This document shows, piece by piece, positions 1 through 47,303 of a stretch of 47,303 nt of DNA. The notes beneath the pieces were generated by a model. That model made no database searches, had not been told where the DNA came from, and worked only from the letters and a program-made list of their open reading frames with translations. Source of the stretch: Cellulosilyticum sp. (GTDB lineage Bacteria; Bacillota; Clostridia; Lachnospirales; Cellulosilyticaceae); contig JARKVN010000012.1 in NCBI GenBank assembly GCA_029851645.1, positions 1 to 47,303 on the forward strand, read 5' to 3'. The position numbers and the translations under genes are program-made. The stretch's first letter is position 1, and each line of letters opens with the position of its first letter.

Positions 1-920
1 AACGTGGCTATATCTCTTATATCATCAATTCCCATATTACTTAAAATTTGATAGGCAACAGTCGTATGACTTTTTATGATTTCAAATTCCTCCTTCGTGA
101 GCTTACCTTTCTTCTCCAATATATTAACTGGAATGGATAATTTCCCTATATCATGAAGCATCGATGCAATCTTAATCTTTGTTGACTGCTTATCATCTAA
201 TCCCAACATTTTAGAGATTTGCCAACTAATTTCTTCTACAACAATTGTATGGACTATAGTCGTCTCACTTCTAAAATCTATGGCAGAATTTAACATTCTT
301 ATATATGCAATAATTTCTTCTCTTGTTAGTACCTTTTTTTCAAGAAACTCATATAACTCACTTAAATAATTATCATCCTCTATTTTTTCTAGTAAATGAT
401 ACTCATCACATACCTTTTTAAATAACTCCTTATGCTCTTCAAGCAAATAATCACTGCTTTTATTTAGGATACACATAGGGTCTACTCTATTAAAACGTAG
501 TTGTAAAACCGCAACACTATCGGCTAAATTTAATAGAAGGGCTTCTTTAGGAATCTTTATTCCTTCTATATTTCTTAAATCTTTAGGGTATAAATGATGT
601 CCTAATACAATATTAGCCAAATCTGACAACGGGGAAAAATACTTTATAAATAAATGTCCATAGACAGAATGATTCATTGGAATTTCTGAGTCAATATCAG
701 CGACATGGTCTCTTTCCTCTATCTTATACACTCCTATATCATGGAAAACCGCTAATGTTGTTATTCTTAATATCTCCTCATCACTATACCCACCATGACA
801 TTTTAAGAGCTTGTACATGATATAAGCAACCTTTTCTCCATGTCCTGCTAATCTATCATCCATATAATCTAATGTTCTTTGTATAACCCTTACAACATCT
901 TTTAAAGTTATTCTTTTCAT
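1..920 (-). CDS. Two-HD-domain (HD-GYP-like) phosphohydrolase, partial
   Basis: The frame opens with ATG at 920 and runs without a stop off the left edge (306 codons visible). The first HD domain shows HDIG near residue 60 and a GHHLYP stretch near residue 105, like the HHE..GYP part of HD-GYP proteins. The second shows LHDIGKLSIP near residue 258, followed by a typical helix and SHTTVAYQIL, and continues outside the window. HD-GYP proteins hydrolyse cyclic di-GMP, and double-HD proteins of Clostridia are often annotated so. The first copy has valine after HDIG where lysine is usual, so it may be regulatory rather than catalytic. There is no signal peptide or membrane segment at the N-terminus, so it is probably cytosolic. 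Family confidence is good; activity is inferred. Confidence 0.8.
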   Translation of the reverse strand, partial: MKRITLKDVVRVIQRTLDYMDDRLAGHGEKVAYIMYKLLKCHGGYSDEEILRITTLAVFHDIGVYKIEERDHVADIDSEIPMNHSVYGHLFIKYFSPLSDLANIVLGHHLYPKDLRNIEGIKIPKEALLLNLADSVAVLQLRFNRVDPMCILNKSSDYLLEEHKELFKKVCDEYHLLEKIEDDNYLSELYEFLEKKVLTREEIIAYIRMLNSAIDFRSETTIVHTIVVEEISWQISKMLGLDDKQSTKIKIASMLHDIGKLSIPVNILEKKGKLTKEEFEIIKSHTTVAYQILSNMGIDDIRDIAT

Positions 921-1078
921 ATTTCACCCCATAATTAAGATTTTTCTTACTTTATACCTTACCATTTTTTTATCAATATGAAAAGGTTGTTCAGATTGTA
1001 AGTATATTTGTACTTGCTTAATTCAAGTCCTCTTTATGTAAGACATAAAGCAACACTAGAATCATAAAACATAAGAAA

Positions 1079-1100
1079 TGCGACCAACTAAGTGGTCGCA
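1079..1100 (-). terminator. Hairpin after the PH-domain gene
   Basis: TGCGACCA and TGGTCGCA form a perfect 8-bp stem around a 6-nt loop, 12 nt past the stop of the minus-strand PH-domain gene. The T-run that follows on the minus strand is interrupted (TTTCTTATGTTTT), so termination may be moderate. Confidence 0.7.
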
Positions 1101-1111
1101 TCAATATAAAA

Positions 1112-1519
1112 CTAATTGCAAAGATAATGTTTTTTTACTAAATTTATTACTTCCTTTGCTTGTGTCATTTGTTCTTTTGGTACCTTGAAAGAAATTGGTG
1201 CACTATAGCTTGCACCTGTAGAAGCTATTACTGTGTTTCCATCTACCCCTATCTTAATATCTACATCTAAATCAAAATTTCCTGCTGTTTCAAAAGCTAC
1301 TGTTTTAATAGCCTTTTTAGGAAAAAACTTCACCTCTACCTTTTTTCCAGTCATCCCTTGCACATCCACTGTATATATCCCTAAATTGGTTAATATAATT
1401 GAATCTCTGAAAAATTGATAAGAGCCAACAACGTTCTCACCTTCAAGCATATAATCCTGTACATGTTTTAAGTCTGCACCTATAGATGCCTTGCCTGTTA
1501 ACTTATCATATAATCCCAT
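1112..1519 (-). CDS. Bacterial PH-domain protein (bPH_1-like)
   Basis: This 135-residue soluble protein has no signal peptide or membrane segment. After a short N-terminal helix it reads as a beta-rich pleckstrin-homology fold (SIILTNLGIYTVDVQG, then KKVEVKFFPKKAIKTVAFET) and ends in a C-terminal amphipathic helix (KEQMTQAKEVINLVKK). That is the length and pattern of the small bacterial PH family seen in many Firmicutes, whose biochemical role is not settled. GAGGAGGAG lies 6 nt before the ATG, so the start is firm. It stands alone, with its own hairpin downstream. Family assignment is fairly secure; function is unknown. Confidence 0.75.
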   Translation of the reverse strand: MGLYDKLTGKASIGADLKHVQDYMLEGENVVGSYQFFRDSIILTNLGIYTVDVQGMTGKKVEVKFFPKKAIKTVAFETAGNFDLDVDIKIGVDGNTVIASTGASYSAPISFKVPKEQMTQAKEVINLVKKHYLCN

Positions 1520-1656
1520 ACTATCTCCTCCTCTGTTTTTATATTATTTTATTATAACACTTTAGCAAAATATATGGTATAAGCTACTAATAAAAGAACC
1601 TTTTCACCATTAATTTCATTCCATTTTTTTGCAAAACCAATTTTCTGAGTAATTCT

Positions 1657-2103
1657 TTAAGCTTTGGTTATTTTGAAGTTTTTCCAAACCATAAGATACT
1701 CCTTCTCTCCTGTATTTTCGTCAACCTTTTCATATTGAACTTTAAACCCTTCTCTTTGATAGAATTTTATTGCTCGTTCATTTCTTTGATACACACTTAA
1801 GGTCAACTGATTTCTAATAGTCTTAACAAAGTCTAATAACTGTTTACCTATGCCATTAGATTGTATTTTACTACAAACAAAAATTCCTGCAATATAATCC
1901 TCATTTATCCCAACAAATCCTTGTATTTCATGATTACTTTCATTTTCATAAACATATACTTCAGACTGTGGTAACATTTGTTTTACTAACTCCAAATTAT
2001 CTATCCAATATTCTCTTGGAATAAAATCATGTGCTTTTATATTGGCATCAAGCCAAATATTCACAACTGTACTTAAATCTTTTTCTTTCAATTTTCTAAT
2101 CAC
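1657..2103 (-). CDS. GNAT-family N-acetyltransferase
   Basis: This 148-residue protein is a single GNAT domain, which transfers an acyl group from acetyl-CoA to an amine. The acetyl-CoA loop is visible as KIQSNGIGKQLLD (a Q/RxxGxG/A motif, residues about 80-92), followed by the C-terminal beta-bulge region NERAIKFYQREGF. The layout resembles the YjaB/PhnO-like branch, but the substrate cannot be read. The start codon is GTG, with AAGGGAG about 8 nt upstream. It overlaps the last codons of a tiny upstream ORF by 8 nt, which suggests translational coupling. Confidence 0.8.
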   Translation of the reverse strand: MIRKLKEKDLSTVVNIWLDANIKAHDFIPREYWIDNLELVKQMLPQSEVYVYENESNHEIQGFVGINEDYIAGIFVCSKIQSNGIGKQLLDFVKTIRNQLTLSVYQRNERAIKFYQREGFKVQYEKVDENTGEKEYLMVWKNFKITKA

Positions 2104-2194
2104 AATATATCTCCCTTTCTATACCTCTTTCCATTCCCCTATGCTCTGCTTCTTCTTTCATTTCTTCTATTGTTCTTGTAATATTGGCCACCAT
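2096..2194 (-). CDS. 32-residue ORF overlapping the GNAT gene
   Basis: ATG at 2194 is preceded by AGGAGGTAGGGAGT, a strong ribosome site, and the frame ends with TAG at 2096-2098, overlapping the GTG start of the acetyltransferase. The peptide is charged and helical (IEEMKEEAEHRG, ERGIERE). This style resembles the charged C-terminal tails of PD-(D/E)XK (Rpn-type) nuclease proteins. It may be the remnant of such a gene, or a leader peptide that couples translation to the acetyltransferase. No function can be assigned. Confidence 0.45.
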   Translation of the reverse strand: MVANITRTIEEMKEEAEHRGMERGIEREIYCD

Positions 2195-2236
2195 ACTCCC
2201 TACCTCCTTTTGATTTGAATCTAAAATATCTTTTTA

Positions 2237-3418
2237 TTATTGATTAGCCCCTTTGTAAATCTCATAAATATCTGTTTCATTAAGTACTTTAAAATTCCCA
2301 ATTGTACGTGCACCATAAAACGTGCATCTTCTAGCTAGTTCTCTTAAACTCTCATCATCTTGAATGCCTATTCCTAGTTCTGTAAAGCATACGGGCGCAT
2401 TAATTGCTTTAAAGTAGTCCACTGTTTTCTTAATAGCAGCTACAGCACATGCCTCGGTATTTTCTTCTTCTATTCCCCACACCTTTTTACCAAGCTGAGC
2501 AAAACGCTCAGGATTTTCCCTATAGCTATATCTTGCCCATGCCCCCCATATAGCCGATAAACTTGCCCCATGAGCGACATCAAACTTACCACTTAATTCA
2601 TGTCCTAATTGATGTGGTGCAAAATCAGAAACTGCACCTAAACCAGTAAGACCATTATGCGAAAGGCTACCACACCACATTAGTTCACTCATTGCTTCGT
2701 AATCACTGGAATTTTCTAATGCCTTCTCTCCATACTTAATCACATTACGTAGCAGTGCCTCAGCCATTTCATCTGTAAAAGCATTTCCTTTCGTTGGTGT
2801 AAAATATCGGTCTAAAGTATGCATCATAATATCTACAATACCATATGTAATTTGCTCCTTTGGCAATGTATAGGTAAGTTCTGGATTCATGATAGCAAAT
2901 TTAGGCCGGTTATAATCTGTACTAAGACCTCTTTTCTCTCCTGTTTCTTCATTAGTTAATACAGATGAATTACTCATTTCACTTCCTGCTGCCGATAAAG
3001 TCAGTATACATCCTACTGGTAAGCTACTTTCCACAACTTCTTTACGTAGCCAAAAATCCCATAACTCCTTATTAGGATTTGCTACACCATGTGCAACAGC
3101 TTTTGCTGTATCAATAACACTTCCTGCTCCTACTGCTAAAATAAAGTCTGCTTCAAAAGCCTTTGCTTCCTCTATAGCTTTCTTAGCAAATCCTAAACGT
3201 GGGTTAGGTTGTACGCCTCCTAATGCCTTATATTCTAAATTTGCCTTTTTCAGTTCCTCTTCAATTCTACTTAACAGACCACTGCGTACAACACTACCTC
3301 CACCATACACAATGAAAATGCGTTTTCCACCAAATTTCTTAATAGCTTCTGCTGTTTGTAATTCTGCATCCTTTCCAAAAATAACTTCTGTTGGTGCCCA
3401 ATAAACAAAATTTTGCAT
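2237..3418 (-). CDS. Iron-type (group III) alcohol dehydrogenase, butanol-dehydrogenase/YqhD-like
   Basis: This NAD(P)H-dependent cytosolic enzyme of 393 residues interconverts aldehydes and alcohols. The Rossmann part shows YGGGSVV (about 38-44), GVQPNPR (about 68-74) and GAGSVIDTAKAVAHG (about 97-111). The metal-binding part shows DIMMHTLDRYFT and, further on, PHQLGHELSG with DVAHGASLS, which place the usual Asp and three His ligands. The length matches YqhD/BdhA. It lies downstream of rhaD on the same strand but is separated by a gene remnant and a terminator, so it likely has its own promoter in 3419-3544. In this setting it could reduce the lactaldehyde made from rhamnose, replacing the lost FucO-type enzyme; that is inference. 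Confidence 0.88.
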   Translation of the reverse strand: MQNFVYWAPTEVIFGKDAELQTAEAIKKFGGKRIFIVYGGGSVVRSGLLSRIEEELKKANLEYKALGGVQPNPRLGFAKKAIEEAKAFEADFILAVGAGSVIDTAKAVAHGVANPNKELWDFWLRKEVVESSLPVGCILTLSAAGSEMSNSSVLTNEETGEKRGLSTDYNRPKFAIMNPELTYTLPKEQITYGIVDIMMHTLDRYFTPTKGNAFTDEMAEALLRNVIKYGEKALENSSDYEAMSELMWCGSLSHNGLTGLGAVSDFAPHQLGHELSGKFDVAHGASLSAIWGAWARYSYRENPERFAQLGKKVWGIEEENTEACAVAAIKKTVDYFKAINAPVCFTELGIGIQDDESLRELARRCTFYGARTIGNFKVLNETDIYEIYKGANQ

Positions 3419-3544
3419 TTCTATAATCCCCCTTTTTTTATTATCTTATTGCAATTCTTTCATCTAGTATAAGTCTTTCTAACACTTATTGTCCATCTCC
3501 ATTCTCTAACTCTTTCCTCTTAAACTATCTTTTACACAATAGCT

Positions 3545-3578
3545 AAAAAGGACTATCACTCAGATGATAATCCCTTTT
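3545..3578 (-). terminator. Terminator of the rhamnose operon
   Basis: On the minus strand AAAAGGGATTATCA and TGATAGTCCTTTT pair with one bulge around a short loop, and the transcript then runs into T's. It lies after the fucO remnant and before the alcohol dehydrogenase, so it separates that gene from the rha operon. Confidence 0.7.
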
Positions 3579-3657
3579 CTTCTTTATTCTATTCTTCCCT
3601 TATCCCATCTATTGCTTCTTACAAAGTTGACTCATTCACTATCAAATTTGCTATCAA

Positions 3658-3819
3658 CTAAATAAGACTTGCTAGAATTCCAACGTCTGCTGATAGTTTG
3701 CGAACTGCTTCAATTGCTGCTTTTCTATATTCTTCTACTGACATATTTTCTGTTCCTGAAACTCCCATTGCCTTAGCAATGTCTCTATATTTTTCACCTG
3801 TTGTCTCTGCATTATATTC
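3658..3819 (-). pseudogene. C-terminal remnant of a lactaldehyde reductase (fucO-like)
   Basis: A 53-codon open stretch without a start codon reads EYNAETTGEKYRDIAKAMGV, then ENMSVEEYRKAAIEAVRKLS, and stops at TAG. This matches the helical C-terminal part of FucO-type iron alcohol dehydrogenases (EYNA.. / GEKYRDIA.AMG / AVKKLS.DVGI). The upstream frame is broken by stops and a shift, and the catalytic metal-binding part is missing. It lies 59 nt after rhaD on the same strand, exactly where fucO sits in many clostridial rhamnose operons. It is therefore best read as a deleted, decaying fucO. The match is from family memory, not from a search. Confidence 0.75.
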
Positions 3820-3878
3820 ACATTTTCAATGGTTGGGTTAGGTTTAATATTAGAATATAACTCGTAATCTAGCTGAAT

Positions 3879-4706
3879 TTATTTTTCATATAAAAACTTT
3901 TCAGGTAAATTTACCTTAAAGTCTTTTGCTAAATCTCTAAATTCTTGTGGCTGAATAGTTTGAAGCTTGTTAGGACTCATAGATAGCGTTTTCACTAAAA
4001 TCTCTGCTGATTTTTCTACTGTATGCATTAATCCAAAGGTTAAATCAAAATCTTCCCCTGAACAGAACATGCCATGGTGTGCCCAGATGGCTACATCGTA
4101 TTGCTCCATGAGCTTACTTGTTGCCACTGCAATCTCTCTTCCTCCTGGTACCATCCAAGAGACAATCCCTACACCATCTGGGAAAACAACAGGACATTCT
4201 GTTGCCATTTCCCAAAGCTCTCTTGTGAAAACTTCATCTCTTAAAGGAAGTACAAAAGTTAGTGCAATGATATTCGTTGTATGTGCATGGTAAATCACTC
4301 TATGTCTTCCATCTGTTACACGTTTTTTGACTTCATGGTTCATTAAATGTGAAGGAAGTTCACTAGTTGGTCTACCACCATTTACAAGCCCCCAACAAAC
4401 TTGGTATTTTTCGCCTAATTCATCAATTTTAATAATTGCCAAACTATCTTCTGGGTCTACAATGACATTACGAAAATATTTTCCACTTCCTGTGACAAGA
4501 AAGTATTCGCCGCCTAAGCTTGGGACAATTGTTCCTATTTCCTCCCACTTACCCTTTTCATCTAAGTGATCTATTATGAGTTCTACTTCTTCTGCTTTCA
4601 TACGGTAAGTACAATTCCCACCATTTCTCTCATGCCAGCCTTGCTCAAAACCATCATGACACATTCTAATAAATCCTTGCATAAACTTTGTATCTAGTAC
4701 TTTCAT
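3879..4706 (-). CDS. rhaD: Rhamnulose-1-phosphate aldolase
   Basis: This class II (zinc) aldolase of 275 residues, the usual length, splits L-rhamnulose 1-phosphate into dihydroxyacetone phosphate and L-lactaldehyde. Visible marks are the N-terminal EQGWHERNGGNCTYR, the phosphate-binding GSGKYFRN (about residue 94), the zinc histidines in YHAHTTN (about 141-147) and AHHGMFC (about 211-217). It starts 5 nt after the rhaA stop, so it shares the rha transcript. What used to follow was fucO, now a fragment. Confidence 0.95.
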   Translation of the reverse strand: MKVLDTKFMQGFIRMCHDGFEQGWHERNGGNCTYRMKAEEVELIIDHLDEKGKWEEIGTIVPSLGGEYFLVTGSGKYFRNVIVDPEDSLAIIKIDELGEKYQVCWGLVNGGRPTSELPSHLMNHEVKKRVTDGRHRVIYHAHTTNIIALTFVLPLRDEVFTRELWEMATECPVVFPDGVGIVSWMVPGGREIAVATSKLMEQYDVAIWAHHGMFCSGEDFDLTFGLMHTVEKSAEILVKTLSMSPNKLQTIQPQEFRDLAKDFKVNLPEKFLYEK

Positions 4707-4711
4707 CTGTC

Positions 4712-5968
4712 TTATCCCCTTCTTGCCAAAACTTCACTTTCATATTTTTTAACTTCTTCGTACCATTCTTCTTTTTGTGGCACACCATTACTTTCACAGA
4801 AGTAGTTCCATACATCTCCAAATGGATAAGTCTTCACTTCTTCTTGAAGCATCATCACTTCTGTGAGTTTTCCTTCTTCTTGTAAGTCTTTTAATTTTTG
4901 ATTAGGTGAAAGAAGTGCATATAATAAGGCTTTTTGCATATTCCTCATACCAATAGTCCATGCCGCAATACGGTTGATACTTGCATCAAAGAAATCTAAT
5001 CCAAATAATACACGGTCAAGGGCATCATTTCTTACGATTTCCTTTGCAATTTCTTTTGTTTCATCATCAAATAATACGACATGATCGCTATCCCAACGCA
5101 CTGGTCTTGTTACATGTAATGCAATTTTGTCATGGAATAAAAGCATAGATGAAATCTTATCAGACACAACTTCTGTTGGATGATAATGACCATTATCCAT
5201 AAGTGGTAAAATGCCCTTACTTGCAGCGTAATTAATGGTAAATTCAGAAGAACCAACTGTATAAGATTCCACACCAATACCAAATACTTTAGATTCTAAG
5301 CACACAAGTACTTTTTCTTTGTCATAGCTCATATCTAAAATCTGGTCTAAAGAATCTTTAAACCTTGCTCTTGGTGCCAATCGATCTGCTGGAATGTCTT
5401 TATAACCATCTGGAATCCAAATATTCATCAAACAAGGTTGACCTAACTCTTCTGCAAAATACTCAGAAATGCGAATACATGCCTGACAGTGACGAATCCA
5501 GAAATCACGCACTTCTTTGTCTGGACTAGAAAGTGTTAAATTATCTTTTACTTTTTCATGTGAGAAAATCGTTGGGTTAAAGTCAATACCAAGACCTCTT
5601 GCCCTTGCAAACTCTACCCATTTTCTAAAATGTTTAGGTTCTATTTGGTCTCTATCTGCAAATTCTCCTTCTTCAAAAATAGCATAGCAAGCATGGAGGT
5701 TTAATTTGTGTTTCCCTGGTACTAGGCTCAATACTTTATCAATATCTGCCATTAATTCTTCTGGTGTTCTTGCTTTACCTGGATAGTTTCCTGTAGCTTG
5801 AATTCCTCCTGATAATGGACCATCATGGTCAAAACCTGTTACATCATCTCCTTGCCAACAGTGCATTGAAATAGGAAGCCCTTTTAAAATTTCTAGTGCT
5901 TTGTCTACATCTACTCCTATCTTTTGATAAACTTCTTTAGCATACTCATACCGTTGTTTTGTTGTCAT
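4712..5968 (-). CDS. rhaA: L-rhamnose isomerase
   Basis: This enzyme converts L-rhamnose to L-rhamnulose in the cytosol. It opens with [21 protein letters not shown] and [14 protein letters not shown], both hallmarks of RhaA. Metal-site residues lie in [20 protein letters not shown] and [14 protein letters not shown]. An in-frame ATG lies 24 nt upstream, but the internal ATG at 5968 ([14 protein letters not shown]) has AAAGGAGAG 8 nt ahead and gives 418 residues, close to the 419 of E. coli RhaA, so I choose it. It lies 24 nt after rhaB. Confidence 0.95.
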
Positions 5969-5992
5969 CACTTTCTCTCCTTTACTTAACAT

Positions 5993-7393
5993 TTATTTAA
6001 ACTCTTTGATTTCAAACGACTCATAAACACATCTTCTTGCTGCTTTTAAGTCTGTAAATACTTTATCCTCTATCATCTGTGCCATTAAATTCCCAATGGC
6101 AGTTGCTTCTGAAGGACCCGCTAAAACTGTTTTCTTTGATTGCTTTGCTGTTAATTTGTTAAGATATGCTGCATTAGAACCACCACCTACAATATGAATG
6201 GTACTGTAAAACTTTCCTGTAATCTCTTCAATTTCTCTAGTTGTCTCTGCATAACTTTCTGCCAAGCTTTGATAAATGACTGTGGCAATTTCACCGATGG
6301 TTTTGGGGATTTGTTGTCCTGTTTTCCTACAATAGTCTTTAATTGCCTGCTGCATATTATCTGGTGCTAAGAAAGTCTCATCATTAACATCTACTCTTGA
6401 CGGAAAAGTGATATTTTTTTCTGCTAACTCACATAACTGTGCAAATGAATAGGCATCATCTAGTTCATGCCTTACAGACTGAATCATCCATAATCCCATG
6501 ATATTTTTTAAATAGCGGTATCTGTAGTTATAGCCGCCTTCATTGGTAAAGTTTTTCTGCCTACTTACTTCATGACAAATTGCCTCTTGATTTTCAATCC
6601 CCATTAAAGACCATGTTCCAGAACTAATATATAAACATTCATCTGATTCTGTAGGAACCGCCATAACTGCTGAACCTGTATCATGAGTTGCTACTAAAAT
6701 GACTTTGCAAGAAAAACCTACTTCTTCTTGAATTTCCTTTGTAAAGTTTCCTACCAAAGTGCCTGGCTGACTAAGTGAAAGAAACATTTCTTTTGGGTAG
6801 TCTAATCTTTCTATTAACTCCATATCCCAAGTATTCGTCTTAGCATTTACTAACTGAGTAGACGTTGCATTCGTGTATTCTGATACTTTTTTCCCAGTTA
6901 ATAAGAACTGAAAGTAATCAGGAAGCATAAGGAAAGTCTTAGCACTTTCTAAATGCTCTGGATACTGTTTCTTTGTTGCCATTAACTGATAGATAGTGTT
7001 AAAAATTTGTTTCTGAATACCAGTCCTTTCATAGAGCTCCTCTTCAGAAATCAGCTTATAAACTTCTTCATCCATCCCCTTAGTTCGCTTATCACGATAA
7101 CCATAAGTTTCTCCTAATACCTTATCCTCTTCATCTAACAAAACATAATCTACTGCCCAAGTATCAATCCCCATACTCACTGGTATTTTACCAATCTCTT
7201 TACACTTTTTAATCCCAGATTTTATATTCTCAAATAAGGACCTTAAATTCCAACAAGTATTGCCACCCTTATTTTCCATTCCATTTTCAAATCGGTAGAT
7301 TTCTTCTAAAACCATTTTTCCATGACTTATATGGCCGAGAATATGTCTACCACTTGAAGCACCTATATCTATTGCTAAATAATAATCGCCCAT
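5993..7393 (-). CDS. rhaB: Rhamnulokinase
   Basis: This FGGY-family sugar kinase phosphorylates L-rhamnulose at O-1. The start at 7393 gives MGDYYLAIDIGASSGRHILG, a clean FGGY ATP-binding opening, with GAAGGAGG ahead; an upstream in-frame ATG would only add a hydrophobic tail. GIDTWAVDYVLLD (the catalytic aspartate region), ATHDTGSAVMAVP and HIVGGGSNAAYLN are visible in order. The 466 residues fit the family. It is the first gene of the rha operon, divergent from the AraC-type regulator, with a terminator-like hairpin about 43 nt upstream of its start. Confidence 0.94.
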   Translation of the reverse strand: MGDYYLAIDIGASSGRHILGHISHGKMVLEEIYRFENGMENKGGNTCWNLRSLFENIKSGIKKCKEIGKIPVSMGIDTWAVDYVLLDEEDKVLGETYGYRDKRTKGMDEEVYKLISEEELYERTGIQKQIFNTIYQLMATKKQYPEHLESAKTFLMLPDYFQFLLTGKKVSEYTNATSTQLVNAKTNTWDMELIERLDYPKEMFLSLSQPGTLVGNFTKEIQEEVGFSCKVILVATHDTGSAVMAVPTESDECLYISSGTWSLMGIENQEAICHEVSRQKNFTNEGGYNYRYRYLKNIMGLWMIQSVRHELDDAYSFAQLCELAEKNITFPSRVDVNDETFLAPDNMQQAIKDYCRKTGQQIPKTIGEIATVIYQSLAESYAETTREIEEITGKFYSTIHIVGGGSNAAYLNKLTAKQSKKTVLAGPSEATAIGNLMAQMIEDKVFTDLKAARRCVYESFEIKEFK

Positions 7394-7435
7394 ACCCCCT
7401 CCTCCTTCTATCTCTATTTTCATTAATTTTAGAGT

Positions 7436-7472
7436 CAAAAAAAAGAACACCTTTTGACTAAAAAAGTGTCCT
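7436..7472 (-). promoter_or_regulatory. Terminator-like hairpin in the rhaB leader
   Basis: On the minus strand AGGACACTTTT pairs with AAAAGGTGTTCT (11 pairs, one G-U, one bulged G) around TTAGTC, and is followed at once by eight T's. This is a good intrinsic terminator, about 43 nt before rhaB and with no gene upstream of it on that strand. It could attenuate rha transcription. Its inverted repeat could instead be a regulator site. Confidence 0.55.
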
Positions 7473-7475
7473 TAT

Positions 7476-7504
7476 TTGCATTTTATATTTGTTTTTGCTA
7501 TACT
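7476..7504 (+). promoter_or_regulatory. Promoter of the AraC-type regulator
   Basis: TTGCAT (7476-7481) and TATACT (7499-7504) are separated by 17 nt, about 80 nt before the regulator start. This is a plausible housekeeping promoter. Confidence 0.5.
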
Positions 7505-7581
7505 CATTTTAAGATTATTAAGAATCATCAATATAGTTTATATCTTATTTATGACTCATTATACATAAGGGAGGATTATGT

Positions 7582-8541
7582 ATGCATTCATCTCTACTTA
7601 ATGAACTAAGCACAATCACTGAAGAAGAACGTAAAATATTAGATGGCAGTTGTTCTATTGAAAGAACACTTTACTCTGATGACAAAGAACTCGTTGTAGA
7701 CTGTAAAAAGCTCCTAAGCTCTGGGAAACTCATTCAAATTCGTCCACATACTCGCTTTATTCATTTTCCTAAACATAGACATAACTATATTGAAATGATT
7801 TATATGTGCTCTGGTCATACCACTCATATTGTAAATGGGACAACGATTACTTTAAACTCTGGTGAACTCCTCATTCTTAGCCAAAATGCCATTCAAGAAG
7901 TCTTACCTGCTTCTAAAGAGGATGTTGCGATTAACTTTATCATCCTTCCAGAATTCTTTGACCAATCTTTAAATATGATGGGTACTGAAAAAAGCCTCAT
8001 CCGTGACTTTATTATAGGTTGTCTTAAGTCTTCAGACCCTTCCCTTCCCTTTCTCCACTTTAAAGTTTCCTCTGTTCTACCTATTCAAAATCTAGTGGAA
8101 AACTTAGCTTGGACTATTGCTTATAACATACAAAATAAACGATTAATGAATCAAATTACTATGGGGCTTTTGTTTTTACAACTTATGAATCATACAGATA
8201 AAATTGAATCTGGAAAAAATTCCTATGAACAAGAAATTCTTATGGTAGTTTTTCAATATATAGAAGAACACTATAAAGATGGTGAACTCACCATACTCGC
8301 AAACCAAATGGGTTGTGAGCTTACTTACCTAAGTAAATTAATTAAGAAAATGACTGGTTCTACTTATACAGAATTAGTTCAGCAAAAACGTTTAAATCAG
8401 GCCTGCTATCTTCTAAAAACTACACAACTTGCTATTATTGATATTAGCCTTGCTATTGGCTATGATAATTTTAGCTATTTTCATAGACTATTTAAACAAG
8501 CTTATGGAAAATCTCCTAGAGCTTATCGTATGAGCCTATAG
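7582..8541 (+). CDS. AraC-family regulator of the rhamnose operon
   Basis: This 319-residue regulator has an N-terminal cupin sensor (PKHRHNYIEMIYMCSGHTTH at about 54-75, and LNSGELLILS) and a C-terminal double helix-turn-helix. That region contains LTILANQMGCELTYLSKLIK and ends with AIGYDNFSYFHRLFKQAYGK and SPRAYR, the AraC signature. GGGAGGATT precedes the ATG. Divergence from rhaBAD and its architecture match RhaS/RhaR-type activators, so L-rhamnose is the likely effector. Its 3' end overlaps the convergent thioesterase by 26 nt. Confidence 0.88.
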   Translation: MHSSLLNELSTITEEERKILDGSCSIERTLYSDDKELVVDCKKLLSSGKLIQIRPHTRFIHFPKHRHNYIEMIYMCSGHTTHIVNGTTITLNSGELLILSQNAIQEVLPASKEDVAINFIILPEFFDQSLNMMGTEKSLIRDFIIGCLKSSDPSLPFLHFKVSSVLPIQNLVENLAWTIAYNIQNKRLMNQITMGLLFLQLMNHTDKIESGKNSYEQEILMVVFQYIEEHYKDGELTILANQMGCELTYLSKLIKKMTGSTYTELVQQKRLNQACYLLKTTQLAIIDISLAIGYDNFSYFHRLFKQAYGKSPRAYRMSL

Positions 8542-9286
8542 CTATTTTCCATTTAAGCTCTATTTTAGTAAAAAGTTCATCCTCTTTCTCCTCAAGGATT
8601 TGATGAACTGTCGTCAAGTGACGTGCATCATCTTGTATGACTTCACTTACAAGGCGTAAGCTGTTCTCCTTGGTTGCCTCTTTTTTGAAAAGCACTTTAA
8701 TATTTGAAATCTCATAAGCTGATAAAATCTCCTTAGGCAAGGCATCCACTGCCATGTCAATATACTTCACGTTATTGACATGGCGATTCATATCTATATC
8801 GCTATGTCTGACCTTAAAATGCTCTACATATTTAGGATTTTCCATTCTTAGAAAATCATCTAAAGGAATATTTTCTTCTAACTCCTTTTCTATGCCATAT
8901 ATATGATACTGAGCTTGAGACACTTTGACTGGTCGCCTCTCATCTATATCAATAAGCATAGCTGTTGATAGCCCTGAAGCTATGATATGCCCCTTTGAAT
9001 TTTTTATTTTAAATGCCCTATAGCCAAATAATTTTTTAACACCTATTATATCTGTTTCCACTATAATTGTTTCACGAAACCTTGGATACTCTACAATTTC
9101 TAAATCATACTTTAACAAAACCCAGATACAATTATTACGGATACCAGCATCTGTTTCTCCCAAAAAATCACTTTGTGAAACCACAACATCCCATAGATAA
9201 TTCATTAAAGATGAGTATTTACATCTATAGCTCATATCCACATCATAAATATTTATCGTATATGCTTTACTAAATTGATTGCTCAC
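8516..9286 (-). CDS. Acyl-ACP thioesterase (FatA/FatB family)
   Basis: This soluble 256-residue protein consists of two hot-dog folds and releases fatty acids from acyl carrier protein. The second domain carries DIDMNRHVNNVKYIDMA (about 163-179), the conserved Asn-His motif of the family. The first has YDVDMSYRCKYSSLMNYLWD. Bacterial members of this family occur in many anaerobic Firmicutes and set the fatty acids that are released. It is a single gene, convergent with and overlapping the AraC-type regulator. Its upstream region holds TATAAT and an imperfect inverted repeat at about 9338-9366. Confidence 0.88.
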   Translation of the reverse strand: MSNQFSKAYTINIYDVDMSYRCKYSSLMNYLWDVVVSQSDFLGETDAGIRNNCIWVLLKYDLEIVEYPRFRETIIVETDIIGVKKLFGYRAFKIKNSKGHIIASGLSTAMLIDIDERRPVKVSQAQYHIYGIEKELEENIPLDDFLRMENPKYVEHFKVRHSDIDMNRHVNNVKYIDMAVDALPKEILSAYEISNIKVLFKKEATKENSLRLVSEVIQDDARHLTTVHQILEEKEDELFTKIELKWKIAIGSYDKL

Positions 9287-9368
9287 GATTCAATCCTCCC
9301 CTACAAGGTCTACTTTGTATTCATTATACTAAATCAGCTCTCCCTTTAGTAGTATAAGCATTACCTTG

Positions 9369-10328
9369 TTATCTCTTACCTTTATCATAAACTTCTCCAA
9401 GAGCTCTTGGTGGATTGTTATTTTTAGAGAAGAAAATAAGAAGAATCATAGTTAGTATATAAGGTAATGTCATAATTAAATCTGAGAATGTACTTGGTAA
9501 TTCTAACATACCACTAATCATATACCCGCCTGATCTTGCAAATCCAAATAGAATACAAGCAATCAGAGTCGGTATTATCTTCCAGTTCCCAAAGATTAGT
9601 GCTGCAATCGCTAAGTATCCATAACCTACATAAAAGCTCGAAGAGAAGTTAGCTGAAATGGAATACGCAAAACACATTCCTCCCAGCCCTGCTAAGGCAC
9701 CTGAAATCATAACAGCACTAAAACGTATTTTAGCCACGTCTGCTCCACCTGCATCTACTGCATGAGGATTATCACCACAAGCACGTAATCTCATACCATA
9801 TCTCGTTTGGTAAAGTACATACCATGCAATAATAGCAATGATGATAATCATCACTTGAAATGGATAAATATCTTTAAATAATCCTCCAACAACAGGAAGC
9901 TCTGAAAGACCTGGAATAGAAAAACGTCCTAGTACCTCTAATACAAATTTAGAAGAAGGTTTACCAAAGATTACTGCATTAAACTGACTGGTTAAAAATC
10001 CTGTTAAAGCAATAGCCAAGATATTCATAACTACCCCGCTAATTACTTGATTCGCTTTAAACTTAATACATACAACTCCATGTAACATGGCATAAATCAT
10101 ACTTCCTAACATAGCAAAAACAACGGCAATATAGAATGACATTGATGCTAAAGCTGGCAAGAATTTCTGAGTGAGTATCACGGATAACGCACCTATAAAG
10201 GCCCCCATCCCCATAAATCCTTCAAGAGCAAGGTTCGTAATCCCACTACGTTCGCTATAAATACCTCCAATTGCAATAATAAATAGTGGTAACGCAAAGG
10301 CTAATCCATCAATAATGACTGTTTCCAT
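9369..10328 (-). CDS. ABC permease, BMP/nucleoside-type importer (second subunit)
   Basis: This 319-residue BPD_transp_2-type permease is hydrophobic throughout, with 8 or more membrane segments. IYSERSGITNLALEGFMGMGAF near the start and LRACGDNPHAVDAGGADV in the cytoplasmic loop are typical of the NupQ/YufQ subunit. It shares one base with the stop of the upstream permease gene, so the two are translated together. It ends the four-gene importer. Substrate is inferred only from family: nucleosides or related purine compounds. Confidence 0.88.
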   Translation of the reverse strand: METVIIDGLAFALPLFIIAIGGIYSERSGITNLALEGFMGMGAFIGALSVILTQKFLPALASMSFYIAVVFAMLGSMIYAMLHGVVCIKFKANQVISGVVMNILAIALTGFLTSQFNAVIFGKPSSKFVLEVLGRFSIPGLSELPVVGGLFKDIYPFQVMIIIIAIIAWYVLYQTRYGMRLRACGDNPHAVDAGGADVAKIRFSAVMISGALAGLGGMCFAYSISANFSSSFYVGYGYLAIAALIFGNWKIIPTLIACILFGFARSGGYMISGMLELPSTFSDLIMTLPYILTMILLIFFSKNNNPPRALGEVYDKGKR

Positions 10329-11503
10329 TATGCCTCCTCCTTCATTTGCTCATTATTCCTCTGTGCATTATTTACATGTTTGTTATTGTCTTCTGCCTCA
10401 TCTTTAATACGTTTGAGACGATATTTAATATAAGCGCCACATGCACTAAACAAGAGAATCAGCGCTGTAATAACGGATGCAATCTCTTGTGGCACGCCTG
10501 CTGCTGAACTCATATATGTACTGCCTTTACTAATAATCATAATCAGAAAGGCTGAAATCATACTACCAATAGGATTTGCATTACCTAGTAAAGATACAGC
10601 AATAGCATCATACCCTACTGATGAAAGGACTCTAGGTTGAATAGAAGTATTGTAACCCAAGTAGAAAGTTACCCCTGCTAAACCTGCTAGTGCTCCTGAA
10701 ATAAGCATCGCAATCACCATCGTACGTCCCACTTTAATCCCTGCATATCTTGCTGCTTTTTGATTTAACCCTACTGCTTTCATTTCGTAACCTAACTTAG
10801 TTTTATCTAAGATAAACTTAAGTCCAAAGGTAGCTATCACAGCTAAAATAATTCCTAATGGCACTTCTATTTTCAAGCCTAAGAATTCTACATTTTTTAA
10901 AGTCAAAGAAGCAGTTTCTCCTATTGCCTTTGACTGACGAGATACTGGATCTACATAAAACATATTAATAAAGAAACTCATCACATATTGGAAAATATAA
11001 TTCACCATAATACATGACACAACTTCATTGATATTAAAGCGATACTTTAAATAGCCAATAAGGCCACCTACCGCAGCCCCACATACAATCCCAATTAAAA
11101 TAACCATTGGTCTAGCGATAAAACTACTCATGTCACTATAACCTACTACAATCGTTGCAATAAATCCAGCTAAAAGCATTTGGCTGGAAACCCCTAAGTT
11201 AAATAGTCCTGCTTTAAATGCAACTGCTACTGCTAAAGCTGCAAAAACAAGAGGTGTTAAAGCATTTAAAAAGCTCATAAAATCTGTGAGCATTCCTTTA
11301 CCTCCTGCATAGGATGCCTTTGGTAAAATCCCTGAGCCCTGAAGTAGATTGTGATAAGCTCCTACTGGATTTTTTCCTATAACTCCAATAACAATTGCAC
11401 CTACAATTAAACTCATTAATACTGCAAATACAGGCACAATCGTTTCCTGGCGTTTTTCATCTCCTAAAAACTTGATGATATTTTGTTTGATGTTTGTTTT
11501 CAT
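10328..11503 (-). CDS. ABC permease, BMP/nucleoside-type importer (first subunit)
   Basis: This 391-residue multi-spanning permease is of the NupP/YufP type. It shows AFKAGLFNLGVSSQMLLAG and the coupling-loop stretch MKAVGLNQKAARYAGIKVGR, which in this family contacts the ATPase. It has an unusually charged C-terminal tail rich in Asn, Glu and Lys (about the last 25 residues). It lies 1 nt after the ATPase stop and overlaps the next permease by one base. Confidence 0.88.
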   Translation of the reverse strand: MKTNIKQNIIKFLGDEKRQETIVPVFAVLMSLIVGAIVIGVIGKNPVGAYHNLLQGSGILPKASYAGGKGMLTDFMSFLNALTPLVFAALAVAVAFKAGLFNLGVSSQMLLAGFIATIVVGYSDMSSFIARPMVILIGIVCGAAVGGLIGYLKYRFNINEVVSCIMVNYIFQYVMSFFINMFYVDPVSRQSKAIGETASLTLKNVEFLGLKIEVPLGIILAVIATFGLKFILDKTKLGYEMKAVGLNQKAARYAGIKVGRTMVIAMLISGALAGLAGVTFYLGYNTSIQPRVLSSVGYDAIAVSLLGNANPIGSMISAFLIMIISKGSTYMSSAAGVPQEIASVITALILLFSACGAYIKYRLKRIKDEAEDNNKHVNNAQRNNEQMKEEA

Positions 11504-11504
11504 T

Positions 11505-13034
11505 TTAAGAATGTACCCCCATCATATATTCTCCAACTTCCTTTGTTGTAAGTGATTTCGCTTCTTTAATTGCCTTAATTTCTCCATTATAAATGACACC
11601 AATTGTATCCGCACAGTTCATAACTTCTTCAAGTTCAAGAGAGATTAGTAGAATTGCTTTACCTTTGTTACGTTCTTCTATAATCTGTTCATGAATTCTT
11701 TCAATGGCACCAATATCTAACCCTCTGGTTGGCTGAACAAAAATAATTAGTGGTGTATCCAGCTCTATTTCCCTAGCAATAATTACTTTTTGCTGATTCC
11801 CACCACTCATGCTACGAACCTGAGATTTCACACCTTGTCCACTTCTAATATCATATTTCTCAATCATCTTGTTACCATAGGTATCAAATTCTTCTTTCTT
11901 TAAAACACCTTTTTTACAGAACTCTGGCTTGAAGTAATCTTTTAATACCGCATTTTCTGCTACTGAAAAATCTAATACAAGCCCATAAGTTTGTCTATCT
12001 TCTGGAATATAGGCGATGCCTGTTTCTGTACGCTCTCTGATATCCATATTAGTAATATCTTGATCATTTAAAATAATTTTTCCACTAGCTGCTGGTATCA
12101 TCCCTGCAATAGCATCTGCAATCTCTACTTGTCCATTCCCTGAAACCCCTGCGATAGCAAAAACCTCACCCCTATGAATAGAGAAAGAAACATTTTTTAC
12201 GACTTCAAATTGATTTTTATCTTTAACGATTAAGTTTTCTACCTTAAGCACTTCTTTTCCAAAGCTTGCTTCCTTTTTATCAAGTTCAAAGGTGACTTCA
12301 CGCCCTACCATCAGCCTTGCCATTTCTTTAGTAGATGTGGTTGCTACTTCGCACATATCTACTAACTTACCACGACATAAAACAGCACAACGGTCAGCTA
12401 CTTTTTTGATTTCTTCTAATTTGTGAGTAATTAAGATAATGGTTTTACCACTATCTCTTAAGTTCTCAATAATTTTTAGTAAGAACTCAATCTCCTGTGG
12501 TGTAAGCACTGCTGTTGGTTCATCAAAGATTAAAATCTCAGCATCTCTATAAAGCATTTTTAGAATTTCTACTCTCTGCTGAACTGATACTGTAATATCT
12601 TTAATAAGACTTGTAGGGTCTACTTCTAAACCATACTGCTTAGAAAGAGTTGCTACCTTTTCATTGGCTTCTTTTAAGTCTACGTATGGAAGGAAACCCC
12701 ATCTTTTCTTCATTGGCTCAATCCCTAGTACAATATTTTGTGTAATCGTATAGTCCTGAACTAATTTAAAGTGTTGATGCACCATTCCAATATTTAATTG
12801 GGTTGCTTCATTAGGTGAGGTAATATTAACTTTCTCACCACGAACAAAGATTTCACCTTCATCTGGTTCATACATACCGAAAAGCATACTCATAAGTGTA
12901 GACTTTCCTGCCCCATTTTCTCCTAAGATAGCAAGTATCTCGCCTTTTTTTATTTTTAATGACACATTATCATTGGCTACAATGCCAGGGAATCTTTTGG
13001 TAATATGTCGCATTTCTACAATATAATCGCTCAT
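11505..13034 (-). CDS. ABC ATPase with two nucleotide-binding domains, BMP/nucleoside importer
   Basis: This 509-residue protein is two fused ATPase domains, as in sugar/nucleoside (RbsA/NupO-like) importers. Domain 1 has Walker A GENGAGKST, a poor signature (VSVQQRVEILK) and Walker B IFDEPTAVL. Domain 2 has GVSGNGQ, the signature MSGGNQQK and IIFVQPTRGLDIG. Glutamine replaces the catalytic glutamate in domain 2, which is normal for this family. It lies downstream of the binding-protein gene with a hairpin terminator between, so its expression is probably lower than that of the binding protein. Confidence 0.92.
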   Translation of the reverse strand: MSDYIVEMRHITKRFPGIVANDNVSLKIKKGEILAILGENGAGKSTLMSMLFGMYEPDEGEIFVRGEKVNITSPNEATQLNIGMVHQHFKLVQDYTITQNIVLGIEPMKKRWGFLPYVDLKEANEKVATLSKQYGLEVDPTSLIKDITVSVQQRVEILKMLYRDAEILIFDEPTAVLTPQEIEFLLKIIENLRDSGKTIILITHKLEEIKKVADRCAVLCRGKLVDMCEVATTSTKEMARLMVGREVTFELDKKEASFGKEVLKVENLIVKDKNQFEVVKNVSFSIHRGEVFAIAGVSGNGQVEIADAIAGMIPAASGKIILNDQDITNMDIRERTETGIAYIPEDRQTYGLVLDFSVAENAVLKDYFKPEFCKKGVLKKEEFDTYGNKMIEKYDIRSGQGVKSQVRSMSGGNQQKVIIAREIELDTPLIIFVQPTRGLDIGAIERIHEQIIEERNKGKAILLISLELEEVMNCADTIGVIYNGEIKAIKEAKSLTTKEVGEYMMGVHS

Positions 13035-13106
13035 CGCTTATTCTCCTTTTACCTTCTGTTCTACCTGCACTTAAAAATATACATTTATATAAAAACATGT
13101 GTAAAA

Positions 13107-13157
13107 CGAAAAAAATGAGGGCCGTCTAAATTAAATGATTCAGACAGCTCTCTCATT
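13107..13157 (-). terminator. Intra-operon terminator after the binding-protein gene
   Basis: On the minus strand AATGAGAGAGCTGTCT pairs with AGACGGCCCTCATT (two-base bulge, one G-U), then seven T's follow. It lies between the BMP lipoprotein gene and the ATPase gene, a usual arrangement for making binding protein in excess. Confidence 0.75.
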
Positions 13158-13166
13158 ATTTTATTC

Positions 13167-14333
13167 CTATTTGTTACTTGGAAGACCTGTAAATGCTTCT
13201 GGTGTCATGCCATTAAAGTTTGCAGCTGGAACAACTGTACCATCTTTTACAAGGTTATAAACTTCTTCTATTTTTGCTAATGTATCTTCTGAAAGTTGGT
13301 GACGCCCTTCTTCTTTTACATAACCTGTTGAGTCTGTATCTGCCTGAAGAAGTTCATTTGCCCCTTTGAAAGTACCTGCTTTAATTTCTTCAAGTACTCT
13401 TTCTACGTTAGCATCCATTACTTTTAAAGTAGATGTTAAGATAATATTGGAATCACCATTTTGTCCATCATTAAACTGGTCAACGTCACAACCAATTACT
13501 TTTACATTACCAGCTTCTTTTGCAGCTGTGAATACACCGTTACCAGCACCACCTGCTGCTACAAATAAAACGTCACACCCTTCTTTGATTAAAGTAGAAC
13601 CGATTACCTTAGCTGTTGCTTCATCAGCGAAGTCTCCAACGTAGTTCCCCCCCACATTTGCATTGGTCATATCTGTTCCTGCATAAGAAGCAAGTTCTAC
13701 AATTTCTACATTTTTACCATATACTTCATTAGCGTAGTTTACACCACTCTCGAATCCAAATTGGTAGTTAACATTTGATGGGAAGGCAACCCCATTTACG
13801 ACAGCAACTTTGTTTGTTTGTGTTTCAAGAGCCGCTGCTACACCAGCAAAGAATCCACTTTCTTGCTCAGCAAATAACATAGAATATACGTTGTCAAATA
13901 CTGTTTGATCGCCTACTGCTGCTGGTTCTGAGTCTACAAGGATGAATTTTTTATCTGGATTTTCGCTAGCCACTTGTGAAATCCCTGCAAATTGGAACCC
14001 CGGTGTTACAATAACATCGTAATCTGCTACGATATCACTAACAGCTTGTACAGCTGCTGTTGTATCTCCAGATGGTTCTTGAATCGCATTTACTGTGCTA
14101 CCTGGATTGTTTTCTATGAATTCTAAAATCCCATTGTAGTTGTTTTCATTAAAGTTACCATCATCTACACCTGTAATACTTGTTACAATAGCAATTTTTA
14201 ATCCGTCTTCAGCCCCTTGAGTTTGTCCTTCTGTCTTTGTTTCTTCTGCTGGAGCTGTATTTCCACCACAACCTATTAAAGTTGTCATAGCTAAAAGTCC
14301 TGATAATACTAAACCTGTTAATCTCTTTTTCAT
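13167..14333 (-). CDS. BMP-family substrate-binding lipoprotein
   Basis: The start at 14333 has GAGGAG about 9 nt upstream and gives a standard lipoprotein signal ending in LIGCGG (lipid-modified Cys about residue 22); a longer in-frame start at 14366 lacks the signal layout. The mature part is a type 1 periplasmic-binding fold of the BMP/PnrA family: GLKIAIVTSITGVDDGNFNE, VIVTPGFQF, KFILVDSEPA, FVAAGGAGNG and VIGCDVDQ are in order. Known members bind nucleosides. It is the second gene of the operon, 81 nt after the secreted protein gene. Confidence 0.92.
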   Translation of the reverse strand: MKKRLTGLVLSGLLAMTTLIGCGGNTAPAEETKTEGQTQGAEDGLKIAIVTSITGVDDGNFNENNYNGILEFIENNPGSTVNAIQEPSGDTTAAVQAVSDIVADYDVIVTPGFQFAGISQVASENPDKKFILVDSEPAAVGDQTVFDNVYSMLFAEQESGFFAGVAAALETQTNKVAVVNGVAFPSNVNYQFGFESGVNYANEVYGKNVEIVELASYAGTDMTNANVGGNYVGDFADEATAKVIGSTLIKEGCDVLFVAAGGAGNGVFTAAKEAGNVKVIGCDVDQFNDGQNGDSNIILTSTLKVMDANVERVLEEIKAGTFKGANELLQADTDSTGYVKEEGRHQLSEDTLAKIEEVYNLVKDGTVVPAANFNGMTPEAFTGLPSNK

Positions 14334-14414
14334 TGCTTTTTCTCCTCTGGTGATCCATTTCTTCATTTCTTAGTAATGACTTCTAAAGTCTAATAACCTC
14401 TTTGACTTAGCCTA

Positions 14415-15707
14415 TTATTGATGACTTTCTCCACTTAAATAGCGATAAAAGGCATCATTACACCAAATCTTAACTTGATTGACCTCTACTGACTTATCAA
14501 TGGCTTCAAATCCTTTAAGTACTTCTTCTTTATCCTCCTCTAAGCAAAATGGATTTAATGTATAATTTCCATCTGTAATCACATTATTATAGATGGCTTT
14601 ATAACCTTCCCCCATTTCTACAGGCGAAACATAAAGTGGTTGCCACCATGAAGCAAGAAGTAAACCTTCTCCATCTGGATTATCATCATTTTTCTTTGCA
14701 TAAGTTTCAACAATGTTATTGAATCTGATTTTGTCTTCTATGGATTCAAATTCAAATACTAAGTCATACTCTAATGAATGAGCTAACATTAAGTTTTCAT
14801 TCACTACCTCTACACGGTAATCAGGCGTTGCTGGTGGTACATCACCCCACTCTGGTAAGTATTCAAAGATTGATGTTTTAGGCTCTAACTGAACCTTTGC
14901 AACGATTCCTTCACTGTTAAGAAGTCCAATAAGTTGTGAGGCATGAATTGTTGTGCTATGTCCATAACGAAGTGTTAGTTCTGGAATAAAGTTTGCACTG
15001 TATTGGCTGTTTAGTAAGTTGTACCCTGTTGTTACACCACTCATTACAGCTTGTTCCCCAATTGTTTGCAGTTTTTTATTTTCAAATAAAACAGCTTCTT
15101 CAGTTGCTTTGACTAGCTTGCCATAAATATCTGCTTCATTTGTATAACCAAGGAAGTTACGTGCCTTACCATTAGCTTCTGCCACTGCCATCAGTAAGTT
15201 AATTGTTTGTTCCTTAGTGATTGTTTGATTCATGCTACTTAATGCTTCTCTACTAATTAATCCTGTATCTAAGCCACAAGCTACATAAGGTGCATCCTCT
15301 GCTGTAATATCTGCTGTAAGTCCTTTACTTTGAACTTTTTCTTTATTGTACCCAAGAGCTAATTCTTCAAAATTAGCTCCTTTAATTGCAAGTTTAACGG
15401 CTTCTACATAGGTTACTGTTTCTTTTGTAGAAAGTTCATTAAATGCTTTATCTGAAACTTTATTCATAGCGGCTTCAAAGAATTTCCCTGAAATGACTTC
15501 TGGTATTTCATTGATTCCAAAATAAAGTTCTAAATATCTTTGATTATTTTGTGTTTCTGTTTTTTCTGTTTGTGATTGATGTAAACTAGTCTGTATAGCC
15601 TGGTCTTCTTTTGCAAAGACATCCACGCAATTATATGTACTAACTCCTACAAAAGCTGCTAATAAAAATGCTACATGCTTTGATTTAACTTTAAATCTCT
15701 TTGACAT
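14415..15707 (-). CDS. Secreted protein of unknown function heading the BMP importer operon
   Basis: This 430-residue protein has an N-terminal signal (basic start, hydrophobic core, AKED cleavage region near residue 33) and no later membrane span, so it is exported. A linker rich in Gln, Thr and Glu follows. Residues about 90-185 (TYVEAVKLAIKGANFEEL, then APYVACGLDTGLISREAL, then TKEQTINLLMAVAEANG) have the rhythm of S-layer-homology repeats, which bind the cell wall, but are divergent. The C-terminal 230 residues (from about YGHSTTIHASQLIGLL) match nothing I recognise. Its own promoter and position before the BMP lipoprotein suggest a role at the cell surface with that importer. Function unknown. 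Confidence 0.6.
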   Translation of the reverse strand: MSKRFKVKSKHVAFLLAAFVGVSTYNCVDVFAKEDQAIQTSLHQSQTEKTETQNNQRYLELYFGINEIPEVISGKFFEAAMNKVSDKAFNELSTKETVTYVEAVKLAIKGANFEELALGYNKEKVQSKGLTADITAEDAPYVACGLDTGLISREALSSMNQTITKEQTINLLMAVAEANGKARNFLGYTNEADIYGKLVKATEEAVLFENKKLQTIGEQAVMSGVTTGYNLLNSQYSANFIPELTLRYGHSTTIHASQLIGLLNSEGIVAKVQLEPKTSIFEYLPEWGDVPPATPDYRVEVVNENLMLAHSLEYDLVFEFESIEDKIRFNNIVETYAKKNDDNPDGEGLLLASWWQPLYVSPVEMGEGYKAIYNNVITDGNYTLNPFCLEEDKEEVLKGFEAIDKSVEVNQVKIWCNDAFYRYLSGESHQ

Positions 15708-15782
15708 CGCTTCTCATCCTTTTTGTAAATTGTTCTCATAACACCCTAGTTTCTTGCTCGATTTTTCTTACTTACTTAATTT

Positions 15783-15810
15783 ATTTTAGTTTTTTTTAGC
15801 ATATTGTCAA
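15783..15810 (-). promoter_or_regulatory. Promoter of the secreted-protein/BMP importer operon
   Basis: On the minus strand TTGACA (15805-15810) and TAAAAT (15783-15788) are 16 nt apart. Transcription would begin about 70 nt before the gene start. The short leader leaves no room for a purine riboswitch. Confidence 0.6.
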
Positions 15811-16323
15811 TTTCTTTGATTTACTTAGAGTCCCTACTTTTTAACCTAATTTTAAAAATTGCACACTAGAAATTTCAGATTTTTCGTTCTACATTGTTTT
15901 ATTTAATAAAATTTTTACTAGGTTAAGGGCTATTGTGTTATATATTTTTATCTAATATAAGCCATCAACTCATAAACACTTCTTTTTTCTTATAAAAAAT
16001 ACATAAATTGAACATTTTCCTTATTTTTTTATATATTATTCGATTTTTATTCTTTTCTTACTCTGTTTCCTAATTACATCTATGTCTAGATTTCATATAA
16101 TCTTACTCCTTCTATTCATAAAGACTCTATTCAAAAGAAAATTATTAGTTTATATTTTTTATCCAGATTGTATATTTTTCCACACGTTGGCAATACTCAT
16201 AATGTAGCCGATGTGCTACATCCCCCCATATTTTTATCTTAAATTAAAAAGGTGCATGGTAGGTAAGTAATTACCACTCATGCACCTTTTGCTTTGAATC
16301 CCAAAGCTCTATTATAAAATTTA
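15811..16323. other. Divergent intergenic region, no gene seen
   Basis: About 510 AT-rich bases between two divergent genes hold no convincing reading frame. They contain an 8-bp inverted pair TTAACCTA (15841-15848) and TAGGTTAA (15919-15926), a small hairpin ATGTAGC/GCTACAT (16202-16221) followed by six C's, and the strong hairpin listed next. Confidence 0.5.
16246..16290. terminator. Strong two-way terminator hairpin without an obvious gene
   Basis: AAAAGGTGCATG pairs perfectly with CATGCACCTTTT, with an inner GGTAA/TTACC stem, and T-runs follow on both strands. It lies between divergent genes, so no annotated transcript needs it. It may end a small RNA or act as a leader element for the MarR gene. 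Confidence 0.65.
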
Positions 16324-16353
16324 TTTGCGCTCGCAAACTTTTGGTTGTATAAT
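16324..16353 (+). promoter_or_regulatory. MarR promoter with overlapping palindromic operator
   Basis: TTGCGC (16325-16330) and TATAAT (16348-16353) are 17 nt apart, just before the MarR gene. The palindrome TTTGCGCTCGCAAA (16324-16337) covers the -35 box, a typical place for MarR-type autorepression. Confidence 0.6.
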
Positions 16354-16371
16354 AAGATTTGAGGTGATTTT

Positions 16372-16842
16372 ATGGAATTTTTTAAATGGCTTTCTATTAC
16401 TGACCGTTACACAAAAATGTATTTAGATCGTCAGTTTGCTCCTCTTGGTATAAATAGTAGTCAACATATGTATATCATCAAAATATGTACTCAGCCAGGT
16501 ATTACACAAGACCAATTTATATCATTTTTTTATATTCATCCTAGCAATATTACACGCTCTATTACTTATTTAGAAAAAGCAGGCTTTATAAGAAAAGAGC
16601 CTCATTGCAAAGATAAACGAACTTATTGCCTATATCCTACCCAAAAGGCTATAGAAGCAAACGAGCAAATTCTTAACATCATAAACAATTGGCAGGAAAT
16701 TCTGCTTGAAGACTTTTCTTCTGAAGAACAAGAGTACTTCTTTTCTTTTCTAAATAAAGTAGGGCAAAAAGCCATTGCCCAGTCAACACATGAACTAGAA
16801 GTCGAAAACAAATCCCCATTGAAAGGAAATCATTATGCGTGA
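16372..16842 (+). CDS. MarR-family transcriptional regulator
   Basis: This 156-residue winged helix-turn-helix protein has a helical dimerisation start (FFKWLSITDRYTKMYLDRQ), recognition helix region HPSNITRSITYLEKAGFIRK (about 62-81) and a wing CKDKRTYCLYPT. Such proteins usually repress a neighbouring exporter and are released by a small toxic ligand. GAGGTGATTTT precedes the ATG. The last 8 nt overlap the start of the MATE exporter gene, so both are one unit. The likely operator is the palindrome in its own promoter. Confidence 0.88.
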   Translation: MEFFKWLSITDRYTKMYLDRQFAPLGINSSQHMYIIKICTQPGITQDQFISFFYIHPSNITRSITYLEKAGFIRKEPHCKDKRTYCLYPTQKAIEANEQILNIINNWQEILLEDFSSEEQEYFFSFLNKVGQKAIAQSTHELEVENKSPLKGNHYA

Positions 16843-18238
16843 AATAAAAGCTGAAAATCCTCTTGGCTATGAAAAACTCCCAAAACTATTAAAAAATTTT
16901 GCCATACCTAGCATTATAGCTATGCTTGTAAGTTCTTTATATAATATCGTTGATCAAATCTTTATTGGTCAAGGTGTTGGCTACCTAGGAAATGCTGCAA
17001 CTAATGTTGCCTATCCTCTTACAACCATTTGCCTTGCTATTGCTCTATTAATCGGAGTAGGTAGTGCAGCTCGCTTCTCATTAGCATTAGGTGCGAAAGA
17101 AAAAGAGCAAGCAGAACTGGCTGTAGGTAATGCAATTAGTATGATGTTTTTATCTGGTATCATTTATTTTATACTTATTGAAATCTTTTTAGATCCACTT
17201 CTTGTACTCTTTGGTAGTACAGCCGACATTATGCCTTATGCACAAAGCTACACTCGAATTACTGCAATAGGTATGCCACTTTTAATTATTACTAATGGTA
17301 TGAGTAACTTAGCTAGAGCCGATGGAAGCCCTAAGTTCTCTATGACTTGTATGCTAATTGGTGCGATTATTAATACGATATTAGACCCCATTTTTATCTT
17401 TGTATTCCATATGGGTGTAACAGGAGCTGCTTTAGCTACCATTATTGGCCAACTTGCATCAGCCCTTATAGCAGTTAGTTACATTCGCAAATTTAAACAT
17501 ATTGATTTAAAAAGAAGACACTTTAAATTACAAGGTTTAGAATGTCTTAAAATTGCCTCTCTAGGCATGAGTAACAGCCTTAATCAATTAGCTATTACCA
17601 TTGTACAGATTGTACTTAATAACTCCCTTATCTATTATGGTGCACAATCTATATATGGTAGTGAAATTCCTCTTGCTTGTAGTGGTATTGTTATGAAAAC
17701 CAATGCTATTCTATTATCTATTATTATTGGTATTTCCCAAGGTTGCCAGCCTATTATTAGTTTTAACTATGGTGCCAAAAATTATGATAGAGTAAGAGGC
17801 ATTTATAGGTTAGCTATTAAATATAGCTTAATCATTTCTATTATAGGATTTATAGCTTTTCAATTCTTCCCTAGACAAGTGATTTCCTTATTTGGAACAG
17901 GTGATCAACTCTACTTTGATTTTGCAGTAAAATTTATAAGAATTTTCTTGTTTATGGTTTTCATTAATGGGGTTCAAATTATCTCTTCTAACTTTTTTGC
18001 TGCAATTGGGAAAGCAATTAAAGGCGTTTTCTTATCCCTGTCTCGTCAGGTACTTTTCTTAATCCCACTACTTTTAATCTTACCACTATGGTTTGGCATT
18101 GATGGGATTTTATTTGCAGCACCTATAGCAGATGCTTTAGCTTTCTTAGTAACTGTGTTATTAATTGGAAAAGAGCTTAATCATATGAAAACATTAGATG
18201 CGGCAAAAGCCTTGCATCCTTGTTCTTCTCCTAGCTAA
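16835..18238 (+). CDS. MATE-family multidrug efflux protein
   Basis: This 467-residue membrane protein has about 12 hydrophobic segments and the family's twofold repeat. It shows SLYNIVDQIFIGQGVGYLGN in the first helix pair, GVGSAARFSLALGAKEKEQA in the loop after helix 2, and QGCQPIISFNYGAK at the second-half equivalent. MATE proteins export cationic drugs or metabolites using a Na+ or H+ gradient. It is co-transcribed with the overlapping MarR gene and followed by a strong shared terminator. Confidence 0.92.
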   Translation: MREIKAENPLGYEKLPKLLKNFAIPSIIAMLVSSLYNIVDQIFIGQGVGYLGNAATNVAYPLTTICLAIALLIGVGSAARFSLALGAKEKEQAELAVGNAISMMFLSGIIYFILIEIFLDPLLVLFGSTADIMPYAQSYTRITAIGMPLLIITNGMSNLARADGSPKFSMTCMLIGAIINTILDPIFIFVFHMGVTGAALATIIGQLASALIAVSYIRKFKHIDLKRRHFKLQGLECLKIASLGMSNSLNQLAITIVQIVLNNSLIYYGAQSIYGSEIPLACSGIVMKTNAILLSIIIGISQGCQPIISFNYGAKNYDRVRGIYRLAIKYSLIISIIGFIAFQFFPRQVISLFGTGDQLYFDFAVKFIRIFLFMVFINGVQIISSNFFAAIGKAIKGVFLSLSRQVLFLIPLLLILPLWFGIDGILFAAPIADALAFLVTVLLIGKELNHMKTLDAAKALHPCSSPS

Positions 18239-18261
18239 ACTAAATAGACTTTTAGTCATTT

Positions 18262-18309
18262 AAAAAAGCATCTCTAAATGCTAACGCTAGCATTTAGAGA
18301 TGCTTTTTT
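18262..18309. terminator. Bidirectional terminator between two convergent MATE genes
   Basis: AAAAAAGCATCTCTAAATGC and its exact complement form a 20-bp stem with a short loop and runs of A and T at both ends. It serves both convergent genes and touches the stop codon of the second one. Confidence 0.92.
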
Positions 18310-19651
18310 ATTGTCTTTTTAACTTATTTAAGGCATAGAAATAGGCAGGTATTAAGAATATGTCTGCCATAATCCAAGCAACTGGGCTTGCCAAACAAGC
18401 TGCAATATATCCAAACCTTGGTACAAAAATAAACCCTACTATACTACGTGCAATCATCTCACATACACCTGCAAAAATAGCTAGATTTCCAAACCCCATA
18501 CCTTGAATAGAAAATCTGAAGATATTTACAAATGCTAGTGGAATAAAGAAAAGACTGGTCCATTTCAGTAAGATTGCAGAATCCTTTATAATCTCAACTT
18601 CTTTCCCATCTACAAACATCAAAGAGAGTTCTTCCCCAAAAATGATAAGAATAATACAAGAAACAATAGAATATATGATGGCAATAATGGTACAGGACTT
18701 AATTCCCTCTGTTACCCTATCTAATTTTCTTGCCCCTGTGTTCTGACCTGCATAAGTTGCCATAGTAGACCCCATTGCATCAAAAGGACAGCAGAAAATC
18801 ATACTCACTTTACTTCCCGCAGTTATAGCAGCTACTGCTATAGAACCTAAAGAATTAACTGCTACTTGTAAAATAACACTTCCTATAGCGGTAATGGAAT
18901 ACTGAAGCCCCATAGGAATTCCCATACCACATAATATTTGGATAGAATTCCAATTGGGACGCCATTCTTCTTTTGAAATCTTAAGAATAGGATAGTTTTT
19001 AATGATATATCCTAAACACAGTACCCCTGATATACCTTGTGAAACAACTGTAGCCCATGCAGCACCACCTACGCCCATATTTAGCACTAATATAGCAATT
19101 AAATCTAATGCTATATTTAGTAAAGAAGATAACACTAGAAAATAAAGTGGCGTCTTACTATCTCCTAAGGATCTTAAAATTCCCGCTAGAAGGTTATATA
19201 AATAAACAACTGGAATACCTAAGAAAATAACAAATATGTAGTCATAGGAACCTTGAAGTATATCACTTGGTGTATCCATCCATATTAAAATCTTGTAACA
19301 TAATACGCACACTATAATGGTTGTAACAAGTGAAAAAGCAACAGATAGCCACACACTATTCGCTACATATTTTCTTAAATCAGATTCTTTCCCTGCTCCA
19401 AAAGCTCTTGCAACCGGAATAGCAAATCCATTACAAACACCCATACAAAAACCGATAATCATAAAATTAATAGAGCCCGTTCCTCCTACAGCAGCTAAGG
19501 CTTTTGCCCCTAGAAAGCGCCCAACAATCATGGTATCCATCATGTTATAAAACTGCTGAAATAGCATCCCCAATAGTAATGGCATAAAGAAATTCAAAAT
19601 GAGTTTCGTTGGAGAACCAACTGTCATATTTTTAGTTACACTCTTATTCAT
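18308..19651 (-). CDS. Second MATE-family efflux protein
   Basis: This 447-residue, 12-span transporter is only distantly like the neighbouring MATE protein, so it is not a recent duplicate. It shows FQQFYNMMDTMIVGRFLGAK, CMGVCNGFAIPVARAFGAGK and PFDAMGSTMATYAGQNTGAR, the usual paired motifs of the NorM/DinF-like branch. Substrate cannot be told. It lies 78 nt after phoR on the same strand and may be read through from it, though no functional link is visible. Confidence 0.9.
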   Translation of the reverse strand: MNKSVTKNMTVGSPTKLILNFFMPLLLGMLFQQFYNMMDTMIVGRFLGAKALAAVGGTGSINFMIIGFCMGVCNGFAIPVARAFGAGKESDLRKYVANSVWLSVAFSLVTTIIVCVLCYKILIWMDTPSDILQGSYDYIFVIFLGIPVVYLYNLLAGILRSLGDSKTPLYFLVLSSLLNIALDLIAILVLNMGVGGAAWATVVSQGISGVLCLGYIIKNYPILKISKEEWRPNWNSIQILCGMGIPMGLQYSITAIGSVILQVAVNSLGSIAVAAITAGSKVSMIFCCPFDAMGSTMATYAGQNTGARKLDRVTEGIKSCTIIAIIYSIVSCIILIIFGEELSLMFVDGKEVEIIKDSAILLKWTSLFFIPLAFVNIFRFSIQGMGFGNLAIFAGVCEMIARSIVGFIFVPRFGYIAACLASPVAWIMADIFLIPAYFYALNKLKRQ

Positions 19652-19729
19652 TGATCATATCCCCTCAATAACTTATTTTCTATCGCCATTTATTCTATAC
19701 CCTTTTCATCAAAAAGCAAAGAGAAATAT

Positions 19730-21043
19730 TTAATTAAATACTATCTTAATTTCTGTTCCTTTTCCCTCTTCACTTTGTAATACTAAATCTGCATGATGTT
19801 TGGTTAAGACATGTTTTACAATAGCAAGTCCAAGCCCTGTCCCTCCTGTAGATTTAGAACGGCTACGGTCTACGCGATAAAAACGCTCAAAGATACGCTC
19901 CTGATGTTCTTTAGAAATACCTATGCCTGTATCTTTTACAATTAGTACTGCTTTTCCTTTATCAGCCTCTACTTTGACATTAACACTTCCACCTCTATTA
20001 TTATAGCGAATCGCGTTATCGCATAAGTTAAATATAACTTCTTCTATCATTTCTTTATTGGCAATGATTTCGCAATGAGAACCTTCTATATTTAAAGATA
20101 CACCATGATTCTGTGCATTAATTTCAATCATGTTGATGCAGCTTTTGGCTACTTCATATAAATCCATAGAATCAAATGGTATTTCTACTTCACTAGCATC
20201 TAATTCTGCTAATTGAATGATATCATTGATTAACATGAGTAATCGTTTAGAATTTTGGTGTATCTCCCTTGCAAAGCGCCTCATATCTTTATCATTGGCC
20301 ATACCATTTTCAATTAGTTCTGAGTATCCAGAAATAGCTGTTAAAGGAGTTTTTAGCTCATGGGATACATTGGCTGTAAACTCTTGACGCATTTGTGCAC
20401 TTCTTAAAATATCATCATGTTGCTTTCTAATCATGGCTATAAGTGGCATCAGTTCCTTATAAGTAGAAATAGGCTCACAATGTTCTAAATCCTTTACAAG
20501 TTGTTCAATAGGTGTTACTAAACTTTTTGTCATCATGTGTGCAAGCCCTATACAGACTATAAATAGGATAATGACAATGCCTCCAATAATAGGAAAGACA
20601 CTAGCAAACACACTCCATATACTATCTGCCTCCCTTGCTACACGCAAAACTTCTCCGCTATTTAATCTAACGGCATAATAAAACGTATTTTTATTAGATG
20701 TCTCTGATTTTCTAACTGACTCTCCTGTTCCTTCTTCAAGGGCTACTTTTACCTCTGGTCTATCTCCATGATTAGGGATATTTGCTATATCTGTAAGGCT
20801 ATCATACTTTATGCTTCCATCTGGTTCTATAATAGTAATTCTAAGTTGCTTTTCATTAGCTGCATACTCTTTTATATTTTGGTCAAATGCACTACTTTGG
20901 GCTAATACATGTGTATAGGTTTTTAAATCGTCTAGAACTTCCTTTTGAAATAATTCATAGAAAACACCTACTACTAATACTAATGTAGCAAGCATTGTAA
21001 TCGTACTTAAGCTTAATAAGTGAACATTAATTTTTCTTTTCAT
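19730..21043 (-). CDS. phoR: Phosphate-type sensor histidine kinase
   Basis: This 437-residue kinase has a membrane span at about 10-30, an extracellular sensor at about 31-145, a second span at about 148-169, a HAMP-like linker, and HisKA with the phospho-acceptor His228 in ANVSHELKTPLTAISGYSEL. The ATP-binding domain has DNAIRYNNRGG (N box), VKDTGIGIS and TGGTGLGLAIVKH. It partners the adjacent response regulator; position beside pst genes makes phosphate starvation the likely input. A hairpin separates it from phoP, so the kinase may be made in smaller amount. Confidence 0.9.
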   Translation of the reverse strand: MKRKINVHLLSLSTITMLATLVLVVGVFYELFQKEVLDDLKTYTHVLAQSSAFDQNIKEYAANEKQLRITIIEPDGSIKYDSLTDIANIPNHGDRPEVKVALEEGTGESVRKSETSNKNTFYYAVRLNSGEVLRVAREADSIWSVFASVFPIIGGIVIILFIVCIGLAHMMTKSLVTPIEQLVKDLEHCEPISTYKELMPLIAMIRKQHDDILRSAQMRQEFTANVSHELKTPLTAISGYSELIENGMANDKDMRRFAREIHQNSKRLLMLINDIIQLAELDASEVEIPFDSMDLYEVAKSCINMIEINAQNHGVSLNIEGSHCEIIANKEMIEEVIFNLCDNAIRYNNRGGSVNVKVEADKGKAVLIVKDTGIGISKEHQERIFERFYRVDRSRSKSTGGTGLGLAIVKHVLTKHHADLVLQSEEGKGTEIKIVFN

Positions 21044-21070
21044 TGTTTTCTACCCAACCTTTATTTTAAG

Positions 21071-21108
21071 AAATGGTCACCCTCTAACAAATAGATGGTG
21101 ACCATTTT
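21071..21108 (-). terminator. Hairpin between phoP and phoR
   Basis: AAATGGTCACC and GGTGACCATTT form a perfect 11-bp stem around 16 nt, starting 4 nt after the phoP stop. The minus-strand T-run is weak (TTTCTT), so it more likely dampens or processes phoPR mRNA than ends it. Confidence 0.5.
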
Positions 21109-21111
21109 TAG

Positions 21112-21783
21112 TTATTCCATAATATAACCTACGTTTCTTACTGTCTTAATCGTCACATTAGCATCCTTTAACTTCTGTCTAAGTGTTTTAATGTGCATAT
21201 CAAGTGTTCTAGATTCTCCTTCAAAATCCGTTCCCCAAATTCTTTCCATAATAATATCCCGACTCATCACAATTCCTGTATTAATCATAAGAAGTTTAAG
21301 TAGTTCGTATTCCTTATAAGTAAGTTCACAAGGTTGCTCCTTAACATATACCATGTGTTTTTCATTATCAACGAATACATCTGCTAAGGAAAGATTCTTA
21401 TCCTCTTCCATTCCCTTGCTTCTTCTAAGGACTGCCTTCACTCTAGAAATGAGTTCCATGACACCAAAAGGTTTTGTAATATAATCATCCGCACCGATAT
21501 CAAGTCCCTTTACCTTATCAATCTCTGTTGTCTTAGCTGTTACCAAAATAATAGGTACTTTTCTTGTCTTTGGATTACTTCTTACCTTTCTAACCACTTC
21601 AAGGCCATCTTCGTCAGGCAACATAATATCTAACAAGATAAGTGCAGGTGCTTTCTCATTAAGTTTCTTATAAAAGTCTTTAGCACATTCAAAATCCATT
21701 ACATGATAACCACTATTTTTAAGCGCAAAACTTTCAATCTCTCTAATGTTTTGGTCATCTTCCACAATATAGATCCAAGCCAT
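21112..21783 (-). CDS. phoP: Phosphate response regulator (OmpR/PhoB family)
   Basis: This 223-residue regulator has a receiver domain with acidic pair VEDD (about 7-10), phospho-acceptor Asp52 in LLDIMLPDEDG, and the conserved Lys in YITKPFGVMEL. A C-terminal winged helix follows (LTYKEYELLKLLM, ESRTLDMHIKTLRQKL). It is expected to bind the TTACA repeats seen before pstS, before the Na/Pi symporter and near the 43.7 kb operon. It lies 76 nt after the symporter gene on the same strand. Confidence 0.92.
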   Translation of the reverse strand: MAWIYIVEDDQNIREIESFALKNSGYHVMDFECAKDFYKKLNEKAPALILLDIMLPDEDGLEVVRKVRSNPKTRKVPIILVTAKTTEIDKVKGLDIGADDYITKPFGVMELISRVKAVLRRSKGMEEDKNLSLADVFVDNEKHMVYVKEQPCELTYKEYELLKLLMINTGIVMSRDIIMERIWGTDFEGESRTLDMHIKTLRQKLKDANVTIKTVRNVGYIME

Positions 21784-21859
21784 ATTTTTTCCTCCCTATA
21801 AGTCATCTCGTCTCTTTGTTCTACTATTTTATCATAGACACGACTTACTATACATGGAA

Positions 21860-23644
21860 TTAATGAAATGATGATGGTAACTTATATTGTGCTTTATAAG
21901 AACTATATTTTTCTCTAAATTCTTTATTATCTCCTCTTTTAAGTTCATCAATATATTCATGAGCATCGAACTCTTCTTCACTATTAAACTGAATTAAACA
22001 AAGAGCCACATTAGAACAATGGTCGGCAACTCGTTCATAGTTACCTTTAATATCTGAAAAAATGAAACCAAGTTCAATCGTACATGTACCTTCACGTAAG
22101 CGTTCAATATGACGTTTTTTAAGTTTTTCATTCAAGTGATCAATGACTTCTTCTAGTGGTTCAACTGCCTTAGCAAGTTCTTCATCTTCGTCTTCAAATA
22201 CTTGAAGTGAAATGTTCACAATATCTTTTACTGCTCTTGTAAAGACTTTAAGTTCTTCTACTGCATTTTCTGAAAAGCGTAAATCTTTTTCATGCATTTC
22301 TTTAGCCGCTTCCATAATATTTACGGCATGGTCTGAAATTCGCTCAAAGTCACCAATTAGGTGAAGTAGCATAGATAAAGTATGACTATCTTTTTCTAAG
22401 ATATTCTTAGTACTTAGCTTAAGTAAATATGATCCAATTTCATCTTCATAACGGTCTACTCTTGTTTCATACTTCTCCACTTTAGCTACTTTTTCTTCGT
22501 CATATTTATTTAATAAATCCATTGCTGTAAAGAGTGCTTTCTTAGAAAGTTCAGCCATTTTAATCGTTAAGCTCTTACATTGCCCAATAGCAAAAGATGG
22601 TGAGTCTAAGAAACGTACATCTAAAACTTTAAAGTCATCCACTTCCATAGCATTTTCTTTATCTGATTCATCTTCACGAATCGTTAAATAGGCTAGTTTC
22701 TCAAGTAATTTGGTAAATGGTAATAGTAATACTGTAGCCACTATGTTAAAGACTGTATGAATGACAGCAATTCCTGCTGCACCTGCTGTAGTCTCTAAGA
22801 AGCTAAAGTGTACAAAAGCATTAATCATATAGAATGCTGCCATAAAGATAATGGTTCCAATTAAATTAAAGTATAAATGTACAAGAGCTGCTCTTCTGGC
22901 ATTCTTATTAGCTCCTACACTAGAAATCATAGCTGTCACACAAGTTCCAATGTTTTGTCCCATAATAATTGGCAGCGCTGCTGAATAATGTACAGCACCA
23001 GTTGCACATAACGCTTGTAAAATCCCTACCGAAGCAGATGAACTTTGAATCACTGCTGTTAGAATAGCTCCTACAATCATGCCTAGGATTGGATTTGAAA
23101 ACATCATAAATAGATTGGTGAATTCTGGTACATTCGCAAGTGGTTTTACTGCACCACTCATAGTATCCATTCCTACCATCAAAACACCAAACCCAACTAA
23201 AATCATACCCACATCTTTTTTCTTCTCTTTTTTAGAGAACATAATGAAAGCTACACCAATTAAAGCAAGCACAGGTGCAAATGAACTTGGTTTTAATAAT
23301 TTAATAAAGAAATTACTACTTTCAATTCCTGATAAGCTTAAAAGCCATGAAGTAATGGTTGTACCAATATTGGCTCCCATGATGATACCAATAGCTTGTG
23401 AAAGCTTCATAATTCCTGAATTAACAAAACCAACTACCATAACAGTCGTAGCTGATGAAGATTGAATGACTGCTGTTACGATTGCCCCCAAAGCTACTGC
23501 TTTAAGAGGATTAGACGTTAGTCTTTCTAAGATTTTCTCAAGCCTTCCTCCTGAAACCTTAGATAATCCCTCTCCCATGGTATGCATCCCATACAAAAAG
23601 AGAGCTAATCCACCAATCATAGTAAGTACATTAAAAAAATCCAT
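21860..23644 (-). CDS. Na/Pi-cotransporter family protein with C-terminal PhoU-like domain
   Basis: This 594-residue protein has two repeated transport units, each with the family's QSSSATT/QSSSASV motif (TAVIQSSSATTVMVVGF at about 57-73 and TAVIQSSSASVGILQAL at about 197-213). They are followed by a cytosolic PhoU-like helical region from about residue 350 (FERISDHAVNIMEAA and YERVADHCSNVAL). Members take up phosphate with sodium or modulate phosphate flux. It has its own PhoP box in the gap after phoU, so it is probably induced separately as well as by read-through. Confidence 0.9.
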   Translation of the reverse strand: MDFFNVLTMIGGLALFLYGMHTMGEGLSKVSGGRLEKILERLTSNPLKAVALGAIVTAVIQSSSATTVMVVGFVNSGIMKLSQAIGIIMGANIGTTITSWLLSLSGIESSNFFIKLLKPSSFAPVLALIGVAFIMFSKKEKKKDVGMILVGFGVLMVGMDTMSGAVKPLANVPEFTNLFMMFSNPILGMIVGAILTAVIQSSSASVGILQALCATGAVHYSAALPIIMGQNIGTCVTAMISSVGANKNARRAALVHLYFNLIGTIIFMAAFYMINAFVHFSFLETTAGAAGIAVIHTVFNIVATVLLLPFTKLLEKLAYLTIREDESDKENAMEVDDFKVLDVRFLDSPSFAIGQCKSLTIKMAELSKKALFTAMDLLNKYDEEKVAKVEKYETRVDRYEDEIGSYLLKLSTKNILEKDSHTLSMLLHLIGDFERISDHAVNIMEAAKEMHEKDLRFSENAVEELKVFTRAVKDIVNISLQVFEDEDEELAKAVEPLEEVIDHLNEKLKKRHIERLREGTCTIELGFIFSDIKGNYERVADHCSNVALCLIQFNSEEEFDAHEYIDELKRGDNKEFREKYSSYKAQYKLPSSFH

Positions 23645-23714
23645 AATTTTACTCCTTATATCTCATAAATATTCATAAATATACTTGCTTTTCCCAAGCA
23701 TCTTACAATATCTA

Positions 23715-23752
23715 TGTAAAATATAAGGAGTCTAAATGTAAAATCTATGTAA
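23715..23752 (-). promoter_or_regulatory. PhoP box before the Na/Pi symporter gene
   Basis: On the minus strand TTACA occurs at 23748-23752, 23737-23741 and 23715-23719. The spacings are 11 and 22 nt, so three of four slots of an 11-bp-phased PhoP box are filled. This is the arrangement of B. subtilis PhoP sites, on the coding strand. Confidence 0.75.
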
Positions 23753-23777
23753 AATTTCAAAATTCGATTTTTATTTT

Positions 23778-24416
23778 TTAGTGCTCACCTGTAATAGCGA
23801 AGATTACCCATTCAGCAATGTTTGTTGCATGGTCTCCAATACGTTCAAAATATTTTCCTATCATGAGTAAGTCTGTAGCCTGTTCTCCATCCTCAGTACT
23901 TGCATTAATTCGTTTAATGATTTCCGCTTTAAGTTCACTAAAGAGACGGTCTACCTTATCATCATATTGAATGACTTCACGTGCTAACTCTAAATCACGG
24001 TTAACGAAAGCTTCTACACTCTTAATAACCATATACGTTGTTTCTTTTGCCATTTTCTCAAGCTGTGGCAGTTTATTGACTTCTTCTTCCTTAGCAAGTG
24101 AGATAGTGATTTCAGATATGTCTGAAGCATGATCACCAATACGTTCCATATCTGTAATCATCTTAAGTGCTGAAGAAATTAATCTTAAGTCTTTTGCTAC
24201 TGGTTGTTGCTGAAGAAGAAGTTTAAGACAAAGATTTTCAATCTTCTTTTCCTTTTCATTAATATCATCATCAAAATTAATAGCTGCTTGTGCTTTTTCT
24301 ACATCTTGACGTACATAAGCACTAATGGCCATTTCAATAGCTTGCTCAATAAGCGAACCCATTCCTACAAGTTCTGTGTTAAGTTCTTGTAACTGTCTTT
24401 CAAAACTATTTCTCAT
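23778..24416 (-). CDS. phoU: Phosphate transport regulator PhoU
   Basis: This 212-residue all-helical protein has two PhoU repeats, each with the metal-binding E/DRxxDHA pattern: DMERIGDHASDISE (about 89-102) and YFERIGDHATNIAEW (about 189-203). It links PstSCAB activity to the PhoR kinase, normally keeping it quiet when phosphate is plentiful. Its start shares a base with the pstB stop (24416), which indicates coupled translation. Confidence 0.95.
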   Translation of the reverse strand: MRNSFERQLQELNTELVGMGSLIEQAIEMAISAYVRQDVEKAQAAINFDDDINEKEKKIENLCLKLLLQQQPVAKDLRLISSALKMITDMERIGDHASDISEITISLAKEEEVNKLPQLEKMAKETTYMVIKSVEAFVNRDLELAREVIQYDDKVDRLFSELKAEIIKRINASTEDGEQATDLLMIGKYFERIGDHATNIAEWVIFAITGEH

Positions 24417-25165
24417 TAACCAAACCTCCCCGTAATATAATCTTCTGTTCTCTTATCCTTTGGTATAGAGAAGAGTTTCTCTGTTTTATCTGCCTCAATG
24501 ATTTCACCCATTAAGAAAAATACCGTTTGGTCAGAGATTCTTGTTGCTTGTTGCATATTATGTGTCACCATGACAATCGTATAGTCTTTCTTAAGTTCTA
24601 AAACTAAATCTTCAATTTTAGAAGTTGAAATAGGATCCAGTGCTGAAGTTGGTTCGTCCATTAAGATTACCTCTGGCTCTACTGCTAAAGCTCTAGCAAT
24701 ACAAAGTCTTTGTTGCTGTCCACCAGAAAGCCCTAATGCACTTTTTTTAAGTCTATCTTTTACCTCATCCCAAATTGCCGCATTTCTAAGGGACTTTTCT
24801 ACGATTTCATCTAACTGAGCTTTATTTCTAATGCCATGAGTTCTTGGTCCAAAAGCAATGTTATCATAAATACTCATAGGAAATGGATTTGGCTTTTGGA
24901 ATACCATTCCTACTTTTTTACGAAGTAAGTTAATATCCATATCGCCATAAATATCTTCTTGATCAAGTAAAACTTTACCTGTAATTTTACATCCTTCTAC
25001 TAAATCATTCATACGATTTAAGGATTTAAGAAAAGTTGATTTTCCACATCCAGATGGTCCTATGAAAGCTGTAATTTCATTTTCTTTAATCTCTAAGTTA
25101 ATATCTTTTAAGGCTTTGAAATCACCATAATACAGATCCAAATGCTCTACTATAAATTTTCCCAT
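24416..25165 (-). CDS. pstB: Phosphate ABC importer, ATPase
   Basis: This 249-residue ATPase is the standard PstB length. Walker A is GPSGCGKST (about 36-44), with signature [16 protein letters not shown], Walker [14 protein letters not shown] and switch His in [14 protein letters not shown]. The opening [19 protein letters not shown] and [16 protein letters not shown] are PstB-specific. It lies 5 nt after pstA and overlaps phoU by one base. Confidence 0.97.
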
Positions 25166-25170
25166 ATTCC

Positions 25171-26046
25171 TTATCCTCTCGAAATTCTCTTAGCTAAAAA
25201 TCCTGAGAACCAGTTAATTCCCATTACAATTAATAATAACACTACCGCTGTAGCATAAGCTTCATTCGTATGAAGTCCTTCTCTAGAAAGGCTATACATA
25301 TGTACTGATAAAGTTCTTCCTGAAGCAAATAAACTACCTGATACATCTGCTACAGTCCCTGCTGTATAAATAAGCGCTGCTGTCTCTCCAACAATTCGCC
25401 CAACAGCCAGAATAATACCTGATAAAATACCTGGTACAGCTGCTGGTAAGATGATACAAAATACCGTTCTAAGTCGACCTGCTCCCAGTCCGAAGCTTCC
25501 CTCTCTATAACTATCTGGAACAGAAAGAAGTGCCTCTTCTGTGGTTCTCATCACAACGGGTAAGACCATAATCGCTAAAGTACATGCTCCTGCTAAGATG
25601 GAATACCCCCATCCTAATGTAGTTACAAAAAACAACATCCCAAAAAGTCCATATATGATAGAAGGAATTCCTGATAAAGTCTCTGCTGTAACCCTAATCA
25701 TCCCTACTAACTTATTCCCTTTTTTCGCATATTCAACTAGATAAATAGCCGCTCCCATACCAAATGGTACTGCAATAATTAAAGAAATAGCAGTAATAAT
25801 TAAATTATTAATAATAGCTGGCATCATAGATACATTTTCTGAAGTATAGGTCCAAGAAAATAAACTTGCTTTAAGATATGGAATCCCATTAATTAAGATA
25901 TAACCTATTAAAGTTCCTAAAACCCCTACTGTAATGGCTGCTGATATAAGAACGAGGATTAGTAAAATAAAGGAACCTGGTTTTTTCATATAAGCTTTAA
26001 GCTTTTGACCTAGACTTCGTTTATTAATATAACTTATTTGTTCCAT
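25171..26046 (-). CDS. pstA: Phosphate ABC importer, permease PstA
   Basis: This 291-residue permease has six membrane spans after a basic N-terminus. [20 protein letters not shown] and the EAA loop [20 protein letters not shown] plus [21 protein letters not shown] identify PstA. It shares one base with the pstC stop. Confidence 0.96.
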
Positions 26047-26897
26047 TATGCATGATCCCTTCTTTTTAAAATAGAAAACAGTACATTAATCAGTAGGATA
26101 AAGACAAAGAGCACCACTCCTGTTGCAATTAATGCTTCTCTATGTAAATCTGTAGCATATCCCATTTCAAGCACTATGTTTGCTGTTAACGTTCTAATTC
26201 CTTTAAAAATCCCATTGGGCATTCTAGCTTGATTTCCTGCTACCATGATAACTGCCATAGTTTCTCCAATAGCTCTACCAATCCCTAGAACAACCCCTGC
26301 TGTAATACCTGATTTAGCTGCTGGAAGAATAGTGCAGAAAACGCTTCTCTCATGAGTTGCACCTAATGCTAATGCGCCTTCATAGTAACTATTAGGCACT
26401 GCACGAATAGCGGCTTCTGATACACCAATAATGGTTGGAAGAATCATGATTCCTAATAATAATGAAGCTGTAAAAATACTTGTCCCATTCCCACTAAAGT
26501 GTTCTCTGATAAAGGGTACCATTACAACAAGTCCGAAAAATCCATAAACAACTGAAGGAATTCCTGCAAGTAGTTCAATGGCTGGTTTTAAAAAACGATA
26601 AAGACTCTTTGGGCAAAACCTTGCCATAAAAATAGCTGTTAAAATTCCAATAGGTACACCAATGAGAAGTGCGCCACCTGTTACATAGATACTTCCGAGA
26701 ATCATTGGGAAAATACCATACTTATCATTACCTGGCTTCCAATTTTGCCCCAGTAAAAAGTCCATAAAGCCAATTTCTTTCATTCCTGGTAGTCCATTAG
26801 CAAATAGGAAGACACATATTAATATAACAGATAGTATTGACACACAAGCTGTCAGTAAAAATACAATCTCCATAATCTTTTCTTTATATTTTTTCAT
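26046..26897 (-). CDS. pstC: Phosphate ABC importer, permease PstC
   Basis: This 283-residue, six-span permease shows LLAGIPSVVYGFFGLVVMVP, the EAA loop VSEAAIRAVPNSYYEGALAL with GATHERSVFCTILPAAKSG, and AIGETMAVIMVAGN, all typical of PstC. It follows pstS by 61 nt with no terminator between, and overlaps pstA by one base. Confidence 0.96.
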   Translation of the reverse strand: MKKYKEKIMEIVFLLTACVSILSVILICVFLFANGLPGMKEIGFMDFLLGQNWKPGNDKYGIFPMILGSIYVTGGALLIGVPIGILTAIFMARFCPKSLYRFLKPAIELLAGIPSVVYGFFGLVVMVPFIREHFSGNGTSIFTASLLLGIMILPTIIGVSEAAIRAVPNSYYEGALALGATHERSVFCTILPAAKSGITAGVVLGIGRAIGETMAVIMVAGNQARMPNGIFKGIRTLTANIVLEMGYATDLHREALIATGVVLFVFILLINVLFSILKRRDHA

Positions 26898-26958
26898 GAT
26901 TCTTCATATTCCTTCCACAAACCCTTACGGCTAAAATCTAACTTTCAAAGCTTAATTC

Positions 26959-27882
26959 TTATTCCATTACATCTGACCAAACTGTTTTTTCACCTGTATA
27001 GATTGCTTTTACATCATCACTTGATAATTCTTCTACACTGCTTTCATTATTTACAACAACTGCAATACCATCCATAGCAATTACTACTGGTGTTAAACCA
27101 CTTTCAATTTCACTATCTTTTAACTCTCTAGAAGCCATACCAATATCACAAATACCTTCTATTGCTGAAGTCATACCTGTTGTTGAATCACTTTCTTGAA
27201 TTTCGATTTCTGCATTTGGATTCACTGCGATATATGCTTCTTTTAATTTTTCCATAACTGGTGTTACTGAAGAAGAACCTGCAACAACAATTTTTCCTGA
27301 AGGATTTGTGCCAGTAAATGCTTCTGCTTCTCCTGTAGAAATATAGCCACTCTCTTCTACTACTTTCTGACCTTCACTACTTAAGATATAATTAACGAAA
27401 TCTTGTGTTACTTCACTTGCATCACCTTTAGTTGCAATATTAAATGGTCTTGCAATTTTGTAAGTATCATTTTTGATATTCTCTGCTGAAGCTTCTGCAC
27501 CATCAATTGCTACGGCTTTAACTGTATCATTTAATGAACCAAGTGAGATATAACCAATTGCATATTCATCACCAGCTACGCTAGTCATCATAACTGATGT
27601 ACTGTTTGTAATCATTGCTTCTTCTGTTGTGTAATCTACTTTATTACCATCTGCGTCTTTTTGCTCAACTCCAAAAAGCTCAATGAATGCACCTCTTGTA
27701 CCTGAACCATCTTCTCTTGAAATGACTGAAATTTCATTTGAAGCGTCAAAGCTGCTTGCTTCTGTTGCTGGACTTGATGAAGAACCTGATTCAGTACTTG
27801 GTGAATTATTACTTGATCCACATCCTGTCATGATCCCTGCTACTAACATAACACCCATTGCTTTATATATTAACTTTTTCAT
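26959..27882 (-). CDS. pstS: Phosphate-binding lipoprotein PstS with circularly permuted halves
   Basis: This 307-residue lipoprotein has a signal ending in IMTGCGSS (lipid-modified Cys21) and a Ser-rich linker. The order of the fold is unusual. Residues about 48-185 are what is normally the C-terminal half (VISREDGSGTRGAF at 53-66, SVAGDEYAIGYISLGSL, FNIATKG, FVNYILSSEGQKVVEESGYI). Residues about 196-307 are what is normally the N-terminal half (GKIVVAGSSSVTPVMEKL, ESDSTTGMTSAIEG, CDIGMASRELKD, VIAMDGIAVVVNN, then AIYTGEKTVWSDV at the very end). All phosphate-contact segments are present, so I expect a working phosphate receptor. First gene of pstSCAB-phoU, behind a clear PhoP box. Confidence 0.9.
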   Translation of the reverse strand: MKKLIYKAMGVMLVAGIMTGCGSSNNSPSTESGSSSSPATEASSFDASNEISVISREDGSGTRGAFIELFGVEQKDADGNKVDYTTEEAMITNSTSVMMTSVAGDEYAIGYISLGSLNDTVKAVAIDGAEASAENIKNDTYKIARPFNIATKGDASEVTQDFVNYILSSEGQKVVEESGYISTGEAEAFTGTNPSGKIVVAGSSSVTPVMEKLKEAYIAVNPNAEIEIQESDSTTGMTSAIEGICDIGMASRELKDSEIESGLTPVVIAMDGIAVVVNNESSVEELSSDDVKAIYTGEKTVWSDVME

Positions 27883-27980
27883 TTCATTTACTCCCTTTTA
27901 TTTAAAGTATATTTTCTTTTATTTCCTATAACTGATGACTTAATATTACGTTTTCAATGTAAAATTTCCAACCAGCTTTA

Positions 27981-28007
27981 TGTAAAAACTATGTAAACTA
28001 TTTGTAA
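27981..28007 (-). promoter_or_regulatory. PhoP box of the pst operon
   Basis: On the minus strand TTACA occurs at 28003-28007, 27992-27996 and 27981-27985, exactly 11 nt apart. A further TTACA lies at 27958-27962, and TAATAT follows about 16 nt later as a possible -10. This is a textbook B. subtilis-type PhoP site upstream of pstS. Confidence 0.85.
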
Positions 28008-28031
28008 GTTACTACCCACGCTTTACCATTA

Positions 28032-28068
28032 AAACAGCCGATTAAACTTGATGCTTAATCGGCTGTTT
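28032..28068. terminator. Terminator after the NhaC-type gene
   Basis: AAACAGCCGATTAA and TTAATCGGCTGTTT form a perfect 14-bp stem with a 9-nt loop. It separates the NhaC-type gene from the pst promoter and could work in both directions. Confidence 0.88.
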
Positions 28069-28098
28069 CTTACTTATTCTATTACAAGCTTTTTTATT

Positions 28099-29400
28099 TT
28101 ATCTTAAATCACTACTTTTTAATTTAGGAAAACCAAATGCAATAGCTAGAATTCCACAAACACCCATTAGTATTGGATAATGTAAATAACCTAATATTTC
28201 CATTGGCGATACTCCAACTAATCCTGCTGCAATAAGAAGCTGTGCCCCATAAGGAATAATCCCTTGAAAACATGCCGCGAAAATATCTAAGATACTCGCT
28301 GTTCTTCTTGGGTCAATATTATACTCTTCTGCAATATCTTTAGCTAGTGGACCTGCAATAACAATCGCAATAGTATTATTAGCTGTACACATATCTACTA
28401 AACTTACAAGAGCAGCAATTCCAAGCTCTGCACCTTTTTGAGTATGAATACGGCGTTTGATAAAGTCAAGAAGATAGTCAATTCCACCATTACGTTTTAT
28501 AAGCTCAAGGGTTCCCCCAATAATAATAGAGAGAATAACAATTTCTGCCATACCAATCATACCACTTGAAGCAGCATCTACTGCATCAAAAATACCAAAG
28601 CTTCCTGTCGCTACTCCTACAATTCCTGCAAACACAGTTCCTCCTGCAAGTAATACAAAAACATTAACGCCTGCTAAAGCACCCACCAATACGGAAACAT
28701 AAGGAATCACTTTAATCCATTCAAAAATATATTCTTCTTCATTAGAGATTTGATATCTACTTGCCATAACCGTTAAAATAACGATTGTAATAAGAGCTGC
28801 TGGTAACACGATTAAGAAGTTCACCTTAAATTTATCTCTTAATTCACAACCTTGAGTACGTGCAGCAGTAATCGTTGTATCTGAAATCATGGATAAATTG
28901 TCACCAAACATTCCGCCACCAATAATCGCACCAATTACTAATGGAATAGGCATACCAGTTGTTTCAGCAATACCCAGTCCAATTGGTGCAAGTGCTGTAA
29001 TGGTCCCAACTGAAGTTCCCATAGAAAGTGAAATAAAGCAAGCAATTAAGAATAACCCACCTACTAAAAATCGTGATGGGATAACTGATAAACTTAAGTT
29101 AACTGTTGCTTCAACGCCACCCATAGCTTTAGCCACATTAGCAAACGCTCCAGCTAAAATAAAGATGATACACATCATCATAATGTCTGCATGTCCTGCC
29201 CCTTCACAAAATACCTCAATCTTCTTATTGAATGATTCTTTACGATTAAACATAAGCGCTACTGCAGTTGCTGTAACAAATGCCACTAATACAGGCATTT
29301 TATAAAAGTCTTTAGTTGCAATCCCTACCCCTAAGAATAAAACAAGGAATACACCAAGTGGTAGGAGGGCAAAGGGATTTCCTTTGTTATCTTTCTTCAT
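28099..29400 (-). CDS. NhaC-family Na+/H+ antiporter (or related organic-ion antiporter)
   Basis: This 433-residue protein has about 11-12 membrane spans. LSMGTSVGTITALAPIGLGI, GGGMFGDNLSMISDTTITAA (about 160-180) and MCTANNTIAIVIAGPLAKDI are the NhaC/ArsB-superfamily signatures. It lacks a partner gene and has its own strong terminator. A large AT-rich palindrome lies about 65 nt upstream. The transported ion pair is inferred from family; some members exchange amino acids or malate/lactate. Confidence 0.85.
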   Translation of the reverse strand: MKKDNKGNPFALLPLGVFLVLFLGVGIATKDFYKMPVLVAFVTATAVALMFNRKESFNKKIEVFCEGAGHADIMMMCIIFILAGAFANVAKAMGGVEATVNLSLSVIPSRFLVGGLFLIACFISLSMGTSVGTITALAPIGLGIAETTGMPIPLVIGAIIGGGMFGDNLSMISDTTITAARTQGCELRDKFKVNFLIVLPAALITIVILTVMASRYQISNEEEYIFEWIKVIPYVSVLVGALAGVNVFVLLAGGTVFAGIVGVATGSFGIFDAVDAASSGMIGMAEIVILSIIIGGTLELIKRNGGIDYLLDFIKRRIHTQKGAELGIAALVSLVDMCTANNTIAIVIAGPLAKDIAEEYNIDPRRTASILDIFAACFQGIIPYGAQLLIAAGLVGVSPMEILGYLHYPILMGVCGILAIAFGFPKLKSSDLR

Positions 29401-29466
29401 AAGTCACCTTTTCTATCCATTATTTTCTTTTACCATTTTACTAGTTTTTATATTAACACATTTTCC

Positions 29467-29501
29467 TTGTGATAATCTATAAAAATTATAGATTATCACA
29501 A
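29467..29501. repeat. Perfect 16-bp-arm palindrome upstream of the NhaC-type gene
   Basis: TTGTGATAATCTATAA, a 3-nt spacer AAA, and the exact reverse complement. It is not followed by a T-run on the minus strand, so it is probably a protein-binding site or mRNA leader hairpin for the gene that starts at 29400, not a terminator. Confidence 0.7.
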
Positions 29502-29544
29502 AACTTCATGAGTTCTTCTTATTTTATGTTTGTAACGTGAATAT

Positions 29545-29585
29545 AGAAAGAAGCCCTATATTCGTCTGATATAAGGCTTCTTTCT
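29545..29585. terminator. Terminator after the dehydratase and permease remnant
   Basis: AGAAAGAAGCC...TATAT pairs with ATATA...GGCTTCTTTCT around a 7-nt loop, with pyrimidine- and purine-rich flanks. It lies 10 nt after the stop of the gluconate-permease remnant. Confidence 0.8.
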
Positions 29586-29594
29586 TAAATTCTA

Positions 29595-29735
29595 CTATTC
29601 AAATATAGAAATAACTAATGCTCCTACAAGTCCTGTTATCCCTACAAGAGTTTCCATGACTGTCCATGTTTTAAGTGTTGTTTTCTCATCAATATTAAAG
29701 AGTGACTTAACAAGCCAGAATAAGTTATTATGCCA
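29595..29735 (-). pseudogene. C-terminal remnant of a gluconate:H+ symporter (GntP family)
   Basis: About 46 codons read HNNLFWLVKSLFNIDEK, then TLKTWTVMETLVGITGLVGA, and end at a normal stop. This matches the last helix region of GntP-type permeases (..FWLxKxxF / TLKTWTVxET..). It begins within a few bases of the dehydratase stop and has no start or ribosome site; the bulk of the permease, about 1.2 kb, is gone. It indicates a deletion between the dehydratase and permease genes. Confidence 0.72.
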
Positions 29736-31443
29736 TGTAACCACCAAGCATTGGAGATACAGCACATTTAGAGTAAATGGATAAAATACCATTTGTATAT
29801 TTATCTGGTTTTGGCTGCCAATTTTCTTTTCTTTGTTTCAAAATCTCATCAATTTCAGCCAATTCTTTTCTTTCACCTTTAACTCCTACGATTTGTAAGA
29901 CTCTATTTTCTACATCAATCTCGATTAAGTCATCTTGTTCAATAAGTGCAATTGGCCCTCCACTTTGTGCTTCTGGTGAAACATGCCCTATTGCTGGCCC
30001 TTTAGTTGCTCCTGAAAATCTACCATCTGTAATGAGAGCAATCGTTTTTGCAAGTTCTGGATCTGATGCAATCGCTTCTGTTGTATAGAACATCTCAGGC
30101 ATTCCACTTCCTTTTGGTCCTTCATAACGAATAATTACTGCATCACCTGGCTGAACTGTTTTATTAAGTACTGCTGCAATTGCCTCTTCTTCTGAATCAA
30201 AAGGTCTTGCTTTTAAAACAGCTTTTTGCATTTCTTTTGGTACAGCAGAATGTTTAATAACTGCCCCTTCTGGTGCTAAGTTTCCTTTTAGGATAGCAAT
30301 TGTACCATTTTTACTAATTGGGTCATTAAATGGTCTAATAACGTCTGTTCTATCTACACCTGTTTTCTTCATATAAGCTGCACATTTTTCATAGTACCCA
30401 TTTTTCTTAAGTTCTTCTAAGTTCTCCCCTAATGTTTTTCCTGTTACAGTCATAACATCTAAATGTAATTTTTCTTTTATTTCTTCCATAATCGCTGGAA
30501 CACCACCTGCATAATAGAAGTATTCAGCTGGCCATGTCCCACTTGGTCTAATGTTTAATAAGTAGTGTGCATCTCGGTGCATTCTATCAAAAGTCTCTGC
30601 ATCTAACTCAATTCCAAATTCTTTAGCAATAGATGGAATGTGAAGTAGACTATTGGAAGAACCTGCAATAGCTGCATGAACCATAATCGCATTTTCGAAA
30701 GCTTTTTCAGTTACAATATCACTTGGCCTTATTCCTGCTTCTGCTAACTTCACGACTTGCTCTCCAGCTTTCCTTGCAAAATCTTCAAGATCTTGACAAG
30801 TTGCTGGCATAAGGGAACTACCAGGTAACATTAACCCTAGTGCTTCTGCCATAATTTGCATTGTGGAAGCTGTTCCCATAAATGAACAAGCACCACAAGA
30901 TGGACAAGCATGATGTTTTGCAAAAGTAAATTCTTCTTCTGTAATTTCTCCTCTTTGGAACTTTGCACTATATGTCCCAATTTGCTCAAGTGTTAAAAGA
31001 TTTGGACCAGCTTCCATAACCCCACCTGTTATTAAAATACATGGAATATCATTTCTAGCTGCCGCTATTAAGTGTGCAGGTACACCTTTATCACAACTTG
31101 AAATATATACTGCCCCATCAAATGGTGTTGCATTTGCATGAATCTCAATAAGTGCTGCTATTGTATCTCTTGAAACTAAGGAATAGTTAATTCCATCATG
31201 ACCTTGTGCTTGACCATCACAGATATCTGTTGCGAAATATCTAGAAGCTTTTCCGTTTGCTTTACTAATCCCTTCACAAGCCTTTTCTACAAAACCAAAT
31301 AAATGAGCACTCCCTGGATGACTATCTCCAAAAGTACTTTCTACCATAATTTGAGTCTTTGCTAAATCCTGTACGGTGTATCCCATCCCCATTCTAAGTG
31401 GATCCATTTCAGGTGCTATTTTTCTAATTTCTTGACTTCTCAT
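29728..31443 (-). CDS. IlvD/Edd-family dehydratase, probably acting on a sugar acid
   Basis: Dehydratases of this family use an Fe-S cluster to remove water from a 2,3-dihydroxy acid. SSCDKGVPAHLIAAARNDIP and HACPSCGACSFMGTASTMQ place cluster cysteines; the third is likely in DICDG. ITDGRFSGATKGPAIGHVSP and YEGPKGSGMPEM are the conserved C-terminal motifs. The start at 31443 (MRSQEIRKIAP) has GAGGAGG ahead; the ATG at 31461 lies in the promoter -10 box. Length is 571 residues. The FadR-type regulator upstream and the gluconate-permease remnant downstream favour a gluconate/xylonate-type substrate over branched-chain amino-acid synthesis, and no other ilv gene is near. Confidence 0.8.
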   Translation of the reverse strand: MRSQEIRKIAPEMDPLRMGMGYTVQDLAKTQIMVESTFGDSHPGSAHLFGFVEKACEGISKANGKASRYFATDICDGQAQGHDGINYSLVSRDTIAALIEIHANATPFDGAVYISSCDKGVPAHLIAAARNDIPCILITGGVMEAGPNLLTLEQIGTYSAKFQRGEITEEEFTFAKHHACPSCGACSFMGTASTMQIMAEALGLMLPGSSLMPATCQDLEDFARKAGEQVVKLAEAGIRPSDIVTEKAFENAIMVHAAIAGSSNSLLHIPSIAKEFGIELDAETFDRMHRDAHYLLNIRPSGTWPAEYFYYAGGVPAIMEEIKEKLHLDVMTVTGKTLGENLEELKKNGYYEKCAAYMKKTGVDRTDVIRPFNDPISKNGTIAILKGNLAPEGAVIKHSAVPKEMQKAVLKARPFDSEEEAIAAVLNKTVQPGDAVIIRYEGPKGSGMPEMFYTTEAIASDPELAKTIALITDGRFSGATKGPAIGHVSPEAQSGGPIALIEQDDLIEIDVENRVLQIVGVKGERKELAEIDEILKQRKENWQPKPDKYTNGILSIYSKCAVSPMLGGYMA

Positions 31444-31459
31444 AGTGAGCCTCCTCGAC

Positions 31460-31488
31460 ATTATATGACGTCTGACGTCTTTTGTCTA
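31460..31488 (-). promoter_or_regulatory. Dehydratase promoter with a palindrome in the spacer
   Basis: On the minus strand TAGACA (31483-31488) and TATAAT (31460-31465) are exactly 17 nt apart. The spacer contains GACGTCAGACGTC (31467-31479), a palindrome, and GTCTATAGAC (31484-31493) overlaps the -35 box. Both are good candidates for binding by the neighbouring GntR-family regulator. Confidence 0.7.
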
Positions 31489-31583
31489 TAGACTAAATTA
31501 ATTGTCTTCATATGTCAATTCATTATTATTTTTTTATTTAAATTTCACTTTTTTCAACCATTCTTTCTATTTAATATGTACAA

Positions 31584-31631
31584 AAAAATACCTATTGTTA
31601 TTTTCCTCAATTCATAACAATAGGTATTTTT
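31584..31631 (-). terminator. Terminator of the GntR-type regulator gene
   Basis: AAATACCTATTGTTAT and ATAACAATAGGTATTT form a 16-bp stem with T-runs on both sides. It separates the regulator gene from the dehydratase promoter. Confidence 0.88.
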
Positions 31632-31657
31632 ATCTATTCTGCCCTCTTGACTTTCTG

Positions 31658-32341
31658 CTAGAGTTTTTCAATTAACTCTCTATTATACATAATGTGTTTT
31701 TCCATCCATTCATAAGCAGCTTTTTCATCTCGCGCCTGAATAGCTGTTAACACTCCTCGATGTGTTTTAATGGTTTCATTCTTTAGTGCATTTTTTGTTA
31801 TATCCATAAATAGCGGAATAGAACAATTAATAATAGGAAGCAATTTACTCACTACTAAATTTTGACTTGCCTCTGCAATTAGTGTATGAAACTCAATATC
31901 TTTTTCTATATGATTAATATGACTTAAAATAAGATTTTCTACTTCATCACATAGAATTGTCATTCTTTCAATTTGCTCATCTGTTGCCATAATAGCTGCT
32001 CTTGATGCAATATAAGGTTCAATTAAATAACGTACTTCTAAAATATCTAAGGCAAGTTTTTTCTGATCTTCTACAAATACAAAACCTAAAGGATCTGGTG
32101 CCACACCTTGTTTTTCTGACACGAAAGTGCCTACACCTCTTTTAATCTCTACAATATTTCTTGAAACTAATATTTTAATCGCTTCTCTTAAACTACTTCT
32201 TCCTACATTAAGACTTTTCATTAACTCTGCTTCACTTGGTAACTTGTCCCCTACCCTAAGTTCTGTCTTTGTAATGAGTTTTATGATTTCATCAGCAATT
32301 CTCTCAGGTAAAAGCTTACCAGTATTTATACGCTCAAACAT
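31658..32341 (-). CDS. GntR-family regulator, FadR subfamily (FCD domain)
   Basis: This 227-residue regulator has an N-terminal winged helix (LPERIADEIIKLITK, LRVGDKLPSEAELMKSLNVG, RSSLREAIKILVSRNIVEIK, RGVGTFV) and a C-terminal all-helical FCD ligand domain (about 90-227). The FCD domain carries metal/ligand residues in LEVRYLIEPYIASRAA, DIEFHTLIAEAS and THRGVLTAI. FadR-type regulators of this shape often sense sugar acids. It lies just upstream of the dehydratase on the same strand but ends at its own terminator, so it likely represses the dehydratase promoter. Confidence 0.9.
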   Translation of the reverse strand: MFERINTGKLLPERIADEIIKLITKTELRVGDKLPSEAELMKSLNVGRSSLREAIKILVSRNIVEIKRGVGTFVSEKQGVAPDPLGFVFVEDQKKLALDILEVRYLIEPYIASRAAIMATDEQIERMTILCDEVENLILSHINHIEKDIEFHTLIAEASQNLVVSKLLPIINCSIPLFMDITKNALKNETIKTHRGVLTAIQARDEKAAYEWMEKHIMYNRELIEKL

Positions 32342-32452
32342 TCTGTTCCCTCATCTTCTATGTCCTACTTTTTTATTAATATAGCATAAATTAGTCAAGC
32401 AATAAAGTATGAACCCTTTTGAGAGCTTTTACCGAGCCATGTGTTAATCGCT

Positions 32453-34369
32453 TTATCCTAACTTATCATATGAAAAATGACTAAATTTCCCTGTAATCTC
32501 CTTCTCTTTTCCATGAGCATATACCCCTACCATAGCACCTGTAAAACGCTTTCCTTCTGTATGCCCCTCATCACAAAGATAATCTACATAAGGTAGTTTA
32601 CCTACCTCTTTCCAATTAACCCCATCCTCACTGTAATAAAAACTTCTTTCAAAGCACTTTGTATCCATACGTAATTTTAGTGATTTTAAGAAGGGCAATT
32701 CCAATTCAAAATGTCTCTTCTCCTCTGGACTTATCCATTCACTCACTGCTAAAAGATAGCCTTCCTCTTCATTTGGCTGACCATATACCCCAAATTTGAG
32801 ATAAGTATTTTCATCATAATACCCTGTTAACCCTAAATTTTGTCCTTCTAATAATTGTTCTATTTCTACGGTAACACTTACGCTAAAGCAAAAATCCTTT
32901 TGTCTTTGAAGCACCACACTTCTACACGCTACATCATTTAAGTCTTTTGTATCCCCTTTAAGTAATAGTTTTCCTCCCTTTAAAAGATATCCCTCTTTTT
33001 TAGGCGAACGTGGAAATACCCATTCATGCCCCAGCTCTTGAATTCCAAATCCATCTTCAGTTACTTCTTCCCACTTATGTTCCTTTAGGTTTGGTTTCCT
33101 TTGAAGTACACTTGGGCCCTTTAATCCATTAACAATAGGCCACCCCTCTTTTGTCCAAGTAATCGGATCCATTGCTGTCTCACGTCCTAGAATTGTTTTA
33201 CCTTCTAGTGGTCTTCCACATAAATAGACCATATACCATTCTCCATTTTGAGTCATAACAGGCTTGCCATGACCAGCTCTTTGTATCACTGCTAACTTAT
33301 CACTTTGGCGCATAATGGGATTATAAGGACAAGGCTCATAATTGCCCTTTAAGGGTTTGGAACGAGCAACAGTAATACGGTGTCCCATTCCTGTTCCACC
33401 TTCTGCCATAAAAAGATAATAGTATCCATCCTTTTTCAAAAGATGAGGCCCTTCAGGAGCACGTTTTTGGTCCCCATACCATAATAATTCTGGCTCTGAA
33501 AGCTTCTTCGTTCCATCTTGACTGATTTCAAAAATTCTAGCACCACGGTTCAGAAGCATATAACGCTTACCATCTTCATCTGTGAAAATTGAAGGGTCAA
33601 TACCATCTTCATCTATAAAGGTTGGCTCACAGTAAGGGCCTTCTGGTTTATCAGATGAAGTTACCATTTGTTTACGATAAACTGTCCCTTCATCATTCAT
33701 TCGATAAGTTGCTGTAATATAAAAACGACCTTCATGATAGGAAATATCTGGTGCCCAGTACCCTCTTCCCCCCTCTAAATCATCTAAGTATGCCCACTCT
33801 GGACGTGTAATAGCATGACCAATGACCTTCCAATGAATTAAATCTTTAGAATGTGAGATGGGGATACAAGGGAAAAAAATAAAAGAAGAGTTGACCATAT
33901 AATAATCTTCCCCTACACGCACAATAGATGGATCGGGATGCATACCTGTACGAATGGGATTACGATACATTTCCTCTAAAGATGTCCCTACAACTTGTCT
34001 AAAATAATCTTCTGCTTCTTGGTGTCCTAGTTCATGTACAATATCATAAGGCGTCTTGCACTCTTTATCACCTTCTACTGGGGATAAACCTACTTTCTCT
34101 ACTAAGTATTTTAAAACTGAAACGTTGCCTGCTTTTGCTGCGTAATGAAGTATTGTTTGATGTTTATCATCTCTCTCATTCATGCTTGCTAGAGAATACT
34201 CAACAATATATTTTACAAGCTCAAAATTCCCAGTAGCTGCTGCCAAAAAAGGAACCCACACCCCATTATGATCCTTAGTGTGAATTGCCCTAGGACTATG
34301 CCTTAAAATTTCTTTAAGCCACTCTAAATTTTCCTGCTCTACTGCTAATAAAATATCTTTATCTCTCAT
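32453..34369 (-). CDS. Ankyrin-repeat/GH43 glycoside hydrolase fusion
   Basis: The first 130 residues of this 638-residue protein are about three ankyrin repeats (FLAAATGNFELVKYIVEY, QTILHYAAKAGNVSVLKYLV, KTPYDIVHELGHQEAEDYF). A five-bladed GH43 catalytic domain follows with all three acidic residues visible: Asp146 in HPDPS, Asp258 in GIDPSIF and Glu306 in APEGPHL, plus WAPD at 205-208. The C-terminal about 190 residues form a beta-sandwich like the GH43_C2/DUF1349 domain of beta-xylosidases. There is no signal peptide, so it should act inside the cell on imported xylo- or arabino-oligosaccharides. The ATG at 34369 follows GGGAGAT. It is divergent from a truncated GH3 gene. Confidence 0.88.
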   Translation of the reverse strand: MRDKDILLAVEQENLEWLKEILRHSPRAIHTKDHNGVWVPFLAAATGNFELVKYIVEYSLASMNERDDKHQTILHYAAKAGNVSVLKYLVEKVGLSPVEGDKECKTPYDIVHELGHQEAEDYFRQVVGTSLEEMYRNPIRTGMHPDPSIVRVGEDYYMVNSSFIFFPCIPISHSKDLIHWKVIGHAITRPEWAYLDDLEGGRGYWAPDISYHEGRFYITATYRMNDEGTVYRKQMVTSSDKPEGPYCEPTFIDEDGIDPSIFTDEDGKRYMLLNRGARIFEISQDGTKKLSEPELLWYGDQKRAPEGPHLLKKDGYYYLFMAEGGTGMGHRITVARSKPLKGNYEPCPYNPIMRQSDKLAVIQRAGHGKPVMTQNGEWYMVYLCGRPLEGKTILGRETAMDPITWTKEGWPIVNGLKGPSVLQRKPNLKEHKWEEVTEDGFGIQELGHEWVFPRSPKKEGYLLKGGKLLLKGDTKDLNDVACRSVVLQRQKDFCFSVSVTVEIEQLLEGQNLGLTGYYDENTYLKFGVYGQPNEEEGYLLAVSEWISPEEKRHFELELPFLKSLKLRMDTKCFERSFYYSEDGVNWKEVGKLPYVDYLCDEGHTEGKRFTGAMVGVYAHGKEKEITGKFSHFSYDKLG

Positions 34370-34525
34370 ACTAATCTCCCGCTCTCCTATTCCCTAAATT
34401 GTGTGATGAACTTAGATTATTCTTCAAATAATTCTTACTTATAATCCTATCATAATATCCATCAAGCATCTATGCATTTATTCAGCATAATCCTAGTAGT
34501 TATTCTCTACTACTTACAAACTTAA

Positions 34526-35647
34526 TTGCCTAACCTATATAGTGATAGTGGTATCATTAATAATATGGCATGGGGTGTAGAGAAGTTAGATGTTCCAGAA
34601 AGAGTAGCTTTGGCAGTCAATGCAGGAACAGATATAATTGGGGATACAAACGATGTTTGGTCTATGAAAGAAGCTTATAAGAGATCATTAAATAGTTCAT
34701 ACTATGAAGATAAAGAAATTCCATATGGCTTTACAAAGGAGAATGTAACACTAACAGAGTCGGCAATCAATCAAGCCAATGAACGTTTATTAATAGAAAT
34801 GTTTGACCTAGGATTATTTGAAAATCCATATAAAGACCCATTTATAGCAAAAGAAACTGTGGATAATGAAGCAAATTGGAACTTAGCTTACGAAGCGCAT
34901 CAAAAATCAGTAGTATTGCTCAAAAACGAAGATCAAGTCTTACCATTAACTCAAGAAAAATTAGAAAACAAAAAAGTATATATTGAATACTTTGCTCAAA
35001 GTGCATCTGAAGATATCACAGCAGAACTAAGAAAGAAATTAACTCATCAATACAATATAGAAGTAACCCAAGATTATAATAAAGCAGATTATGCACTTCT
35101 CTTCATAAATCCTACTTCTGGAAATTACTTCTCAGCTACACAAGGTTATCTTGAATTAGATATTTGTGAAAATAAAGTAGTCTGTGACGTAGATGAAGTA
35201 GGTAGACCAATATCAACTACTCATGAAGAAACCACTTTACAAAATGCAGGAAAAATTAAAGAAATTTCTGAAGCAGTTAGAGCAAATGGTGGAAAAGTTA
35301 TTTCTAATGTTAATTTTACACTAGCTTGGATGCTAGGAAATGTAGAGCCATACTCTGATGCTGTTCTAGCTGGGTTTGATACATATGTAGATGCTACATT
35401 AGATGTTATTATGGGTAAATATAATCCTACTGGAAAAATGCCTATTACACTACCCAAGGATGATAGCGTCCTTTGGGTAAATGCAGATGGCGTATGTATT
35501 TCTCCAAATGATGTACCTGGCTATTTAAAAGATAACTATATGCCAGATTCAATGAAAGATGAAAATGGTAAAGCTTATGCCTATAAAGACTCAACAGGTA
35601 ATTATTATGAATTAAACTTTGGTCTTTCATATGTTGAAAAGAAATAA
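34526..35647 (+). pseudogene. N-terminally truncated GH3 beta-glucosidase-type gene
   Basis: The 373-codon frame opens with NLYSDSGIINNMAWG, which corresponds to the catalytic nucleophile region (SDxG) of GH3 enzymes, usually 250 or more residues into the protein. It continues with VPERVALAVNAGTDII, AHQKSVVLLKNEDQVLPL (linker to the C-terminal domain), the nucleotide-like GH3_C domain, NPTGKMPITLP and the usual C-terminal NFGLSYVEKK. The (beta/alpha)8 barrel with most sugar-binding residues is absent; only 145 non-coding bases separate it from the divergent GH43 gene. The only start is a TTG without a good ribosome site. The rest of the frame is intact, so the deletion looks fairly recent. 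Confidence 0.8.
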
Positions 35648-35649
35648 AT

Positions 35650-35692
35650 AGTCCCCCCAAACTTAGTAACAAACTAGGTCTGGGGGGCTTTC
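35650..35692 (+). terminator. Terminator after the GH3 fragment
   Basis: AGTCCCCCC pairs with GGGGGGCT with an inner CTTAG/CTAGG stem, then CTTTCCCTTTT. It starts 2 nt after the GH3 stop and lies between two convergent genes, so it may also serve the LacI-type gene. Confidence 0.75.
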
Positions 35693-35719
35693 CCTTTTAG
35701 GCTCTATAGTTAAAATATA

Positions 35720-37897
35720 CTACAAATCACTTTGCTTAAAGTAATTGTTCATGTATTCCACTGCTTCTCTATCTGTCATTATCCCTCTAACAAAATTTTT
35801 AACTCCTAACCCTATAATATGTTCTACCTTCTTTAAGTTAAGTAATTTACCATTTGGATAATGTCTTGGCCTTATTCCATCTTTAAAAGATTCCTTAGCA
35901 ACCTTTTGCCATGGATATATACTTAAAATATCAGAATTTTCATAGGTACAAGCACAGGGTGAAGTCCCACCTAACAAACTAATTTGAGTGGCAATTTCGT
36001 CACTATATACCCATTTAAGAAACTGTTTAATTTCCTCAATTTTTTGAGTATACTTTGACATACCTATTACACCTCCACCTAATAAGGGCTTGTTTCCTGG
36101 AACCGCCATATAACCTAAATGATGAGAAATATTACTATGCGCTAGAGACGATATGTGATTCATAAACACAATAGCCATAGCTGTCCTATTCTCACCTAAA
36201 GACCTCACGACATCACTCCACCAATTTCCCTTGATATGCTCACTAATGTTAAAATCTGCTATATATTGATTTAGGACTTCTATTGCTTCTTCCTCATTTA
36301 ACCTTACATGATTGCCAGTAAGATCAAAAATGCCATATCCTTTTTCTATATAACGCATTAAAAAGTCACATGCTAAGATAAGAGAATTCTCATAAATACA
36401 TCCCATCCCATACTCTGTTGGAGAATTAATGTTCTCCTTCTTAGCAAAGAATTTATTAATTTGATGGAGTTCTTCAAATGTAGTTGGTAATTCTAGTTCT
36501 TTCCTAAAAATTTCATAATACATACGCTTTATAGTTGGATTCTCAAAATAATCTTTTCTGTAGAAAAGCATTTCTACACTAGGATCAAAAGGTAGTGCAT
36601 AAGGTATTCCTTCCACAAAAGAATACCTTTCATATAAATCATCTATAAATTTATCTACTGTATCTTGCAAAGTATTTCCCAAGCATTCTAAACTCTTAAA
36701 TGTACTTGCACCAAACCAAGATAGCCATGCCATGTCAAATCTTATTAAGTCATAATGTTGATTGAGATTAAGGTTAGTCAATATCTCATAAATTTCTTCT
36801 TGCGGTAAAATTGAGAGTTTTACTTCTATCCCTGTAATTTTCTTAAAGTGTGGTACTAATCTTACAAGAGCATCTGTTGTAGGTGATGGCAATGTAAGTA
36901 TTGTTATTTTTCTTTCTTCAATCTCATATTCAAAACCTTTAAATTCAAATAAAAAACCTTTATTACTTAGCACTTCCCATCTCTTATCCAAATCATCTTC
37001 CTTAGAACTAAGTAACTTCTCACAACTCTTAATACCCAATTGCTGATAGTCCAATTGATAATATTTAATCTGTTCACTTTCACCATACCTTACTGGACTT
37101 ACACATATAATCTGAGGCTTAATGCCTTTACCAGCAAAATAACTAGCTGATTTTATATACTGTAACTTTTCAATATCTGATACAACAATAACTTCAGGTG
37201 TCATCTCTTCAAAAAACTCAAAAGCTTTTTTATATCCCTTATTATAAGATGCTTGTACATGTTGAATAGTTACTACTCTACTTTTGTCTGTTTCTTGCTT
37301 TAGTGCTTTATACAATATATTCTCGCAAGAAAAATTCAACTTGTCTGTAAATATACCTATATGGTTATACCCTTTATTTTCAATCCATTCTCCTATATCT
37401 TTTCCCATTGTTTCATAGTCAAAACCTATGTACTTCTTAGCGCCTTGAGGTTCTCTATTAACAAAAATAATTCGATCTTTATTCAAATAACTTAAGTTGT
37501 AGTAAGCCTCCACTTGTTGCAAGCTAGATATTGTAATAATTCCTACTACTCTTACAGATGCAATTTCCTTTAGTATCTCTATTTCTCGTGTAGGTATATC
37601 TCCTGTTGTATAAAGTTTAACTTTATATTCTAATACTGTTAAATATTTTTCTATAGCTGTATAGAAGTCACAAAAATGTCTAGAAGTTATATCAGGCAGT
37701 ACAACTGCAATGATTTTCGTTTCACCTTGTCTTAATGATTGTGCTTTCTCATTAATATGATATCCCAATTTTTCTGCTGCATCTTTTACTAATTTAATTT
37801 TCTCTACACTCACATTTCCTTTTCCATTTAAAACATTTGATACCGTTCCATGCGAAACACCTGCAACTTTTGCAATATCCTTAATTGTAGGTAACAT
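35720..37897 (-). CDS. LacI-type regulator fused to an ABC solute-binding-protein domain
   Basis: This 725-residue protein has three parts. Residues 1-60 are a LacI DNA-binding head (TIKDIAKVAGVSHGTVSNVL, then a hinge helix about AQSLRQG). Residues about 61-325 are the usual LacI sensor (IIAVVLPDITSRHFCDFY, NHIGIFTDK, YYQLDYQQLGIKSCEKLL). Residues about 329-725 are a complete SBP_bac_1-like fold (KITILTLPSPTTDALVRL, YDLIRFDMAWLSWFG, GIPYALPFDPSVEMLFYRKD, PTTFEELHQI, GGGVIGMSKYTQ, FLKWVYSDE). There is no signal peptide or membrane span, so the binding-protein part is cytosolic and probably a second sensor. It is the last gene of a same-strand run from 43539; two related palindromes before that run are its likely targets. 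Confidence 0.88.
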   Translation of the reverse strand: MLPTIKDIAKVAGVSHGTVSNVLNGKGNVSVEKIKLVKDAAEKLGYHINEKAQSLRQGETKIIAVVLPDITSRHFCDFYTAIEKYLTVLEYKVKLYTTGDIPTREIEILKEIASVRVVGIITISSLQQVEAYYNLSYLNKDRIIFVNREPQGAKKYIGFDYETMGKDIGEWIENKGYNHIGIFTDKLNFSCENILYKALKQETDKSRVVTIQHVQASYNKGYKKAFEFFEEMTPEVIVVSDIEKLQYIKSASYFAGKGIKPQIICVSPVRYGESEQIKYYQLDYQQLGIKSCEKLLSSKEDDLDKRWEVLSNKGFLFEFKGFEYEIEERKITILTLPSPTTDALVRLVPHFKKITGIEVKLSILPQEEIYEILTNLNLNQHYDLIRFDMAWLSWFGASTFKSLECLGNTLQDTVDKFIDDLYERYSFVEGIPYALPFDPSVEMLFYRKDYFENPTIKRMYYEIFRKELELPTTFEELHQINKFFAKKENINSPTEYGMGCIYENSLILACDFLMRYIEKGYGIFDLTGNHVRLNEEEAIEVLNQYIADFNISEHIKGNWWSDVVRSLGENRTAMAIVFMNHISSLAHSNISHHLGYMAVPGNKPLLGGGVIGMSKYTQKIEEIKQFLKWVYSDEIATQISLLGGTSPCACTYENSDILSIYPWQKVAKESFKDGIRPRHYPNGKLLNLKKVEHIIGLGVKNFVRGIMTDREAVEYMNNYFKQSDL

Positions 37898-37961
37898 ACT
37901 TTATTTCTTACTCCTTCTTAAACCTATCTAAATATAAATATACCATATTGCACTATTTTTT

Positions 37962-38642
37962 TCAGTATACTTCTATATTTCTTACACACTGTACTTTTTT
38001 AAGGATTTCCATGACATCTATATATTCTGCCTTTTCTTTAATTTCTAAGTCAAATAATCCTACTACCTTTTCCTCATTAGACGTTAATATTTCTAAATTT
38101 ATAACCTTAAAATGATGATACTTTACATAGCCTAAAAATACACCAATATCTTCAACCTTGTCTAACTCAACATACAAACTAATGAAATTTTCATGATGTG
38201 ACACTCTTCCGCCGAATCCATGTAATAAAGACATCGCACTAAAAATCATTATACATCCTAAAAATGCTCCTGAGTAAAACCCCACTCCTACAGTTAATCC
38301 TATACAAGCTGATGCCCATAAGCCCGCTGCAGTAGTTAAGCCCTTTACTTTATTCTTTCCTATTACCATAATTGTTCCCGCACCGAGAAATCCTATTCCA
38401 CTAACCACTTGTGCCCCCATCCTTGTAGGATCTCCCTCACCATAAAGCTGCACAATATACTGGTTTGTAATCATGACCATTGCAGCTCCTACACAAACCA
38501 CCATATAAGTTCTAAATCCAGCTGGTCGATTTTTTCTTCCTCTTTCAACACCTAGAACTCCCCCGAATATCAACGCTAGTGCTAATCTAACAAATGCTGA
38601 TAACGGATTAATCTCGTATAATATTCCTTGAAAATTTTCCAT
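37962..38642 (-). CDS. MgtC/SapB-family membrane protein
   Basis: This 226-residue protein has four or five N-terminal membrane spans with the family signatures GGVLGVERGRKNRPAGFRTY (about 27-46), QVVSGIGFLGAGTIMV and GLTTAAGLWASACIGLTVG, followed by a soluble ACT-like C-terminal domain (about 150-226). MgtC proteins are linked to magnesium limitation, pH and phosphate homeostasis. It lies between the diesterase-like gene and the LacI-type fusion on the same strand, and its upstream gap contains a half-site resembling the operators near 43.7 kb. Confidence 0.88.
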   Translation of the reverse strand: MENFQGILYEINPLSAFVRLALALIFGGVLGVERGRKNRPAGFRTYMVVCVGAAMVMITNQYIVQLYGEGDPTRMGAQVVSGIGFLGAGTIMVIGKNKVKGLTTAAGLWASACIGLTVGVGFYSGAFLGCIMIFSAMSLLHGFGGRVSHHENFISLYVELDKVEDIGVFLGYVKYHHFKVINLEILTSNEEKVVGLFDLEIKEKAEYIDVMEILKKVQCVRNIEVY

Positions 38643-38730
38643 CCTATCTCCTTTCCCTTAAATTAAAAGGATACTGTAATTCTAAAACCAAGTTTTACGT
38701 TCTAGTTTCTTCACAGCACCCTTTATCTTA

Positions 38731-39567
38731 TCATTTAACCTTTTTATCTCTATACTCAGCTAATAAGCTTGGCCAATCCGTTTGGATAATATCAATTCCC
38801 TTATCTATTAAAATACCCCATCCCTTATCTGGATGCTCTACAATAGATACATTATCGTCACAACCTGCATATAAATCAGTAAAACAATCTAATGTTATAG
38901 CATTGACCCATACTAAAAGTCCCTTTTCCTTAATGTCTTGAATAATCTCATCCTTAAAAAATTCATGTTCTTTAGTCTTAGCAATTAGTTCTACTGCAAC
39001 AGTATTAATATTCTTATAGCTTAATACTTCCTCAATTTCTTCTAATTTGTAAACAATTGGCATAAACATATATCTTGCACCCTTAGCATCTAATACTTTT
39101 AAAACTTCTTCTTTTGCTGGTGCTTTAAGAAGAAGTTGCTCTGCTACATCATATTTATCCAAAAAGTCTATTAACTCTTCAAAATCATCCCATGCACGAT
39201 CTATGTTGTATAGTTCACCGTCTTTAAAACTCTTTATTACTTGGTCAAGACGCTCTACTTTAAAACTTGTTTTTGATCCAATTTCATTATAGTAATATAA
39301 CTCATCGATTTCTCTTGAGGACAATGTACGAATATTAGCTTCAATATTTAAATTCAATTTTTCTGTCCCATCATGAAAAACATAAAATACACCATCTATA
39401 GATTTAATAACATCCATCTCTGCCATGTCACCATTCATCTTAAAGGCTGTATTAAATGCATTAACTGTATTTTGTATAATATTAGCCCCACAGCATCCTC
39501 TATGTACAGCAATTAAATGTTTTTTTTCTTCTAACTTTTGATATAATAAGCGACTATTCCTACTCAT
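38731..39567 (-). CDS. Glycerophosphodiester phosphodiesterase-like protein
   Basis: This cytosolic TIM-barrel protein of 278 residues is related to GlpQ/UgpQ, which split glycerophosphodiesters into sn-glycerol 3-phosphate and an alcohol. Visible are HRG near the start, QNTVNAFNTAF (family ENT.AF, with Gln for Glu), AEMDVIKSIDG with the Glu/Asp metal pair, VFHDG, and DIIQTDWPSLL at the end. The strand where GlpQ has its third metal-binding glutamate reads LLLKAPAKEE, with no acid at the usual place, so metal binding may differ. The start at 39567 has AGGGG about 8 nt ahead. It follows the permease by 61 nt in a transporter operon. Confidence 0.75.
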   Translation of the reverse strand: MSRNSRLLYQKLEEKKHLIAVHRGCCGANIIQNTVNAFNTAFKMNGDMAEMDVIKSIDGVFYVFHDGTEKLNLNIEANIRTLSSREIDELYYYNEIGSKTSFKVERLDQVIKSFKDGELYNIDRAWDDFEELIDFLDKYDVAEQLLLKAPAKEEVLKVLDAKGARYMFMPIVYKLEEIEEVLSYKNINTVAVELIAKTKEHEFFKDEIIQDIKEKGLLVWVNAITLDCFTDLYAGCDDNVSIVEHPDKGWGILIDKGIDIIQTDWPSLLAEYRDKKVK

Positions 39568-39628
39568 AATCATTCCCCTTACTCTTTCAATCATTTAATA
39601 TCTTTCTTCTTAATCTTTATAAATTATT

Positions 39629-41362
39629 TTATCTATTCATTATCTTCTTATAAACTTTCTTAATTGGCTCCTTATTTCCATAAACCAAATAAAGAATTAG
39701 ACTTGAAACAATCATAACTACAACTGCATATACTAAAGTTAATGCAGTATTATCTGCCGACCCTGTGGAATCTGTAAGATTCTTAATATATACACCAAGA
39801 GGTTGAAATAATGGGTGATATAAAAATACTGATAAATCATAATCAGTTAAAAGGGTATTAAAATTTAATGCAAAAACAGCTAATGTTGATGGTAATATAA
39901 TTGGTAATATAATCTTAAAAAATGTATAAACACTATTAGCTCCCAAGTTCTTTGCTGCTTCTTCTAAAGAATCATCTACCGAAAAAAATGCTGCTTTGAT
40001 CATTCGTAATGTAAAAGGTATTTTTACAATCAAATAAGCTAAGAACATAATGATCAGCGTTCCTGTTAATACTTGATTACCTACAAACCACATCGGCTTA
40101 TCAAAGGTTATAATCATACCAATAGCAATTAAAGTACTTGGTAGTAACCAAGGAATCAGCAAACTATATTCTAAAATATCTGCCCATTTGTTTTTATACT
40201 TAGTAATAAGACGTGCTGCAAGTAATACTAATAAAATTACTCCAAATGTAGCTAATGCCGAGTAAATAATACTAACTAGTACTGGTTTATAAGCACTTTC
40301 ATTCATCAATAAATACTTGTAGTTTTCAAATGAAAAGCTACTAAAACTTAAGGTTCTTGTTGCTATACTTTTAGCATCTGTAAATGAAAAAAGTATAATG
40401 AGCAGAACAGGTAATGTATAAATTACAAATAATATATACGCAATAATATGCATAATGATATTAGCTAGCTTATTGTCTATTTTTTGTTTAACCATTATCG
40501 TCTTTACTTTTGAAACAGACATATAATTTCCTTTTTTCTCAAAGTATGTCATAATCATAAGTAAGATAATTGTTGCTATTCCTAAAAAAATCGAAAGCAA
40601 AGTAGCTAAATCTCTTGATCCTGCACTTTTAGAAAAAGTTAAAATCATAGGTGTAATCGTTTGAAAATCACGCCCCCCTACCATTAGTGGTGCAGATGTT
40701 GCTCCTAGACCTGTTAAGAATATTAGAATAGTTACAGCAAAAATAGAGGGTAATAAAGTTGGTAAGACAACTTTGCGTAATGTTTCAAATGTAGATGCTC
40801 CCATATTTTTTGAAGCCTCTATAGTCTGATAATCCACTTTTCTTATAGCATTAGATAAAAAAATCAAATGATTAGATGTACATGCAAAAGTCATAACAAA
40901 TAGAACTGCCCAATATCCTTCAAACCATCCAGTATTCATATTAGGTAATATCATAGAAAGAATATTGTTTATGTATCCACCTTCACCATAAATAAACTTA
41001 TAACCTGATACAAGAACAACTCCACCGTAAATAAGTGTTGTCATATAACCTAACTTTAAAATACGCGAACCCTTTATATCAAAATACTCTGTAATTAAAA
41101 CCAACAAAATCCCTACAATATTTACTGTTATAGATAAGGATATTGCTAATATAAAACTATTCATTAAACTCTTCATCGCCCTAGGTGAATTGAACAACTT
41201 AACAAATGGTTCGAAGGAAAATTGTCCTTTTTCAAAAAACGTGGTATAAACTACGTTTAAGTTAGGCAAAACTAAGAAAGACAATATAAACCATAAAAAA
41301 AACAATCCAAGTAAATATATAGGTAAATATTCCATTTTAAAAAGTTTCTTTTTTCTTTCCAT
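39629..41362 (-). CDS. Fused double permease of an Fbp/Afu-type ABC importer
   Basis: This 577-residue protein is two permease units in one chain, about 12 spans. Each half has an EAA coupling loop: EASKNMGASTFETLRKVVLP (about 181-200) and EAAKNLGANSVYTFFKIILP in the second half. This layout is typical of the iron/hexose-phosphate/aminoethylphosphonate branch (FbpB, AfuB, PhnV-like). It lies between the ATPase gene (12-nt gap) and the diesterase-like gene. Confidence 0.88.
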   Translation of the reverse strand: MERKKKLFKMEYLPIYLLGLFFLWFILSFLVLPNLNVVYTTFFEKGQFSFEPFVKLFNSPRAMKSLMNSFILAISLSITVNIVGILLVLITEYFDIKGSRILKLGYMTTLIYGGVVLVSGYKFIYGEGGYINNILSMILPNMNTGWFEGYWAVLFVMTFACTSNHLIFLSNAIRKVDYQTIEASKNMGASTFETLRKVVLPTLLPSIFAVTILIFLTGLGATSAPLMVGGRDFQTITPMILTFSKSAGSRDLATLLSIFLGIATIILLMIMTYFEKKGNYMSVSKVKTIMVKQKIDNKLANIIMHIIAYILFVIYTLPVLLIILFSFTDAKSIATRTLSFSSFSFENYKYLLMNESAYKPVLVSIIYSALATFGVILLVLLAARLITKYKNKWADILEYSLLIPWLLPSTLIAIGMIITFDKPMWFVGNQVLTGTLIIMFLAYLIVKIPFTLRMIKAAFFSVDDSLEEAAKNLGANSVYTFFKIILPIILPSTLAVFALNFNTLLTDYDLSVFLYHPLFQPLGVYIKNLTDSTGSADNTALTLVYAVVVMIVSSLILYLVYGNKEPIKKVYKKIMNR

Positions 41363-41374
41363 AAACTATTCACC

Positions 41375-42388
41375 TCAATACTGTAAAATATCTACAGGGT
41401 TTAAGCATATTTTCACTTGTGCCCCTTTTTCATAGACATTTCTTCCATCTTCTTTTTCAATACTTTTGATAACTGTATCTCCGATTTTTAGGTAATACTT
41501 CATATACATCCCATAGTATTCCACATCGGTTACTTCAGCATCTAAAATTACATACCCTTGCTTTATATCTTTATCAACAATATTAACTTTTTCAAGTCTT
41601 ATATAACTCTTCTTTTGGACATCCAATCTATTTGCTACCTGTTCATTAATCTTTTCTACAATGAACTTACTTAATAAATTAATATCGCCGATAAAATTAC
41701 ATACAAACTCTGTAGCAGAATGATTATAAATTTCTTTAGGTGTACCCACTTGTTCAATGACACCTTTATTAAATACTGCAATACGATCAGATAATGTTAG
41801 TGCTTCTTCTTGGTCATGCGTTACATAAATGGTTGTAATTCCAAACTTTCTCTGTAAATCTTTTAACTCATTTCTTAATTGTATACGTAATTTTGCATCT
41901 AGGTTAGAAAGTGGTTCATCTAAACATGTAATTTCTGGTTGCATTACTAAAGCTCTAGCAATAGATACCCTCTGTTGTTGTCCTCCAGATAACTCCGAAA
42001 CTTTTTTCATGAGCTGCTCATCTGTTAAATCAATTTTCTTAGCAATCATTCTAACCTTCTCATCTATATCTTTTTTAGAAAGTTTTTTAATCTTTAATCC
42101 AAATGCAATATTATCGTATACATTCATAGTTGGAAATAACGCATAGCTTTGAAAAACCATCCCTATATTCCTTTTACCTATAGGGGTATGGGTAATGTCT
42201 ATATTATTTATTTTTACACTTCCTTTACTTGGTTCAATAAATCCTACAATTGTTCTTAATGTAGTTGTTTTTCCACATCCCGATGGTCCTAAAAATGTAA
42301 AAAATTCTCCTTCTTTTATCGTTAAATTAATATCCTTTAAAGCAACAAACTCTCCATAGCGTACTTCTATATCATTTAATTCAATCAT
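41375..42388 (-). CDS. ABC ATPase of the Fbp/Afu-type importer
   Basis: The start at 42388 (MIELNDIEVRYGEFVALKDI) has AAGGAGGG upstream; an in-frame ATG 30 nt earlier contains that ribosome site and is not preferred. The protein has 337 residues: Walker A GPSGCGKTT, signature [15 protein letters not shown], Walker B ITCLDEPLSNLDAKL, His switch YVTHDQEEALTLSD, and a C-terminal TOBE-like domain (about 240-337). This matches FbpC/PotA-type ATPases. It lies between binding-protein and permease genes. Confidence 0.92.
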   Translation of the reverse strand: MIELNDIEVRYGEFVALKDINLTIKEGEFFTFLGPSGCGKTTTLRTIVGFIEPSKGSVKINNIDITHTPIGKRNIGMVFQSYALFPTMNVYDNIAFGLKIKKLSKKDIDEKVRMIAKKIDLTDEQLMKKVSELSGGQQQRVSIARALVMQPEITCLDEPLSNLDAKLRIQLRNELKDLQRKFGITTIYVTHDQEEALTLSDRIAVFNKGVIEQVGTPKEIYNHSATEFVCNFIGDINLLSKFIVEKINEQVANRLDVQKKSYIRLEKVNIVDKDIKQGYVILDAEVTDVEYYGMYMKYYLKIGDTVIKSIEKEDGRNVYEKGAQVKICLNPVDILQY

Positions 42389-42453
42389 TACTTGTCCCTC
42401 CTTGGTTATGTTATTCAAAAAGGGATCTGTAATAAACCGAACCCCTTCTTTAC

Positions 42454-43539
42454 TTATTGCATATATTGCAATTCTATCTTTTCACACCAATCCTCCATAT
42501 TTTGAGCTACAAATTTCCAATCTATCATTTGTGGCTTATAATTTTCACTCACAAAACGTGCTTCTTCTGATGCTAATGCCATAGCACCTTCATTTGCTGG
42601 CATCGTAGAAAATTCTTGAGCCCATTCACCTTGTACCTCTTCACTACCAAACCAATCAACAAATGCTTTTGCCGTTTCTAATTTTTTTGTTCCTTTTACA
42701 ATTGCAATTTGTTCAACTGCATATGGTACCCCTACTTCTGGATTTACCATATCAGTATTTACTCCATATTGCTTTTCTCTATCTGCAATTCCACTTGACC
42801 ACATTTGTCCAAAATGATTGGTTTCATTCGCAAGGCTTACGTATAGGTCTTCTCCCTGTACAGCTGGAGTTCCATAACTAAAGAATTTTCCAATCTCTTT
42901 CCAACCTTCTTCTGATATGCCAAGCTCACCATTAGGATCTTGATAACGAACTAAAATTCCTGCAATAACATTACGTACAGTTGATCCACCTAATCCTGTC
43001 TGTACTTGATATAATCCTCTAAATGCTTCATTATTCCATAAATCAGGCCAATCTTGTGGTGCTGTTTCCTTAGTATATAAATCTGCATTATATACTAAGA
43101 CAATTGCTTGCTTTACAAGAGCATGATAATAACCTTCTGGATCATTTAAACCTTCTGTTACTTCTCCTGCCCATACAGGGACATATTGTTCTAACAAGTC
43201 TTCTTCCTTAAACTGCTCATAATTCATTGTATTTAATCCAAACACTATATCTGCAATAGGGCTGTTTTTCTCTGCTATTAGTCTATTAGCAATTTCTCCT
43301 CCCCCTGCGTCTACATACTCAATATCAAATCCTTCTTCTTTAGCCTTTTCCTTTAACCACTCGCCTCTACCATCTGCTACAGAGTTTGAATAAATAATAA
43401 GTGATTGGCTTTTATTAGACGTTGTGTTACTAGCCCCTTCACCTGTTGTTGTTTTAGGTTCTCCCCCACATCCAACTAAAGCTATACTTGTCAAAACTGT
43501 CATTGCTAAAACTTGCCTGGCTATCTTTTTAAAATTCAT
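42454..43539 (-). CDS. Fbp/Afu-type substrate-binding lipoprotein
   Basis: The signal ends in ALVGCGGEP (lipid-modified Cys about residue 24), followed by a Thr/Ser linker and a type 2 binding fold of 361 residues in all. LIIYSNSVADGRGEWLKEKA, DAGGGEIANRLIAEKNSPIA, DIVFGLNTMNYEQF and WPDLWNNEAFRGLYQV follow the AfuA/FbpA pattern. The paired tyrosines that bind ferric ion in FbpA are not evident, and YQVQTGLGGSTVRN looks like an anion-binding loop. Together with a neighbouring diesterase and a PhoP box this favours an organophosphate or phosphonate ligand over iron; the ligand is inference. First gene of the operon. Confidence 0.88.
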   Translation of the reverse strand: MNFKKIARQVLAMTVLTSIALVGCGGEPKTTTGEGASNTTSNKSQSLIIYSNSVADGRGEWLKEKAKEEGFDIEYVDAGGGEIANRLIAEKNSPIADIVFGLNTMNYEQFKEEDLLEQYVPVWAGEVTEGLNDPEGYYHALVKQAIVLVYNADLYTKETAPQDWPDLWNNEAFRGLYQVQTGLGGSTVRNVIAGILVRYQDPNGELGISEEGWKEIGKFFSYGTPAVQGEDLYVSLANETNHFGQMWSSGIADREKQYGVNTDMVNPEVGVPYAVEQIAIVKGTKKLETAKAFVDWFGSEEVQGEWAQEFSTMPANEGAMALASEEARFVSENYKPQMIDWKFVAQNMEDWCEKIELQYMQ

Positions 43540-43623
43540 CTTCTCATCTCCTTTTACTGCACATTGAAATAGATTTTATTCTCTTATAATTTCCTAGTAT
43601 CATTATTTCTAAGATTTGTATTT

Positions 43624-43652
43624 ATAATACTATATTTTTTGGAACGTGTCAA
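43624..43652 (-). promoter_or_regulatory. Transporter-operon promoter with a LacI-type operator over the -35 box
   Basis: On the minus strand TTGACA (43647-43652), a 17-nt spacer, then TATTAT (43624-43629). The -35 box is part of a CG-centred imperfect palindrome, TTGACACGTTCCAA (43639-43652). That is the form and place of a LacI-family repressor site. Confidence 0.78.
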
Positions 43653-43721
43653 TTTTTAAATCCAACTCAAGAAACTAAATTATGTTTATTAACTACAAAA
43701 ATAATGCTTTAATTTTCTTTT

Positions 43722-43748
43722 TTACATCAAACTTACATTAATTTTACA
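43722..43748 (+). promoter_or_regulatory. PhoP-box-like repeats upstream of the transporter operon
   Basis: TTACA occurs at 43722-43726, 43733-43737 and 43744-43748 on the plus strand, exactly 11 nt apart, the same spacing as before pstS. The repeats are on the strand opposite to the operon and about 105-130 nt upstream of its start point, so activation in the usual geometry is not assured. Confidence 0.65.
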
Positions 43749-43769
43749 TTAAATATGTCAAAATTATTT

Positions 43770-43783
43770 TTAGAACGTTCAAA
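43770..43783. promoter_or_regulatory. Second LacI-type operator
   Basis: TTAGAACGTTCAAA is a near-perfect CG-centred palindrome that shares the half-site TTNGAAC with the site over the -35 box 131 nt away. The pair would allow DNA looping by a LacI-type tetramer or two dimers. Confidence 0.65.
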
Positions 43784-43828
43784 TCACTAAATAAAACCCA
43801 ATAAAACATTTTATAAATGTTTTGCTGC

Positions 43829-43870
43829 AAAAAAATAAGGACAAAGCCAACATAATCGGCATTGCCCTTA
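43829..43870 (-). terminator. Terminator after trhO
   Basis: On the minus strand AAGGGCAATGCC pairs with GGCTTTGTCCTT around a 9-nt loop, then seven T's. A separate perfect palindrome AAAACATTT/AAATGTTTT (43803-43823) follows. Confidence 0.85.
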
Positions 43871-43908
43871 CCCTAAATTATCTTTTTAATATTTGAATAT
43901 GTACTAAT

Positions 43909-44904
43909 TTACTTTGATCGTAAATTTTTCACGGCATAGTCATACATATCATGTTTTTGACCGTATTGTTCATATAAATCAAGTTTCTTTTGCAAGTTAA
44001 GTTTGCTATCATGTTCAGAATGCTGAGCTACATGTTCTTGACATGAATCGGAACAAAAACCAAGGTGTGTTTCTTCACATGATTCACAGCAAATAAATTG
44101 TGTATGACATACATCATTTCTACAGTTGATATAACGATCAGAAGGCTCCCCACATAAAGAGCATTTAGAAATTACGACATCTTCATCTGTCCTATTAATT
44201 GGAACAGAAATACGGTTATCAAATACATAACATTTCCCATCCCAAAGTCTTCCTTTTACTTCTTCATCTTTCCCATAAGTTACAATACCGCCATCCAAAT
44301 GATAAACTTCTTTAAAACCCTTTTTTAAGAAAACGCCAGTTAATTTTTCACAGCGAATACCACCAGTACAGTAGGAGAGAATTTTTTTATCTTTTTGATC
44401 TCCTAATGTTTCATCAATCCACTTAGGAAATTCTTTAAAGTTTTTCACAGTAGGCTTAATAGCTCCCCTAAAATGTCCTATTTCATATTCATAATCATTT
44501 CGTCCATCTACAATAATAACATCATCTCGTTGAAGCATTTCATAAAATTCTTTCGGCTTTAAATAAGTACCTACCAAATCATTTGGGTTGACATCATCTT
44601 CTGGAAGAAGGGTCAGTATACTATTTCGATGCTTTACATGAAGTTTGTGAAAGGCATGCTCATCACTAGGATCAATTTTAAAAACAGTATCTTCAAATCC
44701 AGGATAAGATCTTAATGCTTCCATATATTGTTCTGTCTCTTCAATAGTACCAGAACAAGTCCCATTAATCCCTTCATGGGAAATGAGTATTCTCCCTTTT
44801 AAATTTAATTTTTTACATAGAGCTAAGTGTTCTTTTGTAAACTCTTCAGGATTCTCTAATGTTCTAAATTTATAATACAATAAAATTCTATAATTTTGAG
44901 CCAT
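43909..44904 (-). CDS. trhO: tRNA uridine(34) hydroxylase (rhodanese family)
   Basis: TrhO (YceA/YbfQ) makes 5-hydroxyuridine at the wobble position of tRNA. This 331-residue protein has the N-terminal acylphosphatase-like part (LKGRILISHEGINGTCSGT), the rhodanese domain (VIIVDGRNDYEYEIGHFRGA) and the catalytic loop with Cys179 and Cys185 in SYCTGGIRCEKL. The C-terminus has many cysteines (CSLCGEPSDRYINCRNDVC, CCESCEETH, FCSDSC), the usual metal-binding tail of this family. It is a single gene. Confidence 0.92.
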   Translation of the reverse strand: MAQNYRILLYYKFRTLENPEEFTKEHLALCKKLNLKGRILISHEGINGTCSGTIEETEQYMEALRSYPGFEDTVFKIDPSDEHAFHKLHVKHRNSILTLLPEDDVNPNDLVGTYLKPKEFYEMLQRDDVIIVDGRNDYEYEIGHFRGAIKPTVKNFKEFPKWIDETLGDQKDKKILSYCTGGIRCEKLTGVFLKKGFKEVYHLDGGIVTYGKDEEVKGRLWDGKCYVFDNRISVPINRTDEDVVISKCSLCGEPSDRYINCRNDVCHTQFICCESCEETHLGFCSDSCQEHVAQHSEHDSKLNLQKKLDLYEQYGQKHDMYDYAVKNLRSK

Positions 44905-45062
44905 ATGTTTCTCCTAAAATAAAATTACTATAGTTATTCTAATGAATACGCTTTAAAGTATACATCAAATTATAAAAAAATAAAATGCTAAAAGTATATA
45001 TTTACTAATAAAAAATTTAAATAATAATTATTATTAAATATAAAATTAAGAACGGCTTTAGA

Positions 45063-45091
45063 TTGATATTATTATTTTGTTTTGATATAAT
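45063..45091 (+). promoter_or_regulatory. Promoter of the thioredoxin-like gene
   Basis: TTGATA (45063-45068) and TATAAT (45086-45091) with a 17-nt spacer, about 25 nt before the start codon. AGGAG lies 8 nt before the ATG. Confidence 0.75.
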
Positions 45092-45115
45092 ATCCTAAAA
45101 AACTAGGAGAAAAAA

Positions 45116-45466
45116 ATGTTTGAACAAGACACATACAAAGAAGATATAAAATTATTTAAAAAAGTACTTTCTGAAGAGGCAGAGCAGTTATTGACTCATG
45201 AAGCATTAGCAATTGTTTATATTGGTCGTGAAACCTGCCCTTTCTGCCGTAAATTTGCTAAAAAGCTAAGTAAATTAGCTCATGAAATAAACTCACCAAT
45301 CTATTATGTAGAAAGCGATAATTCTTTAGATAACCAGTTAAGCTCATTTAGAGAAAAGTATCAAATTGTAACTGTACCAGGATTTATGGTTGGTAAAAAT
45401 GGCGTAGTAGAAGTTCGTTGTGACTCTTCTACTCCAGAAGAAGAACTCTTAAATATGATAAACTAA
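45116..45466 (+). CDS. Thioredoxin-like protein (bacteriocin-accessory type)
   Basis: This 116-residue single thioredoxin fold has the active site GRETCPFCRKFAKKL (Cys-Pro-Phe-Cys, about 41-44) and the cis-proline in VTVPGFMV (about 84-91). There is no signal peptide, so it is cytosolic. CPFC rather than CGPC and the short helical N-terminus resemble the PedC/BrcD-like accessory thiol proteins, but no bacteriocin gene is near. It is a single gene with its own promoter and terminator. Confidence 0.82.
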   Translation: MFEQDTYKEDIKLFKKVLSEEAEQLLTHEALAIVYIGRETCPFCRKFAKKLSKLAHEINSPIYYVESDNSLDNQLSSFREKYQIVTVPGFMVGKNGVVEVRCDSSTPEEELLNMIN

Positions 45467-45496
45467 GGGAACCTACGAAGAACTTATAAATACAAT

Positions 45497-45546
45497 AAAA
45501 ACATAGCCTTCTATAATCTCATCCATCCATAGAAGGCTATGTTTTT
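45497..45546 (+). terminator. Terminator after the thioredoxin-like gene
   Basis: AAAACATAGCCTTCTAT and ATAGAAGGCTATGTTTT form a perfect 17-bp stem followed by T's, 30 nt after the stop. Confidence 0.92.
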
Positions 45547-45707
45547 ATTATAAAAGCCAATTGACTTTATATGGTAAAATTGTTTTGAGCTTGCTTTTTC
45601 TACACACTTCCGTCTTGGATTGTATCAATAACGAACTTTCTCATATAATAGGTTAAGCTTTTTAACACTTACCTTCTCCAATGCAGTACCCACTATATAT
45701 ACTAAAA

Positions 45708-45761
45708 GACTTCAATACATCAAGACTATCTATTGAAGTCATTACCTAAAAGTGTTATAAT
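45708..45761 (+). promoter_or_regulatory. tRNA-Arg promoter with an overlapping inverted repeat
   Basis: TTGAAG (45733-45738) and TATAAT (45756-45761) have a 17-nt spacer, about 50 nt before the tRNA. GACTTCAATA and TATTGAAGTC (45708-45740) form a 10-bp inverted repeat whose right arm covers the -35 box. In 45547-45707 I see nothing that codes. Confidence 0.55.
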
Positions 45762-45810
45762 AATATAGTAGTCAACATATAAGCAATTATTTTGTGACTT
45801 AATTAAATAA

Positions 45811-45884
45811 GCACGCGTAGTTCAGCTGGATAGAGCGTCTGACTTCGGATCAGAATGTCGTGGGTTCGAATCCTACCGCGTGCG
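45811..45884 (+). tRNA. tRNA-Arg (anticodon UCG)
   Basis: The 74-nt gene folds as a full cloverleaf: acceptor GCACGCG/CGCGTGC, D arm GTTC/GAGC, anticodon stem TCTGA/TCAGA with loop CTTCGGA (anticodon TCG), variable ATGTC, T arm GTGGG/CCTAC with loop TTCGAAT, and discriminator G. The 3' CCA is not encoded. Confidence 0.96.
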
Positions 45885-45890
45885 TCAACG

Positions 45891-45939
45891 AAATCCTCTA
45901 AGCATTGAGTATCAATAGATACACACTTAGAGGATTTTT
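45891..45939 (+). terminator. Terminator after tRNA-Arg
   Basis: AAATCCTCTAAG and CTTAGAGGATTT form a 12-bp stem followed by T's, starting 7 nt after the tRNA. Confidence 0.88.
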
Positions 45940-46042
45940 CATTTCGGGTTGTAATAGGTCAGAAGTTGCAGTAAGGTTGCAGTAAAGTTTCTGGCAATTT
46001 AAAGAGTCAGGTTTTGTGAGGTTTTTACTTCAACTAATCTAG
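45940..46042. other. Short non-coding stretch with a tandem 9-mer
   Basis: TTGCAGTAA occurs twice (45965-45973 and 45977-45985), 12 nt apart, just after the tRNA terminator. No gene is seen. It could be a leftover of an element that once entered beside the tRNA, but no integrase or second attachment copy is visible. Confidence 0.3.
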
Positions 46043-46076
46043 TTGATTTAAATAAACTATGTGCTATAATAAGGGT

Positions 46077-46212
46077 ATAAAGAAAGCATCAGTATTAGCG
46101 TACTGATGCTCCCTGAATGTTTTATATATTGGGCTATGAATGGTAAAATAATTTGATAATTATTTTTTATGATTAGAACTGTCTTTCTTGGCGGGTGGAC
46201 AGTTCTTTTCTT
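46077..46212 (+). ncRNA. Candidate small RNA
   Basis: A promoter (TTGATT at 46043-46048, 16-nt spacer, TATAAT at 46065-46070) is followed by a perfect hairpin AGCATCAGTA/TACTGATGCT (46085-46110), a weaker AT hairpin (about 46146-46170), and a terminator AGAACTGTC...GACAGTTCT with TTTTCTTTT (46175-46212). No frame within it has a ribosome site. This looks like a compact RNA gene of about 135 nt; its class is unknown. Confidence 0.45.
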
Positions 46213-46315
46213 TTGCACTAATTTCTATATGTAAGCCTATAGATTTCAATGTTAATACAAATCTATCTATAACTCTATCTTTTCTCCTGTAAACTAATAT
46301 TGCCTATGAAAAAAT

Positions 46316-46369
46316 ACTACAAACAGAAAAAGACTAGTTAACTAGAACTAGAAAATCTCCGTTTGTAGT
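46316..46369. repeat. Inverted repeat with an inner palindrome
   Basis: ACTACAAAC (46316-46324) and GTTTGTAGT (46361-46369) form a 9-bp inverted repeat. The sequence between contains the 12-bp palindrome CTAGTTAACTAG (46333-46344). It lies just upstream of the prenyltransferase promoter and may be a regulatory site. Confidence 0.45.
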
Positions 46370-46395
46370 GTCCATTTTCTTGACATAGTACCAAG

Positions 46396-46424
46396 TTGTA
46401 TAATCTCTTAATTTTAGATATACT
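46396..46424 (+). promoter_or_regulatory. Possible promoter of the prenyltransferase gene
   Basis: TTGTAT (46396-46401) and TATACT (46419-46424) are 17 nt apart, 35 nt before the start codon. An upstream TTGACA (46380) has no -10 at normal spacing. Confidence 0.4.
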
Positions 46425-46458
46425 AATAATATTGAAATAATATTACGGAGGGCTTGAT

Positions 46459-47303
46459 ATGACAATCTCAAGTTTTTTACAACTTGTTGAAATTCGCACT
46501 AAAGTGGCTAGTGTGATTCCTTATTTATTGGGGACGTTTTATACACTCTATACTTTTGACACATTTAGACCTAAGAATGCTTTATTAATGTTCTTAAGTA
46601 TGATTATTTTTGATATGACTACAACAGCTATTAACAATTATATTGACTATACAAAAGCCATAAAAAAGGATGGTTATGGCTATGAAGTACATAATGCCAT
46701 TACATTACATGGCTTAAATATTAAAATGGTTCGTTATTTAATTTATACGATGCTTTTTATTTCAGCTTCATTAGGGATACTACTTGCTCTTAATACAAAT
46801 ATTATTGTCTTTCTATTAGGCGTGCTGTGCTTTGCTATTGGGATTTTGTATACCTTTGGACCACTTCCTATTTCACGTACTCCTTTTGGCGAAGTTTTTT
46901 CAGGAATTACAATGGGACTTATTTTACCCTTTATTAGCATCTACATCCATATCTTTGATCAGAATACAATAGACCTTTCTCTTACTAAAAATAGCTTCTT
47001 AATGTTCTTAGATATTAGAATGTTACTTGATATTGGGATTACTTGTATTCCTCTTATAACATGTATTGCTAATATCATGTTAGCCAATAATATTTGTGAT
47101 ATGGAAGAAGATTTTCCTAATAAACGTTTTACACTTCCTATTTACATAGGTAAAGAAAAAGCACTTATACTTTGGGAATGTCTTTACTACCTTGCTTATA
47201 TTTCAATCGTTGTTGGGGTTATCTTAAAAATACTGCCACTTATTTCAGTATGTACGCTCCTTACACTTATCCCTGTTCTGAAAAATATTCAGGCGTTTGA
47301 AGC
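46459..47303 (+). CDS. UbiA-family prenyltransferase (MenA-like), partial
   Basis: ATG at 46459 follows GGAGGG, and the frame stays open to the right edge (281 codons). The protein is a multi-span membrane enzyme that joins a polyprenyl chain to an aromatic ring. The two Asp-rich motifs are visible: NNYIDYTKAIKKDG (about 67-80) and NNICDMEEDFPNKRFTLP (about 213-230). The second resembles MenA (1,4-dihydroxy-2-naphthoate polyprenyltransferase; N.RD...D...GK.TL). Aspartate density is a little different from MenA, and no other menaquinone gene is in view, so the acceptor is unsure. Confidence 0.85.
   Translation, partial: MTISSFLQLVEIRTKVASVIPYLLGTFYTLYTFDTFRPKNALLMFLSMIIFDMTTTAINNYIDYTKAIKKDGYGYEVHNAITLHGLNIKMVRYLIYTMLFISASLGILLALNTNIIVFLLGVLCFAIGILYTFGPLPISRTPFGEVFSGITMGLILPFISIYIHIFDQNTIDLSLTKNSFLMFLDIRMLLDIGITCIPLITCIANIMLANNICDMEEDFPNKRFTLPIYIGKEKALILWECLYYLAYISIVVGVILKILPLISVCTLLTLIPVLKNIQAFE

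Follow-up and report, generated by a model that had tools for sequence, protein, structure and literature searches.

A LacI-type regulator fused to a solute-binding domain in Cellulosilyticum, and the widespread, apparently undescribed family to which it belongs, for which an operator code and a regulon are predicted

A stretch of 47,303 nucleotides from Cellulosilyticum sp. (contig JARKVN010000012.1, positions 1 to 47,303; hereafter the window) encodes a protein in which a LacI-type DNA-binding head is followed by two domains of kinds that bind ligands, raising the question of what such a protein senses and which genes it controls. The gene (35720..37897, minus strand; protein P0001) has its start codon at 37897 and its stop at 35720, with 725 codons and no internal stops, unlike the plus strand over 35720-37897, which is full of stops. 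The Pfam scan placed LacI at residues 4-49 (E 6e-14, above cutoff), Peripla_BP_4 at residues 63-262 (under its gathering score) and SBP_bac_1 at residues 339-635 (E 7e-13) together with SBP_bac_8. The LacI-type RbsR and CcpA models of NCBIfam match residues 4-245, under their equivalog cut-offs, and the matches to NCBIfam and to LacI and CcpA in the PDB extend to residue 245-312 or thereabouts. An AlphaFold2 model, for which the input alignment consisted of 67 sequences, has a mean pLDDT of 90.2 and contains an HTH (residues 5-56), a PBP1 domain (61-314) and a solute-binding (SBP) domain (329-722) in that order.

Taken together, these results delimit an HTH with hinge helix (residues 1-60; 37718..37897, minus strand), which has the recognition helix VSHGTVSNVLN and the highest conservation in the protein; a divergent LacI-type PBP1 domain (residues 61-316; 36950..37717, minus strand), recognized by NCBIfam, AlphaFold2, fold matches and identity comparison; and a class II solute-binding domain of the SBP_bac_1/MalE type (residues 329-725; 35723..36913, minus strand). 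The LacI-type HTH and hinge helix followed by a PBP1-type core are the hallmarks of the LacI/GalR family, and the first 330 residues align with CcpA (3oqo) over 336 columns (TMt 0.74). Residues 321-724 fit solved sugar-type SBPs (Foldseek, VIA), best of all 5iai (Z 42.5, rmsd 2.4, 378 residues). The protein has no signal peptide, its N-terminus being the HTH, and no membrane segment (maximum 19-residue hydropathy 1.53); with a DNA-binding N-terminus and no membrane segment, it is not an exported SBP. A preliminary description of the locus had proposed one unbroken frame comprising a LacI head, a LacI sensor domain and, at residues 329-725, a full solute-binding fold lacking a signal peptide. 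The frame, the coordinates and the domain boundary are all correct, the three expected domains appear in the predicted structure, residues 329-725 do match a solute-binding family (SBP_bac_1), and a cytosolic location is supported.

The assembly of the window genome is fragmented (148 contigs, 86% complete), a state in which two genes might be joined by a sequencing or assembly error, but dozens of genomes, complete E. coli plasmid records among them, encode full-length relatives at 31-43% identity in which the three domains likewise form one uninterrupted frame. An artefact is therefore extremely improbable and was rejected, and the frameshift or stop near residue 325 that the preliminary description had considered is excluded by more than 70 loci from other genomes in which the architecture is equally unbroken. 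Within the order to which the window genome belongs, 13 of 295 sampled genomes (window genome included) have a strong match, mostly full length. At least 472 candidate loci in the genome collection encode relatives, some matching through one half only; the best 80 of these at least 472 loci are almost all full length and belong to Paenibacillus, Bacillus and its relatives, Klebsiella, Raoultella, Proteus, Providencia, Gilliamella, Frischella, Testudinibacter, a Treponema metagenome-assembled genome and many Clostridia, where the preliminary description had proposed to look for the architecture. The higher groups with relatives of this kind, here called LacI-SBP, are Clostridia, Bacilli, Enterobacterales, Orbales and Pasteurellaceae. 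No paper on LacI-SBP fusions, on MgtC-GDPD-LacI sets or on PhnP-MgtC-permease sets was found in the open literature. This result and the full-length relatives support the earlier surmise that the class exists uncharacterised in databases: LacI-SBP combines known parts in a widespread, apparently undescribed family, for which both an operator code and a regulon can be predicted.

In E. coli, LacI-SBP is present in 46 of 5426 complete genomes and is on plasmids in 44 of the 46; a full-length plasmid copy is 37% identical and is labelled 'extracellular solute-binding protein'. One such plasmid (NZ_AP027681.1, locus L026) has an MBL-MFS-MgtC / LacI-SBP module at 8849-14175, and E. coli from poultry, pigs and humans carries the module on plasmids, a distribution suggestive of a nutrient module that spreads horizontally. 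Weaker matches in the plasmid collection, from Rhizobium and other genera, were rejected as members of the family because they match through the LacI head only.

Trees of the head and of the SBP domain, both midpoint-rooted (the rooting is an assumption), agree with each other (distance correlation r 0.86), and the fused SBPs cluster together, separate from the standalone SBPs of adjacent transporters. Because of this agreement and separation, the simplest reading is that LacI-SBP arose by one old fusion, and repeated capture of an SBP from the adjacent transporter was rejected on the same grounds.

In the window, the regulator gene is the last in a run of genes on one strand with intergenic gaps of 12-88 bp. 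The run begins with an exported ABC solute-binding lipoprotein of the SBP_bac_8/6 type (42454..43539, minus strand; Pfam, NCBIfam), the solved relatives of which are named as binders of iron compounds, pyridoxal phosphate and 2-aminoethylphosphonate, and continues with an ABC ATPase of the PhnT2/PotA type (41375..42418, minus strand) and a two-domain ABC permease of the PhnU2/Pot type (39629..41362, minus strand), both identified by Pfam and NCBIfam. Next are a glycerophosphodiester phosphodiesterase family protein with GDPD and DUF4996 domains (38731..39594, minus strand; Pfam, PDB relative 3i10) and, directly upstream of the regulator, an MgtC/SapB family membrane protein (37962..38642, minus strand; Pfam, NCBIfam). 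Elsewhere in the window, a GH43 beta-xylosidase (32453-34369, minus strand) has the unusual combination of a C-terminal concanavalin-like domain with N-terminal ankyrin repeats (residues about 7-110), and a GH3-like orf with a TTG start (34526-35647, plus strand) has the C-terminal GH3 domain only, its N-terminal catalytic domain being unmatched; it may be a truncated gene.

The association of the regulator with such genes recurs in 81 loci. Within six genes of the regulator, a transporter is found in 74 of the 81, a phosphodiesterase (GDPD or PhnP-like MBL) in 63 and MgtC in 33. When 740 near genes were compared with 382 far genes (at least seven places away) on the same contigs, GDPD was encountered 36 times near and once far, MBL 40 times near and never far, and MgtC 32 times near and once far. 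The other 18 of the 81 loci lack a nearby gene labelled as GDPD or PhnP-like hydrolase, and five of these 18 have no labelled transporter either, some lying on short contigs. The transporters near the regulator are unrelated to one another (Phn/Pot ABC, sugar ABC, nucleoside MFS), as are the hydrolases, since calcineurin-like phosphoesterases, inositol monophosphatase or HAD phosphatases replace or supplement the GDPD and PhnP-like enzymes in some loci. Enteric loci have genes for a PhnP-like metallohydrolase, a nucleoside-symporter-like MFS protein and MgtC transcribed divergently from the regulator. Because unrelated transporters and unrelated phosphoesterases surround one regulator, phosphodiester scavenging would be their common theme, and we infer from the enzyme families that the substrates of the regulons are phosphodiesters; MgtC and the phosphodiesterases suggest a class of ligand without identifying the ligand. 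A 353-amino acid protein with no Pfam match is encoded 3′ of the regulator in several Lachnoanaerobaculum loci (L066:12205-13266). More distant fusions (L112, L113, L116, L108 and L111), 25-31% identical to the window protein, adjoin ribose-type ABC importers, GFO/IDH oxidoreductases, TIM-barrel isomerases or URO-D family proteins, so the architecture is not confined to a single regulon.

Almost every locus has an importer gene close by, and because SBPs normally dock on permeases, the SBP domain might act through protein-protein contacts, tethering the regulator to a partner such as a transporter. SBPs dock on the outer face, however, whereas the fusion protein has neither a signal peptide nor a membrane segment, and the SBP domain is conserved even though the partner transporters are unrelated and include an MFS protein that has no SBP partner. 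Such a role is very improbable.

Which DNA sites the regulator recognizes was approached through palindromes in the intergenic DNA around LacI-SBP operons, from which an operator motif was derived. The word GAACGTTC is 42-fold enriched in operon-proximal intergenic DNA, and the preferred word differs with the recognition helix: GAACGTTC occurs 19 times at loci with an SHG helix (0.35 expected), TAACGTTA seven times at loci with an SQG helix (0.09 expected) and AACCGGTT four times at loci with an AQG helix (0.07 expected). When helix classes were shuffled over 37 sequence clusters, the observed operator agreement was reached in none of 20000 trials, a p-value that is optimistic inasmuch as the words were picked from the same data, while the contrast between classes stands. 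The predicted operator thus covaries with the recognition helix. In its 14-base form, TTKGAACGTTCMAA, a site with at least 12 of 14 matches is present in 42 of 45 SHG loci (which include close relatives and are not all independent), and 60 sites were counted against 0.23 expected from the reversed-sequence control. The exact sequence TTGACACGTTC[AC]AA is found 34 times in 31 loci (0.02 expected), mostly directed at the first gene of the operon. Roughly half of the intergenic copies are followed, at a distance of 16-18 bases, by a -10 box with 4 or 5 matches, an arrangement in which the operator contains the -35 hexamer. The sequence footprint is therefore a palindrome with a central CG near putatively regulated promoters, although many of the predicted sites are asymmetric toward the TTGACA side, making the intrinsic binding preference uncertain.

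Two candidate operators lie upstream of the transporter-GDPD-MgtC-regulator operon of the window. O1, TTTGAACGTTCTAA (43770..43783, no strand assigned), contains the only exact copy of the core GAACGTTC in the 47 kb window. O2, TTGACACGTTCCAA (43639..43652, minus strand), overlaps the -35 box of the best promoter match, a sigma-70-like TTGACA-17-TATTAT (11/12; 43624..43652, minus strand), a position from which repression may be predicted. There is no operator in the 64 bases directly upstream of the regulator gene, so the regulator gene, as the final member of the operon, is probably transcribed from the operon promoter and would thereby control its own expression. One-mismatch matches in the genome of the window number 12, as against 10 in the reversed-pattern control, and no further regulon sites are claimed from them. 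In some Bacilli (L033, L054 and L055), a TTGACACGTTCCAA site has no recognizable -10 box; occlusion of the -35 box is accordingly not universal, and these sites suggest either a roadblock or an intrinsically asymmetric operator.

As for which domain senses the ligand, the three parts of the protein have diverged to very different extents: relatives share 61-78% of residues with the window protein over the head, 31-47% over the SBP domain and 18-32% over the PBP1 domain, and mean column entropy is 0.89 bits in the HTH, 2.09 in the SBP domain and 2.63 in the PBP1 domain. The preliminary description had envisaged a cytosolic sensor integrating two ligands, that is, PBP1 and SBP domains that each bind a different ligand and both switch the operon. 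The PBP1 domain is indeed full length, has a confident predicted fold and still matches CcpA, RbsR and LacI, and a pocket could exist in it; if it keeps its own ligand, a two-ligand decision would govern a phosphodiester-scavenging regulon, with a helix-to-operator code that is readable from sequence. Yet it is the least conserved part of the protein, its only invariant positions in 67 sequences are P68 and E105, and the usual effector signatures of LacI proteins (VxxDR, the R of RxxGF, and GFDD) are not retained when it is roughly aligned to a single canonical paralogue. The cytosolic location thus stands, while the integration of two ligands is disfavoured and appears unlikely. A single sensor, predicted to be the SBP domain, fits better, and the PBP1 domain is probably a dimerisation scaffold or a degenerate sensor.

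Within the clade of the window protein, R386, S440, N580 and G609 of the SBP domain are near-invariant, whereas the equivalents in the distant LacI-SBP clade are M, Q or T at 386, mostly G at 440, mostly S at 580 and W at 609; the sampled members of that clade with informative flanks adjoin ribose-type importers and sugar-type enzymes. This is the pattern expected if the four residues line the ligand cleft, a position predicted from conservation, and if specificity changed with the regulon. The strongest rival on the identity of the ligand is a sugar or polyol: the inducer would be free of phosphate, and the phosphodiesterase and MgtC genes would be regulated for another reason. Most of the nearest solved folds are sugar binders, the distant members have the sugar-type neighbours described above, and a polyol is a conceivable product of phosphodiester cleavage. 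Against this, the association with phosphodiesterases is strong and is built of unrelated enzyme types, and Arg386 and the glycine at position 609 set the clade of the window apart from the distant one. A sugar or polyol inducer is a minority possibility, albeit a more credible one than a second ligand.

The fusion protein is probably a cytosolic, autoregulated repressor that has the SBP domain as its sensor and induces the uptake and cleavage of phosphodiesters. In this mechanism, the LacI head would bind operators of the TTKGAACGTTCMAA type, the footprint of which is seen in many genomes, before the importer-phosphodiesterase-MgtC-regulator operon, and the bound regulator would occlude the promoter, in the case of the window at its -35 box. 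The middle LacI/PBP1 domain would mainly pair the monomers and relay the signal. The C-terminal SBP domain, presumably acquired long ago from a sugar-type ABC importer, would close on a cytosolic ligand, whereupon the operator would be released. To judge by the regulon content and the clade-specific Arg/Ser/Asn/Gly set, the ligand is most likely an imported phosphodiester or a product of its hydrolysis, and the outcome would be induced uptake and cleavage of phosphodiesters.

Among known systems, LacI-SBP resembles the LacI/GalR repressors (CcpA, RbsR, PurR, LacI) in its HTH and hinge helix, PBP1 core, palindromic operator with central CG, apparent repressor placement and autoregulation, but differs in the extra SBP domain of 400 residues and in the divergent PBP1 domain without the usual effector signatures; we know of no LacI/GalR operator with its predicted operator sequence. 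The C-terminal domain has the same complete fold as class II sugar SBPs (5iai, the trehalose/maltose-binding protein 1eu8, SmoF, UgpB; Z 34-42), unlike which it has no signal peptide, is fused to a DNA-binding protein and is cytosolic. The Ugp-UgpQ system imports glycerophosphodiesters and possesses a phosphodiesterase, and Ugp is Pho-regulated; LacI-SBP operons share this logic of importer and GDPD but have varied importer types, frequent MgtC and LacI-SBP as a local regulator. Btr/YbbB of Bacillus subtilis is an activator that joins an AraC HTH to a siderophore-binding Peripla_BP_2 domain and regulates the matching importer. It has in common with LacI-SBP the fusion of a DNA-binding head to a binding protein of the ABC-importer type, but its head, its class of binding protein, its siderophore ligand and its activating role are different, and the Pfam scan found neither AraC HTH nor Peripla_BP_2 in the window protein. 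SgrR and DsvR, which are HTH + SBP_bac_5 regulators, are likewise cytosolic transcription factors with a C-terminal SBP sensor, but they have an HTH family of their own, an SBP of the SBP_bac_5 class, no PBP1 domain and other target genes (PMC13060122); the Pfam scan of the window protein at E 1 found LacI and SBP_bac_1/8, and neither the SgrR-type HTH nor SBP_bac_5. Given this precedent from different domain families (PMC13060122), joining an SBP to a DNA-binding head is not unique in principle.

These results offer a hypothesis at the level of function for a large family that is annotated as 'extracellular solute-binding protein' but whose domains are those of a cytosolic transcription factor. 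With the operator code and the phosphodiesterase/MgtC neighbourhood, its regulon can be predicted, and the copies in Klebsiella, in Proteus and on E. coli plasmids are easily tested. The LacI-SBP loci point to a little-known pathway of phosphodiester scavenging and may have implications for what MgtC-type proteins do. In terms of protein evolution, the family appears to be a case in which one ligand-binding module was demoted after a second was added.
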